From assembly GCF_011067135.1 (NCBI RefSeq), contig NZ_JAAMOW010000001.1, positions 62,001-126,000 of the forward strand: DNA of 64,000 bases. The letters are read 5' to 3'. Made by a program: the position numbers and the translations under genes. Origin of the DNA: Solimonas terrae (GTDB lineage Bacteria > Pseudomonadota > Gammaproteobacteria > Nevskiales > Nevskiaceae). The notes beneath the pieces were generated by a model, which saw nothing but the letters and a program-made list of their open reading frames with translations, was not told the origin of the DNA and did not search any database. Position 1 is the first letter of the stretch. Each line of letters begins with the position of its first letter. This document shows positions 1 through 64,000 of this stretch, one piece after another.

Positions 1-2
1 TG

Positions 3-464
3 CTGCTCGACGTGCGCATGCCGCGCATGAGCGGCATGGAGGTACATCGCGTGCTCAAGGAGCGCGGCAACCGTCTGCCGGTGATCTTCATGACTGGTCA
101 CGGCGATGTGCCGATGGCGGTCGAGGCGATGCGCGCGGGGGCGCTCGATTTCCTGCAGAAGCCGTTCAAGGACGACGAGCTGATCAGCCGCGTGCAGCGC
201 GCACTGGCCCAGGATGCCGAGCAGGCCGCCTCGGCACAGCAGCATTCGGACGTCGAGCGTCGCTACGCCAGCCTGACGCCGCGCGAGCGCGAGATCGCGC
301 GGTGCCTGGTCGACGGCGCGTCGAACAAGGTCATCGCCATCGATCTGGGTCTGTCGGAGCGCACCGTCGAACTGCATCGCGCCCACATCATGCAGAAGAT
401 GAATGTCCGCTCGCTCGCGCAACTCGTGCAGCTGCTGATCAGCGTGCAGCCGGACGCCGAATAG
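3..464 (+). CDS. FixJ/NarL-type response regulator, 5' end outside window
   Basis: This is the C-terminal part of a two-component response regulator; the gene begins before the window. The first visible residues (LLDVRM) hold the expected phospho-acceptor Asp. They are followed by the receiver-domain segments VIFMTGHGDV and the conserved Lys in LQKPF. A LuxR/FixJ helix-turn-helix follows: LTPREREIARCLVDG, then the recognition-helix region SERTVELHRAHIMQKM. The TGHGDVPMAVEAM pattern is typical of FixJ/TtrR-like regulators, which often answer oxygen or alternative electron acceptors. That fits the fnr gene and FNR boxes just downstream, but the sensor kinase is not in the window, so the signal is unknown. 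Confidence 0.9.
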   Translation: MLDVRMPRMSGMEVHRVLKERGNRLPVIFMTGHGDVPMAVEAMRAGALDFLQKPFKDDELISRVQRALAQDAEQAASAQQHSDVERRYASLTPREREIARCLVDGASNKVIAIDLGLSERTVELHRAHIMQKMNVRSLAQLVQLLISVQPDAE

Positions 465-492
465 AGGGCTTGCGGCTGCAGGCGTCCGGCCT

Positions 493-759
493 TCAGGTTC
501 CGGGCCGAGGCGCGGGGCGAATCGCGAGCGGACAGTCGGGCTGGGTCGAGCAGGGTGCCGAACCGGCGACACAGACTGCGCCCGGATGATCCGGACAACC
601 CCGCAGCTGGTTCGGCAGTTTCAGCATCTCGTCCGGCAGACCGCCCTGCGACCAGCGGCACAGCATGTCCGGCGAATGCGATTCGATGCTGCCGAGCGGA
701 CGCAGGGTTTCGACCGATGCAGCGGTGTCGTCGGTCGGGGTCCGGCGGGCATCATTCAT
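493..759 (-). CDS. small hypothetical protein behind an FNR box
   Basis: An 88-residue frame with five cysteines, spread through the C-terminal two thirds. I do not recognise the family. The best reason to take it seriously is position: an FNR-type box at 817-830 is centred about 64 bases upstream of the ATG, nothing else on this strand could use it, and the stretch 465-872 has no other good gene. There is no strong ribosome-binding site, so it may instead be a regulatory RNA region or non-coding. Confidence 0.35.
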   Translation of the reverse strand: MNDARRTPTDDTAASVETLRPLGSIESHSPDMLCRWSQGGLPDEMLKLPNQLRGCPDHPGAVCVAGSAPCSTQPDCPLAIRPAPRPGT

Positions 760-816
760 GGCAGGGTTCCGGGTCGCATCGCGGTCTCATGATGCGGCGC
801 GGCGGCGAACGGGGCC

Positions 817-830
817 TTGACCCCGATCAA
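817..830 (-). promoter_or_regulatory. FNR/Anr-type box
   Basis: TTGAC-CCCG-ATCAA, a 5-4-5 match to the FNR/Anr dyad TTGAT-N4-ATCAA with one changed base. It lies just past the 3' end of fnr and would act on the small reading frame at 493-759. Confidence 0.6.
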
Positions 831-872
831 GAACGGGGTGCAACCGCGCCGCGAAGCGCAGGTGCACCGGGC

Positions 873-1628
873 TCAGGCCACGCGCGCCAGCGGCTGGAAG
901 CTCTCGGCGACGTCGGCGAGCCGGGCGAGCATCGTGCTGTCGAGCACCTGCACGCTGTTGCCCTCGCAGGCGATCACGCCATCCGTCTGCAGGCGCGTGA
1001 ACATTCGCGACACCGTTTCGGTTGCCAGGCCCAGGAAACGGCCCACGTCGATGCGGGTCATCGGCAGCGTGAAGCGGTCGATCTGCGCGCCGAACAGACG
1101 CCGGCGACGCTGCAGTTGCGCGAGCAGGAACGCGGCGATGCGCACCTGCGCCGTGCGCCGTTCGTCGCGCAGATGTTCCTGCAGTTGGCCGATTTCGCGG
1201 CCGAGATCGTCAAGCAGGTGGCTGGCGACGGCCGGCGAGGCGTGCACCTCGCGGCGCAGTGTCGTCAGCGGCACCTGGCAGACCCGTGTCGAGCACAGCG
1301 CCACCGCTTCGGTGCCGTGTTCGCGGTTGCCGATCGCGTCGAGGCCGACGCTGTCGCCGGGCAGGCGGAAGGCGACGATTTCCTCTTCGCCGTTGTAGGA
1401 GTGACGGCGCGATTTCAAGGCGCCGCTCTGCACGATGTAGACGGCGTCGACCGCATCGCCGGCGCGGAACAGCGGCTGGCCGCGCTGCAGCGTCATGGTC
1501 GTGATGCAGGCGTTCTCGCCCTCGGCGCCGACGGCATCCTGGACGCAGGCGCCGAGACAGGCGCTGTGCCGCAGGCAGCTGGTGCACGGCAGCGCAGCGA
1601 CGGTGTTCGAAACGTTCTGGTTCAGCAT
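873..1628 (-). CDS. fnr: FNR/Anr oxygen-sensing transcription regulator
   Basis: A 251-residue CRP/FNR-family regulator. Cysteines at residues 15, 18 and 24 (C-x2-C-x5-C) and a fourth in VCQVPL match the four [4Fe-4S] ligands of E. coli FNR (C20, C23, C29, C122). The cyclic-nucleotide-binding-like barrel carries the FNR-typical GDSVGLDAIG segment. The helix-turn-helix DVGRFLGLATETVSRMF has the Glu, Ser and Arg that read TTGAT half-sites. The start at 1628 is chosen because GGAG sits eight bases upstream and the cysteine motif then falls at the usual place; an in-frame ATG 54 codons earlier gives an unrelated arginine-rich extension. Twelve matching boxes occur in this window, so this protein is probably the local anaerobic activator. 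Confidence 0.93.
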   Translation of the reverse strand: MLNQNVSNTVAALPCTSCLRHSACLGACVQDAVGAEGENACITTMTLQRGQPLFRAGDAVDAVYIVQSGALKSRRHSYNGEEEIVAFRLPGDSVGLDAIGNREHGTEAVALCSTRVCQVPLTTLRREVHASPAVASHLLDDLGREIGQLQEHLRDERRTAQVRIAAFLLAQLQRRRRLFGAQIDRFTLPMTRIDVGRFLGLATETVSRMFTRLQTDGVIACEGNSVQVLDSTMLARLADVAESFQPLARVA

Positions 1629-1874
1629 GTGGCGGCTCCGGTCCTGATCTGATGTCACTGTAGGCAGGCGCCGAAACAGCCGGTATTCGGGGATTCGCGT
1701 AGGCCGATTGCGGCAACTACGTATTGCATCGCGGGCCGGCGCGGTGCGTCGTGCGAGCCGCGCTCGCGGCCGGCCGGCGGCAATCGGCAAGGCGATCCGC
1801 GCTGCGCGCGTCGTGCCGCCGGCCGCTGCAGCGCCGACGCTGCGGTCGTTTGACGGATCGGCGGCGCGCGGCCG

Positions 1875-2420
1875 TCAGCGTCGATCTCCGGCGGCGGTCG
1901 CGGCGCCGTGCTCGGCGAGCACGCGGACGGCGACGAATTCGTGCAGCGGCCGGGGCTCGCGGTCGACCGCGTCCGCGGGTTTCAGCAGACCGATGTGGTT
2001 GATCACTTCGCGTACACCCTGCAGTTTGCGGACGTCGCGTTCGGCGTCACGTCGCTGATGTTCCCATTCGACCGTGCCGGCCAGCTCGACGACGCCGTGC
2101 TCGACGGTGACGTGCACCGTGCCCGGCGACACCATCAGATCCCAGGCGAGCAGGCGCGCCGCGCGGTCGGCGATTTCATCGTCGGCCGTCTTCGGCAGGT
2201 CTGCGGGCCGCACGTCGATCTGCTGTGCGATCGCGCGTACGCCCGGCACGCCGCGCGCGGTCATGGCGGCCGCGAGCTTGTCGCGATGGTGATGGACGTG
2301 GCCGCTCAGGGTGACCACGCCGTCGCGAACGGCGACACCCAGCACCGACGCGTCGAGATCGGTGCGTGTTCCCAGTGCAGCGAGCACGTTCTGCTGGAGC
2401 TTGCGGTCATCGAGTTTCAT
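1875..2420 (-). CDS. BON-domain protein, two BON repeats
   Basis: 181 residues with two BON modules, roughly residues 5-70 and 80-150. Each carries the usual V..G.V.L.G.V pattern (VRDGVVTLSGHVHH and VEHGVVELAGTVEW). No clear signal peptide is visible, so it is probably cytoplasmic rather than an OsmY-like periplasmic protein. BON domains are thought to bind membranes or ligands and often occur in stress loci. A perfect FNR palindrome at 2474-2487 lies about 60 bases upstream of the start, so anaerobic induction is likely. The biochemical role is unknown. Confidence 0.8.
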   Translation of the reverse strand: MKLDDRKLQQNVLAALGTRTDLDASVLGVAVRDGVVTLSGHVHHHRDKLAAAMTARGVPGVRAIAQQIDVRPADLPKTADDEIADRAARLLAWDLMVSPGTVHVTVEHGVVELAGTVEWEHQRRDAERDVRKLQGVREVINHIGLLKPADAVDREPRPLHEFVAVRVLAEHGAATAAGDRR

Positions 2421-2473
2421 CGCGGTCCCCGTCTGGCATGGCGCCAGTGTGCCGGCACGGCCACGCCTGTCCC

Positions 2474-2487
2474 TTGATCCGGATCAA
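2474..2487 (-). promoter_or_regulatory. FNR/Anr box, perfect palindrome
   Basis: TTGAT-CCGG-ATCAA matches the FNR consensus exactly and is fully self-complementary. Its centre is about 60 bases from the BON-gene ATG, so a start site near -41.5 spacing would fall around 2439. Confidence 0.8.
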
Positions 2488-2505
2488 GTTGCCGGCCACC
2501 GCCGC

Positions 2506-2709
2506 TCAGGGTTCGTCGTCGTCGCCGGCCTCGATCAGTCCCCAGCGGACGCGGCCATCGTGACCGATGCGTTCGCGTTGCAGAACGGCCTCGAAGCCGC
2601 ACTGCGGACAACGGACCGCGGCGCCGTCATGGCGCGCTCCGGCCGACAGCACGATGTCGGCATTGCAGGCAGGGCAGCTCAGGACTTCGGATGGCCGGGT
2701 GAGAGGCAT
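2506..2709 (-). CDS. small zinc-ribbon protein
   Basis: The start at 2709 gives 67 residues containing CPAC at residues 12-15 and, about 19 residues on, CPQC: a likely four-cysteine zinc ribbon. A longer frame exists upstream, but its extra residues look like random high-GC translation. The function is unknown; such ribbons bind nucleic acid or protein partners. The FNR box at 2779-2792 lies between this gene and the divergent flavodoxin gene and could serve both. The ribosome-binding site is weak, so the start is uncertain. Confidence 0.6.
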   Translation of the reverse strand: MPLTRPSEVLSCPACNADIVLSAGARHDGAAVRCPQCGFEAVLQRERIGHDGRVRWGLIEAGDDDEP

Positions 2710-2778
2710 GCGGGTTCTCGTTGCGGGCGCGGCTGGCGCGCTGTGTCGATACCCTGGCACCCGGCGATGGCAGCCGCC

Positions 2779-2792
2779 TTGACCGCGATCAA
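2779..2792. promoter_or_regulatory. FNR/Anr box between divergent genes
   Basis: TTGAC-CGCG-ATCAA. It is centred 67 bases before the flavodoxin GTG start and about 76 bases before the zinc-ribbon start on the other strand. Either or both units could be activated. Confidence 0.7.
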
Positions 2793-2852
2793 TGCCGGCC
2801 GACGCGGCGCAGACGACGCTGCGTATCGGTCCAACTCGTCTGGAAAATACCC

Positions 2853-3389
2853 GTGAGCAACACATTGCTGGTGTTCTATTCGCGCAGCGGAACGACGCGT
2901 GCACTGGCGTGCCGGCTGGCGCGCGAGCTCGATGCCGATCTCGAGGAAATCCGCGAGCGGCATGATCGCAAGGGCTGGCGCGGCTTTCTGCGCAGCCTGT
3001 TCGAATCGCTGTCCGGCCGCGATCCGGCCATCGTCCCGTGTCGCTTCAAGCCCGCCGACTACGCACTGGTTGTCGTCGGTACGCCGGTCTGGGCGGAACG
3101 ACCGGCCGGTCCGGTGCGTCGCTATCTGCTCGATCACGAAGCCGAGCTCAATCATGTGGCGTTTTTCTGCACCTACAGCCACAACGGCGCCGCGGCGCTG
3201 GCCGAGATGGCCGACATCGTCGACTGCGAGCCGATCGCGACCCTGATGCTGAGCGGTCCCGAAGTCGAGGCCGGCGACAGCGGACAGTCCGCGCGCTTCG
3301 TGTCCGAGGTCTTCGGCAGTGTGCGCTGGGGGATCGAGAATCGGCGGTTCGAGCGCATCATGCCGGTCGCGCCGGCGCGATGCGCCTGA
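2853..3389 (+). CDS. flavodoxin-like protein
   Basis: A 178-residue flavodoxin-fold protein from a GTG start, which directly precedes the typical first strand SNTLLVFYSRSGTTRALA; this Ser/Thr-rich loop binds the FMN phosphate. VVVGTPVWAERPAGPVRRYL and FFCTYSHNGA are the later flavin-contacting loops. Flavodoxins carry electrons or reduce quinones. The gene sits behind an FNR box, which fits low-potential electron transfer under oxygen limitation, but the partner is unknown. It converges with the universal stress gene, 6 bases apart. Confidence 0.85.
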   Translation: MSNTLLVFYSRSGTTRALACRLARELDADLEEIRERHDRKGWRGFLRSLFESLSGRDPAIVPCRFKPADYALVVVGTPVWAERPAGPVRRYLLDHEAELNHVAFFCTYSHNGAAALAEMADIVDCEPIATLMLSGPEVEAGDSGQSARFVSEVFGSVRWGIENRRFERIMPVAPARCA

Positions 3390-3395
3390 CCGCGA

Positions 3396-4352
3396 TCACG
3401 CGCTCGCCATCAGGTCCGCGTGTGCCTGTTCGGCGAGCAGCGTCGCCAGACCTTGCGGTTTGACCGCCAGCACGTCGCAGGGCAGGTGCTGGAGGATGGT
3501 TTCGGCCGTGCTGCCCATCAGCAGACGTTCGAGACGGCTGCGATGCGTCGTGCCCAGCACGATCACGTCGGCACTGCTCTCGGTCGCGAAATCGAACAGC
3601 GCCAGCCCCGGCGGGCCGTGCAGGAAGTGCCGGCGCTCTGTCGGCACGCCGTAGCGCTGTGCGAAGGCATCGAAGGCGTCGTGATGCAGGCGATACAGCG
3701 TGTCGTACAGGTCACCGGACAGCGCCGGCACCATCGCGGGCGCCATGGTTTCGAGCGGTGCGATGGCCTGGAACGCGTAGGCCAGGTGCAATTCGGCGTT
3801 GCTGGCATAGGCCAGGGCCAGGGCCTGTTCGACGATGCGGGCGTTGAGGGGATCGTCGCCGCCGGCCAGCGCGTCGATCGCGACGATGATGCGCTTCGGA
3901 GCGATGTGCTCGGTGTTGACCAGCAGCAGCGGCGCCGGACAGCGGCGCAGCAGGGTCCAGTCGAGCGGTGTCATCAGCACGCGGCGGATGCCGCCGTGCA
4001 GGTCGATGTCCTTGACCACGAGGTCGGCGTGCCACTCCACCGCGTGCAGGATGATTTCCTCGGCCGGACGCTTGGTCCAGACCGCTTCGCTGGTGACTTT
4101 CAGGCCGGTTTCGCAAAGCTCGGCGGCCTGTTCGCCCAACCAGTCGCGGCGTTCGCGCAGGAACGCCTCGTGCAGCATCGCGACATCGTCATGGCGCAGA
4201 TGGCCGACCATGTCGAGCGTGCTGTTGTGGTCGAGCAGCAGCAGATGCAGGGCCGCGCCGGTTTCACGCGCCAGCCACACCGCCTGTTCCATCGCCGGTG
4301 AGCGCTTCATGTCCCTGCCGGCGATCAGCAATATGCGTTGATAGGTTTTCAT
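3396..4352 (-). CDS. tandem universal stress protein (two UspA domains)
   Basis: 318 residues with two UspA domains, about 1-150 and 155-305. The second carries the ATP-binding pattern GTTHRSRLERLLMGST followed by LPCDVLAVKP, so it probably binds ATP; the first lacks a clear glycine motif. The start at 4352 is set by AAGGAGA eight bases upstream. An FNR-type dyad at 4424-4437 lies before it. Pseudomonas Usp proteins of this kind are Anr-controlled and needed for anaerobic survival; the same role is inferred here. Confidence 0.9.
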   Translation of the reverse strand: MKTYQRILLIAGRDMKRSPAMEQAVWLARETGAALHLLLLDHNSTLDMVGHLRHDDVAMLHEAFLRERRDWLGEQAAELCETGLKVTSEAVWTKRPAEEIILHAVEWHADLVVKDIDLHGGIRRVLMTPLDWTLLRRCPAPLLLVNTEHIAPKRIIVAIDALAGGDDPLNARIVEQALALAYASNAELHLAYAFQAIAPLETMAPAMVPALSGDLYDTLYRLHHDAFDAFAQRYGVPTERRHFLHGPPGLALFDFATESSADVIVLGTTHRSRLERLLMGSTAETILQHLPCDVLAVKPQGLATLLAEQAHADLMASA

Positions 4353-4423
4353 CGTCGCTCTCCTTCGCTTCCCGTTCCAGACCGGTCGTGGACGCAGCAT
4401 GCGGGTGCCTCGGGCACCGCGCG

Positions 4424-4437
4424 TTGACGCCGGTCAA
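4424..4437 (-). promoter_or_regulatory. FNR/Anr-type box
   Basis: TTGAC-GCCG-GTCAA, a symmetric variant of the FNR dyad centred about 78 bases upstream of the universal stress protein ATG. Confidence 0.6.
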
Positions 4438-4471
4438 ACCCGCGCAAGCGGGTGCCGGTGCCGGCCGGCTT

Positions 4472-5428
4472 TCAGGCGTTTTCCGGCTGCCGTCCGGCCG
4501 GCGCCGCCGTCGGTACCGTGGGCTCCGAGGCATCGTGCAGCATGCGCGCGACCGCCTCCGCGAGTTGCGGATGCAGATCGATGACGTTGGACGCATGGGC
4601 AACGGTGTTGCAGCTGAGTACGCGGCCGGCCCCGGCGGCGATCAGATCGTGGTAGGCGTCGCCGACAAACAGCGCGTGCACGGCGATGCAGACCGGATCG
4701 AGGTAGTCGTGCCGCTGCAGCAATTTCAGTGCGCCGATCATCGTCGCCGCGGTCGACGCGATGTCGTCGACGATGATGGCGCGCCGGTCCGTGTGCGTGG
4801 CGAGCTGGCGTACGGTCTGGCGGACCTCGGCATCGCCGAGACGTGATTTGTCGAGACACACGAACGGGCAGTCGAGACGCGCGGCGACGGTCGCCAGCCA
4901 TTGCCCGCTCTCGGCGTCGGGCCCGATCAGCAGCGGCCGCTCGACAAGATGTGCCGCAATCCAGTCGGCGATCTGCGGCGCGGCGTCGACGATGCGCGTC
5001 GGTATCGCGAAGATCTCGCGCAGTTCGCGAATGCGGTGCAGATGGGGATCGACCGTGATCAGACCGTCGAACAGCGTGCCGAGCCAGTGCGCATATTGCC
5101 GCGCCAGGACACCGGTCCCCGGTTCGAACGCAAGATCCTGGCGCATGTAGGCGAGGTACGGCGCGAGCAGCAGGATGCGCCGCGCGCCCTGTTCTCGCAG
5201 CGTGGCGGCGGCAAACTGCAGCAGCGCCATCTGCTCGTCCGGGTGCGCGAGCGTCGCCGCCAGCACGATGTCGCGGCCGGCGACGGGCGTCAGCACGCGC
5301 AGGCTCGTTTCGCCATCGGCGAAGCGGCGGATCGCCAACCTGCCGCTGTCCAGATGCAGTTCGGCGGCGATGGCCCGCGCCAGCACCGCATTGCCGGGCA
5401 GTGCGAAAATCAAGGGTGTGCCGTTCAT
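4472..5428 (-). CDS. ribose-phosphate pyrophosphokinase (PRPP synthetase) homolog
   Basis: A 318-residue PRPP-synthetase-family protein; the classical reaction is ribose 5-phosphate + ATP to PRPP + AMP. Visible landmarks are FADGETSLRV near residue 40, PYLAYMRQD near 90, the metal-binding VDPHLHR, and a ribose-phosphate loop VDDIASTAATM. That loop differs from the usual DD..DTAGT, and the region after RQD lacks the usual basic pair, so this is a divergent subgroup and probably not the housekeeping enzyme. Its ATG overlaps the stop of the upstream nuclease/phosphorylase fusion (ATGA), implying translational coupling and a shared pathway, perhaps recycling of nucleotide ribose. Confidence 0.85.
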   Translation of the reverse strand: MNGTPLIFALPGNAVLARAIAAELHLDSGRLAIRRFADGETSLRVLTPVAGRDIVLAATLAHPDEQMALLQFAAATLREQGARRILLLAPYLAYMRQDLAFEPGTGVLARQYAHWLGTLFDGLITVDPHLHRIRELREIFAIPTRIVDAAPQIADWIAAHLVERPLLIGPDAESGQWLATVAARLDCPFVCLDKSRLGDAEVRQTVRQLATHTDRRAIIVDDIASTAATMIGALKLLQRHDYLDPVCIAVHALFVGDAYHDLIAAGAGRVLSCNTVAHASNVIDLHPQLAEAVARMLHDASEPTVPTAAPAGRQPENA

Positions 5429-8283
5429 GTGGATTCCGTATCGAAAGTGAAGACGTCGCCGTGACTGTCCGCGTAGGCGCTGGCATAAGCCAGTTCACCC
5501 GGCGATTCGGCGTGCAGCGTGAACAGCGGCTCCCCGCGCTCGACGCGGCTTCCGAGATGTCGATGCAACTCGACGCCGGCGGCCGGCGCGCGCGGTGCGC
5601 CGGCGAGCTTGGCGATACGGGCCAGGCGTCGGTTGTCGATGGCCGTGATCGCGCCGCCCTGCGCTGCGACGAAGACCTTGCGGTAGCTCGCCATCGGCGG
5701 CTGACGCATGGCGGCGCCGCTGCCCAATGTCGCGCGTGCCAGTGCGACGCCATCTCCGGCTGCGCTGCGGCCGCCCATTTCGAGCAGGGCGCCGGCGAGG
5801 CGCAAGGCGCGTTCGCGCAGATCGGCCGGCGCGTCGGCGGCGTTGCGCAGGACGGCGAGCACGTCGATTGCCTCGAGTGCGGGACCGATGCCGCGACCGA
5901 CCGGCTGCAGGCCGTCGGTCTGCATGATCCGCGTTGCCAGACCCAGCGCGTCGCCGACTGCCTGCAGGCGTTGCGCGATCTCGTCGGCCGCCTGCGTCGA
6001 CCGCAGCTTCGCGGTCGGGCCTACCGGAATCTCCACCAGCAGGCTGTTCGAACCGGCCGCCAGCTTTTTCGACAGGATCGAAGCCACCAACTGGCCGGCA
6101 CTGTCGAAGTCGAGTGGACGTTCGACCCGGATCAGCATGTCGTCCACCGGGCTCAGCGCCATGCCGCCGCCCCAGACCACGCAACCGCCCTCGCGCTCGA
6201 CGACGCGTCGCATGCTGGCCACGTCGAGTGCAACCGGCGCCAGCATCTCCATGGTGTCGGCGGTGCCGGCCGGCGAGGTGATCGCCCGCGATGACGTCTT
6301 GGGAATCATCAGACCGCAGGCCGCGACGATCGCGACCACGATCGGGGTCGTCCGATTGCCTGGCAGGCCGCCGACACAATGCTTGTCGAGCACCAGCGGC
6401 GCCGCCCAGCGCAGGCGTTGTCCGCTGTCGGTCATCGCGCGCGTCAGGGCGATTGTTTCGTCGTGCGACAGCTTGCTGCCGCCGCAGGCCGTGATGAAGG
6501 CGGCGAGTTCGAGCCCGGAATAGCGGCCGGCGCTGATGTCGCGAATGATCGCGTCGATGCCGTCATCGCTGAAGGACCGGCCATACACCTTGCCGCGGAC
6601 CGCGGCGAAGGACTCCACCGGCTCGGGATGCGAGATCACGACTTCGGCGCCCTCGTGGGCCGCCAGCGCGTTCCATGCAGCCTCCGAGAGTCCGGCCTGC
6701 GTGTCGTCGAGCAAAGGGGCGTCCACGGTGTACAGCGTTGCCACCAGCGACCGCGCGCCGATTTCGAGCTTGACCCGCGATTGCGACTCGAAACCTTCGG
6801 AGCGACAGATCGGCGCATCGGCGCGCAGGAAGACCACCGGTTCCTGATAGGTGTCGACGCCGAAGCGATGGGCGCGCAGGCGGTTGGCGAACGGAGCCTG
6901 CACGGCGTTCGCGGATGCGGCGCGCTTCAGCTCCACGGTCTGCAGATGCTCCGGCACCGAAACTCGCCAGCCATACCGGTGCTCGATCTGCTGTCGCAGC
7001 GCGTCGGCTGCCGACGGCTCGCCATGCGTCACGAACACGGCCTGCGGCGCGCGTTCGAAATGGCTGAGCCAGTCGAGAATCTCACTGGCGTCGGCGTGTG
7101 CCGACAGATTGTCGATGCTCGCGATCTCGGCGCGCACCGCGACGTATTGGCCGTGGATGCGGATCGACCTGGCACCGCCCAGCAGGGCGGCGCCGCGGGT
7201 GCCGCCGGCCTGGAAACCGACCAGCAGGATGGTGTTCGCGGCGTCGCCGGCGAATGCCTTGAGGTGATGGACGACGCGGCCGCCGGTTGCCATGCCGCTG
7301 CCGGCAATGATGATCATCGGGCCGCCGCGTTCGTTGAGGCGCTTCGATTCCTCGACGGTGTTGACGATGTGCGCGACCTTGCCGAGCGCGGCGCACTGCG
7401 CGGCATCGAGGCGGTGCTCGCCGAGGTGCGTCCGGTACAGCGTCGTGACGTCGGCCGCCATCGGGCTGTTGAGGTAGACCGGCAGATCGGCCGGGATCGC
7501 GCCGCTGCGCCTGAGGCGGTCGATGCCGAACAGCAGCTCCTGGGCGCGGCCGACCGCGAACGACGGAATCACCAGCACGCCGCCGCGCGCGGCAGTACGG
7601 CGTATGACCTCGGCGAGCTGCGCGAACGGATCGACAATTTCGTGATGGCGGTTGCCGTAGGTCGATTCGACGACCAGCCAGTCGGTTTCGGAGACCGCCG
7701 CGGGCGCGTGCAGCAGGGGATCATGCGGTCGCCCGAGGTCGCCGCTGAACAGGATCGTGCCGTCGGCATGGCCGAGCCGCAGCATCGACGCACCGAGGAT
7801 GTGGCCGGCCGGCAGCAGACGCGCCAGGAAGCCCGGCGCCGGCCGGAAATCGGTATCGAATGCCTGCGGCGTGAAGTGTTCGAGCGCCGTCATGGCGTCG
7901 GCTTCGGTGTAGAGGGGCAGCGCCGGTTTGTGCCGGGACAGATGATGGCGGTTCGCGAAGTCCGCCTCTTCCTCCTGCAGTCGACCGCTGTCCGGCAGCA
8001 TGATCCGGCACAGGTCGTAGGTCGCCTCGCTGCACAGGATGCGGCCGCGATAGCCGTAGCGAACCAGAATGGGCAGATAACCGGAGTGATCGATGTGTGC
8101 GTGCGTCAGCAGCACCGCGTCGAGCTCCGCCGGTGGTGTCGGCAGCGGTGCCCGGTTGCGCAGGCGCAGCTGCTTGTAGCCCTGAAACAGACCGCAGTCG
8201 ACCAGCAGACGGCTGTGCGCATCGCTGACCAGATACTTCGAGCCGGTGACGGTGCCGGCCGCACCCAGAAACTGCAGTTGCAT
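5425..8283 (-). CDS. fusion: beta-CASP metallo-nuclease plus AMP/thymidine phosphorylase
   Basis: One uninterrupted 952-residue frame with two enzymes. Residues 1 to about 455 are a metallo-beta-lactamase/beta-CASP RNA-processing exonuclease: HAHIDH at 61-66, GDLGRPHDP, and the beta-CASP segment GSGMATGGRVVHHL. Residues from about 465 to the end match the archaeal-type AMP phosphorylase branch of the thymidine phosphorylase family: GVDTYQEPVVFLRAD, the phosphate/nucleoside segment DKHCVGGLPGNRTTP, and IPKTSSRAITSPAGTAD. That family turns NMP + phosphate into base + ribose 1,5-bisphosphate. The two parts normally come as separate genes. No ATG or good ribosome site lies at the junction; one in-frame GTG exists without a Shine-Dalgarno. 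The start at 8283 is preceded by GGGAG. Two FNR boxes precede it. Confidence 0.88.
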   Translation of the reverse strand: MQLQFLGAAGTVTGSKYLVSDAHSRLLVDCGLFQGYKQLRLRNRAPLPTPPAELDAVLLTHAHIDHSGYLPILVRYGYRGRILCSEATYDLCRIMLPDSGRLQEEEADFANRHHLSRHKPALPLYTEADAMTALEHFTPQAFDTDFRPAPGFLARLLPAGHILGASMLRLGHADGTILFSGDLGRPHDPLLHAPAAVSETDWLVVESTYGNRHHEIVDPFAQLAEVIRRTAARGGVLVIPSFAVGRAQELLFGIDRLRRSGAIPADLPVYLNSPMAADVTTLYRTHLGEHRLDAAQCAALGKVAHIVNTVEESKRLNERGGPMIIIAGSGMATGGRVVHHLKAFAGDAANTILLVGFQAGGTRGAALLGGARSIRIHGQYVAVRAEIASIDNLSAHADASEILDWLSHFERAPQAVFVTHGEPSAADALRQQIEHRYGWRVSVPEHLQTVELKRAASANAVQAPFANRLRAHRFGVDTYQEPVVFLRADAPICRSEGFESQSRVKLEIGARSLVATLYTVDAPLLDDTQAGLSEAAWNALAAHEGAEVVISHPEPVESFAAVRGKVYGRSFSDDGIDAIIRDISAGRYSGLELAAFITACGGSKLSHDETIALTRAMTDSGQRLRWAAPLVLDKHCVGGLPGNRTTPIVVAIVAACGLMIPKTSSRAITSPAGTADTMEMLAPVALDVASMRRVVEREGGCVVWGGGMALSPVDDMLIRVERPLDFDSAGQLVASILSKKLAAGSNSLLVEIPVGPTAKLRSTQAADEIAQRLQAVGDALGLATRIMQTDGLQPVGRGIGPALEAIDVLAVLRNAADAPADLRERALRLAGALLEMGGRSAAGDGVALARATLGSGAAMRQPPMASYRKVFVAAQGGAITAIDNRRLARIAKLAGAPRAPAAGVELHRHLGSRVERGEPLFTLHAESPGELAYASAYADSHGDVFTFDTEST

Positions 8284-8335
8284 GATCGCTCCCGGAGTCG
8301 TCGGCACAGCGTGCATCCGGCGCGCCTGCGACATG

Positions 8336-8376
8336 TTGATGAGGATCAAGTCCGATCCGGCTTTGACCGGCATCAA
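8336..8376 (-). promoter_or_regulatory. two tandem FNR/Anr boxes
   Basis: TTGAT-GAGG-ATCAA at 8336-8349 and TTGAC-CGGC-ATCAA at 8363-8376, centres 27 bases apart. The nearer one is centred about 60 bases before the ATG of the fusion gene, with room for a start site at -41.5. The second box could add repression or cooperative activation. The rest of 8284-8606 shows no gene; the divergent 8607 gene could also use these sites. Confidence 0.75.
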
Positions 8377-8606
8377 TGCACGGCCGCGGCGCGGCTGTTG
8401 CACTGACGCCGCTGTCAGCCGGCGGATCGCGTCATGCAAGGCGTCGATGCGAAACCGCAAGGCGTGCGTGCGGCCCGACGAAGGCCTGCGTCAACAGCTT
8501 GCCGTGCGTGCCGTCAGCCCGCACCGAAGCATGCGGGCGCGGCATCCGGATGGCGCAGCGCGACGTCGGTGGACGGCTCCATTGCCGCGACCAGGAATGC
8601 ATCGAC

Positions 8607-8963
8607 ATGAGCAAGAACTATCCCGACATCATTCGTTCGACATCGGCGCAGATGGCCGAATTGCGGACCGGCATTCCCGAGGTCAGCAAGGGATTCACGT
8701 CGCTCGCGCAGGCGGCGACCCGCGACGGAGCGCTGGATCGCAAGACCAAGGAGCTGATCGCGCTCGCGCTCGGCGTCGCGGCACATTGCGACGCCTGCAT
8801 CGGGTTCCACGTACAGGCGCTGGTGCGTGCGAACGTCACTCGCGCCGAGCTTGAAGAAGCACTCGGTGTGGCGATCTACATGGGCGGCGGACCGTCGCTG
8901 ATGTACGCCGCCGACGCGCTTGCTGCCTACGAACAGTTCGCACCGACGGCGTCGGACACCTGA
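8607..8963 (+). CDS. carboxymuconolactone decarboxylase / AhpD-like protein
   Basis: 118 residues of the CMD/AhpD fold. The redox or catalytic motif is HCDACIGFHVQAL, a CxxC with the family's downstream His. The AGGAA upstream of the ATG at 8607 supports the start. Members are either gamma-carboxymuconolactone decarboxylases or AhpD-like peroxidase partners; the CxxC and small size, and the lack of aromatic-degradation genes nearby, favour an AhpD-like redox role. The gene is convergent with the YeeE pair. Confidence 0.85.
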   Translation: MSKNYPDIIRSTSAQMAELRTGIPEVSKGFTSLAQAATRDGALDRKTKELIALALGVAAHCDACIGFHVQALVRANVTRAELEEALGVAIYMGGGPSLMYAADALAAYEQFAPTASDT

Positions 8964-9000
8964 GTGCCACCGGCACGCACCGGGCCGCGCGGTGTGATGC

Positions 9001-9408
9001 TCAGCGCATCAGACGCCGCTGCAGCCACATGCCGGCGACCATGGCGACGCAGAACAGCAGGGTCGCCGGATGCAGGGCCGACAGTGCCGCGATCGCGGGG
9101 CCGGGGCAGTAGCCGGCGATGCCCCAGCCGACGCCGAACAGCACGGCGCCGACGATCAGCCGCTTGTCGATGTCATTGCGCGTCGGAATCTGGAATGCGA
9201 GATCGAACAGCGGTCGGTCGCGGCGGCGCGCCAGCGCGAACGCCGGGAATGCCACCAGCAGGCCGCCGCCCATGACGAATGCCAGGCTGGGATCCCAGAC
9301 GCCGGCGAGATCGAGAAAGCCGAGCACTTTCTGCGGCTGCACCATGCCGCCGATCGTCAGGCCGGCACCGAACAGCAGACCCGCCAGCAGGCCGATGAGA
9401 TTTTTCAT
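9001..9408 (-). CDS. YeeE/YedE-family membrane protein, C-terminal half type (DUF6691)
   Basis: 135 residues, about four membrane helices, with the family patterns LLFGAGLTIGGMVQP near the N-terminus and GWGIAGYCPGPA near residue 95. YeeE/YedE proteins import thiosulfate or handle other sulfur compounds; many bacteria encode them as two half-size genes, as here. The ATG overlaps the stop of the partner gene by four bases. It is the last gene of the cytochrome bd operon, tying that operon to sulfur chemistry. Confidence 0.85.
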   Translation of the reverse strand: MKNLIGLLAGLLFGAGLTIGGMVQPQKVLGFLDLAGVWDPSLAFVMGGGLLVAFPAFALARRRDRPLFDLAFQIPTRNDIDKRLIVGAVLFGVGWGIAGYCPGPAIAALSALHPATLLFCVAMVAGMWLQRRLMR

Positions 9409-9845
9409 GCGAGCCCCGGCAGATGGCGGATCAGATAGACGGTGACGAAGCCGGCGGCCATGAAGGTCGCCGTCGCCAGCAGGGAGCGTGGTGACAGGCG
9501 GCTGATGCCGCAGATGCCGTGACCGGAAGTGCAGCCGCTGCCGAGCCGGGTGCCGAAGCCGACCAGCAGGCCGGCGACCACGATCATCCCGGCATTGACG
9601 GTCGGGGCTGCAGCGCGAAGTTCGGGTCGCAGCCAGCCGACGATCAGCGGCGCGAGTATCAGGCCCAGCACGAACAGCGCGCGCCAGCCGCGGTCGGGGC
9701 CGCGCTCGAACAGCAGATTGCCGGCGATGCCGCTGATGCCGGCGATGCGCCCGCTGCCGATCAGCAGCAGCGCGGCCGACAGGCCGATCAGCAGTCCGCC
9801 GGCAAGGCCGAGCAGCCAGCTGTAAGGGTCGATGATGATCTGCAT
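9405..9845 (-). CDS. YeeE/YedE-family membrane protein, N-terminal half type
   Basis: 146 residues from the ATG at 9845, about four membrane helices. [11 protein letters not shown] and the signature [19 protein letters not shown] contain the cysteines thought to pass sulfur species in YeeE. An in-frame ATG far upstream would overlap ybgE and is not used here. It lies 34 bases after ybgE and overlaps the following half-gene, so both halves are probably translated together as one transporter. Confidence 0.87.
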
Positions 9846-9879
9846 TCGCGGTTCTCCGGAGCCGGCGCCAGTATGGGGC

Positions 9880-10173
9880 TCAACGAGGGGTGAGGAACAG
9901 GCGCAGCGCGGCCATCGACAGTGCCAGTGCACAGGCGCGGCCCGAGAGCAGAACGCGCGCCGGACGATACCGGGGCACGAAGCCGACGCCACGCACGATG
10001 CCGGCCGCCATGGCCCAGCCCGCCAGAGTCGCCCCCAGATGATCGGCGCGTCCGTCGCCGTCGATCAGCACGCGCGGATCGGCGGTCAGACCGAACATCA
10101 GGGCCAGACCGACGAGCAGGGGCAGCCATGCCAGCGTGGTGGGCGTGGCCGAAGGCGGCAATGCCGTCTTCAT
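9880..10173 (-). CDS. ybgE: YbgE-type cyd operon protein
   Basis: A 97-residue membrane protein with about three hydrophobic segments and the YbgE-type features DPRVLIDGDGRADH and GVGFVPRYRPAR. YbgE follows cydX in many cyd operons; its function is unknown and it is dispensable in E. coli. Its ATG overlaps the cydX stop (ATGA). Identification rests on both sequence pattern and position. Confidence 0.8.
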   Translation of the reverse strand: MKTALPPSATPTTLAWLPLLVGLALMFGLTADPRVLIDGDGRADHLGATLAGWAMAAGIVRGVGFVPRYRPARVLLSGRACALALSMAALRLFLTPR

Positions 10174-10292
10174 GGCGCGGCGGAATCCTCGTCGGCTGCG
10201 CGGCGCGCAACTTCGTTCTCGCCCCAGATGGCATTGAGGATCGCGAGCAGAACCGCGAAGCCGACACCCAGTACCCAGGTCAGATACCACAT
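10170..10292 (-). CDS. cydX: CydX, small subunit of cytochrome bd oxidase
   Basis: A 40-residue protein, MWYLTWVLGVGFAVLLAILN then AIWGE and a charged tail. One membrane helix begins at the N-terminus, and the Trp-Tyr start and conserved Glu after the helix are the marks of CydX/CbdX, which stabilises the haem site of CydAB. GGAGA stands upstream of the ATG. It follows cydB by 16 bases and overlaps ybgE by four, the usual cydABX-ybgE order. Confidence 0.93.
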   Translation of the reverse strand: MWYLTWVLGVGFAVLLAILNAIWGENEVARRAADEDSAAP

Positions 10293-10308
10293 GCTTGTTC
10301 TCCGGTTT

Positions 10309-11445
10309 TCAGTACGCGCTGTGCGTATTGCGTTCGATGTCGGTCGCCGTCACCTTGCCGCGCATCACGCGGTAGGCCCAGGCGGTATAGAACACGATCA
10401 GCGGCATGAAGATCAGCACTGCCCACAGCATGATGGACAGCGTCAGCCGGCTCGAGGTGCTGTCCCAGACCGTCAGACTCGCATCCGGCTGTGACGACGA
10501 CGGCATCAGGAACGGGAACATCGAAACGCCGGCGGTGCCGATCACGCCGGCCAAAGCCAGAGCCGAGGCCACGAACGCGATGCCGCTGCGGCCGGCGCGC
10601 AACAGCAGCAGCGCGGCAATCGTGCCCAGATAGGCGAGCATCGGCACCAGCATCGTCGCCGGCACGAGCCGGTAGTTGGCGAACCAGCCGCCGCTGCGTC
10701 GCACGACGGTCTTGGCGAGCGGATCGGGCAGGGCCGACGGATCGACGATCGACGTGATGGCATAGCCGTCGATGCGCAGCAGGCACAGGCCGGCGGCCGT
10801 GAACCCGAGCAGCAGCACGAGACCGGCGCCACAGGCGGCGCGGCGTGCACGTGCGGCGATCACGCCTTCCGTGCGATGCGTCAGATAGATCGCGCCGTGC
10901 AGCAGGATCATCGCACTGCTGACCACGCCGCAGAGCAGGGCAAACGGGTTCAGCAGCTGCCAGAACGAACCGGTATAGGTGGACACGAGATTGTCGTCGA
11001 ACCGGAACGGCACGCCCTGCAGCAGATTGCCGAACGCCACGCCGAAGATCAGCGGCGGCACCGTGCCGCCGACGAACAGGCCCCAGTCCCAGGTCGAGCG
11101 CCAGCGTGGATCGTGGATCTTGCTGCGGTAGTCGAAGCCGACCGGGCGGAAGAACAGCGCCCAGAGCACCGCCAGCATCGCCCAGTAGAAGCCGGAGAAC
11201 GCGGTCGCGTAGATCAGTGGCCAGGCGGCGAAGATCGCGCCGCCGCCGGTGATGAACCAGACCTGGTTGCCGTCCCAGTGGGGGCCGACGGTATTGATCA
11301 CCACACGGCGCTCGATGTCGTTGCGGCCGACAAAGGGCAGCAGGCTGCCGACGCCCATGTCGTGTCCGTCCATCACCGCGAAGCCGACCAGCAGGACGCC
11401 GACCAGCAGCCACCAGATCAGTTTGAGAACTTCGTAGTCGAGCAT
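10309..11445 (-). CDS. cydB: cytochrome bd ubiquinol oxidase subunit II
   Basis: 378 residues, close to the E. coli length, with about eight or nine membrane helices. The N-terminus (YEVLKLIWWLLVGVLLVGFA) and WDGNQVWFITGGGAIFAAWP are CydB hallmarks. Together with CydA it forms the quinol oxidase that reduces oxygen to water with high affinity and is insensitive to sulfide. AGGA precedes the ATG; cydA ends 12 bases upstream. Confidence 0.97.
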   Translation of the reverse strand: MLDYEVLKLIWWLLVGVLLVGFAVMDGHDMGVGSLLPFVGRNDIERRVVINTVGPHWDGNQVWFITGGGAIFAAWPLIYATAFSGFYWAMLAVLWALFFRPVGFDYRSKIHDPRWRSTWDWGLFVGGTVPPLIFGVAFGNLLQGVPFRFDDNLVSTYTGSFWQLLNPFALLCGVVSSAMILLHGAIYLTHRTEGVIAARARRAACGAGLVLLLGFTAAGLCLLRIDGYAITSIVDPSALPDPLAKTVVRRSGGWFANYRLVPATMLVPMLAYLGTIAALLLLRAGRSGIAFVASALALAGVIGTAGVSMFPFLMPSSSQPDASLTVWDSTSSRLTLSIMLWAVLIFMPLIVFYTAWAYRVMRGKVTATDIERNTHSAY

Positions 11446-11457
11446 GGTTTCAGTCCT

Positions 11458-13017
11458 TCAATGTTGCGCGGCGGCTTCGTCGGCGTAGCGGCCGGTGCCG
11501 AGACTGCCCGGACCCCGGCGAGCGAAACGCACCATCAGGTACATCTCGACGATCAGCAGCGCGGTATAGAAACCGACGAAGCCGGCCAGCGAGCCGTAAA
11601 GGCTCGACACGCTCAGGGTCGAGACCGACAGATTGGTCGGCAGCACGCCGTAGATCGTCCAGGGCTGGCGACCATATTCGGCAACGAACCAGCCGAGCTC
11701 GCAGGCAAGCCACGGCAGCGGCAGCGACCACAGCGCCCACTTCAGCAACCAGCGCCGACGCTCGCACTGCATGCGCAGCGTCGACAGCGAGGCCAGTGCG
11801 AACAGCGCCAGCATCAGGAAGCCGATGCCGACCATCGCGCGAAATCCCCAGAACATCGGTGTCACGCGCGGGATGGTGTCGTTGACGGCGCGCTCGATCA
11901 GCTCCGGCGTGACCTGATCGAAATCGGTGACGTACTTGCGCAGCAGCAGGCCGAAGCCGAGATCGGCCTTGTGCTGTTCGAAGATCGTCCGCGCATCGGC
12001 ATCCTGGCGATTCGCACGCAGGCGGCCGAGCGCCTTCGCCGCCTCGATGCCGGACACGATGCGCACCCGGTTCTTCGCCTTGATTTCGAGAATGCCGGGA
12101 ATCTGCAGGCTCACCGAGCGCGTGCCGATCAGACCCATGACCCAGGGAATCTCGACGGCCCAGTCATTCTTCTGTTGTGCTTCGTTCGGCCAGGCGAGCA
12201 GATTGAACGAGGCCGGCGCCGGCTCCGTTTCCCACATGGACTCGATCGCCGCCATCTTGGTCTGCTGCGCCTCGCCCACCGTGTAGCCGGACTCGTCGCC
12301 GAGCACGATCACGGAACAGACCGATGCCAGGCCAAAGGCGGCGGCGATGCGGAAGCTGCGCCTGGCGAACTCGACATCGCGGCCGCGAAGCAGATACCAG
12401 GCCGAGATCGACAGCACGAACATCGCGCCGGTCACGTAACCGGCGGACACGGTGTGCACGAACTTCGCCTGCGCGATCGGATTGAAGATCACCGACCAGA
12501 AGTCGGTCAGTTCCATGCGCATGGTTTCGTAGTTGAACTCGGCGCCGACCGGGTTCTGCATCCAGCCGTTGGCGATCAGGATCCACAGTGCCGACAGATT
12601 GGTGCCGATCGCCATCAGGATGGTCACCAGCAGGTGTTGCTGCCTGGAGAGCCGGTCCCAGGCAAAGAAGAACAGGCCGATGAAGGTGGATTCGAGAAAG
12701 AACGCCATCAGCCCCTCGATTGCCAGGGGTGCACCGAAGATGTCGCCGACGTAATGCGAGTAGTACGCCCAGTTCGTGCCGAACTGGAATTCCAGCGTGA
12801 TGCCGGTGGTGACGCCCAGCGCGAAGTTGATGCCGAACAGCTTGCCCCAGAAGCGGGTCATGTCCTTGTAGACGAGCTTGCCGGTCATCACGTAAACCGA
12901 CTCCATGATGACCAGCAGCCAGACCATGCCCAGCGTCAGCGGCACGAACAGGAAGTGGTACATCGCGGTCGCGGCGAACTGCAGGCGCGAAAGGTCGACG
13001 AGGTGGGTGCTGATCAT
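11458..13017 (-). CDS. cydA: cytochrome bd ubiquinol oxidase subunit I
   Basis: 519 residues, nearly the E. coli length. It carries the three haems. Visible landmarks: the N-terminal LSRLQFAATAMYHFLFVPLT with the haem b595 His, GTNWAYYSHYVGDIFGAPLA, the quinol-loop segment AKNRVRIVSGIEAAKAL characteristic of the long Q-loop type, and CELGWFVAEYGRQPWTIYG. The start at 13017 overlaps the cydP stop by four bases. Likely promoters lie upstream of cydP: an FNR box and a sigma54-type element. Confidence 0.97.
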   Translation of the reverse strand: MISTHLVDLSRLQFAATAMYHFLFVPLTLGMVWLLVIMESVYVMTGKLVYKDMTRFWGKLFGINFALGVTTGITLEFQFGTNWAYYSHYVGDIFGAPLAIEGLMAFFLESTFIGLFFFAWDRLSRQQHLLVTILMAIGTNLSALWILIANGWMQNPVGAEFNYETMRMELTDFWSVIFNPIAQAKFVHTVSAGYVTGAMFVLSISAWYLLRGRDVEFARRSFRIAAAFGLASVCSVIVLGDESGYTVGEAQQTKMAAIESMWETEPAPASFNLLAWPNEAQQKNDWAVEIPWVMGLIGTRSVSLQIPGILEIKAKNRVRIVSGIEAAKALGRLRANRQDADARTIFEQHKADLGFGLLLRKYVTDFDQVTPELIERAVNDTIPRVTPMFWGFRAMVGIGFLMLALFALASLSTLRMQCERRRWLLKWALWSLPLPWLACELGWFVAEYGRQPWTIYGVLPTNLSVSTLSVSSLYGSLAGFVGFYTALLIVEMYLMVRFARRGPGSLGTGRYADEAAAQH

Positions 13018-13235
13018 GGCTGAGGCTCGGTAAGGGGCGCAGGAGAAGCCGGTCCGCCGAGCACGCTTTCGCCGGCGCGGTGACCGTCGATCCGGATCCC
13101 GTGAGGGCGCACGAACGCGAACCACAGCAGGACGATGGCGAGCAACTTGACGAGCAGGACGACGGTGATGCCGCGCCGCAGCCGATCGCTGCGATGGGTC
13201 CGTGCGGCCGGGCATGGTGGAGAGGGGGTGTTCAC
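13014..13235 (-). CDS. cydP: CydP-like small subunit/assembly protein
   Basis: 73 residues from a GTG at 13235: a basic stretch, one membrane helix (GITVVLLVKLLAIVLLWFAF) and a short periplasmic tail. This matches the small CydP protein found before cydA in beta- and gammaproteobacteria. Longer in-frame starts at 13382 and 13358 exist, but they would put the FNR box at 13294-13307 inside the gene, so the shorter GTG start is preferred; it has no clear ribosome site. The stop overlaps the cydA start. Confidence 0.75.
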   Translation of the reverse strand: MNTPSPPCPAARTHRSDRLRRGITVVLLVKLLAIVLLWFAFVRPHGIRIDGHRAGESVLGGPASPAPLTEPQP

Positions 13236-13293
13236 GGCGCGGACGAGGGTGGCGGGCAGGCCTGCATCGTCGGACAGCGGCCGCCCGTACGCC

Positions 13294-13307
13294 TTGACGA
13301 CGGTCAA
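13294..13307 (-). promoter_or_regulatory. FNR/Anr-type box before the cyd operon
   Basis: TTGAC-GACG-GTCAA, symmetric, centred 65 bases before the proposed cydP GTG. Low-oxygen activation of cydAB by FNR/Anr is common in pseudomonads. Confidence 0.65.
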
Positions 13308-13388
13308 GCCCTGGTCCGTGAGGAGCGGCAATCGGGTTTTGCGGGTGCTTGGCGGCATGGCATCTGGATCGCGTGACGCCACGGCTTG

Positions 13389-13404
13389 ATCAGGTTCCGT
13401 GCCA
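13389..13404 (-). promoter_or_regulatory. sigma54-type -24/-12 promoter of the cyd operon
   Basis: On the minus strand this reads TGGCACG-GAAC-CTGAT. The -24 part is perfect; the -12 part has GA instead of GC, the same deviation as in the promoter at 15023-15038 on the other side of fisR. It is followed downstream by the FNR box, so the operon may have two promoters. Confidence 0.5.
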
Positions 13405-13410
13405 AGCCGG

Positions 13411-13470
13411 AATTATTGAAATTAAACTTTATAATTCAAATAATTAAATTTGATACTTTAAGTGAATTCA
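13411..13470. promoter_or_regulatory. AT-rich stretch with IHF-like site
   Basis: About 60 bases of strongly AT-rich DNA in an otherwise high-GC region, between the putative enhancer (13483-13527) and the -24 element. ATTCAA-ATAA-TTA at 13434-13446 is one base off the IHF core WATCAA-N4-TTR. IHF often bends DNA at sigma54 promoters. Confidence 0.4.
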
Positions 13471-13482
13471 AAAGCCTTGAGG

Positions 13483-13527
13483 CTGCCATTGGCAGAGTTT
13501 GGCAGACGACTGCCAGTACGCTGGCAG
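13483..13527. promoter_or_regulatory. cluster of TGCCA/TGGCA inverted repeats, putative FisR enhancer
   Basis: CTGCCATTGGCAG (13483-13495) is a 13-base palindrome. It is followed by TGGCAG-ACGA-CTGCCA (13500-13515) and CTGCCAG-TACG-CTGGCAG (13510-13527), giving five half-sites. The 13-base palindrome recurs with 11 of 13 bases identical at 14934-14946 before the persulfide dioxygenase gene. It sits 12 bases past the fisR stop, about 86 bases from the -24 element of the cyd operon. Confidence 0.6.
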
Positions 13528-13538
13528 CAATGTCGATC

Positions 13539-14852
13539 TCAGGCGAGGCCGAGCTCGCGCAAGCGCCGGTACAGGGTCCGCTCGCTGAGTCCGAGATGAT
13601 GAGCGAGTTCGCTGCGCGTGCCTTTGAACACCGCCAGCGCGTGCGCGAGTTGCGCGCGTTCGTCGCGCCGCTGCCGGCGACCGCCAGGCGCGGCAGGCGG
13701 ACCGGCGGCCGCGCTGTGCAGCTCGGCTGGCAGGTGGCCGGCATGAATCACGCCGTCGTCGGCGAACAGCCGCGCGCGTTCCAGAATGTTGCGCAGTTCG
13801 CGGACGTTGCCGGGATAGCGGTACTGAGCCAGCAGGCGCATTGCTTCGTCGTCGACGCGTGGCGCCTGATTGCCGGCGATGCGCTGCAGCAGACTCTCGA
13901 CCAGCAGCGGCAAATCATCGGCCCGTTCGCGCAGCGCCGGCAAATGCACCGGAAAGGCGCTGATGCGGTAGTAGAGATCCTGGCGAAAGCTGCCCTCGGC
14001 AACCATCGCTGCCAGCGGTTTGTGGGTTGCCGAGACGAGGCGGAAGTCGGCTCGCAGCGGTTCGACGCCGCCGACCCGCCGAAACGTGCCGGATTCGATC
14101 AGGCGCAGCAGCTTGACCTGCATCGCCAGCGGCACGTCGCCGATTTCGTCGAGAAACAGCGTGCCGCCGTGCGCGGTCTCGGCGAGGCCGATCTTGCGCT
14201 GCGTGGCGCCGGTGAACGCGCCTTTCTCGTAGCCGAACAGCTCGCTTTCGAACAGGGTTTCCGTGAGGCCGGTGCAGTCGACCACGACCAGCGGTCCGCG
14301 CGCGCGCGGGCTGCTCTCGTGCAGCGCGCGCGCGAACAGTTCCTTGCCGGTGCCGGATTCGCCCTGCAGCAGTACCGGAATCTGCGCCGGCGCCGCGCGT
14401 TGCAATGCGGCCAGCGCTGCCTTGAAGGCAGGAGCCCGGCCGACCAGGCCCTGGCGCTGCGGCTGCGCCGCCGCCGCCGTGACACTGCTCAGCCGCTCGA
14501 CGTAGGCCGCCACCTCGCCGTGTTCGTCGAGGATCGGTCGCAGTTCGACATCGACGTGCTCGGGGCCGCGTGGCGTGTGGTGGATGTGCAGCACGCGATC
14601 GGGTGCACGGGTTTCGCTGGCCTTGCGCATCGGGCAGTGCTCGCCGGCCTGATCGCAGGGCACGGCGTATTGATGCGAAACGCGATAGCACTTGCTGCCG
14701 ATCGGCGCCTGCTCGGCCGCACCGAACTGCCGACGGTACGCGTTGTTGGCGGCGAGGATGTTGTAGTCGGTGTCGAGCACGATGGTCGGCTGGACTTCGT
14801 GTTCGAGATACGAGATCAGCGCCTGCACCTGTGCCGAGGAAGGAAGGGTCAT
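13539..14852 (-). CDS. fisR: FisR-type sigma54 activator sensing sulfane sulfur
   Basis: A 437-residue bacterial enhancer-binding protein: N-terminal PAS-like sensor (about 1-125), AAA+ domain (about 135-370) with Walker [15 protein letters not shown] sigma54-contact loop and FLDEIGD, then a Fis-type helix-turn-helix ([20 protein letters not shown]). Cysteines at 55, 66 and 73 have the same spacing (11 and 7) as C53, C64 and C71 of Cupriavidus FisR, which react with polysulfide and switch on sulfide oxidation. It is divergent from pdo-sqr, as in known FisR loci. GGAG precedes the ATG. The target operons inferred here are pdo-sqr-tauE and, less conventionally, cyd. Confidence 0.88.
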
Positions 14853-14900
14853 CGCGTCGTGCTCCGGAGTCTGCGGGACAGCTTAGTCGCCCCCGACGGC

Positions 14901-14946
14901 GCTGCCAAATGCTGCCATGTGCTGCCATCGTCGCCGCCATTGTCAG
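14901..14946. promoter_or_regulatory. GCTGCCA triple repeat plus palindrome, putative FisR enhancer
   Basis: GCTGCCA occurs at 14901, 14911 and 14921, exactly one helical turn (10 bases) apart. It is followed by CCGCCATTGTCAG at 14934-14946, an 11/13 match to the palindrome on the other side of fisR. The centre of that palindrome is about 84 bases from the -24 element at 15024. An AT-rich stretch (about 14966-15002) lies between, as in the cyd arrangement. Confidence 0.6.
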
Positions 14947-15022
14947 TCACGGCGGATCGGTCTTCCAAAGATAAATATCATTAAAACAAGGTCTTGAATT
15001 TCTCTTCCGGACGAGTTCCGGC

Positions 15023-15038
15023 TGGCACGCGTCTTGAG
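15023..15038 (+). promoter_or_regulatory. sigma54-type -24/-12 promoter of pdo-sqr-tauE
   Basis: TGGCACG-CGTC-TTGAG, 4-base spacing as in the sigma54 consensus, with GA for GC in the -12 part. Transcription would start near 15049, about 50 bases before the pdo ATG. Confidence 0.7.
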
Positions 15039-15099
15039 TGTGGACTGTCATCACTGGCAGCCGGATGGCGCGCCGGATTCATTCAGCGGAGCCAACGAG

Positions 15100-15984
15100 A
15101 TGTCCGAGACCAGTCAGATCCAGCTCGAAGCCTTTTTCGATCCGGCGACGTGGACGATCAGCTACCTGTTGCTCGATCGCGGCAGCATGCAATGCGCCTT
15201 GATCGACAGCGTGCTTGATTACGACCCGAAGTCCGGGCGCACGCGGCATGATTCGGCGGACCGCCTGATCACGCGCGTCCGCGAACTCGGTGCCAGCGTG
15301 CAATGGCTGCTCGAAACGCATGTGCATGCCGATCACCTGTCGGCGGCCGGGTATCTCAAGGAGCAGGTCGGCGGCAAGCTCGCGATCGGCGCGCACATCA
15401 CGGCCGTGCAGGACGTGTTCGGCAAGCTGTTCAATGCCGGCGCCGGATTCGCCCACGACGGCAGCCAGTTCGACACGCTGCTCGCGGACGGCGAGACCTT
15501 CAGCATCGGTCATCTCGAGGCGCGCGCCCTGCATACACCCGGTCATACACCGGCCTGCATGACCTACGTGGTCGAGGACGGCGACGAGACGATCGCCTTC
15601 GTCGGCGACACGCTGTTCATGCCGGATTACGGCACCGCACGCTGCGATTTTCCCGGTGGCGACGCGCGCACCCTGTATCGCTCGATCAACAAGGTGCTCA
15701 GCCTGCCGCCGCAGACGCGGCTGTACATGTGCCACGACTATCAGCCGGGCGGCCGCGATGTGGCCTACGAAACCACCGTCGCCGAGCAGCGCGCGAACAA
15801 CATCCATGTGCGCGACGGCATCAGCGAGGAAGGCTTCGTGACCATGCGCCGGGCGCGCGACGCGACGCTGGAAATGCCGGTACTGATCCTGCCGTCCGTG
15901 CAGGTCAACATGCGTGCCGGCCATCTGCCGGACCCCGATGACAACGGCGTCCGCTATCTGAAGATTCCGCTCAACGCGATTTGA
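15100..15984 (+). CDS. pdo: persulfide dioxygenase (ETHE1/Blh-type MBL protein)
   Basis: A 294-residue metallo-beta-lactamase-fold enzyme that oxidises glutathione persulfide to sulfite. THVHADHLSAA is the metal motif as found in ETHE1-type dioxygenases; HTPGHTPACM and FVGDTLFMPDYGTARCDFPGG are further family segments, and the single non-haem iron uses two His and one Asp from these. The start at 15100 has GGAG nine bases before it; an earlier in-frame ATG would overlap the promoter. First gene of a FisR-type operon, 15 bases before sqr. Confidence 0.92.
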   Translation: MSETSQIQLEAFFDPATWTISYLLLDRGSMQCALIDSVLDYDPKSGRTRHDSADRLITRVRELGASVQWLLETHVHADHLSAAGYLKEQVGGKLAIGAHITAVQDVFGKLFNAGAGFAHDGSQFDTLLADGETFSIGHLEARALHTPGHTPACMTYVVEDGDETIAFVGDTLFMPDYGTARCDFPGGDARTLYRSINKVLSLPPQTRLYMCHDYQPGGRDVAYETTVAEQRANNIHVRDGISEEGFVTMRRARDATLEMPVLILPSVQVNMRAGHLPDPDDNGVRYLKIPLNAI

Positions 15985-15999
15985 GCGCTGGAGATCCGC

Positions 16000-17667
16000 A
16001 TGCAGGTTCGCAAGCTTGGCGACGATCTGTCGGTCGCCCCGCAGATTGCCGTCGCCGATATTGCCGCACTCGCGGCGCAGGGGTATCGCAGTCTGATCTG
16101 CAATCGTCCGGACGGCGAGGGGGCCGACCAGCCGCTGTATGAAGAGATCGCCCGCGCCGCGGAGGCAGCGGGACTGAAGCCTGTCTATCTGCCGATCGAG
16201 TCCGGCAAGGTCGACGACGCCGCTGCGCAGCGCTTCGGCGAGTTGCTGTGCGAACTGCCGAAACCGGTGTTCGCGTATTGCCGCACGGGTACGCGGTCGG
16301 CAACGCTGTGGGCGCTGGCGCAAGTGCAACGCCGGCCGCTGCCGGAAATCCTCGACATCGCGCGCGTCGCCGGCTACGACCTCGCCGCCGTTGCGCGCCG
16401 CATCGCCAACGGCGGACGTACACCAGTCGATCGTGTCGATGCCCGCCACCAGATCGTCATCATCGGTGGTGGCGCGGCCGGCATCGCGACCGCGGCGAGC
16501 CTGCTGTCGCGCGACGCGAAGCTGGACATCGCCATCATCGATCCGGCGGACGTGCACTACTACCAGCCGGGCTGGACGCTGGTCGGCGCCGGTGTGTTCA
16601 AACCGTCGCATACGGCGCGCACGATGGCTTCCCTGATTCCGCGCGGCGTGCACTGGATCAAGGCCGCGGTCGCCGCCTTCGAGCCGCGCGCCAACGCCGT
16701 CGTGCTCGATGGCTGCCGTGTCGTCGGCTACGATCAGCTCGTCATCTGCCCCGGACTCAAGCTCAACTGGGCCGGCATCGAAGGACTCGACGAAACGCTC
16801 GGTCGCAACGGCGTGACTTCGAACTACCGCTACGATCTCGCGCCATACACCTGGGATCTGGTGCAGAAGCTGCGCGAAGGGCGGGCGTTGTTTACCCAGC
16901 CGCCGATGCCGATCAAATGTGCCGGGGCGCCGCAGAAGGCGATGTATCTGTCGTGCGATCACTGGCGTCGGGAGGGTGTGCTCGCGAAGATCGAGCCGGA
17001 GTTCTACAACGCCGGCGGCGTGCTGTTCGGCGTCGCCGACTACGTGCCCGCATTGATGCACTACGTCGAGCGCTATGGCATCGATCTGAACTTCGGGCAC
17101 ACCTTGGTGAAGGTCGACGGCGCGCGCCGGATCGCGAGTTTTGCACGCAACCGGACTGACGGGACTCGCGAGACCGTCGAACGCGAATTCGATTTCCTGC
17201 ATGTGGTGCCGCCGCAGGTCGCGCCGGATTTCCTGCGTGTCAGCCCGTTTGCCGACGCGGCCGGCTGGGTCGACGTCGATCCGGCCAGCTTGCGGCATCG
17301 TCAGTTCGGCAACGTGCATGCGCTGGGCGATTGCACCAATACCAGCAATGCCAAGACCGCCGCCGCCGCTCGCAAGCAGGCGCCCGTCGTTGCGCACAAT
17401 GTGCTGGCCGCGCTTGGCCGCGCACGCACCGAGGCGCGCTACGACGGTTACGGTTCATGCCCGCTGACTGTCGAGCGCGGCAAGATCGTGCTGGCCGAAT
17501 TCACCTACGGCGGCAAGCTGGCGCCGAGCTTCCCGAGTTGGTTGCTCGACGGCCGCAAGCCGACCCGTGCCGCCTGGTGGCTGAAGGAACGCGTCCTGCC
17601 GCCGCTGTACTGGCAGGCCATGCTCAAGGGTCGCGAGTGGATGGCGCAGCCGGAACTGGCGGACTGA
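16000..17667 (+). CDS. sqr: DUF442-sulfide:quinone oxidoreductase fusion
   Basis: 555 residues. The first 110 or so are a DUF442 (phosphatase/rhodanese-like) domain with FAYCRTGTRSATLW, a C-x5-R loop near residue 93. The rest is a type II (mitochondrial-like) SQR: FAD-binding VIIGGGAAGIATAASLL, a catalytic cysteine in IKCAGAPQKAMYLS and a second in HALGDCTNTSNAKTAAA. It oxidises sulfide to sulfane sulfur and reduces quinone at the membrane. The DUF442 part may pass persulfide to an acceptor; it is more often fused to the dioxygenase. GGAGA precedes the ATG. The electrons could enter the quinone pool used by cytochrome bd. Confidence 0.92.
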   Translation: MQVRKLGDDLSVAPQIAVADIAALAAQGYRSLICNRPDGEGADQPLYEEIARAAEAAGLKPVYLPIESGKVDDAAAQRFGELLCELPKPVFAYCRTGTRSATLWALAQVQRRPLPEILDIARVAGYDLAAVARRIANGGRTPVDRVDARHQIVIIGGGAAGIATAASLLSRDAKLDIAIIDPADVHYYQPGWTLVGAGVFKPSHTARTMASLIPRGVHWIKAAVAAFEPRANAVVLDGCRVVGYDQLVICPGLKLNWAGIEGLDETLGRNGVTSNYRYDLAPYTWDLVQKLREGRALFTQPPMPIKCAGAPQKAMYLSCDHWRREGVLAKIEPEFYNAGGVLFGVADYVPALMHYVERYGIDLNFGHTLVKVDGARRIASFARNRTDGTRETVEREFDFLHVVPPQVAPDFLRVSPFADAAGWVDVDPASLRHRQFGNVHALGDCTNTSNAKTAAAARKQAPVVAHNVLAALGRARTEARYDGYGSCPLTVERGKIVLAEFTYGGKLAPSFPSWLLDGRKPTRAAWWLKERVLPPLYWQAMLKGREWMAQPELAD

Positions 17668-17671
17668 AGCC

Positions 17672-18496
17672 ATGAACGAACACCTGCTGCTCGGTTCCGC
17701 GCTCGGCGCCGTGGTCGGCGCCATCCTCGCGTTGACCGGTGCCGGCGGCGGCATCCTCGCGGTGCCGCTGCTGGTGTTCGGACTCGGTCTGTCGATGGCG
17801 CAGGCGGCGCCGGTCGGCCTGCTCGCCGTCGGCCTCAGTGCCGCGCTCGGTGCCGTGCTCGGCCTGCGCGAAGGCATCGTGCGCTATCGCGCGGCCGGTT
17901 TCATTGCCGGCATCGGCATCGTGTTCGCGCCGCTCGGTTTGTGGATCGCGCATCGCGTGCCGAATGCGCCGCTGGCGCTGGCCTTCGCGGCCTTGCTGAT
18001 CTACGCGATGCAGCGCATGTACCGCCAGGCCCGCCGCGAACTGCGCGAAGGTCCGCAGCCGCCGCGCACCGAAGTCCTGCCCTGCGTGATCAATCCCGGC
18101 CGCGGCCGCCTGCGCTGGACCTTGCCGTGCGCGCGCTCGCTGGCGCTGACCGGCGTCATATCCGGCGTGTTGTCCGGTCTGCTCGGCGTCGGCGGCGGCT
18201 TCGTCATCGTGCCGGCGCTGAGCCGCTATACCGATCTCGACATGAAGAGCATCGTCGCGACTTCGCTCGCCGTCATCGCCCTGGTGTCGGCCGGCAGCGT
18301 CGCCGCCGCGAGTATCGGCGGTGTCATGCACTGGGCGGTCGGCGTGCCGTTTGCCGGTGGTGCGGTCGCCGGCGTGCTCGGTGGGCGTCTGTTCGCGGCG
18401 CGGCTCGCCGGGCCGCGGCTGCAGCAGGCATTCGCCGGCGTCGGTTCGATCGCCGCGCTGCTGCTGATCGTGCGCGGCGTGCACGGCGCCTTCTGA
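17672..18496 (+). CDS. TauE/SafE-family sulfite/anion exporter
   Basis: A 274-residue membrane protein of about eight helices with the two TauE repeats: LTGAGGGILAVPLLVFGLGL near the start and LLGVGGGFVIVPAL near residue 175. The family exports sulfite, sulfoacetate or similar anions. It starts four bases after sqr, so it probably removes the sulfite made by persulfide dioxygenase. Confidence 0.9.
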   Translation: MNEHLLLGSALGAVVGAILALTGAGGGILAVPLLVFGLGLSMAQAAPVGLLAVGLSAALGAVLGLREGIVRYRAAGFIAGIGIVFAPLGLWIAHRVPNAPLALAFAALLIYAMQRMYRQARRELREGPQPPRTEVLPCVINPGRGRLRWTLPCARSLALTGVISGVLSGLLGVGGGFVIVPALSRYTDLDMKSIVATSLAVIALVSAGSVAAASIGGVMHWAVGVPFAGGAVAGVLGGRLFAARLAGPRLQQAFAGVGSIAALLLIVRGVHGAF

Positions 18497-18525
18497 TCGA
18501 CGCCGGTGGCGCGCACCCTGCGGTA

Positions 18526-18539
18526 TTGACGCAGATCAT
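18526..18539 (+). promoter_or_regulatory. FNR/Anr-type box
   Basis: TTGAC-GCAG-ATCAT, two bases off the full dyad, centred 65 bases before the ATG at 18598. The stretch 18497-18597 otherwise holds only this promoter region. Confidence 0.5.
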
Positions 18540-18597
18540 CGCCGCAGTGGCAGGCCTCGCGGAGACTCGCTGCATCTCCACAGCAGAGGATGCACAC

Positions 18598-18867
18598 ATG
18601 CCGCGAATGAAGACCGCCCTGCGCAACGACCTGCGCGCCTTGCAGCTCGTGCGTGACGAGCTGCTGCTGCATCTGCATCTGCTGGGCGCGGACGTGAACG
18701 ATCGCTGGCAGGTCCTCGAACGGCAGTGGGACAGCCTGAAAGAACACGCGCATCGCGCACAGACGGCTGCCGAATCGGCGCGACCGGAAATCGAGACCGC
18801 CGCCGGTCTGCTCGCCGAAGCGCTGAGACGCGGCTACGCCGAGATCGGCAACGCCTTGAAGCGCTGA
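18598..18867 (+). CDS. small helical protein of unknown function
   Basis: 89 residues, almost entirely predicted helix, rich in Leu, Ala, Arg and Glu (LRALQLVRDELLLHLHLLG; WQVLERQWDSLKEHAHRAQT). GAGGA upstream fixes the start. No membrane segment or cysteine. It resembles short coiled-coil stress proteins but I do not recognise a family. It is preceded by an FNR-type box and followed by a clear terminator, so it is a single-gene unit. Confidence 0.65.
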   Translation: MPRMKTALRNDLRALQLVRDELLLHLHLLGADVNDRWQVLERQWDSLKEHAHRAQTAAESARPEIETAAGLLAEALRRGYAEIGNALKR

Positions 18868-18885
18868 GGCAGTCGGCGTGCAGGA

Positions 18886-18917
18886 GGCCGCGGCGTCTGC
18901 CGCGGCCTTTCTGTTTC
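18886..18917 (+). terminator. rho-independent terminator
   Basis: A 9-base perfect stem GGCCGCGGC / GCCGCGGCC with a GTCT loop, followed by TTTCTGTTT. It ends the small helical gene and separates it from the aldehyde dehydrogenase promoter. Confidence 0.85.
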
Positions 18918-18940
18918 CCGGTCTCGGATGCCGTGGACTC

Positions 18941-18954
18941 ATGACGCAGGTCAA
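18941..18954 (+). promoter_or_regulatory. FNR/Anr-type box before aldehyde/alcohol dehydrogenases
   Basis: ATGAC-GCAG-GTCAA, one base off the symmetric TTGAC-N4-GTCAA form, centred about 86 bases before the aldehyde dehydrogenase ATG. Confidence 0.5.
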
Positions 18955-19033
18955 TGCAGTGCCGAGCCGGCATCCCTAATTTGCGTGCACCCCTTCGGCG
19001 TTCCCGCAAGGAACGCGCAAATTGGAGAGTCTC

Positions 19034-20557
19034 ATGAACAAGCCCGAACCCTGCACTGCCGCCACGCTGCGCCATCCGTTCAAGGCGCGCTATGAAAACT
19101 TCATCGGTGGCCGATGGCTGGCGCCTGCGGCCGGGCGCTACTTCGCCAATGTATCGCCGGTCAACGGCGACGTGGTTTGTGAAATCCCGCGCTCCGATGC
19201 ACAGGACGTCGAACGCGCGCTCGACGCCGCGCACAAGGCGCGACGCGCCTGGGGGCGCACAGCGGTTGCCGAAAGAGCACGGCTGCTCAATCGCATCGCC
19301 GACCGCATGGAGGACAAGCTGGACCTGCTGGCACGGGCCGAGACCTGGGACAACGGCAAGCCGATCCGCGAGACCATGGCGGCAGACGTGCCGCTGGCGA
19401 TCGATCACTTCCGCTATTTCGCCGGCTGCATTCGCGGTCAGGAAGGATCGATCGGCGAGATCGATCACGACATGGTCGCGTATCACTTCCACGAGCCGCT
19501 CGGTGTCGTCGGCCAGATCATTCCCTGGAATTTTCCGCTGCTGATGGCAGCATGGAAGATGGCGCCGGCGCTGGCCGCCGGCAATTGCGTTGTCATCAAG
19601 CCGTCGAAGAACACGCCGGCCAGCATCCTCGTGTTCGCCGAGCTGATCGCCGACGTGTTGCCGCCTGGCGTGCTCAATATCGTCAACGGCAGCGGCGCGG
19701 AAGCCGGTGAAGCGCTGGCGGCGAGCAAGCGCATTGCCAAGATCGCGTTCACCGGCTCGACCGAAACCGGCCGCGACATCGCGCGTCACGCCGCCGAGAG
19801 CCTGATCCCGGCGACTCTGGAACTCGGCGGCAAATCGCCGAACGTGTTCTTCGAAGACGTGATGCGCGCCGACGATGCGTATCTCGACAAGGCCATCGAA
19901 GGCCTGGTGCTGTTCGCGTTCAACAAGGGTGAGGTCTGCACCTGCCCGAGCCGCGCGCTGGTGCAGGAGTCGATCTACGAGCGCTTCATGGAGCGTGCGA
20001 TCGCGCGTATCGAAAGGATTCGCGTCGGCAATCCGCTCGACATGGCGACCCAGATGGGTCCGCAGAACTCGAAGGAGCAGGAGAGCAAGATCCTGCGCTA
20101 CATCGCCATCGGCAAGGACGAAGGCGCCTCCCTGCTGACCGGTGGTGCGCGCGCGACCGTCGAGTCGGCGCTGTCCGGCGGCTACTACCTGCAGCCCACC
20201 GTGTTTCGCGGCGACAACCGGATGCGCATCTTCCAGGAGGAAATCTTCGGGCCGGTGCTCTCGGTCACGACCTTCAAGGATGTCGACGAAGCGATCGAGA
20301 TCGCCAACGACACGATCTACGGGCTGGGCGCCGGCGTCTGGAGCCGCGACGCGAATACCTGCTATCGCATGGGTCGCGCGATCGAGGCCGGCCGGGTATG
20401 GGTCAACCAGTACCACGCCTATCCGGCTCATGCCGCGTTCGGCGGGTACAAGGAATCCGGCATCGGCCGCGAGACGCACAAGATGATGCTCGATCACTAC
20501 CAGCAGACCAAGAACATGCTGGTCAGCTACAGCGAGCAGGCCCTGGGCCTGTTCTGA
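19034..20557 (+). CDS. NAD(P)-dependent aldehyde dehydrogenase (AldB/ExaC-like), copy 1
   Basis: 507 residues. The catalytic Glu lies in LELGGKSPN and the catalytic Cys in [27 protein letters not shown] and [12 protein letters not shown] are the cofactor and substrate segments. It oxidises acetaldehyde or other short aldehydes to the acid. GGAGA lies before the ATG at 19034; a second ATG four codons upstream is less likely. It is clearly paralogous to the gene at 30354. Here it is paired with an alcohol dehydrogenase 25 bases downstream and preceded by an FNR-like box, so this copy may serve low-oxygen alcohol metabolism. Confidence 0.93.
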
Positions 20558-20582
20558 ACCGCGACGATCCACGGAGCACGAG

Positions 20583-21608
20583 ATGAAGACCATGAAAGCC
20601 GCGGTCGTCCGCGAATTCCATCAGCCGCTGCAGATCGAGGAGGTCGCGATCCCGACGCCGGGTCCCGGCCAGATCCAGGTCAAGATCCAGGCATCCGGCG
20701 TCTGCCATACCGATCTGCACGCTGCGGAAGGTGACTGGCCGGTGAAACCGTCGCCGCCGTTCATTCCCGGCCATGAAGGCGTCGGCTACGTATCGGCGGT
20801 TGGTGCCGGCGTGCACCACGTGAGGGAAGGCGACCGTGTCGGCGTGCCATGGCTGTACAGCGCCTGCGGGCACTGCGAGCACTGCCTCGGCGGCTGGGAG
20901 ACGCTGTGCGAGAGTCAGCAGAACACCGGCTACTCCGTCAACGGCGGCTTCGCCGAATACGTGATCGCCGATCCGGACTATGTCGGCCATTTGCCGCCCA
21001 ACATCGGCTTCGTCGACATCGCGCCGGTGCTGTGTGCCGGTGTCACCGTCTACAAGGGACTCAAGGTCACCGATACGCGGCCGGGCCAGTGGGTGGTGAT
21101 TTCCGGCATCGGCGGACTCGGCCACATGGCCGTGCAGTACGCCAGGGCCATGGGTCTCAATGTCGCGGCGGTCGATGTCGATGACGACAAACTGGATCTC
21201 GCGCGCCAGCTCGGCGCCACGGTCGTCGTCAATGCGATGAAGACCGATCCCGCCGTCTATCTGAAGAAGGAGATCGGCGGCGCCCACGGTGCGCTGGTGA
21301 CGGCGGTGTCGCCCAGGGCGTTCGAGCAGGCGCTCGGCATGGTGCGACGCGGCGGTACCGTTTCGCTCAACGGTCTGCCGCCCGGCAGCTTTCCGTTGCC
21401 GATCTTCGATGTCGTGCTCAGCGGCATCACCGTGCGCGGCTCGATTGTCGGCACACGCCAGGATCTTCAGGAATCGCTGCAGTTCGCCGGCGAGGGCAAG
21501 GTGCGCGCAATCGTGTCGACGGAAAGACTCGAGAACATCAATGATGTCTTCCGCCGCATGCACGAAGGCCAGATCGAAGGGCGGGTAGTGCTCGATTTCC
21601 GGCAATGA
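20583..21608 (+). CDS. adhP: zinc-dependent alcohol dehydrogenase (AdhP-type)
   Basis: A 341-residue medium-chain alcohol dehydrogenase. Catalytic zinc ligands lie in GVCHTDLHA and GHEGVGYV; the four structural-zinc cysteines lie in [31 protein letters not shown] is the NAD-binding turn, followed by [11 protein letters not shown]. It interconverts ethanol and acetaldehyde. It forms an operon with the aldehyde dehydrogenase and could run in either direction. Confidence 0.94.
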
Positions 21609-21654
21609 GTCCGGAACCGTGGCGCTGAGCTGAACGGCGCGGCTAGTGCGACAC

Positions 21655-22155
21655 ATGCGATCGTCCGCGATCGGTGTCGTCATGCCCGGCACGCCCGGCC
21701 TGCTGGCTGCCGCGGCCGAGCCGGTCTACTGGCTGACCGTCGCCGCGACGCTGATGCTGGTCGCGGCGGCAGTGGTGCTGCATTACGAAGGTCTGGAGCG
21801 ACTCAATCGCGCCATCTCCCGCTGGCAGATGCCGCCGCGCCTGCGCATCCTCGGGCTGATCTTCTGCATCATCACCCTGCACACCGCCGAGATCTGGATC
21901 TTCGGTCTGGGCATTTACGCGGTCGCGTCGCATCCGGCATTCGGTGCGATCGGTGGCGCCGACACGCCGCAGTTGCTCGACGCCGTCTACCTGTCGACGA
22001 CGACCTACACGACCGTGGGCTATGGCGATCTCGTGCCGCACGGCCCTCTGCGGCTGATCCTCGGCAGCGAGGCGTTGACCGGTTTCGTACTGTTGACCTG
22101 GTCGGCGTCATTCGCCTACATCGAAATGCAGCGTTACTGGCACGGCGAACGCTGA
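21655..22155 (+). CDS. two-helix potassium channel family protein
   Basis: About 166 residues with an N-terminal helix, a second helix (GLIFCIITLHTAEIWIFGLG), a pore loop with the K+ selectivity filter TTVGYGDLVP, and a last helix. No cytoplasmic RCK or cyclic-nucleotide domain is present. The start is uncertain: in-frame GTG 21646, ATG 21655 and ATG 21682 are possible and none has a good ribosome site. It stands alone after the adhP unit. Confidence 0.82.
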   Translation: MRSSAIGVVMPGTPGLLAAAAEPVYWLTVAATLMLVAAAVVLHYEGLERLNRAISRWQMPPRLRILGLIFCIITLHTAEIWIFGLGIYAVASHPAFGAIGGADTPQLLDAVYLSTTTYTTVGYGDLVPHGPLRLILGSEALTGFVLLTWSASFAYIEMQRYWHGER

Positions 22156-22188
22156 ACCGTCGCGGCAGCGCGAACGCGTCACCGTCGC

Positions 22189-22202
22189 TTGACGCAAATC
22201 AA
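22189..22202 (+). promoter_or_regulatory. FNR/Anr-type box
   Basis: TTGAC-GCAA-ATCAA, 9 of 10 conserved positions. The only thing downstream on this strand is the decayed gene at 22323-22609. Confidence 0.6.
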
Positions 22203-22322
22203 GTGATCCCGGTCGCCGCCGCCGTATCGTGCACCGACATCCGGGGAGCGCGGGAATGCGGCGCAGCGACGGCATCGGGAAGCGGTTGGTACCGCGCACA
22301 CATGCGCGATGGGCGGGACGCG

Positions 22323-22609
22323 ATGTCGGCATTCGTGCTGCCGGCCGCGTCACGCGCGGGCGTTGCCCGGATGCTGATGTTCGTCGCGTGGCTGGCCCGT
22401 CTGTATCTGTGGCTTCCGCTGCCGGCGCTGGCGACATGGTGGCTCGCAAGGCGCGACGTGCGCCGCAGCCGCAGATCGGGTCGGCCGACGCCGCGGCGAT
22501 CTTCGGCGTCGCACCGGCAGCGGCCAGCCGGCTTCGTGCGGCGCGCCACGCGTGCATCAACACCGCCGATCACAACCTGGCCGATCTGGTCGTCGAAACG
22601 GAGGCCTGA
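22323..22609 (+). pseudogene. decayed or frameshifted PgaD-like gene
   Basis: The first frame gives a membrane segment (VAWLARLYLWLPLPALATWW) that resembles the PgaD pattern of an aromatic helix with YLWLPL. Around 22440-22490 the similarity moves to another frame, which ends in a segment like the PgaD C-terminus: AAAIFGVAPAAASRLRAAR, then ADHNLADLVVETEA. The second helix seems shortened. PgaD assists poly-N-acetylglucosamine synthesis, but no pgaABC is nearby. It may be a remnant or a sequencing frameshift. The rest of 22156-22654 has only the FNR box. Confidence 0.35.
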
Positions 22610-22654
22610 GTGATCGCGCGCCTGCCTCGCTGCGGTTCTCGCCCCGGCGCCGCC

Positions 22655-24805
22655 TCAGTACTTCCACTCCAGTCGCAGCCCGGCGAGCACGCTGCGGCCG
22701 GGGCCCGGCTCGTAGTAGCGGCCGTTGCCGTCGTTGACGATCACCGAGCCGACGTAGTCGCGATCGAGCAGATTGTCGACACGCACGAAGCTGCGCACGC
22801 GCAGTGTCGGCAGGTCGAAGACATAGCCGGCACTGGCATCGAGCAGGCCGTACGAGGGTGCGGCTTCGCTGTCGATGTCGTTGACCTGGACCTTCGAGAC
22901 GTAGCGGCCGTCGAGCGCCGCATTCCAGCCGCTGTCGCGTCCCCAGCGCAGTTCGGCGTAGAGATTGGATTCGGGAACACCGGGAATGCGACTGCCGGCG
23001 GCGACCGTGCCGAGGTTGGTGCCGCTCGGATTGCTGTTGCTCGGCTGCGCGCAGGGGCTGCCGGTGCAGGTCGTGTAGGCCGCGCGCGTGGTGGCGTCGA
23101 GCAGGGTGTAGGCGAGTTGCAGCTTGAAGTCGTGCGGCAGACGCGCCAGCGCCGAGGCTTCGATGCCGCGCCGGCGTGTACGGCCGGCGTTGTCGTAGGT
23201 GGAACGGCCACCGCTGTTGGTCGCGGTCACGAGTTCGTCGCGCGTCAGGGTCTGGAACAGCGCGAGTTCGGTCTGCACGCGTTGGCGCGGATGCCACTTG
23301 GCGCCGATTTCGGCATTGTCCGAGCGCGCGGCGTCGAGGTCGAAATTGAGGCCGGCCTGGCCGTCGGGGCGATAGGCGAGTTCGGCAAAGGTCGGCGTCT
23401 CGAAGCCCTGCCCGTAGGCGGCGTACAGATTGAGCGTCGGGCTGTAGTGAAAGCTCAGGCCGGCGACCGGCGTGGTCGCGCCGTAGTGCGTGCTGCCGCT
23501 GTCGTCGGGATTGCTGCTGGTGATGTAGTGGTCTTCGGATTTGAACCTGACCTTGCTGTGGCGCAGGCCGGCGAGCAGCGACCAGCGCTCGGCGAAATCC
23601 CAGTTCGCCTGCAGATACTGGTCGAAATCGTGGACGTCGTCGTTCTCGTCGCGTCGCAGCGCGCCGCGTACACCGAGCGTATCGCCGACGAAATTCTCGT
23701 AGCCGCGACGCTGCTGGGCGAGCGCGTCGTAACTCAGACCGGCGATCACTTCCAGCGGTTGTCGTGCCAGCGCGCCGTGCCAGCTCCAGCGCAGATCGCC
23801 GCCGCCGTAGCCGGTGCCGAGATCGACGACGCCGCCGGAATGTCGCGGGTTGGCCTGTGCCGAAGGCGGGATGGAAAGAAACTGCTCGACGTTGCGATGG
23901 CCGCCGTAGACCAGCACGCGCAGGGCCTGCGCCGGACTCAGCGCGCAGTCGTAGATCGCGCCGATCTGTTTCTGGTCGGCGCTCTTGCGCGTGTCGTACT
24001 GCGTGGCGACCGCGGTAGCCTGGCGCGGATCGGCTTCGAACTGATCGCGTGTGAGGCCCAGCGGGTCCTGGGCGTGCGGCGAGTTGAAGTAATTGAGCAG
24101 CAGCGTGAGCTTGCCGCCGTCCGAGAAGTCGAGGCCCAGCTTGCCGTTGAACGAATCGCGCGTCGCCGCACTGTGATCGCGAACGCCGTCGGTCGTGAAG
24201 TGCAGGTAGTCGAAGTTGTAGTCGGCGATGCCCAGCCGGCCGCTGGCACCGACATCGCCGCGGCGCGTGCCGTAACTGCCGAGCGCGACGCCGCCGAACA
24301 GTTCCGGCTGTGCGCTGCCATCGGCCGTGAACAACTGGATGACGCCGCCGGACGAATTGCCGTACAGGGTCGAGAACGGCCCGCGCAGCACTTCGACGCG
24401 ATCGGCCGATTCGAGATTGAAGTGCGAGACCTGGCCCTGGCCATCGGGCTGTGTTGCCGGAATGCCGTCGAGGTAGAGACGCACGCCGCGCACGCCGAAG
24501 GTCGAACGCGCGCCGAAGCCGCGAACCGAGATCTGCGTGTCCTGTGCGTAGTTCTGGCGATCGCGCGCGAGCAGGCCCGGCACCGCCGGCAGCACTTCGG
24601 AGAGATTGACGCCGAGCGCGGTGTCGGCGAGCTCGTCGCTCGATACGGTGCTGATCGACGCCGGCACGTCGAACGACGGCGCCGGCAGGCGCGTCGCCGT
24701 CACGGTGATCGTGTCCGGGGCATCGTCGGCGGCCGCATGGACGCAGACCGCGGCGATCGCAATCGCCAGGACGCTGGGCGGCAGAGGCCGGCATGAGTGG
24801 CGCAT
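22655..24805 (-). CDS. TonB-dependent outer-membrane receptor
   Basis: 716 residues: signal peptide (about 1-28, ending HAAADD), TonB-box-like TITVTATRLPA, a plug with VRGFGARSTFGVRGVRLYLDGIP and VEVLRGPFSTLYGNSSGGVI, then the beta-barrel ending in aromatic RLEWKY. GAGGAG before the ATG supports the start at 24805. The substrate is not evident; ferric siderophores and other large nutrients are typical. No inner-membrane transporter or Fur box was recognised nearby. Confidence 0.93.
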   Translation of the reverse strand: MRHSCRPLPPSVLAIAIAAVCVHAAADDAPDTITVTATRLPAPSFDVPASISTVSSDELADTALGVNLSEVLPAVPGLLARDRQNYAQDTQISVRGFGARSTFGVRGVRLYLDGIPATQPDGQGQVSHFNLESADRVEVLRGPFSTLYGNSSGGVIQLFTADGSAQPELFGGVALGSYGTRRGDVGASGRLGIADYNFDYLHFTTDGVRDHSAATRDSFNGKLGLDFSDGGKLTLLLNYFNSPHAQDPLGLTRDQFEADPRQATAVATQYDTRKSADQKQIGAIYDCALSPAQALRVLVYGGHRNVEQFLSIPPSAQANPRHSGGVVDLGTGYGGGDLRWSWHGALARQPLEVIAGLSYDALAQQRRGYENFVGDTLGVRGALRRDENDDVHDFDQYLQANWDFAERWSLLAGLRHSKVRFKSEDHYITSSNPDDSGSTHYGATTPVAGLSFHYSPTLNLYAAYGQGFETPTFAELAYRPDGQAGLNFDLDAARSDNAEIGAKWHPRQRVQTELALFQTLTRDELVTATNSGGRSTYDNAGRTRRRGIEASALARLPHDFKLQLAYTLLDATTRAAYTTCTGSPCAQPSNSNPSGTNLGTVAAGSRIPGVPESNLYAELRWGRDSGWNAALDGRYVSKVQVNDIDSEAAPSYGLLDASAGYVFDLPTLRVRSFVRVDNLLDRDYVGSVIVNDGNGRYYEPGPGRSVLAGLRLEWKY

Positions 24806-24967
24806 CGTGACTCCTCGTTCATTGTGCAAGCCGATCTGGATGCCGGCGCTTGGCGCGGCGAAGAGCAAGCCTCGTGCCACGGTGCGCTACCGCCGCCGGC
24901 GTCCGCGGCGCGGGTCGACGGCAGCGGCCCAGGCACGACAGCGTGTCAGCCACGACACAGCTGCAGC

Positions 24968-24977
24968 GGGACAGTCC
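24968..24977. promoter_or_regulatory. GGGACAGTCC motif, putative AcoR enhancer
   Basis: A near-palindrome lying 100 bases before the sigma54 promoter of the adenylate kinase gene; GGGACAG is the reverse complement of CTGTCCC. GACAG-CGT-GTCAG-like repeats lie just upstream (about 24938-24950). A related GGGACCGTCC occurs at 25751-25760 before acs. The intergenic stretch 24806-25134 has no gene, only these elements and the promoter. Confidence 0.4.
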
Positions 24978-25069
24978 GTCACGAATCCGGCCCGAGCAGT
25001 GCAAACCGTCGGAGGCGGTCGCTCGTCGTCGCCTGTCGGCGCGAGGCTTTTGCCGCTCGCCAGCCGCCA

Positions 25070-25085
25070 TGGCATCGGACTTGCT
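25070..25085 (+). promoter_or_regulatory. sigma54 -24/-12 promoter of adk-like gene
   Basis: TGGCATC-GGAC-TTGCT: both core dinucleotides GG and GC are present with correct spacing. Predicted start near 25096, about 40 bases before the ATG at 25135. Confidence 0.8.
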
Positions 25086-25134
25086 CTGTGGCGCCCACTT
25101 CAGATCGCGACATTCACGAAGGAGTGATGAACGC

Positions 25135-25722
25135 ATGAAAATCGTATTGCTCGGAGCGCCGGGTTGCGGCAAGGGCACGCAGGGCGAAATGCTGTCGGCG
25201 CATTACGGCATCCCGCGCCTGTCGACCGGCGACGCCCTGCGCGCCGCGGTACGCCTGCGTACCGCACTCGGCCTTGAAGCCAAGGCCGCCATGGATGCCG
25301 GCCAGCTGGTCGAGGATCGCATCGTCATCGGCATCGTCGAGGAACGGCTGGCGGAGGACGATGTCACCGCCGGCTTCATCCTCGACGGCTTCCCGCGCAA
25401 TGTGCGGCAGGCGCAGACGCTGGACGCCATGCTTGCGCGACAGGGACAGGCCGGCATCGACGCCGTGCTGCATCTCGAAGTGCCGTGCGAGGAACTGCTG
25501 CGACGCATGCTCCTGCGCGGCATCGAGGAAGGCCGCAGCGACGACACGGAGCAGACCATCCGCCGACGCCTTGCGGTGTATCGGACTGAAACCGGCCCGC
25601 TGCTCGCGTACTACCGCGAGCAGGGCAAGCTGCTGACGCGCAGCGGCTGCGGTTCGGTGATCGAGGTGTTCGGCAGCGCGGTGAGCGCAGTCGACGGTTT
25701 CGTGGCGGCGCTGCCGCTGTGA
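25135..25722 (+). CDS. adk: adenylate kinase, short lidless type
   Basis: 195 residues. P-loop GAPGCGKGTQ at 7-16, NMP-binding STGDALRA, and the family signature FILDGFPRNVRQAQ. The usual zinc-type LID is shortened, as in short-form adenylate kinases. It converts AMP + ATP to 2 ADP. GGAG before the ATG. Its sigma54 promoter closely matches that of acs directly downstream, so it probably recycles the AMP made by acetyl-CoA synthetase and is not necessarily the only adenylate kinase of the cell. Confidence 0.9.
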   Translation: MKIVLLGAPGCGKGTQGEMLSAHYGIPRLSTGDALRAAVRLRTALGLEAKAAMDAGQLVEDRIVIGIVEERLAEDDVTAGFILDGFPRNVRQAQTLDAMLARQGQAGIDAVLHLEVPCEELLRRMLLRGIEEGRSDDTEQTIRRRLAVYRTETGPLLAYYREQGKLLTRSGCGSVIEVFGSAVSAVDGFVAALPL

Positions 25723-25819
25723 GTTTGTTGTCCCGCCGCGCGCCGGCAGCGGGACCGTCCGTGTCGTCGCCGTCGCGGCACGGGACTACGACGACGGCGG
25801 ATGCACGGTCGGTGGCGCA

Positions 25820-25835
25820 TGGCATCGGCTTTGCT
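25820..25835 (+). promoter_or_regulatory. sigma54 -24/-12 promoter of acs
   Basis: TGGCATC-GGCT-TTGCT, nearly identical to the adk promoter. Possible enhancer motifs TTGTCCC (25728-25734) and GGGACCGTCC (25751-25760) lie 60-95 bases upstream. The stretch 25723-25894 has no gene. Confidence 0.8.
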
Positions 25836-25894
25836 AAGCGCCGCCGGTCCGCGCGCTGCGGGCCCTGCCGGCAAGAACCAGAGGAGAGCCGTAC

Positions 25895-27871
<1,977 letters not shown>

Positions 27872-27902
27872 GCGGCTCCACGGGTCGTCACGGCCGACTG
27901 TC

Positions 27903-29945
<2,043 letters not shown>

Positions 29946-30102
29946 CTCTCCACCTTCTGTTCTGTGTACGGCTTCGACCGCGACGGCCCGCGCTGCACTG
30001 CGAGGTCTGTCGTGTGGCCGCCGGCTAGCAAGTCGGATGCCATCGCCTTGTTTCTGTTCAATGACGCTATGCCCCAGTGTGGCGGACGTCAATCGCGACG
30101 CA

Positions 30103-30116
30103 TTGACGCAGATCAA
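30103..30116. promoter_or_regulatory. FNR/Anr-type box between acoR and aldehyde dehydrogenase
   Basis: TTGAC-GCAG-ATCAA. It is two bases from the putative AcoR enhancer at 30118-30137 and upstream of both divergent genes, so oxygen status could modulate either. Confidence 0.55.
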
Positions 30117-30117
30117 T

Positions 30118-30137
30118 CTGTCCCATCGGCGTGACAG
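30118..30137. promoter_or_regulatory. CTGTC-N10-GACAG inverted repeat, putative AcoR site
   Basis: CTGTCCC and GTGACAG face each other over 20 bases, with another GTGACAG at 30165-30171. Its near end is about 100 bases from the -24 element at 30234. CTGTCCC or its complement also occurs before adk and between exaA and the porin. The intergenic stretch 29946-30353 has no gene. Confidence 0.45.
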
Positions 30138-30233
30138 TGCAAACGACGGGCGCGCGCCGCTGCCGTGACAGCAGGCGCCGCTGCGGCGGGTGGCCTTTTC
30201 CGAATTCCCCGCAAATTCAGCGTGATTGCCGCT

Positions 30234-30249
30234 TGGCCTGCTTCTTGCC
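30234..30249 (+). promoter_or_regulatory. sigma54 -24/-12 promoter of aldehyde dehydrogenase copy 2
   Basis: TGGCCTG-CTTC-TTGCC, correct spacing and both core dinucleotides. Predicted start near 30260, some 94 bases before the ATG. Confidence 0.75.
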
Positions 30250-30353
30250 ATCGCGCCGGCCGTCGCGGGTGCAGGGCATCCGCAAGGCCGCTGGCGTCGC
30301 TGTGACGGCACGACCTGCAACACATCACGAACCGCATCAATCGAGGAGATCCA

Positions 30354-31883
<1,530 letters not shown>

Positions 31884-31907
31884 GTCCGGAGCTGCGGTCG
31901 ATGAAAG

Positions 31908-31957
31908 CTTCGCGCGCTCTCCCCATCGTGCAAACGATGGGGAGAGGCGGCGCGAAG
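31908..31957 (+). other. long RNA hairpin between aldehyde dehydrogenase and TonB receptor genes
   Basis: A perfect 12-base stem CTCTCCCCATCG / CGATGGGGAGAG with loop TGCAAA (31917-31946). It is extended by an outer 8-base stem CTTCGCGC / GCGCGAAG across small bulges. No T-run follows, so it is not a standard terminator; it could stabilise the mRNA or attenuate the receptor gene. A second small hairpin GCGTTTC / GAAACGC lies at 31964-31983. Confidence 0.7.
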
Positions 31958-32031
31958 ACCCGAGCGTTTCCACGACGAAACGCCGCGCGCGACGCCGAAG
32001 GGCGGGCGCACAGCATGAGGAGGGCAGCAGG

Positions 32032-34410
32032 ATGCGGACGCCGACGCGCATGTTGGTGCCGGTCGCACTGACCGTTGCGGCCATGCAGCCTGCGTGGGGC
32101 GAGGAGCCGTTCGCTGCGTCACCGTCTGAAGCAGTACCGGTTTCGGCGCTTGCGCCGATCGCCGAAGTCGTGGTCGTCGGCACGACGCCGATGCCCGGCA
32201 GCGGCATCGACATCGACAAGGTGCCGAGCAATGTGCAGACGATGTCGGCGCGCGATCTCGATCGTCCGGGCGGCGCCGGGCTGGTGCCGGATGCGGCGTC
32301 CGATCGCATGGGCAGCGTCAGCCTCGAAAGCGAGCAGGGCAACCCTTACCAACCGGATTTCGTCTATCGCGGCTTCGCGGCATCGCCGATTTCCGGTGTT
32401 GCCCAGGGTTTGGCGGTCTATCAGGACGGCACGCGCATCAACGAGGCCTTCGGCGACTCGGTGAACTGGGATCTCGTGCCGATGTTCGCGGTCGATCGCC
32501 TGAGCGTGCAGGGCAACAACCCGGTATTCGGCCTCAACGCGCTCGGCGGCGCGGTGACGCTGGACATGAAGGACGGGTTCAACAGCGCTGGTAGCGAGCT
32601 GCAGATATCCGGCGGCACCTGGCATCAGCGCGCCGGCTACGCGGGCAGTGCAGCGCGCTCCGGCAACTTCGGCTTCTACGCCGGTGTCGGTGGTTTCGAC
32701 GACGACGGCTTTCGCGATCGTTCGCACACGATCATCCGCCAGGCCTACGCCGATGCCGGCTACGAGGACGACACGCGCACCTTGCACCTGACGTTCTCCG
32801 GTGCCGACAACGCGATCGGCGCGGTCGGCCCGACGCCGATCGAAATGCTGGCCGCCGATCCGAAGTCGGTGTTCACGTATCCACAATCGATGCACAACGA
32901 AGCCGCGCTCGTGCAGCTGCGCGGCAGCCTGAAGTGGAGCCAGACGCAGAGCCTGGCGGCGCAGGCCTACTACCGGCGCTTCGAGCAGCGCCTGATCGAT
33001 GGCAACACCACCGATGTCGAAGCCTGCCAGAACGATGCCGGCTGGTTCTGCCTCGAAGGCGGGGCGCAGTATCCGGACGATGCGCTGTACGACGACAGCG
33101 GTCGCCGCGTGCCCACGTCGGTACTGGCCGACGGCGCGACCGCCGGCGAACTCGACCGCACGCATACGAAAACCGACGGCCTGGGCATTTCAGTGCAATG
33201 GACGCTGACCGCACCGCTGTTCGGCCTGCCGAATCACTTCGTCGCCGGCGCATCCGAAGATCGCGGCAGCACCGGTTACGGCGCCGATGGCGAACTGGGC
33301 ATGCTGGCCGACGATCTCGGCGTTACCGGCGCCGGCGTGATCATCGATCAGGGTCGGAGCGCGACTGCCGCGCCACCGATCGTCGCGCCAGTGCGCTTGC
33401 GGGCGCGCAACGTCTACAGCGGCGTCTACCTCACGAACACGCTGGATCTGACACCTGAACTGGCCTGGTCGCTGAGCGGCCGTTACAACCGTGCCGACAT
33501 CAGCCTGCGCGACCGTCGCGGCGACACGCTGGACAGCGACAATCACTTCGAGCGTTTCGATCCAGGTAGCGGCGTCACCTACCGGATCAGCGAAACCGCG
33601 ACGGCCTATGCCGGCTGGTCGCAGGCCAATCGCGCGCCGACCGCGGGCGAGCTGAATTGCGCAGACCCGGAATCGCCGTGTCTGCTTGGTGCTTTCCTGG
33701 TGGACGATCCGCCGCTCAAACAGGTTGTTTCCAACACCTGCGAAGCCGGCTTGCGCGGCCATGTCGCAAGCGGCCTGCCGGGCCGGCTGAGCTGGAAGGC
33801 CGGCCTGTTCCGCACCGACAATCGCGACGACATCCTGCTGCTTGCCACCGCGATCAACGGCTTCGGCTATTTCAGCAATGCCGGCAAGACGCGCCGCCAG
33901 GGCGTCGAAACGGCTATCGGCTACGAACTCGCACACTGGGAATTCCACGCCAGCTACAGTTTCATCGACGCGACGTTCCGCAACGCGCTGACGATCGCGT
34001 CCAACAGCCCGTCGGCCGATGACGACGGCAACATCACCGTTCAGCGCGGCGACCACATTCCGCTGATGCCGCGTCATCGCTTCACGCTGCAGGCCGATTA
34101 CAAGCGCCGGCGCTGGAGCGTCGGCAGTGAACTGCGCGCGGTCGGCAGGCAGTATTACGCCGGCGATGCGTCGAACCAGCAGAAACCGCTCGGCGGCTAT
34201 GCGACCGTCGATCTGCACGGCGAATTCGCCGTGACGAAAAAGCTGCGGTTGTTCGCCGACGTCGAAAACCTGCTGGACCGGAGCTACTACACCTACGCAA
34301 CCTACGCCGAACTCGACGGCCTGCCGGACCGCGTCGATCTGAGCGACCCGCGCACGCTGAGCCCGTCGCCGGGACGTGCGATCTACGGCGGCCTGCGTTT
34401 GAGTTTCTGA
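32032..34410 (+). CDS. TonB-dependent outer-membrane receptor in the alcohol oxidation block
   Basis: 792 residues: signal peptide (about 1-23, ending PAWGEE), plug with IAEVVVVGTTPM, VYRGFAASPISGVAQGLAVY and VQGNNPVFGLNALGGAVTL, then a barrel ending in GGLRLSF. AGGAGGG-type ribosome site upstream of the ATG. Substrate unknown. Its place, 149 bases after exaC and before the PQQ alcohol dehydrogenase genes, with no pqq biosynthesis genes in view, suggests uptake of PQQ or a lanthanide chelate, by analogy with PqqU and LutH; this is inference from position only. Confidence 0.9.
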   Translation: MRTPTRMLVPVALTVAAMQPAWGEEPFAASPSEAVPVSALAPIAEVVVVGTTPMPGSGIDIDKVPSNVQTMSARDLDRPGGAGLVPDAASDRMGSVSLESEQGNPYQPDFVYRGFAASPISGVAQGLAVYQDGTRINEAFGDSVNWDLVPMFAVDRLSVQGNNPVFGLNALGGAVTLDMKDGFNSAGSELQISGGTWHQRAGYAGSAARSGNFGFYAGVGGFDDDGFRDRSHTIIRQAYADAGYEDDTRTLHLTFSGADNAIGAVGPTPIEMLAADPKSVFTYPQSMHNEAALVQLRGSLKWSQTQSLAAQAYYRRFEQRLIDGNTTDVEACQNDAGWFCLEGGAQYPDDALYDDSGRRVPTSVLADGATAGELDRTHTKTDGLGISVQWTLTAPLFGLPNHFVAGASEDRGSTGYGADGELGMLADDLGVTGAGVIIDQGRSATAAPPIVAPVRLRARNVYSGVYLTNTLDLTPELAWSLSGRYNRADISLRDRRGDTLDSDNHFERFDPGSGVTYRISETATAYAGWSQANRAPTAGELNCADPESPCLLGAFLVDDPPLKQVVSNTCEAGLRGHVASGLPGRLSWKAGLFRTDNRDDILLLATAINGFGYFSNAGKTRRQGVETAIGYELAHWEFHASYSFIDATFRNALTIASNSPSADDDGNITVQRGDHIPLMPRHRFTLQADYKRRRWSVGSELRAVGRQYYAGDASNQQKPLGGYATVDLHGEFAVTKKLRLFADVENLLDRSYYTYATYAELDGLPDRVDLSDPRTLSPSPGRAIYGGLRLSF

Positions 34411-34569
34411 GCGCGAGGCAACGTTCGCAGAATGCGGAGCGTTCCGTCGTCCGCAATCGACGGGATGCTCAGCTGCCCCCGTCCTACAATCCGTCCTGGC
34501 TGGGGATGCGTTGCGCTGCCCCTGCCTTGCGATGCCGCAAATCTTGTCTCACACGAAAATGAGCGCCCG

Positions 34570-35127
34570 ATGCGGAAATGGATTGGAATATGCGTCCTCG
34601 ACATTTTGCTGCTGGTCTGCAGTTCCCCTTCCGCGCTCGGCGTAACGCTGCGCTTCACTTATGCGCCGCTCAACTATGCGGCATTCGCTTTGATGCTCGG
34701 CTTTCTGCCTGTCGCCGTCATTGCCGCTGGCTCAAAGGCAAGCGGTCGCTTGCTTACCTGGTTGCTTTGCACCGCTGGCTTCCTGCTTCTGCTCCCGGCG
34801 CTGGCACTGAGCGGCATAGCCTGCCTCATGCTCGCCGATGTGGCCTGGTCGGGTGCGGACGATTCGTCGGTGAAGATTGCCGAGCTGAAAACTGCCAGCG
34901 CCGATTTTCGTGCCTATAGAACGGACTATGGTGCGACGACTGATTTTGGCGTTGTGCTGCAACGAGAGGCGCCGATCATGCTGGGATTGTCTCTGGTCTC
35001 CGTCGAGTGTGCCTACTACCATGCCGCCGCGGCGTCTCTGCGCCGGCTGTCTGATGCTCGTGGCGTGATGACGGTAGAGGCCTATGGCAACGGCTACCCG
35101 CAACGAATTTGCGAATTCGATATCTAG
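34570..35127 (+). CDS. membrane protein of unknown function
   Basis: 185 residues with an N-terminal hydrophobic segment (WIGICVLDILLLVCSS) and two or three more helices up to about residue 95, then a soluble tail with scattered cysteines. I do not recognise the family. Base composition is visibly less GC-rich than the neighbours, which may mean recent acquisition. The start at 34570 is chosen because the protein then begins with a signal-like helix; no strong ribosome site. It converges on the next gene over a strong terminator. Confidence 0.6.
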   Translation: MRKWIGICVLDILLLVCSSPSALGVTLRFTYAPLNYAAFALMLGFLPVAVIAAGSKASGRLLTWLLCTAGFLLLLPALALSGIACLMLADVAWSGADDSSVKIAELKTASADFRAYRTDYGATTDFGVVLQREAPIMLGLSLVSVECAYYHAAAASLRRLSDARGVMTVEAYGNGYPQRICEFDI

Positions 35128-35245
35128 CAAGGTCTAGGGCGGGCGTATCATGCCATTCGTGGTGTCGGACGCGTGTGACAGGCGAGGTACGCTGTGCTGC
35201 TCCCGCCCTTGGTCTGCAGCGTTTGCAACGGATTCCATGTCGAAT

Positions 35246-35293
35246 CGCGACAACGAAAAAGGCGACCTTGCAGTCGCCTTTTTCGTTGTCGCG
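35246..35293. terminator. bidirectional terminator with 21-base perfect stem
   Basis: Perfect inverted repeat, 21-base arms (CGCGACAACGAAAAAGGCGA... and its complement) around the loop CTTGCA, with A5 and T5 runs in opposite arms. It lies between convergent genes ending at 35127 and 35300 and can stop transcription from both sides. Confidence 0.9.
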
Positions 35294-35299
35294 CGGGTT

Positions 35300-36517
35300 T
35301 CAGTTCGACGCTTGTTGCGTGTGTTCGCGATAGACGAGCCTGACGGTGGACTTCAAGGCGCTGTCGAAGGTCAATGCGGTGCTGCCGGCGGGGTAGCCGT
35401 TCTGCTGCAGGATGTAGGCCATGACGTTGACGTAGTCTTCGTGCGGCAGCGTGCCGGGCGCCGGTGCCGGCATGTTTTCCGAAACGATCTTGAAGATGTC
35501 GCCGACGTGGAAATTGGCTTCAGGGTTGGCGAAGGTCGCCCCTTTCAGCGCCGGTCCGGCGCGGCCCTCCAGATCGGGACCGTGGCAGATCGCGCAGTTG
35601 CTGCGGAACGTGGCGCGTCCGGTTTCCGCCTGCTGGACGGTGTACAGACCGACATCGCCGTTGTGCGCGACCGCATCGGAGACCTTGATCAGACGGCCGG
35701 GCATGGACGCCTGGCTGCGCAGCGCGACCTTGTGCGGCGTCGCCACTTGCGCACCGCCGGCCACTTCGCCGTACGGCATCAGTAGTTTCTGCAGGCGACC
35801 GTCACGACGCAAGGCGTCGACACCCTGTTCGAACTGCTGCGCGACCGCCTCGGAATCCGCGCTGTACAGCGCCACCAGATTCCACTGGGCATGCGGTTCG
35901 GCCAGCGGCGACACCTGCAGCTTGCGGCCGGCGGTCTTGTCGAGATGACCGGCGACGTAGGGCATCCACAGCATCGCAGCGGCAACATCGCCGTGCGCGA
36001 CGGCCTTCAGGGTTTCGTCGTCGGTCGTGAAGATCTGCGCCGTGATGCGCGGATGCGCGGAGAAGTACAGGTTCGGCGTGGTCATGTAGGTCACGGCGAC
36101 TTCACTGCCTTTCGGCAATTGATCGAGCGTGGTTGCCGCATTCCGCGGCGTCACGAGCACGAAACCGGTGTGCGCATAGGCATCGGTCGCGTGCGTGCCG
36201 TCCGGCGCAACGCCGCCTTGCGCGTCGAGCGGAAAGCCCATGACGAGCTGGCAGCGGCTGGCGAGCAGCTTCGGGAAGGTCGACAGTGCGAGGCCGTCGT
36301 CGTCGTCGCCACTGCCGTCGAACGGCACGATGCTGGCCTGCAGACCTTGCTGCTTTGCCACCGCCTGCGCGATGCCGGCATCCATGGCCTTGACCGGGCT
36401 GCTCTGATCGACACAGACGCGCAGTTCCGCCGCCTCCGCGCTGCGGTGCGTGAGCACCGCAGCGAAGAAGGCCGCCGGAATCAGCCGCAGGACGATGCGA
36501 TTGATGGGCGTGGGCAT
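35300..36517 (-). CDS. fusion: periplasmic binding protein (XoxJ/MxaJ-like) plus cytochrome c
   Basis: 405 residues: signal peptide (about 1-29, ending SAEAAE), a family 3-type solute-binding domain (about 30-265; ELRVCVDQSSPVKAMDAGIA, TTDDETLKAVAHGDVAAAML), then a class I cytochrome c domain (about 285-390) with haem motif CAICHG and likely axial Met in ENMPAPAPG. In methanol dehydrogenase loci the equivalents MxaJ/XoxJ and MxaG/XoxG are separate genes. It starts 7 bases after the alcohol dehydrogenase stop, with GGAGTG as ribosome site. It probably accepts electrons from the PQQ enzyme and helps its activation. Confidence 0.87.
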   Translation of the reverse strand: MPTPINRIVLRLIPAAFFAAVLTHRSAEAAELRVCVDQSSPVKAMDAGIAQAVAKQQGLQASIVPFDGSGDDDDGLALSTFPKLLASRCQLVMGFPLDAQGGVAPDGTHATDAYAHTGFVLVTPRNAATTLDQLPKGSEVAVTYMTTPNLYFSAHPRITAQIFTTDDETLKAVAHGDVAAAMLWMPYVAGHLDKTAGRKLQVSPLAEPHAQWNLVALYSADSEAVAQQFEQGVDALRRDGRLQKLLMPYGEVAGGAQVATPHKVALRSQASMPGRLIKVSDAVAHNGDVGLYTVQQAETGRATFRSNCAICHGPDLEGRAGPALKGATFANPEANFHVGDIFKIVSENMPAPAPGTLPHEDYVNVMAYILQQNGYPAGSTALTFDSALKSTVRLVYREHTQQASN

Positions 36518-36524
36518 GGCGATT

Positions 36525-38255
36525 TCACTCCAGCGCGAACACGTAGAGATGACCGCCGACCGGGATGTCCATCACGTCCGGCACCATGTCGCCGCCCCAG
36601 ATCGGCACGCCGCCGCCCCAGCCAGCCCAGATCGCGACGTACTGCTTGTCGTCGACGCGGTAGGTGGTCGGTACGCCGATGATGCCGGAGGAGAGCTGCT
36701 CGCTCTTCCACAACACCTTGCCGGTCTTCGCGTCGAATGCCATGAAGTAGCCGTCCGCGGAACCGGAGAACACCAGGCCGCCGGCCGTTGCCAGCGTGCC
36801 GTCACTCCACGGCAGGGCGCTCTCGTAGTTCCAGACCTGCTTGCCGGTATCGAGGTCGATGGCCTGCACCGCGCCCCAGTTCTTGTTGTCCGGATCGTGG
36901 ACCACCTTGAACGACTCGCCGAGGAACGGCAGGCCGGCCTTGTAGTTGACGGTGCCGCCCTTCATCGTCATGCACGAGTGCAGCGTCGGCACGTAGGCCA
37001 TGTGCGTCTGCGGGCTGATCGAGATCGGCCACCAGTTCTTGCCGCCGAGGAAGCTCGGGCAAGTGAACACTTCCTTGTCGACGGTCGGACGCAGATCGTT
37101 GTCGGTGTACGGCTTGCCATCCTTGAAGCCGGCCACAGAGGTGGCATGCGCGAACTTCTCGGCATAGATCAGCTTGCCGTTGGTGCGATCGATCGCGTAG
37201 AACCAGCCGTTGCGGCTGGCGCTGACGACAGCCTTGTACGGCTTGCCCTGATAGTTGATGTCGGTGACGACGGTTTCGTTGGTGCCGTCGTAGTCCCAGG
37301 TGTCGTTCGGCGTGTACTGGTAGTGCCACTTGACCTTGCCGTCGGCCGGGTTCATCGCGATCACCGAATCCGTGTACAGGTTGTCGCCCGGACGCAGCGT
37401 CGCCAGCCACGGTCCCGGATTGCCGACGCCCCACAGCAGCGTGTCGGTTTCCGGATCGTAGGTGCCGGTCAGCCAGGCCGCGCCGCCGCCGGTCTTGTAG
37501 GCGCCCTTCGGCCAGGTGTCGCCACCCGGCTCGTTCGGCGCCGGAATCGTGTAGGTCTTCCAGGCCATCTTGCCGGTCCCGGCATCCAGTGCCTCGACGA
37601 AGCCGCGCGCGCCGTACTCGCCGCCGGACACGCCGACCACGACCTTGCCCTTGACGATCAGCGGCGCGAGCGTCATCGCATAACCGACGTCGGGCGCGTT
37701 GAGCTTCTCCTGCCACTGGACCTTGCCGGTCTTGGCATCGAGGGCGACGACATGGTTGTCGAGCGTCGCCATGTAGACCTTGTCCTCGTAGAGGGCGACA
37801 CCGCGATTGACGACATCGCAGCAGACCGTCTTCAGGCCGACCTTGGACAGGTCGTGCTCATACTTCCAGATCAACTTGCCGGTGGTCGCGTCGAGCGCGA
37901 TCAGGCGGTTCTTCGGCGTGGTGACGAACATCATGTTGCCGTTGACGATCGGCGCGGCCTCGTGGCCGGTTTTCAGATCGCTCGTGTAATCGAACACGAC
38001 CTTGAGTCTGGCGACGTTGCCGGTATTGATGTTGTCGAACGGCGCGTAGCCGTCGCTCGCGTAGTCACGGCGGTACATCAGCCAGCCGTCATCGCTTGCC
38101 GCCTTGGCGAGCCGTTCGCTCGTCACGCTCGGGTAATCGGCCGCCTGGGCCACGCTGGCGATGGCCGGTGCCAGCACCGACGCCAGCGCCGCGCCGCACA
38201 GCAGCAGCCGGCGTCTGGCCGGGCTGGTCGGTGAACCCCATGTTGTCGCACGCAT
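36525..38255 (-). CDS. exaA: PQQ-dependent periplasmic alcohol dehydrogenase, lanthanide-type motif
   Basis: 576 residues with a twin-Arg-containing signal sequence (about 1-39, ending AQAAD) and an eight-bladed propeller. The vicinal disulfide CC is at 145-146. Metal ligands by homology: Glu213 (GGEYGARGF), Asn279 (GVGNPGPW) and the catalytic Asp321 in NDTWDYDGTNE. Asp323, two residues after the catalytic Asp, is the extra ligand seen in lanthanide enzymes (XoxF, PedH); calcium enzymes have Ala or Ser there. It oxidises ethanol or another alcohol and passes electrons to the cytochrome encoded downstream. GGAGAA precedes the ATG. A sigma54 promoter lies upstream. Confidence 0.93.
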   Translation of the reverse strand: MRATTWGSPTSPARRRLLLCGAALASVLAPAIASVAQAADYPSVTSERLAKAASDDGWLMYRRDYASDGYAPFDNINTGNVARLKVVFDYTSDLKTGHEAAPIVNGNMMFVTTPKNRLIALDATTGKLIWKYEHDLSKVGLKTVCCDVVNRGVALYEDKVYMATLDNHVVALDAKTGKVQWQEKLNAPDVGYAMTLAPLIVKGKVVVGVSGGEYGARGFVEALDAGTGKMAWKTYTIPAPNEPGGDTWPKGAYKTGGGAAWLTGTYDPETDTLLWGVGNPGPWLATLRPGDNLYTDSVIAMNPADGKVKWHYQYTPNDTWDYDGTNETVVTDINYQGKPYKAVVSASRNGWFYAIDRTNGKLIYAEKFAHATSVAGFKDGKPYTDNDLRPTVDKEVFTCPSFLGGKNWWPISISPQTHMAYVPTLHSCMTMKGGTVNYKAGLPFLGESFKVVHDPDNKNWGAVQAIDLDTGKQVWNYESALPWSDGTLATAGGLVFSGSADGYFMAFDAKTGKVLWKSEQLSSGIIGVPTTYRVDDKQYVAIWAGWGGGVPIWGGDMVPDVMDIPVGGHLYVFALE

Positions 38256-38351
38256 CTTGTTCTCCTCTCGGGTGTTGCCCATTCGGGCCTGTTGAATCGC
38301 TTGCCTGGATGCGACTGCAGGAGCATCCGGCAGCGCACGGGCGCGGCGAAA

Positions 38352-38367
38352 AGCAACTTCGATGCCA
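38352..38367 (-). promoter_or_regulatory. sigma54 -24/-12 promoter of exaA
   Basis: On the minus strand TGGCATC-GAAG-TTGCT, a full match to the -24/-12 consensus. About 97 bases to the exaA ATG. Confidence 0.8.
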
Positions 38368-38454
38368 CCGTGAGAAAGGCCGCGAGCGCCAGTGAAAACC
38401 GTCCCTTGGCGGTGTTTTCCGCGTACTGCACGGACGACGAGGCGTGACGTGACG

Positions 38455-38567
38455 GACAGGCTGTCATCGCCGCGGGTCACTGTGTCACGCCGATGCCACG
38501 GCGCCGCGAACGCCGTCGGCGAGGTCCGGTTGCGCAGCTGATCGGGCCAGTGTCACCAGGCTGTCCC
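38455..38567. promoter_or_regulatory. putative AcoR enhancer region shared by exaA and porin
   Basis: GACAG-G-CTGTC at 38455-38465, TGTGTCACG near 38481-38489, and CTGTCCC at 38561-38567 lie between two divergent -24/-12 promoters. The same CTGTC/GACAG elements occur before exaC and adk. The stretch 38256-38827 holds no gene; it is a divergent control region. Confidence 0.4.
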
Positions 38568-38684
38568 GCAGACGACGCGGTGATCGTCACCAGCCTGCAA
38601 CAACCGCCGGCGGCATCGTCGTTCCTGGCGGCCGATCGTCGCAAAACCCCGGCAGAAACAGCTGCCGCAGCGGCAATTCGCGGT

Positions 38685-38700
38685 TGGCATGTCGCTTGCT
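38685..38700 (+). promoter_or_regulatory. sigma54 -24/-12 promoter of the porin gene
   Basis: TGGCATG-TCGC-TTGCT, full match to the consensus. Predicted start near 38711, about 117 bases before the porin ATG. Confidence 0.8.
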
Positions 38701-38827
38701 CCACGGCGCGCCGCCGTTGCGAGCGCGACGTCCGGCGACAGCCGTGGCGACAGGCGCGCAGGGCTTGTCGCCAGCCGGGCGGGTGCCCGGCGGCGTCGAT
38801 CATTCCACAAGAGAGGAGAGCGTTTCG

Positions 38828-40063
38828 ATGAAACATCTGAGTCCGCGTCACGCGGCGGCGCTGGCAGCGGTATCGCTGCTCGCCACGGGGAGCGCACAGG
38901 CGGTCGAACTGCAGGCCGGCGACTGGACGTTCACGGCCAACGGCAACGTCAATGTCCATTACATCCATTCGAGCTGCGAAAGCCACCCGCAAAGCATCGT
39001 CACGGTCGGCGGCGCCTGCTCGGTCGATGCCGGCGGCGAGAAGAACAGTTCGTCGATCAGCAACGGCCTGCTGCCGGCAGCACTGGTGTTCGGCGCCAGG
39101 ACACAGCAGTCCGGTTACGACATCGCCGTGACCTTCGGCTTCTATCCGGGCATCAGCACCAACGACGGTGGCAGTCCGAACCTGCAGCAGAGCGGTTCGC
39201 TCGGCACCAATACCGCGCTGGGCACCACCGGTCTCGACGTGCGTCAGGTGTTCATGACGGTCGGCAATGCCGACATCGGCAGCTTCACGCTCGGCCGCAA
39301 CTTCGGCCTGTTCGGCTTCGACGCGATCATCAACGACATGACGCTGCCGGGTGTCGGGGTCGCCGGCAGTGCATCGGGCGGTGCGCCATCGAACACCACA
39401 TTGGGCTCGATCGGTTTCGGTTACATCTACACCGACACGCTGGCACAGATGAACTACACGACGCCCGACTTCCACGGCCTGACGCTGACGGCCGGCATCT
39501 TCGATCCGGTCGAGCCCTTGCTGCAGGGGGCGGCCACGGCCGAATCAGCGCCCGGCTTCCACGGCAAGCTCGCGTACAAGTCCGGCAACTACTACCTGTC
39601 GTCGAGCTTCATCAGCCAGTCGCAGCACCTGCCGAACGGCAGCAGCTATCAGGCATTCGGCGCCGACGTGACCGGCAAGGCCAAGCTGGGGCCCGTCGAT
39701 CTGCTGGCCAGCTATTACCGCGGCAGCGGCATCGGCACCACCGGTCTGTTCGTGCTCGGCGACGACGGGCTCGGCAACAAGCGTGATTCCGATGGCTATC
39801 TGGTGCAGGGCACCTGGACGCTGGGCGCCACCAAGCTCGGCGTCAACTACGGTGTCAGCAAGCTGGACTTCGCCAATGACGGCGACCGTCTGGCAACGCC
39901 GAACCTGCTCGACAAGAACAGCAAGATCACGGCCGGCGTCTATCACGCTCTGACCAAGAACCTGACGGTGCTCGCCGAGTTCAGCGACGTCAAAACCGAA
40001 GGACACGACGGCAGCGACAACCGCAGCAACAACTTCAACGTCGGCGCCTACCTGGCGTTCTGA
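38828..40063 (+). CDS. outer-membrane porin
   Basis: 411 residues: signal peptide (about 1-25, ending GSAQAVEL), then alternating beta-strand sequence of a Gram-negative trimeric-type porin (LDVRQVFMTVGNADIGSFTL, GRNFGLFGFD) ending in the porin-typical NVGAYLAF with terminal Phe. Two cysteines lie in an early loop. GAGGAGAG precedes the ATG. It shares a control region with exaA and has its own -24/-12 promoter, so it probably admits the alcohol or another substrate of this pathway. Confidence 0.9.
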   Translation: MKHLSPRHAAALAAVSLLATGSAQAVELQAGDWTFTANGNVNVHYIHSSCESHPQSIVTVGGACSVDAGGEKNSSSISNGLLPAALVFGARTQQSGYDIAVTFGFYPGISTNDGGSPNLQQSGSLGTNTALGTTGLDVRQVFMTVGNADIGSFTLGRNFGLFGFDAIINDMTLPGVGVAGSASGGAPSNTTLGSIGFGYIYTDTLAQMNYTTPDFHGLTLTAGIFDPVEPLLQGAATAESAPGFHGKLAYKSGNYYLSSSFISQSQHLPNGSSYQAFGADVTGKAKLGPVDLLASYYRGSGIGTTGLFVLGDDGLGNKRDSDGYLVQGTWTLGATKLGVNYGVSKLDFANDGDRLATPNLLDKNSKITAGVYHALTKNLTVLAEFSDVKTEGHDGSDNRSNNFNVGAYLAF

Positions 40064-40093
40064 TCCGTTTCTCCCCGCTGCAACGCAAGAACT

Positions 40094-40119
40094 GGCCGGG
40101 CATTTGCCCGGCCTTTTTT
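40094..40119 (+). terminator. rho-independent terminator after the porin
   Basis: GGCCGGGCA / TGCCCGGCC stem followed by six T. The remaining bases to 40219 show nothing further. Confidence 0.9.
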
Positions 40120-40219
40120 GCGGGTGTCGGATTGCGGGGCGCTTGCCTGGCCGCGCGCCTGTTCAGGCGGATCAAGGACGTCGGCGAGCGCAGCGCGCTT
40201 CAGCCGGCGTGTGTCGGCT

Positions 40220-41257
40220 TCAGGCGGACTGGAACTGCGCCCGCATCATCTGCTTGCTCTGCTTGCGCAGGCGGTGTGCGTGACCGAACAGCAGACTGGC
40301 CAGCAAGCACAGCAGCGCGAAAACCCGGAACGACGATTCGACGAATTCCGCGTCCGGACCGGCGGCGCGAGCCCTGGCGATGCGCGGGTCGAGTGCGCTG
40401 ACCGGCATCGCCGGCGAGCCGACGGGCAGGGGCGCAGCGGCCGCGATATGGCTTGCTTCCGTTCGCGGCGCGGCAACCGTCGTCGACAGGGCGAGCGCCG
40501 GTGTTGCGGCTGCGGCCGATTCCCGGTCATCGGATGCCGCCGCGGGTTCGCTGTCGACACTGCCGGCGTCATCGGATACCGCCGCACCGTCGAGCAGGGC
40601 AAGGCTGGCGACCGACAGGTGGCTGCTGATCTGCAGGCCGTGCTGCGTGCCGTCGCCCTGCGTGGTCGGCGTCGACGGGCTTGCGCGCCGTGCGTGCCGG
40701 CCGGCGTGTCCTGCGGCCTTGCGATGCACCGGCGCCGGCTCGGTCGCCGGTGCCACCGCCGCGACCGCGGTTTCGGCTGCGACGGCCGGTTCGCTGTCGT
40801 CGCTCGCCGGCGAGGCCGGCGGGTTCGCAGCCGCGAGTCCGGCAGGCGGCGCGGTCTTGCCCGGTGGATCGAGCAGCACGGTGACGGTCCGTTGCAGATG
40901 GGTAGGGCCCTGCGAGACCTCGACGTCGAAGTCGAGCGCCGGTTCACGCATCGGGTGCAGTGAACGGACGTGCAGCAGCCAGACCTGCGGCGTGGCCGTT
41001 TCTTCCAGCTCGGTATCCAGTTCGTCGGCCGCGATCTGGCCGAGCGTGCCGACGCGGACGACCGCGCGCGGCGCTTCGCCGCCTTCGCCGACCACCGTCA
41101 TCTTCAGGTCGAGCGCCTGTCCGAGTGCCGACTCGACGCGGGCATCGGAGACCGACAAGGCGAATGCCGGCGGGCAGGTCAAGATTGCGAGCAGACTGCC
41201 GACAACAAGCACGGAGGAAACCTGCTTTTGCGTCAGAACCTGCGAACCGGCGATCAT
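40220..41257 (-). CDS. FimV N-terminal-domain-like protein
   Basis: 345 residues: signal sequence (about 8-34), then a FimV-type domain at 35-130 (ALSVSDARVESALGQALDLK; VWLLHVRSLHPMREPALDFD; TVTVLLDPPG), a long Ala/Pro/Ser-rich low-complexity region, one membrane helix (VFALLCLLASLLFGHA) near 315-330 and a basic tail. FimV proteins organise polar type IV pili, but the LysM and C-terminal TPR parts of true FimV are missing, so this is a short relative. It is divergent from the c-di-GMP-type protein at 41371, which fits a polar or surface-attachment role. Confidence 0.75.
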   Translation of the reverse strand: MIAGSQVLTQKQVSSVLVVGSLLAILTCPPAFALSVSDARVESALGQALDLKMTVVGEGGEAPRAVVRVGTLGQIAADELDTELEETATPQVWLLHVRSLHPMREPALDFDVEVSQGPTHLQRTVTVLLDPPGKTAPPAGLAAANPPASPASDDSEPAVAAETAVAAVAPATEPAPVHRKAAGHAGRHARRASPSTPTTQGDGTQHGLQISSHLSVASLALLDGAAVSDDAGSVDSEPAAASDDRESAAAATPALALSTTVAAPRTEASHIAAAAPLPVGSPAMPVSALDPRIARARAAGPDAEFVESSFRVFALLCLLASLLFGHAHRLRKQSKQMMRAQFQSA

Positions 41258-41370
41258 TTCGTTCCGTAAAAATTACACATTGTAAATCAGAGTGTAGAAT
41301 CCGGCCCGCTCGGCACCAGTGGTAAAAACATCCCACGCGGATGGGGATCGAACATGAAGAACGAGAGTCG

Positions 41371-43512
41371 ATGAAAGTCCTCGAACGCCTGCGGGACTGG
41401 CTGGATGATCGGCGTGCCGTCTGGGGCGAACTCAATTACCAGATCTATGTCGCGCTGCTGATCTTCACCCTGGCGTTCATGGTCATCGGCATCGTGCTGA
41501 CCTGCATGCTGATCCCGGCCGGCGGCGTATTCGTCTACGGCGAGCACATCCTGAGTGGCGCGCAAATGCGGCGGCAGGTGCTGTGGCCGTATCTGGGTGT
41601 CGTGGTGCTGATGACGGCGCTGATCTACATGCATCTCGTGCGGGTGCTGATCACGCCGGTCGAACGCATGCGTCGCCAGCTGCAGCAGCGGCGCGGCGTG
41701 AACGCGCCCGCGCAGGCCAACGCGCCGTATGACCGTCACGAAGTGCAGCTGCTTGAAGTCGCCGTGCAGAATGCACAGCGTCAGTTGCAGGATCGCCAGG
41801 CGCTGTTGCTGCAGCAGGCGGATTCGATCGGGCAGCTCGAGCAGAGTCGCAACCAGTCCGAGCTGCGGCATCGCGCGCTGCTCGATGCAGTCGGCGATGC
41901 CGTGCTTGAAGTCGACGCCGAGCTGCGCATCAGCGCCGCGTCGGCCGCTGCCGCGCAGCTGCTGATCGCCAACCGCAACGCCCTGATCGACAAGCCTCTG
42001 AAGGCGGCGGTGCGCCTGTTCGATGTCGGGCAGAAAGACTGGCTCAATCATCCGCTCGACGGCGCGATCGAACGTGTGCTGCGCAGCGACGCGGCCGTCC
42101 CTTGTCTGTTCGAGGCCTTGCTGCTGAACGATCGCAGCGAGGAAACGCGACTGACGATCATGGTCACGCCCTACGGCGGCGCCGCGCGCCAGGACGGTGG
42201 CGTGATCAGCCTGCGCGTCGAAGGCGACAGCGGACCGGCGATGGCGCCGCTGTCCGTCGCCGCCGCGGCGAGCGACCTCGAACACGGGCTGCCGAACAAT
42301 CTTGCGTTCCGTCGCCGCGCGATGGCGCTGATCGAGTCGGCGCGGCATGACGCGCGCGAGCATACGGCGGCGATCTTCCTGATCGGCGGATTGCGCGACG
42401 AGGACGATCCCACCGATCAGCAGCGCCACACCCTGGCCGAGGTGCTGGCGCGCAATCTGCGCCGCAGCCTCGACGGCGACGCCGAGCTGTACCGGATCGG
42501 CGGCATCGCGTTCGGCATCCTCAAGCCCGATGCGCGTCCGGCTGCCATGCTCGACCTGTTCGAGACGATTCGCGCCCTCTGCCAGCTCGAGCTGTCGCGC
42601 CAGGTGTCCGGCGACGTCACGCTGACCGTGCGCTACGCGGCGAGCGGCCTCGATGCCAAGAGCGAAGGCATCGACGTGCTGATGAGCGAACTCGTCGCCC
42701 AGATCACCAATCGCATCGCCGTCGGCGTGCAGCCGCGTCAGTCCGACAGCATCGAGGGCGAGGGCGACCTGCTGGCGCGACGCGCGCAGTGGGTGTCCGA
42801 GCGCCTGCTCGATCGGCGCCTGCACCTGGTATCGCAGTCCGTGTTGCCGGCGGTGCCCAGCCACGACACGCTGCCGTGGCTGGAAGTGTTCGCGCGCATC
42901 GAGGACGACGACGGCCACTGGCTGGAACCCGCGCACTTCCTGAAAGCCGTCGAGCACGCCGGCGAAGCGGGCCGGCTCGATGCCGCCGTCTTTCAGCGCG
43001 TTCTCGAGACCTGCAGCAGCGCACCCGATCTGCTGACGCGTTACGCAGGCATCAGCCTCAACATCAGCGCGCAATCGCTGGGCGATGATTTCTTCCTCAA
43101 TGAAGTGATCGGCCGGGCACGAGCCTCGGGCATCGCCGCGTCACGTTTCGCGGTCGAGATCGATCACGGTGCGATCCAGCTGTCGGCCGGCGCGCTGGCC
43201 GGGCTCGAGCTGTTGCGGGCGTCCGGCATTCGCACCATCGTCGACGGCTGCAACGATCTGCGCAGCCTGCGCCTGATGGCCAGCATCCAGCCGTTCCTGA
43301 TCAAGCTCAGCGGCGACTTCATCGCCGCAGCCGAGCACGACTCGGTGATCGGCGCCGAGCTGCAGGCCATCATCTCGTCGGCCAAGGTCATGGGCGTGCT
43401 GCTGTCCGCCAAGAACGTTTCCGGGGCCGGACAATTCCGCAAGCTGGCGGAACTCGGCATCAGCTATGCGCAGGGCTCCGGCCTCGAGACCCTGGGGCCG
43501 ATACTGGGCTGA
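41371..43512 (+). CDS. membrane PAS-GGDEF-EAL protein with degenerate catalytic motifs
   Basis: About 713 residues: two membrane helices (about 25-50 and 68-92), a coiled linker, PAS-like domain (about 165-280), GGDEF-like (about 300-440) and EAL-like domain (about 460-713). The GGDEF site reads IGGIAF and the EAL position reads EVFARI, so neither cyclase nor phosphodiesterase residues are intact; it is probably a c-di-GMP receptor or signalling scaffold (compare LapD, FimX). The start could also be ATG 41341; the one at 41371 has AGAACGAGAG before it. TTACA-CAT-TGTAA at 41273-41285 in the promoter region is a possible operator. Confidence 0.85.
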   Translation: MKVLERLRDWLDDRRAVWGELNYQIYVALLIFTLAFMVIGIVLTCMLIPAGGVFVYGEHILSGAQMRRQVLWPYLGVVVLMTALIYMHLVRVLITPVERMRRQLQQRRGVNAPAQANAPYDRHEVQLLEVAVQNAQRQLQDRQALLLQQADSIGQLEQSRNQSELRHRALLDAVGDAVLEVDAELRISAASAAAAQLLIANRNALIDKPLKAAVRLFDVGQKDWLNHPLDGAIERVLRSDAAVPCLFEALLLNDRSEETRLTIMVTPYGGAARQDGGVISLRVEGDSGPAMAPLSVAAAASDLEHGLPNNLAFRRRAMALIESARHDAREHTAAIFLIGGLRDEDDPTDQQRHTLAEVLARNLRRSLDGDAELYRIGGIAFGILKPDARPAAMLDLFETIRALCQLELSRQVSGDVTLTVRYAASGLDAKSEGIDVLMSELVAQITNRIAVGVQPRQSDSIEGEGDLLARRAQWVSERLLDRRLHLVSQSVLPAVPSHDTLPWLEVFARIEDDDGHWLEPAHFLKAVEHAGEAGRLDAAVFQRVLETCSSAPDLLTRYAGISLNISAQSLGDDFFLNEVIGRARASGIAASRFAVEIDHGAIQLSAGALAGLELLRASGIRTIVDGCNDLRSLRLMASIQPFLIKLSGDFIAAAEHDSVIGAELQAIISSAKVMGVLLSAKNVSGAGQFRKLAELGISYAQGSGLETLGPILG

Positions 43513-43560
43513 CACGCGGGCGCGGGCCGCTCGCCGCGTGGCGGCCGACGATCGACTCGC

Positions 43561-43574
43561 TTGACGACGATCAA
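43561..43574 (+). promoter_or_regulatory. FNR/Anr-type box before the deacetylase gene
   Basis: TTGAC-GACG-ATCAA, centred about 93 bases before the ATG at 43661. Confidence 0.6.
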
Positions 43575-43660
43575 TGCCCGCGCGGCGTCGCGGTGCAATG
43601 CTGATTCCGTATGATCGATACGCAAGCCGACCGTGATCGTCCGATCGCCGCAGGAGACCG

Positions 43661-44590
43661 ATGAGCGCGCCCCCCAGCTACTGGCTGTCGCATCCGAGCA
43701 GTCGCCTGCACCGGATGGAGGAAGGCCATCCCGAGTGTCCGGAACGGCTGGCCGCGATCGAGGACCGGCTGCTGGCCGGCGGTCTCGACTTTTTCCTGCG
43801 CCGGCTCGACGCTCCCGAGGCGCCGGTCGAAGCCCTGCTGCGGGTTCACGAAGCCGACCATGTCGAGTCGGTGCTGCGTACGCGGCCCGCCGAAGGCCTG
43901 GTGCACGTCGATCCGGACACCGCCATGAACGCGCATACCGCCGATGCGGCCCTGCATGCGGCCGGTGCCGGCGTGCTGGCGGTCGAACTCGTGCTGAGCT
44001 GCCGCGCCGGTTTCGTCTTCTGCGGCGTGCGACCGCCGGGCCATCACGCGGAGCGGCATCGCGCGATGGGGTTCTGTTTCTTCAACAACATCGCGGTCGC
44101 CGCCGCCGAAGCCCTGGCACGCGGCATCGGCCGTGTCGCCGTGCTCGATTTCGATGTGCACTACGGCAACGGCACCGCCGACATCTTTCGCGCCGAACCG
44201 CGCGTGCTGCTGTGCTCGACCTACCAGCACCCGCTTTATCCGGACTGGGCCGGAGATCCGGACGCACCGGGCCTCGTCGACGTCCCGCTGGCGCAGGGCG
44301 ACGGCAGCGTCGCCTATCGCGCGGCGATCAGCGAGCACTGGCTGCCGGCGCTGCAGGAATTCGCGCCGGAGCTGCTGTTGGTCTCGGCTGGCTTCGATGC
44401 GCATATCCGCGATCCGCTCGGTGGCCTGCGCCTCAGCGACGAGGATTTCTACTGGACCGGACAGCAGATCCGCGACTTCGCCGCCGAGCACTGCGAGCAT
44501 CGGGTGATCGCGATGCTCGAAGGCGGTTATGAGCCGCATGCGCTGGCGCGCTGTGTCGAGGCCTTCGTGCGGCCGTTCGTCGACGCCTGA
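43661..44590 (+). CDS. histone-deacetylase-family protein (AcuC/class II HDAC type)
   Basis: 309 residues. The catalytic core is clear: GVRPPGHHAERHRAMGFCFF with the His pair, FNNIAVAA, zinc ligands in LDFDVHYGNGT and later SAGFDAH, and the catalytic Tyr region in EGGYEPHAL. Such enzymes remove acetyl groups from protein lysine or small amines. AGGAGA precedes the ATG. It is followed 8 bases later by a Pat-like protein acyltransferase gene, so the two may act as eraser and writer. An FNR box precedes both. Confidence 0.92.
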   Translation: MSAPPSYWLSHPSSRLHRMEEGHPECPERLAAIEDRLLAGGLDFFLRRLDAPEAPVEALLRVHEADHVESVLRTRPAEGLVHVDPDTAMNAHTADAALHAAGAGVLAVELVLSCRAGFVFCGVRPPGHHAERHRAMGFCFFNNIAVAAAEALARGIGRVAVLDFDVHYGNGTADIFRAEPRVLLCSTYQHPLYPDWAGDPDAPGLVDVPLAQGDGSVAYRAAISEHWLPALQEFAPELLLVSAGFDAHIRDPLGGLRLSDEDFYWTGQQIRDFAAEHCEHRVIAMLEGGYEPHALARCVEAFVRPFVDA

Positions 44591-44598
44591 GCTTCGCC

Positions 44599-46956
44599 GT
44601 GAGCGCGCAGAATCTGCAGACCCTGCTGCGCAGCCGGAAGGTGCTGGCGATCGGCATGCCCTGCAGTGCCCTGGAACGCGGCCTGCTGGATCGCTTCGCG
44701 GCCGGCGGCGGCGAGCTGATCCGGGCGCCCGATGATCAATCCCTGCACCGTTGCCTGACGCCGCCCGCCGCTGCCGATGATGGCGTCGCCGTGGTCTTCG
44801 AACCGGCGCTGCTGAGCACGCACGCGATCGACCTGCTGGCGGCGGCCGGCTGTCGCGGCATCGTCTGGACCGGTGCCGAGCCGGTTCCTGCGGTGCTGCT
44901 GCAGGCGGCGCGGCCGCACCGCCTGCGCTTTCTCGGCTCGCGCAGCGCCGGTTTCTTTCACGCCGCGGGGATGAGCTGCGGCGCCTTTCCCGGCGATCTT
45001 CCCGCCGGCGATCTGGCGCTGATCATGCAGTCGGGCTCGATTGCCGCCGCCGCAGTCGACTGGGCGGCCGGTCGCGGCATCGGTTTTTCGTGGGCGGTCA
45101 CGACCGGTGCCGAATGCGATGCCGATCTCGCCGATTTTCTCGATCTGGCGGCACTCGATCCTTCGACGCGGGCCGTCATCCTGCAGCTCAGCCAGCTGCG
45201 CGCCGGCCGCAAGTTCATGTCGGCCGCGCGGGCCTGTGCGCGCCTCAAACCCGTGGTCGTGCTGCAGAGTCGCGGCGGCGGCGGGACGGCGCCGGCGGCC
45301 GATCCGGTGCGCAGCGCGGCCTTTGCACGCGCCGGCCTGATCGAATGCGAGACGCTCGACGGTCTGTTCGATGCGCTGTCGGCGCTGGCGCGGATTCCGG
45401 CGCGACGCGACATGCAGGTCCTGACGCTGGGCAATGGTGCCGGCGTCTGCGCGCTCGGCGTCGATGCCGTGCTGCGCCATGAACTGACGCCGTTCCGCTG
45501 CAGCGATGCGCAGCTCGATCGCCTGCGACAACTGGCGCCGCGCGCGCGACGGCTCGACGGGGCGGTCGATCTCGGACCGGTCGACGCACCGGCAATGGCG
45601 CAGATCTGCGACGAGCTGCTGGCCGGATCGTCGCCCGACTATCTGCTGCTGATGCACAGTCCCTCGATCGATGCGCCGCATGCGGCGTTCGTCGACGCGC
45701 TGTGCGCCGTGCGTGCGCAACCGCGTCTGGTGACCGTCTGGCTGGGCTTGAGCACGGCGACGATCGCAAGGCAGCGTTCGGCCGCCGCTGGCCTGGCGAC
45801 CTTCGCCACTGCCGGTCAGGCCGCGCGCGCCCTGCGCTTTCGCTGGCTGCACGGGCGAACCCGCGAGCTGCTGATGCAGACGCCACCTCTGCGACGCCGG
45901 AGCAGCGTCGATCGCACATCGGCCGGCCGTCTGCTCGACGCCGCGCTGCAGCGTGGCGCCGGCACGCTCGAAGACGGCGCCGCCGCCGCGTTCCTGCAGT
46001 GCTACGGCCTGCCGTCGCCGGCCTCGCAGTCGTTTGCGAACCTGCCGCACTTCGAACTGCAGCTGCAGCGCCATCGCGAACTCGGCATGGTGCTGGCGAT
46101 CACCGCGGTGGCCGGACCGCTGCGTTCGAATACCGCGCGCGGCTTCGCGCCGCTCGACGCGCTGCTTGCGCAGCGCATGGTCGAGTCGATGGCACTGCCG
46201 GCATCGCCGACGCCGGATCGCGATGCCACGCTCGTCGCGGCACTGCTGGCACTGTCCGACATCGCGCTCGAAGTGCCGGTCGTCAGCGGTCTGCGTCTGT
46301 GCCTGCATCTGCCGGCGGGCGTCGGCGCTGACCCGCACCGTGCCGAACTCGGTGCGGCCCGCGTCGAACTGGAACGCCGTCCGCCGAGCGAGCGGCAGCG
46401 CCTGGTGCTGGCGCCGTATCCGGATGCATTGCGGCGGACGCTGGCGACCCGCAGCGGGCACCGCTATCAGCTGCGTCCGGTGCGGCCCGAAGACGAACCC
46501 GCGCTGGTCGAGCTGCTGCAACGCACGCGGCCGGACGATATCCGTCTGCGCTTCTTTGCGTCGATCCGGCACTTCTCGCACGAGATGGCAGCGCGCATGA
46601 GCCAGATCGACTACGACCGTGAACTGGTGCTGGTCGCCGAGGCTGCCGGCGAGCCCGGACTTTGTGCGCTCGCGCAGCTGGTCATCGATCCCTACGGGGA
46701 AGACGGCGAATTCGCGGTGCTCGTGCATCACCTGCACGCCGGTGCGGGTCTGGGTCATCAATTGATGGACGAGCTGCTTGCCTATGGTCGGCGCCACGGC
46801 CTGCACCGCATCCACGGCGATGTCCTGAGCGAGAACCTGGCGATGCTGGCGCTGGCGCGGCGGCTCGGCTTTGTCGTGGTTGCGCACGAGGACCCGGGCT
46901 GTCGGCGCGTCGTGCTCGATCTGGCAGGCCGCACGAGCGGCGACAAGCCGGACTGA
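44599..46956 (+). CDS. Pat/YfiQ-like protein: acyl-CoA-synthetase-like domains plus GNAT
   Basis: 785 residues from a GTG. N-terminal CoA-binding-like part (VLAIGMPCSA), succinyl-CoA-ligase-like parts (ALIMQSGSIAAAAVDWAAGR; LGNGAGVCALGVDAVL), a shortened ATP-grasp-like region (about 440-600) and a C-terminal GNAT acetyltransferase (about 610-775; VLVHHLHAGAGLGHQLMDEL, ENLAMLALARRLGF). This is the layout of Pat/PatZ, which acetylates acetyl-CoA synthetase and other proteins. It is shorter than typical Pat (about 880-900), with loss in the ATP-grasp region and degenerate ligase motifs, so only the GNAT part is likely catalytic. Operon with the deacetylase. Confidence 0.85.
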   Translation: MSAQNLQTLLRSRKVLAIGMPCSALERGLLDRFAAGGGELIRAPDDQSLHRCLTPPAAADDGVAVVFEPALLSTHAIDLLAAAGCRGIVWTGAEPVPAVLLQAARPHRLRFLGSRSAGFFHAAGMSCGAFPGDLPAGDLALIMQSGSIAAAAVDWAAGRGIGFSWAVTTGAECDADLADFLDLAALDPSTRAVILQLSQLRAGRKFMSAARACARLKPVVVLQSRGGGGTAPAADPVRSAAFARAGLIECETLDGLFDALSALARIPARRDMQVLTLGNGAGVCALGVDAVLRHELTPFRCSDAQLDRLRQLAPRARRLDGAVDLGPVDAPAMAQICDELLAGSSPDYLLLMHSPSIDAPHAAFVDALCAVRAQPRLVTVWLGLSTATIARQRSAAAGLATFATAGQAARALRFRWLHGRTRELLMQTPPLRRRSSVDRTSAGRLLDAALQRGAGTLEDGAAAAFLQCYGLPSPASQSFANLPHFELQLQRHRELGMVLAITAVAGPLRSNTARGFAPLDALLAQRMVESMALPASPTPDRDATLVAALLALSDIALEVPVVSGLRLCLHLPAGVGADPHRAELGAARVELERRPPSERQRLVLAPYPDALRRTLATRSGHRYQLRPVRPEDEPALVELLQRTRPDDIRLRFFASIRHFSHEMAARMSQIDYDRELVLVAEAAGEPGLCALAQLVIDPYGEDGEFAVLVHHLHAGAGLGHQLMDELLAYGRRHGLHRIHGDVLSENLAMLALARRLGFVVVAHEDPGCRRVVLDLAGRTSGDKPD

Positions 46957-47087
46957 GCAAGGCCGCGAGCGGGCAATGACGCCGGCATGAACGGCGTCCG
47001 GCAGATCGATTCCCGGATCTGGTCTGACCACCAAAGTGTGCCGGCAAGCACCTCCCCATACTCGCGCCGGGAAGGAGGAGGCCTCAC

Positions 47088-48011
47088 ATGGTCAGCCGGG
47101 CGCAGACCACTCTGGCGGTACGCGAAGGTTGCGTCGAGCACGACGGCGCACGTCTGGCCTGGCGGCTGGTCGGGCAGGCGCGTCGCTTGCCGATGCTCGT
47201 TTTCGAGAACGGCTGGTCGGCTTCGTTCCAGCAGTGGACGCTGCTGCAGCCCTTGCTCGCGCCGCACACCCAGCTGCTGTTCTACGATCGTGCCGGCATC
47301 GGCGGCAGCGCGCACGGTCGCGGCCCGGTGGCGAACCGCATCAGCAGCGACCTCGACGCGCTGTGCCGCTCGCTGAATCTGTCGCGCCCGATGGTCGTTG
47401 TCGGCCAATCCTATGGCGGGCTGATCGCGGGTCTGCACGGCGCGCAGATTCCGTCGCGGGTCTGCGGCATGGTGCAGCTCGATCCGACGCCGGAACTCGA
47501 CGATCCGTTGATCGACGGACAGCTGGCCCTGTTCCGGACAATCGGCGCCGCGTCGGTGCTCATCGCCCGACTCGGTCTTCCGAATCCCTTGTTTGCGCCA
47601 CTCTGGGAGCACTTTCCGAAAGCCGAGGCCGAGCAACTGGAACGGCTCAGCTATCGCTCGGCGGCTTCGCTGCGCGCGGCGCTGGCCGAACTTCAGCTGC
47701 TGGCTTCGATCCGACAGGCGATCCGCAGCCAGCTCGGTCAGCGTCGCCAGCCGCGGCTGGTGATCAGTGCCGGCAGCCCCAGTGCGGCGAGTGGTTGGCT
47801 CGCCCGGCGTCTGCACAACGAGAACAAGCTGCGCCGAACCCTGGCCGCGATGCAGGCGCAGCATCGCAAGCAGGTCGAACGTGGCCTCGGCGGCAGCTGG
47901 GAGCTGGCCGCGGCTCATACCCACGGCGGACTGGTGTCGTCGCCGGACGGCGCCGCCTTCAGCGCCACACGAATCCTCGCGTTCCTGCAGACACTCGCAA
48001 GCCCGGCATGA
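47088..48011 (+). CDS. alpha/beta hydrolase
   Basis: 307 residues. Nucleophile elbow GQSYGG near residue 106, oxyanion region FENGWSASFQQW, and a late His in AAAHTHGG. Substrate unknown. An excellent ribosome site (GGAAGGAGG) precedes the ATG. Followed by the aminopeptidase gene about 200 bases later. Confidence 0.85.
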   Translation: MVSRAQTTLAVREGCVEHDGARLAWRLVGQARRLPMLVFENGWSASFQQWTLLQPLLAPHTQLLFYDRAGIGGSAHGRGPVANRISSDLDALCRSLNLSRPMVVVGQSYGGLIAGLHGAQIPSRVCGMVQLDPTPELDDPLIDGQLALFRTIGAASVLIARLGLPNPLFAPLWEHFPKAEAEQLERLSYRSAASLRAALAELQLLASIRQAIRSQLGQRRQPRLVISAGSPSAASGWLARRLHNENKLRRTLAAMQAQHRKQVERGLGGSWELAAAHTHGGLVSSPDGAAFSATRILAFLQTLASPA

Positions 48012-48211
48012 GTGGACGCCGCGTCAGCGTCCGCCGTCGGCGGCTCGCGCCGGCCGAGCCGCCGACGATTGCGATGCCGGCAAAGCCCGACCATTTCCCC
48101 TTGCGCCCGCGCTCGATCGTGCCGCGTCGGGGCCTGCGTTTCCGAAACCGATCGCATGTCGCTGCAAACCCGCTTCGACATGCGCATCGCAAAGCCATGG
48201 AGTTCGTCACG

Positions 48212-49690
48212 ATGAAGGCGCCACTGATTCCAATTGATCGACTGCAGAAGTTCGATGTCGCACCGGCGGCACGCAAGGCCGCGCCGCTGCGTGTCGCGCT
48301 GGTCGATCATCATCTGCAGTCCTTGTCGGTCTTGAGTGATCGTCGGCAGCTGCCGAGCCTGCCCGCGCATTTCCGCGGGTTGCCCGGTGAACGCTGGACG
48401 GCGGACGACGTGCTGGTGATCGGCTGCGGCGCGGTGCCGGCGGCCGACGCCGCGGCACTGTACTGGCATGGCGTGGCCTGGCAGGTCGGCCAGGCCTTGC
48501 AGGCCGGCAAGATCGCGGTCGCGGAACTGCTGGGCGTCCTGCCGAAACCGATCGCGCAGGACTTCGCGACCGGGTTCCTGCTGGCCGGTTACGACAACGA
48601 TCTCTACCGAAGCGTGCCGGCCAGGAACGCCCTGAAGTCTTGCGTGCTGCGCATGCCGGGCCTGGACCGCAGGGAACTGGCCCGCGCCCGTGCCACCGCC
48701 GAGGCCGTGAACTGGGCGAGGGCGCTGGTCGACGCGCCGGCCAACTACCTGACGCCGGCCGCGTTCGCCGACGAGGCCCTCGCGCTGGCGCCACTGGGCA
48801 TCAAGGTCAAGGTGCTGAACGAGGCTGCGCTGCGCAAGCTCGGCGCACACGGCCTGCTGGCGGTCGGTTCGTCCAGTCCGCACAAACCATGCATGGTGGT
48901 CGCGCAGTGGAAAGGGCGTGCCGCGGCGGCGACCGATCTCGCGATCGTCGGCAAGGGCCTGACCTTCGACGGCGGCGGGCTCAACCTCAAGATGATGCTC
49001 ATCGAGAAGATGAAATTCGACATGGGCGGTGCCGCCGCCGCGCTCGCCGCACTGCGTCTGATCGCCAGCCGCAAGCTCGCCGTGAACGTGGCGATCGTGC
49101 TGCCGCTGTGCGAGAACATCATCGCCGGCGACGCCTATCGGCCAGGCGACGTGATCGGCTCGCTCGAAGGGTTGACGATCGAGGTCGCGAACACGGATGC
49201 CGAGGGACGCATCGTCCTGGCCGACGGGCTCAGCTACGCGAAGCGCTTCAAGCCCGGCGTGCTGGTCGACATCGCGACCCTGACCGGCAGCATTTCGATG
49301 ACCCTGCATCAGGAGTTCGCCGGCCTCTACGCCAACGACGAAGCGCTTGCGCAGCAGATCTCGCAGGCCGCAGAGCAAAGCGGCGATCTGGTCTGGAGAA
49401 TGCCGTTGTCGCCGCTGCAGGATTATCTGGTCGACTCGGACATCGCCGATGTCCGCAACCTCGGTGCCGGCAACGGTCTCGGACTTCCGGCCGGCAGCTC
49501 GTCGATCGCCGGTGCCAAGTTCCTGCAGCGCTTCGTCGGCGAGCAGCGCTGGGCGCATCTGGACATGGCCAGCACCGTGCTGTCCTCGCGCCAGCGCGGC
49601 GCCGTGCGGCCCGGTCCGACGGGCTGGGGTGTCCGGCTGCTCGTCGAGTTGTCGCAGTCGCTGTCGAACAAGCCGGCGCGCGGCGCTTGA
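48212..49690 (+). CDS. leucyl aminopeptidase family (M17) metallopeptidase
   Basis: 492 residues. The C-terminal catalytic domain shows GKGLTFDGGGLNLK, KFDMGGAAAALA and the M17 signature NTDAEGRIVLADGLSYA, with the two-zinc ligands and catalytic Lys and Arg. It removes N-terminal residues from peptides in the cytoplasm. ATG 48212 is preferred over ATG 48197 because TGGAG lies nine bases before it. The region 48012-48211 has no other gene. Confidence 0.92.
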   Translation: MKAPLIPIDRLQKFDVAPAARKAAPLRVALVDHHLQSLSVLSDRRQLPSLPAHFRGLPGERWTADDVLVIGCGAVPAADAAALYWHGVAWQVGQALQAGKIAVAELLGVLPKPIAQDFATGFLLAGYDNDLYRSVPARNALKSCVLRMPGLDRRELARARATAEAVNWARALVDAPANYLTPAAFADEALALAPLGIKVKVLNEAALRKLGAHGLLAVGSSSPHKPCMVVAQWKGRAAAATDLAIVGKGLTFDGGGLNLKMMLIEKMKFDMGGAAAALAALRLIASRKLAVNVAIVLPLCENIIAGDAYRPGDVIGSLEGLTIEVANTDAEGRIVLADGLSYAKRFKPGVLVDIATLTGSISMTLHQEFAGLYANDEALAQQISQAAEQSGDLVWRMPLSPLQDYLVDSDIADVRNLGAGNGLGLPAGSSSIAGAKFLQRFVGEQRWAHLDMASTVLSSRQRGAVRPGPTGWGVRLLVELSQSLSNKPARGA

Positions 49691-49730
49691 TGCCGGTTGC
49701 TCGCGATCCGCGTCGGCGAATCGCGAGCGT

Positions 49731-50927
49731 TCAGCCGGCGAACGGCGTCACGGTCTGCGGCGAGCGCGACAGCGGCCGGCGAATGCCGGTGACGTGCTGC
49801 GCACCGAGTTCGGCAATCGAGCGGCAGCCGAGCAGGCCGAGCCCGCGTTCGATCTCGGCACGCAGCAGGCTCAGGGCACGGTCGACGCCGGCTTCGCCGC
49901 CGGCGGCAAGGCCATACAGGTACGGGCGGCCGATCGAGCAGGCGTTTGCGCCCAGCGCCAGCGCCTTCAGCACCTGTGTGCCGCGGCGGATGCCGCCGTC
50001 GATGATCAGTTCCAGGTCATTGCCGATCGCGTCGCGGATCGGCGCCAGCGTTTCGATCGGAGCCGGCACGCTGTCGAGCTGACGGCCGCCGTGATTGGAC
50101 AGCATCGCCGCGGTCGCGCCGATCGCGACCGCGCGTCTGGCGTCCTCGACCGAACTCATGCCCTTGATCACGAACGGCCCGTCCCACTGCGACGCCAGCC
50201 ACGCCGCGTCGTCCCAGGTGACGCTGCGGTCGAACTGGCTGTTCACGTAGTCGATCAAGGCCATTGCGCCGCCGCCGAGCGCGTCGACGCGATGCGCGAC
50301 ATTGGCGAGCCGGAAGTCCGGGTTCAGCGCGAGATGGAACGTCCAGTCGAAGCTCGTCGCGTAGCTGAAGAGCGATTGCAGCGAGACGCTGGGCGGCATG
50401 GTCATGCCGTGGCGCCGGTCGCGTTCGCGATTGCCGGCGATCATGGTGTCGACCGTCAGGCACAGCGCCCGATAGCCGGCCTGCCGGCAGCGTTGCAGCA
50501 GCTCCTTCGTCAGTTCGCGGTCCTTGAAGATGTAGACCTGAAACATCTTCGGGCCGCTCGTGGCGGCGGCGACATCCTCGATGCTGGTGGTCGCCATCGT
50601 CGACAGCGAATACAGCGTGCCGTGCCGGGCGGCGGCGCGCGCCGCGCCCAGCTCCTTGTGATGATGGAACAGCCGCGACATGCCGGTCGGGCTGAGCATC
50701 AGCGGCATCTTCAGGTCGCAACCGAGCACGCGGGTCGACAGGTCGAGCGACGACACATCGTGCAGATAGTGCGGCAGCAGCTGGTAGTCGTCGAACGCGC
50801 TGCTGTTGCGCCGCATCGTCCATTCGTCGTCGGCGCCGCCGTCGATGTAGTGGAACATCGGCGCCGGCAGCTTGCGGCGTGCCCGCGCCCGCAGGTCCTC
50901 GATGTTGTAACAGTTCTTCAGGCTCAC
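49731..50927 (-). CDS. FMN-dependent 2-hydroxyacid dehydrogenase/oxidase (LldD-like)
   Basis: 398 residues from a GTG preceded by GGTGGAG. FMN and substrate motifs: YIDGGADDEWT near 27, PTGMSRLFHHHKELGAARAA, FVIKGMSS, and the catalytic SNHGGRQLDS with His and Arg, then IDGGIRRGTQVLKALALGA. It oxidises L-lactate, mandelate or a related acid; the exact substrate is not decidable. It is divergent from the FadR-type regulator, with a shared operator. Confidence 0.92.
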   Translation of the reverse strand: MSLKNCYNIEDLRARARRKLPAPMFHYIDGGADDEWTMRRNSSAFDDYQLLPHYLHDVSSLDLSTRVLGCDLKMPLMLSPTGMSRLFHHHKELGAARAAARHGTLYSLSTMATTSIEDVAAATSGPKMFQVYIFKDRELTKELLQRCRQAGYRALCLTVDTMIAGNRERDRRHGMTMPPSVSLQSLFSYATSFDWTFHLALNPDFRLANVAHRVDALGGGAMALIDYVNSQFDRSVTWDDAAWLASQWDGPFVIKGMSSVEDARRAVAIGATAAMLSNHGGRQLDSVPAPIETLAPIRDAIGNDLELIIDGGIRRGTQVLKALALGANACSIGRPYLYGLAAGGEAGVDRALSLLRAEIERGLGLLGCRSIAELGAQHVTGIRRPLSRSPQTVTPFAG

Positions 50928-50990
50928 CCGCGCTCCACCTCGCCGTGCCGATGCGTGCAATTTGAACGGGGCGCCGCGAGCCTGATACGG

Positions 50991-51001
50991 TGGTCTGACC
51001 A
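50991..51001. promoter_or_regulatory. FadR/GntR-type operator
   Basis: TGGTC-T-GACCA, an exact match to the TGGTCNGACCA dyad of the FadR subfamily. It lies 18 bases before the regulator ATG and 64 before the dehydrogenase GTG, so it can control both. Confidence 0.7.
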
Positions 51002-51018
51002 GAACAGGAGCAGCCGAC

Positions 51019-51753
51019 ATGGGCGCCATACAGGGTGCGAGCGGGCCGGAAGCCGTCGCGCGCCGGCTCGACCGGGCGATCAAGAAGGGCGAATTCAAGG
51101 CACACGAAGCCGTGCCGTCCGAGCGTGTGCTGGCAGAACGCTGGGGTGTCTCGCGACCGATCGTCCGCGAAGGCATCGGCATGCTGGTCGCCAAAGGCAT
51201 CCTGACGCGGCGCCACGGCCGCGGAACCTTCGTCAACGACATCGAGGAGCAGCTCGGCAGCGAGGTCTGGGCCGACATGTCGCGCAGTCATCCGTACATC
51301 CAGGGTGACCTGCTGGAGTTCCGCCACATGCTCGAACGGCACGCTGCCGAACTTGCTGCCGAACGCCACACTGCGAAGGACGCGACGCGTCTCCGGGAAA
51401 CCGAGGAAGCGGTGTACGCCGCGTTCCTGAACGACGACCGCCGGCAGCGCATGATTGCCGACCTTGCGTTCCACCACAGCATTGCCGAAGCCACGCACAA
51501 CCCGGTCTACGCCTACCTGATGAAGTCGATGCACAAGGTGCTGTACGAGCACATGCAGCTGACCTTGATCGGCACCGAATCGAACGCGCGCGAATTCCGG
51601 CAGGTGCAGGCGCAGCATCGTGCGCTGGTGCAGGCGATCCTCGCGCGTGACGCGCACGGCGCCGGCCGGATTGCGGCCGAGCATATCGACTTTGTGCGTG
51701 TGCGTCTCAATCACCTGGCGCCCAGCCGCGCGCCGACGCGCGCCGATACCTGA
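51019..51753 (+). CDS. FadR-subfamily GntR transcription regulator (LldR/PdhR-like)
   Basis: 244 residues. N-terminal winged helix (VPSERVLAERWGVSRPIVREGIGMLVAKGIL) and a C-terminal all-helical FCD ligand domain with metal-binding His residues (DLAFHHSIAEATHNP). AGGAG before the ATG. It probably senses a hydroxy acid or its product and represses the divergent dehydrogenase and itself through TGGTCTGACCA. Confidence 0.92.
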   Translation: MGAIQGASGPEAVARRLDRAIKKGEFKAHEAVPSERVLAERWGVSRPIVREGIGMLVAKGILTRRHGRGTFVNDIEEQLGSEVWADMSRSHPYIQGDLLEFRHMLERHAAELAAERHTAKDATRLRETEEAVYAAFLNDDRRQRMIADLAFHHSIAEATHNPVYAYLMKSMHKVLYEHMQLTLIGTESNAREFRQVQAQHRALVQAILARDAHGAGRIAAEHIDFVRVRLNHLAPSRAPTRADT

Positions 51754-51764
51754 AGCCGGCGCTC

Positions 51765-52286
51765 TCAGCGCCGCTTCGCAGCCGGCGCCTTGCGCGTCTC
51801 GGCAGGGCGCGATTCGAAGGCCACCAGATTCATCGGCAGCGCCGTCGCGGCCTTGATTTCGGTCAGCGCGATCATCGAGTGGACTTCCTGCACCATCGGC
51901 AATCGTGACAGGCGGTCGAAGAAGAAGCGCTCGTACGACTCCATGTCGCGGGTGACGATCCGCAACATGAAGTCCACGGCGCCGAGCAGCACGTGGCAAT
52001 CCAGCACTTCGGGAAAGCGTTTGATCGCGGCGAAGAAGTCGGGCAGGGCTTCCTTGCCATGACCGATGAGCTTGACGTGCGCAAAGATCATGACGTTCAA
52101 GCCCAGCTTCTTGCGGTCCACGACGGCGACGCGTTTGACGATGACGCCGTCCGATTCGAGGCGCTCGATCCGTCGCCAGCACTGCGACTGCGACAGGCCG
52201 ATGCGGTCGCCGATGTCGGCCGCCGACAGTGAGGCGTCTTCCTGCAGAAGGGAGAGAATCTTGTGATCGAACTTGTCCAGTTGCAT
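51765..52286 (-). CDS. Lrp/AsnC-family regulator (BkdR-like)
   Basis: 173 residues: DKFDHKILSLLQEDASLSAADIG and SQSQCWRRIERLESDGVI form the helix-turn-helix, and the C-terminal RAM domain follows. The start at 52286 is a guess between this ATG and an in-frame ATG at 52319; neither has a clear ribosome site. It is divergent from an amino-acid dehydrogenase gene, which it likely controls in response to branched-chain or other amino acids. Confidence 0.9.
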   Translation of the reverse strand: MQLDKFDHKILSLLQEDASLSAADIGDRIGLSQSQCWRRIERLESDGVIVKRVAVVDRKKLGLNVMIFAHVKLIGHGKEALPDFFAAIKRFPEVLDCHVLLGAVDFMLRIVTRDMESYERFFFDRLSRLPMVQEVHSMIALTEIKAATALPMNLVAFESRPAETRKAPAAKRR

Positions 52287-52421
52287 TGTTTTGACATGCG
52301 CTATCTGAATGTGGCGCATTAATTATGCACATATGGCAGCGCCGGAACCGGAAAATGCAAGAACTCCACCGCGCGGCGCTCGCATACTTTTTCCACCGCA
52401 AGTCGCGTGGAGGATGCGCCG

Positions 52422-53486
52422 ATGTTCGATGCAAAGATGGATGCTGAAGGCTTCTTCGGTCTGCCGACCGACCATGAATCCCTGGCTGCGGTCTCGGACC
52501 GGGCGTCCGGTCTCGAGGCGATCGTTGCCATTCACAGCACGGCGCGCGGGCCGGCCTTCGGCGGATGTCGCTACTGGCACTACGAGAACCGCGACGCCGC
52601 GATTCGCGATGCGCGGCGACTGGCGGAAGGCATGAGCCTGAAGAACGCGCTCGCCGATCTGCCGTTCGGCGGCGGCAAGGCGGTGATCATCCGCAACCCG
52701 CGGCAAACCGATCGCCAGGCGCTGTTTTCACGCTTCGGACGTTTCGTCGAGTCGCTCGAAGGCCGCTATGTCACGGCCGAGGATGTCGGTACCACCGAAG
52801 CCGACATGGCCGCCATTGCCGCGCAGACCCCTTACGTCAGCGGCCTGAAAACGGCGAAGACCTACGGCGGCAATCCGTCGCCCAAGACCGCGCTCGGCGT
52901 GTTTGTCGCCATTCGCAGTGGTGTCAGGCAGGTCCTGAATCGCCGCGATCTGGACGGTCTCGTGGTGGCCGTGCAGGGCCTCGGGTCGGTGGGCTGGGAT
53001 CTGTGCCGCCTGCTTGCCGGTGCCGGCTGCAAACTGATCGTCGCCGATATCAATCCGGCGGTTGCCGCGAAGGCCGTCGAGCAGTTCGGCGCGAACACCT
53101 GCGAGCCCGACGCGATCCTGTTCCAGGACGCCGATGTGCTGGCGCCTTGCGCGCTCGGCGGTGTCCTGAACGTCGATTCCATTCCGAAGATCCGCGCGAA
53201 GCTGATCGCCGGTGCCGCGAACAACCAGCTGCAGTCGATCACCGACGGCGACAGCCTGCACAAGGCCGGTATCTACTATCTGCCGGATTTTCTGGTGAAC
53301 GCCGGTGGCATCGTCAGTGCGGTCCGCGAGTATCAGGGCAAGCTCGGCGAGCAGCAGGTGATCGAAGAAGTCGAGCGGATCGGGCAGCGGGTCGAAGAGC
53401 TGGTGGCGCGAGTCGCCCGCCTGGATCTGGCGCCGGCGCGGGCAGCCGACGCCTGGGCGCGTTCGCTGCTGGTGCCGACGCGCTGA
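52422..53486 (+). CDS. Leu/Phe/Val-type amino-acid dehydrogenase
   Basis: 354 residues of the Glu/Leu/Phe/Val dehydrogenase family. The substrate-binding Lys lies in LPFGGGKAVII, the catalytic Asp region in TAEDVGTTEADM, the NAD-binding turn is VQGLGSVGWDL, and NNQL closes the site. It deaminates an amino acid to the 2-oxo acid. GGAGGA precedes ATG 52422; an in-frame GTG five codons upstream is less likely. The divergent Lrp regulator supports a catabolic role. Confidence 0.92.
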   Translation: MFDAKMDAEGFFGLPTDHESLAAVSDRASGLEAIVAIHSTARGPAFGGCRYWHYENRDAAIRDARRLAEGMSLKNALADLPFGGGKAVIIRNPRQTDRQALFSRFGRFVESLEGRYVTAEDVGTTEADMAAIAAQTPYVSGLKTAKTYGGNPSPKTALGVFVAIRSGVRQVLNRRDLDGLVVAVQGLGSVGWDLCRLLAGAGCKLIVADINPAVAAKAVEQFGANTCEPDAILFQDADVLAPCALGGVLNVDSIPKIRAKLIAGAANNQLQSITDGDSLHKAGIYYLPDFLVNAGGIVSAVREYQGKLGEQQVIEEVERIGQRVEELVARVARLDLAPARAADAWARSLLVPTR

Positions 53487-53602
53487 ATCCGGCGCGGCTG
53501 CTGGTCAGAGCTTCTGTCGGGCCGCATTTTGCGGAATGCAGACTGCGGCCGGCATGTTCCAGTGTCGTCCATCCTTGCAGCAGAACCGTTGTGGTGCTCG
53601 GC

Positions 53603-55459
53603 ATGAAAACGGATAACGTCATCTATCAGGATTCCGGCAGCATCCACGGCGGCCTGCTGTCGGAGATCAAGCCGGAGCAGCGCGCCGGCGCGCTGAAGGG
53701 CGCGCAGCTGCTGGCCCGCTGCCTGCAGCTCGAAGGCGTGGAGGTCGTGTTCGGCTATCCGGGCGGCGCCAATCTCGAAATCTTCGATGCGCTGCATGCT
53801 TCGGGCATTCGCTGCGTGCGTGTCGAACATGAGCAGGGCGCGGCGCATGCGGCGCAAGGCTACGCCCGCGCGACCGGCAAGGTCGGCGTTTGTCTGGCGA
53901 CCTCCGGCCCCGGCGCGACCAATCTGGTCACCGGCATCGCCGATGCCAACAGCGACTCGACGCCGATCGTCGCGATCACCGGCAACGTGCCGACACGCCT
54001 GCTGGGACGCAATGCGTTCCAGGAAGTCGACATCGTCTCGATCGTCAGGCCGATCACCAAGCGTGCCTGGCTGGTCGATCGCGTCGCGCGGATTCCCGAA
54101 GTCGTGCGTGAAGCCTTCGCGCTGGCCGGCGGCAACCGGCCGGGGCCGGTGCTGATCGATCTTCCCAAGGACATCCAGCAGCACTATCCGCGCGATGTCG
54201 AAGGCAACTACGTGCTGCCGCGGATGCCGGCGGTGATCGAGGTGCCGGAACCGAAGCCGCTTGCCATGACGCCGGAAGTGGTCGGCGAATGCCTGCGCAT
54301 GATCCGCGAGGCGCGCCGGCCGATCCTCTACGTCGGCGGCGGCATCATCAGCGCCGCCGCCGAAGCGGCCTTGCTTGCATTCGCCGAGCGCACCGGAATT
54401 CCGGTCGTGACCACGGTGATGGGCGTCGGTGCCTTTCCGCCGACGCATCCGTTGTGTCTGGATGTGCTCGGCATGCACGGCGCCAAGTACGCCAACATCG
54501 CCGTCAACGAAGCCGATCTGGTGATCGCGCTTGGCGTGCGCTTCGACGACCGCGTGACCGGCAACGTCGCCGAGTTCATCAAGAGCGGTCACATCATCCA
54601 CGTCGACATCGACCGTCGCGAGCTCAACAAGAACAAGACGGTGACGCTGCCGATCTGCGCGGACGTCCGCGAAGCACTGACGCAGCTCGCCGCTGCGCAG
54701 GCTGGCGAGACCGATGCGTGGCGCGGGTATTGCGCGCGGCTCAAGTGCGACTATCCGTACCCGATCGCGGAAACCGCCGGCATCGCCGCGCCGCGCGCGA
54801 TCGCGCTGCTGAGCGAGATGACGCAGGGCAGGGCGATCGTCAGCCTCGGCGTCGGCCAGCATCAGATGTGGGCGATGCAGCACTATCGCGTCGCGCACAC
54901 GCGTTCGCTGCTGTCGAGTTCCGGCTTCGGCACCATGGGTTACGGCCTGCCGGCGGCGATCGGCGCGAAGCTCGGTTGCCCCGAGCGCACGGTCATCGAC
55001 ATCGATGGCGATGGCAGCTTCAACATGTCGATCCACGAGCTGAGCACCTGCCGTCGCGAACGCATCGGCGTGAAGATCGTCGTCATCAACAACCAGTGGC
55101 TGGGCATGGTGCGCCAGTGGCAGGACATGATCTACGACGGTCGCCGCGCCTGCTCGGATCTCTCGGATCCGATGTCCGCGGTGAAGGCCGGCGAGGAGCC
55201 CGAAATCTATCCCGACTTCGTGACGATCGCGCGCGGCTATCGCGTCAAGGCCGAACGCGTCAGCTCGATGGCCGAGCTGGCTGATGCCTACGTGCGCATG
55301 CTGGCCGATCCGGGCGAACCCTATCTGCTCGACGTGATCGTCGATCCGGAGGTCAACGTGTATCCGATGATTCCGGCCGGCGCGACCTATCGCGACATCA
55401 TCATGTGCGATGCCGATGTCGCCCGGCTGCAGAAGGACGCGCAGGGGGCGAACGTCTGA
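53603..55459 (+). CDS. acetolactate synthase large-subunit-like ThDP enzyme
   Basis: 618 residues. Three ThDP-enzyme domains: VVFGYPGGANLEIFDAL with the catalytic Glu in RVEHEQGAAH, the central FAD/nucleotide domain, and the ThDP motif DIDGDGSFNMSIHEL followed by NNQWLGMVRQWQD. It condenses pyruvate to acetolactate or a related acyloin. No small-subunit gene follows; instead a tiny frame and a LuxR protein do, so this may not be the main biosynthetic IlvB. The start lacks a good ribosome site. Confidence 0.88.
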   Translation: MKTDNVIYQDSGSIHGGLLSEIKPEQRAGALKGAQLLARCLQLEGVEVVFGYPGGANLEIFDALHASGIRCVRVEHEQGAAHAAQGYARATGKVGVCLATSGPGATNLVTGIADANSDSTPIVAITGNVPTRLLGRNAFQEVDIVSIVRPITKRAWLVDRVARIPEVVREAFALAGGNRPGPVLIDLPKDIQQHYPRDVEGNYVLPRMPAVIEVPEPKPLAMTPEVVGECLRMIREARRPILYVGGGIISAAAEAALLAFAERTGIPVVTTVMGVGAFPPTHPLCLDVLGMHGAKYANIAVNEADLVIALGVRFDDRVTGNVAEFIKSGHIIHVDIDRRELNKNKTVTLPICADVREALTQLAAAQAGETDAWRGYCARLKCDYPYPIAETAGIAAPRAIALLSEMTQGRAIVSLGVGQHQMWAMQHYRVAHTRSLLSSSGFGTMGYGLPAAIGAKLGCPERTVIDIDGDGSFNMSIHELSTCRRERIGVKIVVINNQWLGMVRQWQDMIYDGRRACSDLSDPMSAVKAGEEPEIYPDFVTIARGYRVKAERVSSMAELADAYVRMLADPGEPYLLDVIVDPEVNVYPMIPAGATYRDIIMCDADVARLQKDAQGANV

Positions 55460-55596
55460 TGGACCTGCCGATCCTGACGAATGCGGGCTCCGGCGTGCCT
55501 GATGATCGCGACCGCGATCGCATCGGCAGCGCTGCGAACGGCCGGAAGATCGGCGTGGCGATGGCAGACGGTGCCGATCGCGGGAGCGCGAAATGA
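55459..55596 (+). CDS. possible 45-residue protein coupled to both neighbours
   Basis: Starts on the stop of the acetolactate synthase gene (TGATG) and ends overlapping the start of the LuxR gene (ATGA). The sequence is Asp/Gly/Arg-rich with no recognised motif. The double overlap suggests translation coupling through the operon, even if the peptide itself has no function. There is no regulatory ACT domain. Confidence 0.35.
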   Translation: MDLPILTNAGSGVPDDRDRDRIGSAANGRKIGVAMADGADRGSAK

Positions 55597-55907
55597 GCGT
55601 GCATTCGACCGCGATGCGCGAGAGCCTGCCGCCGTCGCTGCGCTACCGGCACGGCGCGACGCGGCAGACCGAAGTGCGCAATCCGGTTTTCACGCCGCGC
55701 GAGATGCAGACGCTCTATCTGATGATCATCGGTCGCACCCGCAAGCAGATCGCCGCACAGCTGCATTTGTCGGTGCACACGATCGACGTCTATCGCCGCA
55801 AGCTGTTCGAGAAAGTCCGGGTCCGGAATTCGACCTGCCTGGTGCGTCATGCGCTCGCCGCCGGCTGGGTCGGGCCGCAGGCGATCGGCGGCTCGGGCCG
55901 TCGCTGA
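55593..55907 (+). CDS. small LuxR-type helix-turn-helix protein
   Basis: 104 residues with a LuxR/NarL DNA-binding domain at about 30-95 (FTPREMQTLYLMIIGRTRKQ; LHLSVHTIDVYRRKLFEKV) and no sensor or receiver domain. It is in an operon with the acetolactate-synthase-like gene. The target is unknown; it may be an activator whose level is set by the operon itself. Confidence 0.85.
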   Translation: MSVHSTAMRESLPPSLRYRHGATRQTEVRNPVFTPREMQTLYLMIIGRTRKQIAAQLHLSVHTIDVYRRKLFEKVRVRNSTCLVRHALAAGWVGPQAIGGSGRR

Positions 55908-55966
55908 GGACGGGCCGCTCGGCTGCGGCGGTACCGCCGGCGACGGCTGAGAGCTGCATACAGAAA

Positions 55967-56038
55967 GCAAACGAACGTTAGGTTGTTTTTTGTGTTTCCA
56001 GCAGATACGATGCATGCATTCTGCTAACGGTCGTTTGC
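55967..56038 (+). promoter_or_regulatory. promoter bracketed by two inverted TetR operators
   Basis: GCAAACGAACGTTAG at 55967-55981 and CTAACGGTCGTTTGC at 56024-56038 are inverted copies with 14 of 15 bases matching. Between them lie -35 TTGTTT (55983-55988) and -10 TACGAT (56006-56011), 17 bases apart. The second copy touches the TetR ATG. This looks like tight autorepression of the whole cluster. Confidence 0.75.
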
Positions 56039-56683
56039 ATGCCCAAGTTTCTCAGCACTCACCGCCGGTTGGCCGCTGTCGATACCCTGCTGCCGCCAGC
56101 CGCCATCCAGGACGGGTCGCGCGGCGTGATCCTCGGCGAGTCGCTGCGGCTGTTCGCCGAGCGCGGCTACGGCAGCGCGTCGATGCGCGACATCGCCCAG
56201 CTGGTCGGCATCAAGGCCGCATCGGTGTATTCGCATTTCCCGTCGAAGGCGCATGTCCTGGCGGAACTGATCCGGGTCGGCCATGAGGAACACCTGCGAC
56301 GCATGCGCGCGGCACTGATGGCGGCCGAACCCGATCCGACGACGCAACTGAAGGCAGTGGTTCGCGCGCACGTCCTCGCCCATGCCGACTATCCGATGCT
56401 GGCGGTGGTTGCCAACGCCGAACTGCACGCCCTGCCGGGTGAATTCGCCGCCCCGATTCTCGAAATCCGCCGGCAGTCCGAGATGCTGCTGGTCGACGTG
56501 ATCCAGCGCGGCGTCGACATGGGTACGTTCAACGTGCCCGACGTGCAGCTTGCGATGCCGGCGATCGGCGCCATGGGTCTGCGCGTTGCGCATTGGTATG
56601 CGCCCGATCTCGGCAAGGACCCGGAGCACATTGCCGACACTTTTGCCCAGTTTGCATGCCGGATGGTCGGTGTCATGACCTGA
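56039..56683 (+). CDS. TetR-family repressor
   Basis: 214 residues. N-terminal helix-turn-helix (ESLRLFAERGYGSASMRDIA; GIKAASVYSHFPSKAHVLAE) and a C-terminal ligand domain of the type found in acyl-CoA-responsive regulators. It is the first gene of the cluster and probably represses it until a substrate or CoA ester binds. A start at 56039 places the operator exactly at the initiation site. Confidence 0.92.
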   Translation: MPKFLSTHRRLAAVDTLLPPAAIQDGSRGVILGESLRLFAERGYGSASMRDIAQLVGIKAASVYSHFPSKAHVLAELIRVGHEEHLRRMRAALMAAEPDPTTQLKAVVRAHVLAHADYPMLAVVANAELHALPGEFAAPILEIRRQSEMLLVDVIQRGVDMGTFNVPDVQLAMPAIGAMGLRVAHWYAPDLGKDPEHIADTFAQFACRMVGVMT

Positions 56684-56744
56684 GGCGGTACCACGCCGCG
56701 GCGACAGACCGCGCAGCGACATTTAAACGAGAGGAGAGAACACG

Positions 56745-59246
56745 ATGCTCAACACATCGAGCGCGACGAGGACGGCTGCGCTGCTGGCCGCGCTGTCGGT
56801 GTCTGCCGGCGCGACACCGGCGCTCGCGCAGGACGCCGCCGCGAACGGTGCGCAGCCACCAGCCACCGCTGACGATTCCGCTGCTGCCGTTGGCGCCGAC
56901 GCGCCGGCAGCAGCGACGGCTGAAGCGGCCGCCGACGGCAGCGCATCCCCCGCCGATGCGGGCGCCGCCACGGCGGCCGCGCCGCTCGACACGATTCCGG
57001 TGAAAGTGCCGCCGCCGCGGCAGGCGCCGGCAGCGGCCGTCGACGTGCAGGGGCCTGCGCAGATCGCCGAGATCATCGTCACCGCGACCAAGCGGACGCA
57101 GTCCATTCGCGACATTCCGGCGTCGATCACCGCCTTCACGGGTGAGGATCTGGAGAACACCGGCAAGCTCAATCTCAACGACTTCGTTCAGGAGTCGCCC
57201 GGTGTGACCGCGGCGCAGGGTTCGCCGGGGTTCACGCGCCTGACGTTCCGCGGCATCTCGACCGACACCAATCCGTACTCCGGCAACGCGCAGCCGGTCG
57301 GCATCTTCATCGGCGACGTGCCGTTCACCGATCCGTATGTCGCCAACATCATTCCGGATCTCAGCGCCTTCGACCTTTCCGACGTCGAAGTGCTGAAGGG
57401 ACCGCAGGGAACCCTGTTCGGCGGCGCAGCACTGTCCGGCGCGATCCGCTACCAGCTGCAGGAACCGCAGCTCGACACCTGGCAGGCGCGCGGCTTCTCG
57501 CAATACGCCAAACCGAAGGACGGCAGCTCCGCCTTCACCGAAGGTCTGTCCGTCAACGCGCCGCTGTTTCGTGACGACCTGGCCGTTCGCCTGGCCTACG
57601 TGCGCCGCGAATATCCGGGCACGATGGACAACCTGCGCACGGGCGAGAAGGACGTCGACGCCTCGTCGGGCAACCAGTATCGCGGCCAGCTGCTGTGGCA
57701 GCCCGGCAACTGGAAGTTCAAGTACACCCACCTGCAGCAGGACTTCCAGGGCGACGACCAGCTGCTGTTCACCGATTCGCCGCGGGGACCGCGCGCCAGC
57801 GATGTGGCCATCACGCCGCAGCCGTCGCAGAACGAATTCCACCTCGACAGCCTGGAAAGCGCCTACGACTTCGATGGCGTGCGCGCCGTCTCGCTGAGCT
57901 CCTGGGTCAAGCGCGATGCGAACTACACCAAGGACTACACCAGTGTGCTGATCGGCACGCCGCCGCCGGGGTATCCGGCGGAGGCGGGCGTGTTCACCCA
58001 CGTCGTCGACAACTCGAAGAGTTTCTCGCAGGAGCTGCGCCTGCAGTCGGACGACGGCGGGCCGTTCACCTGGCTGGTCGGTGCGTACTACTTCGATTAC
58101 CGGATGTACTTCAACATCCTGATCGACACTCAGCTCAACCAGGACCTGCTCGGCCAGGACAGCGTGCTCGGCAGCAACCCGGCCGTGGCGGCGTTGTTCG
58201 CGCTGCTCGGTGCGCCGTCGGCCGCCGCGACCACCTCGCTGCTCGACGGCACCTCGAACGCCAAGTCGACCGAGAAGGCACTGTTTGCCGATCTGTCCTA
58301 CGAAATCGCCGATGCGCTGACACTATCCGCCGGCGGCCGTTTCTATCGCACCGAAGTCACCGGCGGTTTCGTCGGCAGCGGCCTGCTGATTGCCGGCAAC
58401 GAGAACGACGGTCCGCAGTCGAACTCGGTGGCCACGCTGAAAGAATCCGGATTCAATCCCAAGCTGTCGGCGACCTGGCGTTTCGCCGACAACGCGTCGA
58501 TCTATGCGACCGCCGCGAAGGGCTTCCGCTTCGGCGGCCTGCAGGACCTGCCGTCGACGCCGACCAACGGCGTGCCGCCGACCTACAAGTCGGACACACT
58601 CTGGAACTACGAGATCGGCCTGCGCACCGACTGGTTGCACAAGACGCTGCAGGCTGACCTGACGGCGTTCTACATCGACTACAAGAACCCGATCATCACG
58701 CAGTCGACGCAGGGCATCCCGATTGCCTACAACACCAATGTGTCGGCGGCGATCAGCCGCGGCTTCGAAAGCAGCCTGCTGTGGAACACGCCGCTGCGCG
58801 GACTGACCTGGTCGCTGTCCGGCGCCGTGACCGACGCCCACATCACCAAGTCGTTCACGGCGTCCGACGGCCAGGTCGTCGAACCGGGCCAGGAGATGCC
58901 CGGCGCGGCCAAGTACCAGTTCAACTCCTCCCTGCAGTATCTGCACGCGTGGAAATTCCTCACGCTCGCGCCGATCGCCAGCTACACCTATGTCGGCAAG
59001 GGCTACAGCGACATCACGCACCAGGTGGAAATCAACGGCTACGGTTCGTTCAACGCCGGCCTGTTGATCGGCGCCGACGGCCTGTGGGGCAGCCCGAAGC
59101 TCGCCCTCAACGTCAACAACATTCTCGACGTCACGCGGCCGGTGGCAGGTGGAACCGGCACGACGCTGGTGACGCGCCAGCCGACCGAAACCTATCTGCT
59201 CAATCAGCCGCGGACGATCACCGCGCGCTTCTCGTTCGAGTTCTGA
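56745..59246 (+). CDS. TonB-dependent receptor with Ala/Pro-rich N-terminal linker
   Basis: 833 residues: signal peptide (about 1-28, ending ALAQD), an unusual Ala/Asp/Pro-rich linker of about 70 residues, TonB box EIIVTATKRTQSIRDIPASI, plug with LTFRGISTDTNPYSGNAQP and VEVLKGPQGTLFGGAALSGA, and a barrel ending in ITARFSFEF. The plug style is that of receptors for hydrophobic or complex organic substrates in sphingomonad- and Nevskia-like bacteria. AGGAGAGA precedes the ATG. It is the import gene of the TetR-controlled cluster. Confidence 0.93.
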   Translation: MLNTSSATRTAALLAALSVSAGATPALAQDAAANGAQPPATADDSAAAVGADAPAAATAEAAADGSASPADAGAATAAAPLDTIPVKVPPPRQAPAAAVDVQGPAQIAEIIVTATKRTQSIRDIPASITAFTGEDLENTGKLNLNDFVQESPGVTAAQGSPGFTRLTFRGISTDTNPYSGNAQPVGIFIGDVPFTDPYVANIIPDLSAFDLSDVEVLKGPQGTLFGGAALSGAIRYQLQEPQLDTWQARGFSQYAKPKDGSSAFTEGLSVNAPLFRDDLAVRLAYVRREYPGTMDNLRTGEKDVDASSGNQYRGQLLWQPGNWKFKYTHLQQDFQGDDQLLFTDSPRGPRASDVAITPQPSQNEFHLDSLESAYDFDGVRAVSLSSWVKRDANYTKDYTSVLIGTPPPGYPAEAGVFTHVVDNSKSFSQELRLQSDDGGPFTWLVGAYYFDYRMYFNILIDTQLNQDLLGQDSVLGSNPAVAALFALLGAPSAAATTSLLDGTSNAKSTEKALFADLSYEIADALTLSAGGRFYRTEVTGGFVGSGLLIAGNENDGPQSNSVATLKESGFNPKLSATWRFADNASIYATAAKGFRFGGLQDLPSTPTNGVPPTYKSDTLWNYEIGLRTDWLHKTLQADLTAFYIDYKNPIITQSTQGIPIAYNTNVSAAISRGFESSLLWNTPLRGLTWSLSGAVTDAHITKSFTASDGQVVEPGQEMPGAAKYQFNSSLQYLHAWKFLTLAPIASYTYVGKGYSDITHQVEINGYGSFNAGLLIGADGLWGSPKLALNVNNILDVTRPVAGGTGTTLVTRQPTETYLLNQPRTITARFSFEF

Positions 59247-59247
59247 G

Positions 59248-60723
59248 ATGACCACGATTTCCGTCACCGAAGCCCTGCATCGCCACGCGATCGCCGATGC
59301 CGATCGTCCGGCCCTGACCGTCGACGGGCAGACGCTGACGCGCGGCGAACTCGAAAGCCGCACGAACCGTCTCGCGCGCGAGTTCGAGCGTCTCGGCGTG
59401 CGCGAAGGCAGCTTCGTGACGATCGCACTGCCCAATTCGCTGGCTTTCGTCGAGAGCGCCCTCGCGGCGCTCAAGCTCGGCGCGACGCCGCAGCCGGTCT
59501 CGAGCCGTCTGCCGCAGGCCGAGCTGGCGGCGATCGTCGCACTCGCCGCGCCGGCGCTGCTCGTCGGTGCCGATGCCGCGGCCTTTCCCGGCACCGCAGT
59601 GATCGGCGCGGATTTCGCGGCGGCCGCCGCGTGGTCGGACGCGCCGCTGCCGCTGCGCACCGCCAAGTACTGGAAAGCGCCGACATCCGGCGGCAGCACC
59701 GGTCGGCCGAAACTGATCGTCGCCGGCAGCCCCGCGGTCGTCGACGAGCAGCCGACACCCTACGCGATGCCGCTGATGCTGCCGCTCGAGGGCGCGGTGC
59801 TGGTGCCCGGCCCGCTGTATCACAACGCGCCGTTCACGACCTGCCTGCAGGCGCTGTTCCGCGGCAATCACGTCGTCGTCATGCGTCGTTTCGATCCGCT
59901 GCAGACGCTGCAGCTGATCGAGCAGCATCGCGTCAACTCGGTGCTGATGGTCCCGACCATGATGTCGAGAATCTGGAAGCTGAGCGATGCCGAACGCGCG
60001 CAATTCGATCTGTCGTCGCTGCGCGTCGTCTATCACATGGCCTCGCACTGTCCGGCGTGGCTCAAGGCGGCGTGGATCGACTGGCTCGGCGCCGAGCGCA
60101 TCTACGAACTGTACGGTGGCACCGAGATGCAGGCGCTGACGGTGATTCGCGGCGACGAGTGGCTGCAGCGACGCGGCTCGGTCGGCCGTTGCGTGCTCGG
60201 CGAAATCAAGGTGGTCGGCGAGGGCGGTCAGGCGCTGCCCCCCGGCGAAGTCGGCGAAATCCTCGTGCGCTCGCCGGTCGGTGCGCCTCCCAGCTACTTC
60301 TACATCGGTGCCGAAGCCAGACGGGTGGGGGACTGGGACAGCCTCGGCGACATCGGCCATCTCGATGCCGACGGCTATCTCTATCTCGCCGACCGCCGCA
60401 CCGACCTGATCCTGCGCGGCGGCGCCAACATTTATCCGGCGGAGGTCGAAGCCGCGATCGACGAACATCCTGCCGTGCATTCGAGTGCGGTCATCGGCCT
60501 GCCGGACGACGATCTCGGCCAGCGCGTGCACGCCATCGTCCACGCACGCACGCCGATCGGCGCCGACGAGCTCGGCCGCCACCTGGCGGCGCGCCTCGTG
60601 AACTACAAGATTCCCGCGTCCTTCGAGTTCGTCGCCGAGCCGGTGCGCGGCGACGACGGCAAGGTCCGCCGCTCGGCGCTGCGCGATGCGCGCCTGGTGC
60701 CGGCCGCCGTTTCGCAGCGTTGA
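59248..60723 (+). CDS. AMP-forming acyl-CoA ligase family protein
   Basis: 491 residues. Adenylation P-loop SGGSTGRPKLIVAG near 150, YELYGGTEMQALT near 288, DRRTDLILRGGANIYPAEVE near 382 and the C-terminal Lys in DDGKVRRSAL. It activates a carboxylic acid as the CoA thioester, as do bile-acid or aromatic acid ligases; the acid is unknown. It starts directly after the TonB receptor stop. The acid could be released by the esterase encoded downstream. Confidence 0.9.
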   Translation: MTTISVTEALHRHAIADADRPALTVDGQTLTRGELESRTNRLAREFERLGVREGSFVTIALPNSLAFVESALAALKLGATPQPVSSRLPQAELAAIVALAAPALLVGADAAAFPGTAVIGADFAAAAAWSDAPLPLRTAKYWKAPTSGGSTGRPKLIVAGSPAVVDEQPTPYAMPLMLPLEGAVLVPGPLYHNAPFTTCLQALFRGNHVVVMRRFDPLQTLQLIEQHRVNSVLMVPTMMSRIWKLSDAERAQFDLSSLRVVYHMASHCPAWLKAAWIDWLGAERIYELYGGTEMQALTVIRGDEWLQRRGSVGRCVLGEIKVVGEGGQALPPGEVGEILVRSPVGAPPSYFYIGAEARRVGDWDSLGDIGHLDADGYLYLADRRTDLILRGGANIYPAEVEAAIDEHPAVHSSAVIGLPDDDLGQRVHAIVHARTPIGADELGRHLAARLVNYKIPASFEFVAEPVRGDDGKVRRSALRDARLVPAAVSQR

Positions 60724-60740
60724 TCGGGGTTCGACATCGA

Positions 60741-60947
60741 ATGAACAACAAGCTCGATGGCAGGGTCGCGCCGATCACCGGCTCCGGCCGCGGCATCGGT
60801 CGGGCGACCGCGCTCGAGCTCGCCGAGGAAGGCGCACGCATGGTCGTCAACGACCTCGATGCCGGGCCGGCCGAGGCGGTCGTTCGCGAGATCCGCGATC
60901 GCGGCGGCGAGGCCGTGGCCTGCGTCGGCGGCGTCACCGGCATCTGA
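60741..60947 (+). pseudogene. truncated short-chain dehydrogenase/reductase remnant
   Basis: 68 residues matching only the N-terminus of an SDR: ITGSGRGIGRATALELAEEG with the NAD(P) glycine motif, and VVNDLDAGPAEAVV. The catalytic Ser-Tyr-Lys part, about 180 residues, is missing; a stop comes where the next gene begins. Pro in VAPITG is unusual at this strand. It is probably a deletion remnant. Confidence 0.75.
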
Positions 60948-60985
60948 TGAACGGCGCAATTCGAATGCAAACAACGGAAAACGGA

Positions 60986-62530
60986 ATGTCCGAGCTCACC
61001 GTGGAGCGCACGACCCGACTCGGGACGCTGCGCGGCATCAGCCGCATCGGCGTCGAAACCTACCGCGGGCTGCGCTTCGCCGAACCGGTGCAACGCTTTC
61101 GCGCCGCCACCGTGGCGCGGTCGCCGTGGTCCGGCGTGCGCGATGCCACGCGGCACGCGGCGATGGCGGTGCAACCGGTCGTGACCACCGACGTCTACGG
61201 GCGGATTCCCGACGCGCCGTTTTCCGAGGATTGTCTGTTCCTGAACATCCATGTGCCGGCCGCCGCTTCCGCAAGTCCCCGGCCGGTGATCGTCTTCATC
61301 CACGGCGGCAGCTTCACGTCCGGCAGTGGCAGTTTCTACGACGGCAGCGCGCTGGCGCTCGGCGCGGACGCGGTGGTTGCCTGCATCAACTACCGGCTCG
61401 GCGTATTCGCGGCGCTCGATCTCGACTGGCTGGGCACGCAACGCGACGGCGGCGGCCAGCTCTGGCTCGGCGACCAGATCGTCGCGTTGCGCTGGCTGCG
61501 CGAGAACATTGCCGACTACGGCGGCGATCCGGATTGCGTGACGGTCATCGGCGAGTCCGCCGGCGCGGTTTCGGTCGCGGCGCTGTGCGCCGCGCCGCAG
61601 GCCGAAGGACTGCTGCATCGCGCGGTCGCCTGCAGCACGGGCTACCTCGTGCGCGAGCCGTCGAAGGATGTGGTCGGTACCATCGCGCGCACGCGGTGCA
61701 TCGACCGCGCCGCCGCACTCGACTTGCTGAAATCCTGCACGACCGAACAGCTGCTCAAGTTCCAGGGCCGCAAGGGACTCTCGCCGCGACCCGTCGCCAA
61801 CACGCCGCTGCTGCCGGGAAAGATGGAAGACCTGATCGCGGCGCGCCGGTCGCCGGTGCCGCTGATCGCCGGCTACGCCACCCACGAAGGCGCGTCTCTG
61901 GAAATCATGCTGAAACTCGGAACCGGCCTGCCGACGCCGGTGCTGTGGGTCGTCGCCCATCTGATATCGCTCGGCATTGCCGTGCACGGCGCCAAGGGCG
62001 AGGCGAACGTCAAGACCTATCTGCGCCGCCTGAAGCGCGCGACGCGCAACCCCGGGTTCGGCAAGACCTTCAACGATCTGGTGTGGACGGACGGATTCCG
62101 TCGCGCGGCGGCCGACTATGCCGAGACGACGACGCGCGCCGGCAGCCGCGGCTACCTGTACGTCATGGATGTGCCCATGCGTTTCGCCGGCAAATCGCTG
62201 CCGTCGAGCCACGGCATCGATCTGGCGCTGACGTTCAATGTCGGCGACGACCCCGGGCACACCGTGCCGGCCTTCGCCGATCACCCCCGCGCCGACGCCC
62301 TGGCGCGGCGCTGGGTGGCGATGCTCGGGCATTTCGCGCGGCACGGAGAACCCGGTCCGTCGCTCGGCGAATGGCCGGTCTACGCGCCGGGCCGACGCGC
62401 ATCCAAGCGCGTCGACTGCGACGACTGCCGCGTGCAGGACGACGCCGAGGCGCTGTTCCGCGAGGCGGTCTGGGTGCACGCGCCGGAGGCATCGGGCATG
62501 CCCGAGCTGCCGGTCTCCGCCACATCCTGA
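60986..62530 (+). CDS. type-B carboxylesterase
   Basis: 514 residues. Oxyanion hole HGGSFTSGSG, nucleophile GESAGAVSVAA, N-terminal YRGLRFAEP and EDCLFLNIHVP signatures, and a likely catalytic His in SSHGIDLALTF. No signal peptide is visible, so it is cytoplasmic. In-frame ATGs at 60947 and 60965 exist; 60986 is preferred for its GGAA. It probably cleaves an ester (steroid, bile-acid or aromatic) imported by this cluster. Confidence 0.9.
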   Translation: MSELTVERTTRLGTLRGISRIGVETYRGLRFAEPVQRFRAATVARSPWSGVRDATRHAAMAVQPVVTTDVYGRIPDAPFSEDCLFLNIHVPAAASASPRPVIVFIHGGSFTSGSGSFYDGSALALGADAVVACINYRLGVFAALDLDWLGTQRDGGGQLWLGDQIVALRWLRENIADYGGDPDCVTVIGESAGAVSVAALCAAPQAEGLLHRAVACSTGYLVREPSKDVVGTIARTRCIDRAAALDLLKSCTTEQLLKFQGRKGLSPRPVANTPLLPGKMEDLIAARRSPVPLIAGYATHEGASLEIMLKLGTGLPTPVLWVVAHLISLGIAVHGAKGEANVKTYLRRLKRATRNPGFGKTFNDLVWTDGFRRAAADYAETTTRAGSRGYLYVMDVPMRFAGKSLPSSHGIDLALTFNVGDDPGHTVPAFADHPRADALARRWVAMLGHFARHGEPGPSLGEWPVYAPGRRASKRVDCDDCRVQDDAEALFREAVWVHAPEASGMPELPVSATS

Positions 62531-62549
62531 ATCGACGGGTCACGTCATC

Positions 62550-63968
62550 ATGCAGATCAGTCACGACAAGCTGTCGTTTCGCACGAAGTTTTCGTACGGG
62601 CTCGGCACGCTCGCTTTCGGCATCAAGGACCACGGCTTCAACGTGCTCCTGATGCTCTACTACAACCAGGTCATCGGCCTGCCGGCCGCGTCGGTCGGGC
62701 TGATGATCATGCTGGCGATGATCGTCGATGCCGTGGCCGATCCGCTGATCGGGCATCTGTCGGACCGCACCCGCACGCGCTGGGGGCGACGTCACCCGTT
62801 CATGTACGGCTCGGCGATTCCGGTGGCCGTGGCCTACTTCCTGCTGTGGCTGCCTCCGCACGGCAGCCAGGCGCTGCAGCTCACGTATCTGCTGATCCTC
62901 TCGGTTGCCGTACGGGTCGCGATCAGCTGTTACGAGATTCCCTCGTCGGCGCTGATGTCCGAGTTCTCGTCCGATTACGAGGAGCGCACCAGCCTCTCGA
63001 CGTACCGCACCGTGTTCTTCGCCCTCGGTACCGTCATCATGTCGCTGCTGGTGTTCAAGGTGTTGCTGCTGCCGACTGCCGAGCAGCCGGTCGGTCAGCT
63101 CAATGCCGCCGGGTATGCGCGCTACGCCACGGTCTCGGCGGTGCTGATGGCGTTCGCCATCCTGATTTCGGCACTCGGTACGCACAAGCGGATTCCGACC
63201 CTGAGCAAGCCCTTGCCCGTGAGTGAGCACAGCGGCCTGTTCGGTGGCCTGCGCGCCTTGCTGACCGACCGCCCCTACGTCAGCGTGCTGCTTTGCGGCT
63301 TCATGTTCGCCGTGGCTGCGGGTCTGGCGGCGACGCTGGGGGTCTACATCTCGACCTACTTCTGGCGCCTCGGCGCAGCCGATCTGGGGACCATCGGTGC
63401 CAGCGCCGGCGGCGGCCTGATCCTGGCGCTCGCGATCCTGCAGTTCACGCGCCGGTACAGCAAGAAGCACATCGCCGTGAGTCTGTTTTCCGTTGCCCTG
63501 GTGGCCATCGTCCTGCCGGTCGCTCTGGGCTTGCCGGGATGGATGCCGCGGGACCCGGGCCGGCTGGTGCCGATTCTGATCGCCAGCACGCTCGTCACCA
63601 CTGCCGCCGTGCTCGCCGCCGCGGTGGTCAGCCTGTCGATGGTCGCCGACGTGGCCGATCACCTCGATCTCAAGACCGGCCGGCGCATGGAAGGTCTCAT
63701 GTTCGCGGCATCGGTGATGGTCAACAAGGCCGTGTCCGGGGTCGGCGTGTTCCTGTCCGGCGTGGTGCTGTCGGCGATCCACTTTCCCGAAAAGGCCGAT
63801 CCCGCGACCGTCGACCCGGCGATCGTCAATGAAATGACCCTGGTCGCCGCGGTCTGCATGGGCGTGTTCGCGACCCTCGCGATTCTCATCCTGCAGTTCT
63901 ATCCGATCACGCGCGAGAGCCACCAACGCACGATCGAGGCACTGAAGTTGCGGCGCGCGCCGGCCTGA
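62550..63968 (+). CDS. GPH-family (MFS_2) cation symporter
   Basis: 472 residues and about 12 helices. The family motif DAVADPLIGHLSDRTRTRWGRR lies after helix 2, and an EIPSSALMSEFSSDYEERTSL-like loop (at most about 20 residues) follows helix 4. GPH symporters carry glycosides, uronides or bile-type organic anions with Na+ or H+. It starts 19 bases after the esterase stop, so it is part of the catabolic cluster and probably moves substrate across the inner membrane. Confidence 0.92.
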   Translation: MQISHDKLSFRTKFSYGLGTLAFGIKDHGFNVLLMLYYNQVIGLPAASVGLMIMLAMIVDAVADPLIGHLSDRTRTRWGRRHPFMYGSAIPVAVAYFLLWLPPHGSQALQLTYLLILSVAVRVAISCYEIPSSALMSEFSSDYEERTSLSTYRTVFFALGTVIMSLLVFKVLLLPTAEQPVGQLNAAGYARYATVSAVLMAFAILISALGTHKRIPTLSKPLPVSEHSGLFGGLRALLTDRPYVSVLLCGFMFAVAAGLAATLGVYISTYFWRLGAADLGTIGASAGGGLILALAILQFTRRYSKKHIAVSLFSVALVAIVLPVALGLPGWMPRDPGRLVPILIASTLVTTAAVLAAAVVSLSMVADVADHLDLKTGRRMEGLMFAASVMVNKAVSGVGVFLSGVVLSAIHFPEKADPATVDPAIVNEMTLVAAVCMGVFATLAILILQFYPITRESHQRTIEALKLRRAPA

Positions 63969-64000
63969 TCCGGCGCCGCCGGAGCGGGCCGAAAAATCCA

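Follow-up and report, generated by a model that had tools for sequence, protein, structure and literature searches.

Promoters of the sigma54-IHF-UAS type, as known for NifA, NorR and similar activators, are composed of upstream sites, an IHF bend site and a -24/-12 promoter. The FisR-pdo-sqr regulon of Cupriavidus pinatubonensis JMP134 was reportedly described by Li et al. in 2017. According to the accessible parts of the papers cited in the following, FisR senses sulfane sulfur by three cysteines, whereupon its ATPase activity is raised (PMC9774590, PMC12170894). Cytochrome bd withstands sulfide (PMC8148161, PMC7315123), and a sulfide-resistant cytochrome bd is induced by sulfide in several bacteria (PMC7315123). 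In A. baumannii cydAB is induced by Na2S and a link between SQR and CydAB via the quinone is predicted by the authors (Walsh et al. 2020, PMC7315123), while the accessible text of that paper contains no report of a FisR dependence of A. baumannii cydAB. The mechanism by which sulfide induces cytochrome bd in E. coli was stated to be unknown before YgaV was proposed (PMC9774250). The cydA2B2 genes of Cupriavidus necator (H16_B1461) show low expression in the wild type and are activated by an upstream point mutation (PMC10164946). No statement on FisR control of a bd oxidase was found in the accessible portions of the open-licence literature, in agreement with a preliminary description of the DNA studied here, which had regarded a link between FisR and cyd as undescribed. 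In the locus reported below, fisR is located between two operons, pdo-sqr-tauE and cydPABX, both of which are very probably activated by FisR, as judged from sequence comparison.

Gene organization of the fisR locus

The window, i.e. the whole stretch of 64,000 nucleotides that was analysed, belongs to a genome of 4.42 Mb. Leftwards on its minus strand fisR is followed by cydP, cydA, cydB and cydX, while on the other side fisR adjoins the divergent pdo-sqr genes, with pdo, sqr and tauE running rightwards on the plus strand:

10170..10292, minus strand: cydX (TIGR02106 above cut-off)
10309..11445, minus strand: cydB (TIGR00203 above cut-off)
11458..13020, minus strand: cydA, cytochrome bd oxidase subunit I (Pfam Cyt_bd_oxida_I)
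13014..13382, minus strand: cydP frame (NCBIfam NF045611, 34.3 bits versus a cut-off of 29.6)
13539..14852, minus strand: fisR, sigma54 enhancer-binding activator (Pfam Sigma54_activat, PAS_4, HTH_8)
15100..15984, plus strand: pdo, persulfide dioxygenase-like, metallo-beta-lactamase fold (best NCBIfam match below its cut-off)
16000..17667, plus strand: sqr, sulfide:quinone oxidoreductase-like, with an N-terminal sulfurtransferase/BLH-type domain
17672..18496, plus strand: tauE, sulfite exporter family (Pfam TauE)

The order fisR-pdo-sqr is found in 82 of 100 loci, a set which includes the best 80 of at least 589 listed. NCBIfam cut-offs are passed by CydB, CydX and CydP, the matches of CydA and PDO lying below theirs, and Pfam backs CydA, TauE, the fold of PDO and the domains of FisR. 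All of cydA, cydB and cydX are present with open frames; the start codon of cydP is uncertain, the CydP match covering the second half of the frame. FisR combines a PAS-like N-terminal sensor, a sigma54-contacting AAA+ domain (PF00158) with a GAFTGA motif read in the translation, and a Fis-type HTH (PF02954). Its sensor displays the arrangement C-x10-C-x6-C, the three cysteines of which are invariant across 14 aligned sensor domains and which we take to be C53, C64 and C71 of the Cupriavidus protein. The genome further contains two sigma54 genes, three genes of the HU/IHF family and a single CydA-like match, namely the cydA beside fisR, hence FisR control would govern the only bd oxidase of the organism.

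Half-site arrays and predicted sigma54 promoters

On both sides of fisR a palindrome and a -24/-12 element had been noticed in the preliminary description, and all four were found again at their positions, the palindromes being embedded in longer arrays:

13404-13390, minus strand: predicted sigma54 promoter of cydPABX, TGGCACGGAACCTGA
13483-13495: palindrome on the cyd side, CTGCCATTGGCAG
13483..13527, minus strand: candidate upstream activating array on the cyd side, five CTGCCA/TGGCAG half-sites at 13483, 13490, 13500, 13510 and 13522
14902..14946, plus strand: candidate upstream activating array on the pdo side, CTGCCA at 14902, 14912 and 14922, CCGCCA at 14934, then TTGTCAG
14934-14946: palindrome on the pdo side, CCGCCATTGTCAG
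15023-15037, plus strand: predicted sigma54 promoter of pdo-sqr-tauE, TGGCACGCGTCTTGA

At the level of the sequence, one predicted promoter indeed faces pdo-sqr-tauE and the other cydP-A-B-X, as had been proposed. The start site of cydPABX would lie at about 13378 by counting from its predicted promoter. Counted from the coordinates, the palindrome centre is 86 bases from the -24 GG on the cyd side and 84 bases on the pdo side, which reproduces the 84-86 bases given earlier for the distance to TGGCACG.

Taken singly, palindrome and promoter are weak; what exceeds chance is the array together with its conservation. The palindrome pattern yields three matches, two of which are both strands of one site, versus 1.38 expected, and 17 of 100 shuffles reach three. 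TGGCACG-N5-TGM likewise gives three matches versus 0.65 expected, a number reached by four of 100 shuffles. When up to two mismatches are allowed, matches to the plain sigma54 consensus are as frequent as chance predicts (38 versus 37.49 expected), and this consensus was rejected as stand-alone evidence. By comparison, the gap on the cyd side holds five half-sites versus a mean of 0.2 in 300 dinucleotide shuffles (p=0.003, the floor of this test), and a promoter matrix built from 58 distinct 19-mers of fisR 5'-side promoters of genomes other than that of the window arrives at the same -24/-12 element on the cyd side (score 13.3, p=0.017). The role of enhancer that had been assigned to the palindrome has to be revised: it is present on both sides but forms one part of a CTGCCA/TGGCAG array, and the single palindrome, being near chance when taken alone, was dropped in favor of the half-site array, which explains more.

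Within the whole genome the pattern CTGCCAN{2,9}CTGCCAN{2,9}CTGCCA occurs once, on the pdo side, and CTGYCAN{2,14}CTGYCAN{0,12}TGRCAG once, on the cyd side, while the reversed-pattern controls for both arrays have no match in the whole genome. Both patterns were written after the arrays had been seen, therefore these counts demonstrate specificity and not independent discovery. They also bear on the identity of the binding protein, as the genome contains, besides FisR, ten activator-like matches, any of which might bind the arrays in place of FisR. Such a replacement is most improbable, however, given that both arrays flank fisR, that the searched patterns are found nowhere else in the genome and that similar arrays lie beside fisR in other genera.

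The -12 element

Both predicted promoters show GG at -24 and the spacing of the 15-base sigma54 core, with GA at -12 on both sides of fisR in place of the usual GC. The latter had been pointed out as a deviation, and it is one shared by the group: TTGA terminates 68 of the 90 matches to TGGCAY-N6-TG located 5' of fisR, the remainder being eight TTGC, seven TTGT and seven others. These 90 matches stem from 88 of 100 loci, and 12 of the 100 have no match to this pattern on the fisR 5' side, the set including the best 80 of at least 589 listed; the loci are mostly from Pseudomonas, and TG is fixed by the pattern while the final base is free. In view of this group-wide TTGA majority, GA at -12 of the predicted FisR promoters is a signature common to Pseudomonas, Cupriavidus and the family of the window. 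The idea that GA marks a weak or broken promoter was rejected, as GA is conserved. Among the more distant loci (loci are denoted by L and a number), TTGC is found in L037-L039, L125, L128, L134, L135 and L136, ATGC in L133, TTGA in L139 and TTGT in L041 and L149.

AT-rich spacer and IHF-like sites

The AT-rich stretch that had been described between palindrome and promoter was recovered: the left (cyd-side) spacer has a GC content of 24%, versus 67% for the window, and the 16 of 63,923 78-mers of the window that are as low in GC all lie in this spacer. Each spacer harbors an IHF-like site:

13434..13446, plus strand: IHF-like site of the cyd-side spacer, ATTCAAATAATTA, differing from WATCAANNNNTTR at one position, 29 bp upstream of the -24 element of cyd
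14984..14996, plus strand: IHF-like site of the pdo-side spacer, AAACAAGGTCTTG, one mismatch, 26 bp upstream of the -24 element

A search with YAANNNNTTGATW, allowing up to two mismatches, covered 17 chosen fisR 3'-side regions having an array or a promoter. An IHF-like site ends 27-29 bp upstream of the -24 element in 15 of them, the offset being 28 bp in 11, 29 bp in three (the window included) and 27 bp in one; L025 and L032 are without such a site at 27-29 bp. Eleven sites at one offset compare with at most three in 500 shuffled sets, a comparison that ignores kinship. On the pdo side the picture is more varied. Among 20 chosen regions from outside Pseudomonas a forward site is found at 16 bp in six and at 26-28 bp in seven (26 bp in the window), that of L030 is at 15 bp, and L023, L024, L026, L028, L031 and L034 lack an IHF-like site at 16 or 26-28 bp. 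With up to one mismatch, an IHF-like site is present in 30% of 79 pdo-side spacers, mostly from Pseudomonas, versus 13 of 16 on the 3' side. Owing to this difference and to the fixed offset, the predicted IHF-like site is firmly associated with the fisR 3' promoter and less so with the pdo-side promoter.

Conservation of the array with an oxidase

The strongest evidence for the proposed FisR-cyd link is provided by comparison across genomes. In 100 genomes searched, that of the window included, fisR was detected at E 1e-95 or better in 20, and the flanks of the other 19 were examined. Seven of the 14 fisR loci in the family of the window (L023-L036) carry cydABX 3' of fisR and four another bd oxidase with 28-36% identity to CydA/CydB. 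This second type has a 445-residue subunit I in L026, where it was tested and matched bd subunits I and II in Pfam; no NCBIfam name was obtained for the L026 pair, and the label cioAB-like used here refers to length and low identity. Judged by gene content, two types of bd oxidase occupy the 3' slot of FisR. The cioAB-like type is divergent from fisR in L037-L039, as is cydPABX in L041, and no oxidase is located beside fisR in L034, L035, L036 and L040.

A scan of named genomes added 80 loci, the best 80 of at least 589 listed, and 99 of the 100 loci, these 80 and others, were scored on the 3' side (L112 was left out, its flank being too short). In this set, including the best 80 of at least 589, the 3' side holds an oxidase in 20 loci, a sulfur gene in five and neither in 74; at least three half-sites not more than 110 bases from the fisR stop are found in 16/20, 3/5 and 0/74 of these, respectively, three-half-site clusters within 400 bases in 16/20, 3/5 and 1/74, and a promoter score of at least 12 within 260 bases in 14/20, 1/5 and 1/74. 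After removal of L043, L089 and L116, which are repeats of L023, L027 and L032, arrays are left in 13 and promoters in 11 of 17 oxidase loci, L118 being counted among the 17 with a cydB remnant only. The Fisher value for array versus oxidase is 1e-14, which ignores kinship and is not readable as a probability; the 74 loci without a recognised gene are mostly from Pseudomonas and thus not independent. Array, IHF-like site and promoter together precede cydABX or cioAB-like genes in further members of the family of the window, in Pseudomonas L054 and in the Betaproteobacteria L103 and L120. A low matrix score was obtained for L024, L054 and L120, the TGGCAY core of which is followed by C at -12 when inspected by eye; the matrix was trained mostly on TTGA. 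L029 combines two strict half-sites near fisR with a good promoter.

Within Cupriavidus the full arrangement is found in C. laharis (L103), where fisR is followed by array, promoter, a cydP-like start (by eye), cydABX and tauE. In C. pinatubonensis HN-2 (L114) array and promoter are followed by what looks by eye like a short stub of cydP, terminated by a stop, and then by tauE, in C. basilensis (L118) a cydP-like start runs into a cydB end (by eye), again followed by tauE, and C. metallidurans (L189) displays array, promoter and tauE. The FisR model species, in its strain HN-2, has accordingly kept a predicted second FisR promoter without an oxidase beside it, and the cydP-like stubs suggest that the oxidase was lost there rather than gained later.

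The array 3' of fisR might alternatively be a leftover or belong to another, former operon, with cyd as a passenger. In L035, L036, L114 and L189 it precedes tauE or pdo-type genes and no oxidase, as this would predict, and in Noviherbaspirillum autotrophicum (L093), which belongs to the 74 loci with no recognised 3' gene, array and promoter lie more than 90 bases out and precede two genes whose products were named by eye as an iron-sulfur protein of the Rieske type and a CcoG-like protein. Against this, the cydP-like stubs of L114 and L118 stand at the promoter, with the cydB end in L118 as further trace of an oxidase that looks lost, the array accompanies 13 of the 17 distinct oxidase loci, and fisR is repeatedly found divergent from cyd or cio in other families. 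Altogether, a passenger role of cyd is very unlikely, and a function of the array in driving the oxidase genes is preferred.

Exceptions and possible oxygen control

In L028 and L031, both from the genus of the window, and in Pseudomonas L057, cyd is kept after fisR and the array is absent. The gap between fisR and cyd of these three loci contains an FNR-like TTGATN4ATCAW box. Such boxes are not exclusive of the array, as L030 has a perfect one, downstream of the promoter, together with an array; less strict FNR-like boxes are present in L023, L024 and the window. These boxes, together with a sigma70-like site facing cyd in the spacer of the window (13439-13412, 9/12 matches), would be compatible with cyd being transcribed from a sigma70 promoter within the AT-rich stretch that responds mainly to oxygen, through FNR/ANR or through a two-component system, and to which FisR adds little. 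Between fisR and the cydP frame of the window, however, there is no FNR-like box with up to two mismatches; the nearest one (13294-13307, two mismatches) is located inside the cydP frame, although cydP may start further down. Moreover, the array and the IHF-like site keep a fixed layout with respect to the -24 element that FNR would not need. Predominant oxygen control is therefore unlikely, and FisR is retained as the probable activator of cydPABX.

Divergent arrangements in a wider survey

A class-level survey comprised 370 genomes drawn evenly, the class as defined by the tool possibly including Betaproteobacteria, and the sensor domain was detected at E 1e-15 in 78 of them. Flanks were inspected for the best 60 of 102 places, several of which are on short contigs; in some cases the sensor domain may belong to a paralogue. 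In seven of these best 60 (L125, L128, L134, L135, L139, L149 and L154) cydAB is divergent from fisR, and in two (L124 and L136) a cioAB-like type is near fisR and not divergent. TGGCAY-N6-TG faces cyd or cio on the fisR 5' side in L125, L128, L134, L135, L139, L149, L037-L039 and L041, and is absent from the fisR 5'-side stretch read in L154; in L125, L134 and L135 other genes stand between promoter and cydA. Most of the divergent loci of this survey have either no CTGCCA array or a sparse one, only L139 having three CTGCCA. On a plasmid of Pseudoalteromonas piscicida fisR is divergent from cydABX as well; the promoter pattern is not matched there. At least five changes of the oxidase label on starred branches are required by a quick tree built from 55 FisR rows, and a test on independent pairs gave a median p of 0.25 for five pairs, which are too few. 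Long-branch warnings concern L039-L041 and others, and the placement of those rows was consequently not used.

Proposed mechanism

Upon oxidation of sulfide, sulfane sulfur would build up and react with the three sensor cysteines of FisR, which would then hydrolyse ATP. Bound to the two half-site arrays, FisR would make contact with sigma54 RNA polymerase at either promoter across a spacer bent by IHF. From one promoter PDO, SQR and TauE would be produced, by which sulfur is oxidised and exported and the electrons of SQR are passed onto quinone; from the other promoter CydPABX would be produced, a quinol oxidase that should be poorly inhibited by sulfide. As SQR feeds quinone and the bd oxidase oxidises quinol, co-induction would close the electron path, and SQR-derived quinol could still be reoxidised by CydPABX while sulfide-sensitive oxidases are inhibited. 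We infer the binding of FisR, the dependence on FisR, sigma54 and IHF, and the induction of cyd in this organism. The control of cytochrome bd by FisR, as put forward in the preliminary description, is supported at the sequence level by the single-copy array patterns, by arrays in 13/17 oxidase loci versus 0/74 and by the divergent pairs.

By such a direct route, the protein that senses what sulfide oxidation yields would induce both the oxidation enzymes and the oxidase taking their electrons. The locus predicts which bacteria have the FisR-cyd link, and the candidate FisR site, consisting of half-site array, IHF-like site and TTGA at -12, may be used to seek FisR targets elsewhere. It is rather probable that bd oxidases driven by FisR commonly take part in the sulfide defence of Gammaproteobacteria and of some Betaproteobacteria, the type of oxidase (cydABX or cioAB-like) and the gene order varying while FisR-sigma54 control is kept. 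On this reading the arrangement went unnoticed since in the model species the oxidase genes next to fisR were lost and the promoter was kept.

Comparison with known systems

The predicted layout of upstream sites, IHF bend site and -24/-12 promoter is that of NifA/NorR-type promoters, from which the FisR group differs by CTGCCA arrays about 10 bp apart and by a -12 element that is mostly TTGA instead of TTGC. The nearest precedent, by another route, is YgaV of E. coli, a homologue of SqrR/BigR which, according to the accessible text, likewise is a sulfide-responsive regulator affecting the expression of cydAB; unlike FisR it is a 99-residue protein of the SqrR/BigR type acting on about 150 genes and not a sigma54 activator encoded beside the oxidase (PMC9774250, PMC11858517). 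CioAB of Pseudomonas aeruginosa resembles the oxidases considered here as a sulfide-tolerant bd-type oxidase; the accessible parts of that paper do not mention FisR (PMC10968556), whereas cioAB-like oxidases are located in the FisR slot of four relatives. The closest systems are the FisR regulons themselves. As far as the sources could be consulted, that of A. baumannii shares with the present locus the FisR activator, a divergent pdo-sqr operon and a sigma54 promoter, and that of C. pinatubonensis JMP134 the FisR activator and a sigma54 promoter; in contrast to the proposal made here, no FisR-controlled bd oxidase was found described for either in the same sources. The extension of the known FisR regulon to a new kind of target, predicted from the sequences compared, is well supported.

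Genes in or next to the sulfide and cyd operons

In the window, the operons on the two sides of fisR, the gene of the sulfane-sulfur-sensing sigma54 activator, include or adjoin the following features:

16000-17667: SQR with an N-terminal BLH/TIGR01244-type sulfurtransferase domain
9004-9845, minus strand as cydX and downstream of it: two halves, one of the Sulf_transp and one of the DUF6691 type, together a YeeE/TsuA-like pair

The Sulf_transp/DUF6691 pair, which follows cydX in the same-family relative L023 as well, may be part of the cyd transcript.

Position of the cydP start

In five of the 15 regions listed, namely the fisR loci L024, L033, L054, L103 (C. laharis) and L120, the putative cydP ATG, with starts judged by eye, lies exactly 13 bases past the -12 base of the predicted sigma54 promoter, so that the cydP start would coincide with the predicted transcription start. 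The spacing suggests that the cydP mRNA is possibly leaderless at these five loci. By eye, the ATG of the cydP stub in L114 (Cupriavidus pinatubonensis HN-2) is likewise found 13 bases past the -12 base.

FNR-like sites and sigma54 genes

FNR-like sites (TTGATN4ATCAA, up to two mismatches) number 23 in the window versus 7.75 expected, a threefold excess reached by none of 100 shuffles. Examples are:

2474-2487: FNR-like site
8336-8349: FNR-like site

The loci L028 and L031, which share the genus code and the gene order of the window, harbor an FNR-like box in the fisR-cydP gap, and the FisR array of CTGCCA/TGGCAG half-sites is absent from this gap in both. In L028 and L031, cyd may thus have been rewired so that it responds to oxygen instead of sulfide. 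In the more distant fisR loci L037, L133, L149 and L190 the half-site seems, by eye, to be TGTCA rather than TGCCA. The Solimonas terrae genome contains two rpoN (sigma54) genes (G000:C16:294089 and G000:C13:530487), the second with another activator gene within about 1 kb.

Arrays and promoters outside an intact cyd operon

On the 3′ side of fisR in Noviherbaspirillum autotrophicum (L093, approximately 8400-10650) an array and a predicted TGGCACGCATGTTGC promoter are followed, by eye, by genes for a Rieske-type and a CcoG-like protein, which would perhaps represent a further respiratory arm of FisR. In C. basilensis (L118) and C. pinatubonensis (L114) a FisR-type array and a predicted promoter are kept ahead of apparent cydP/cydB remnants, followed by tauE; the species in which FisR was defined, or a close relative, thus appears to have lost its cyd operon at this place.
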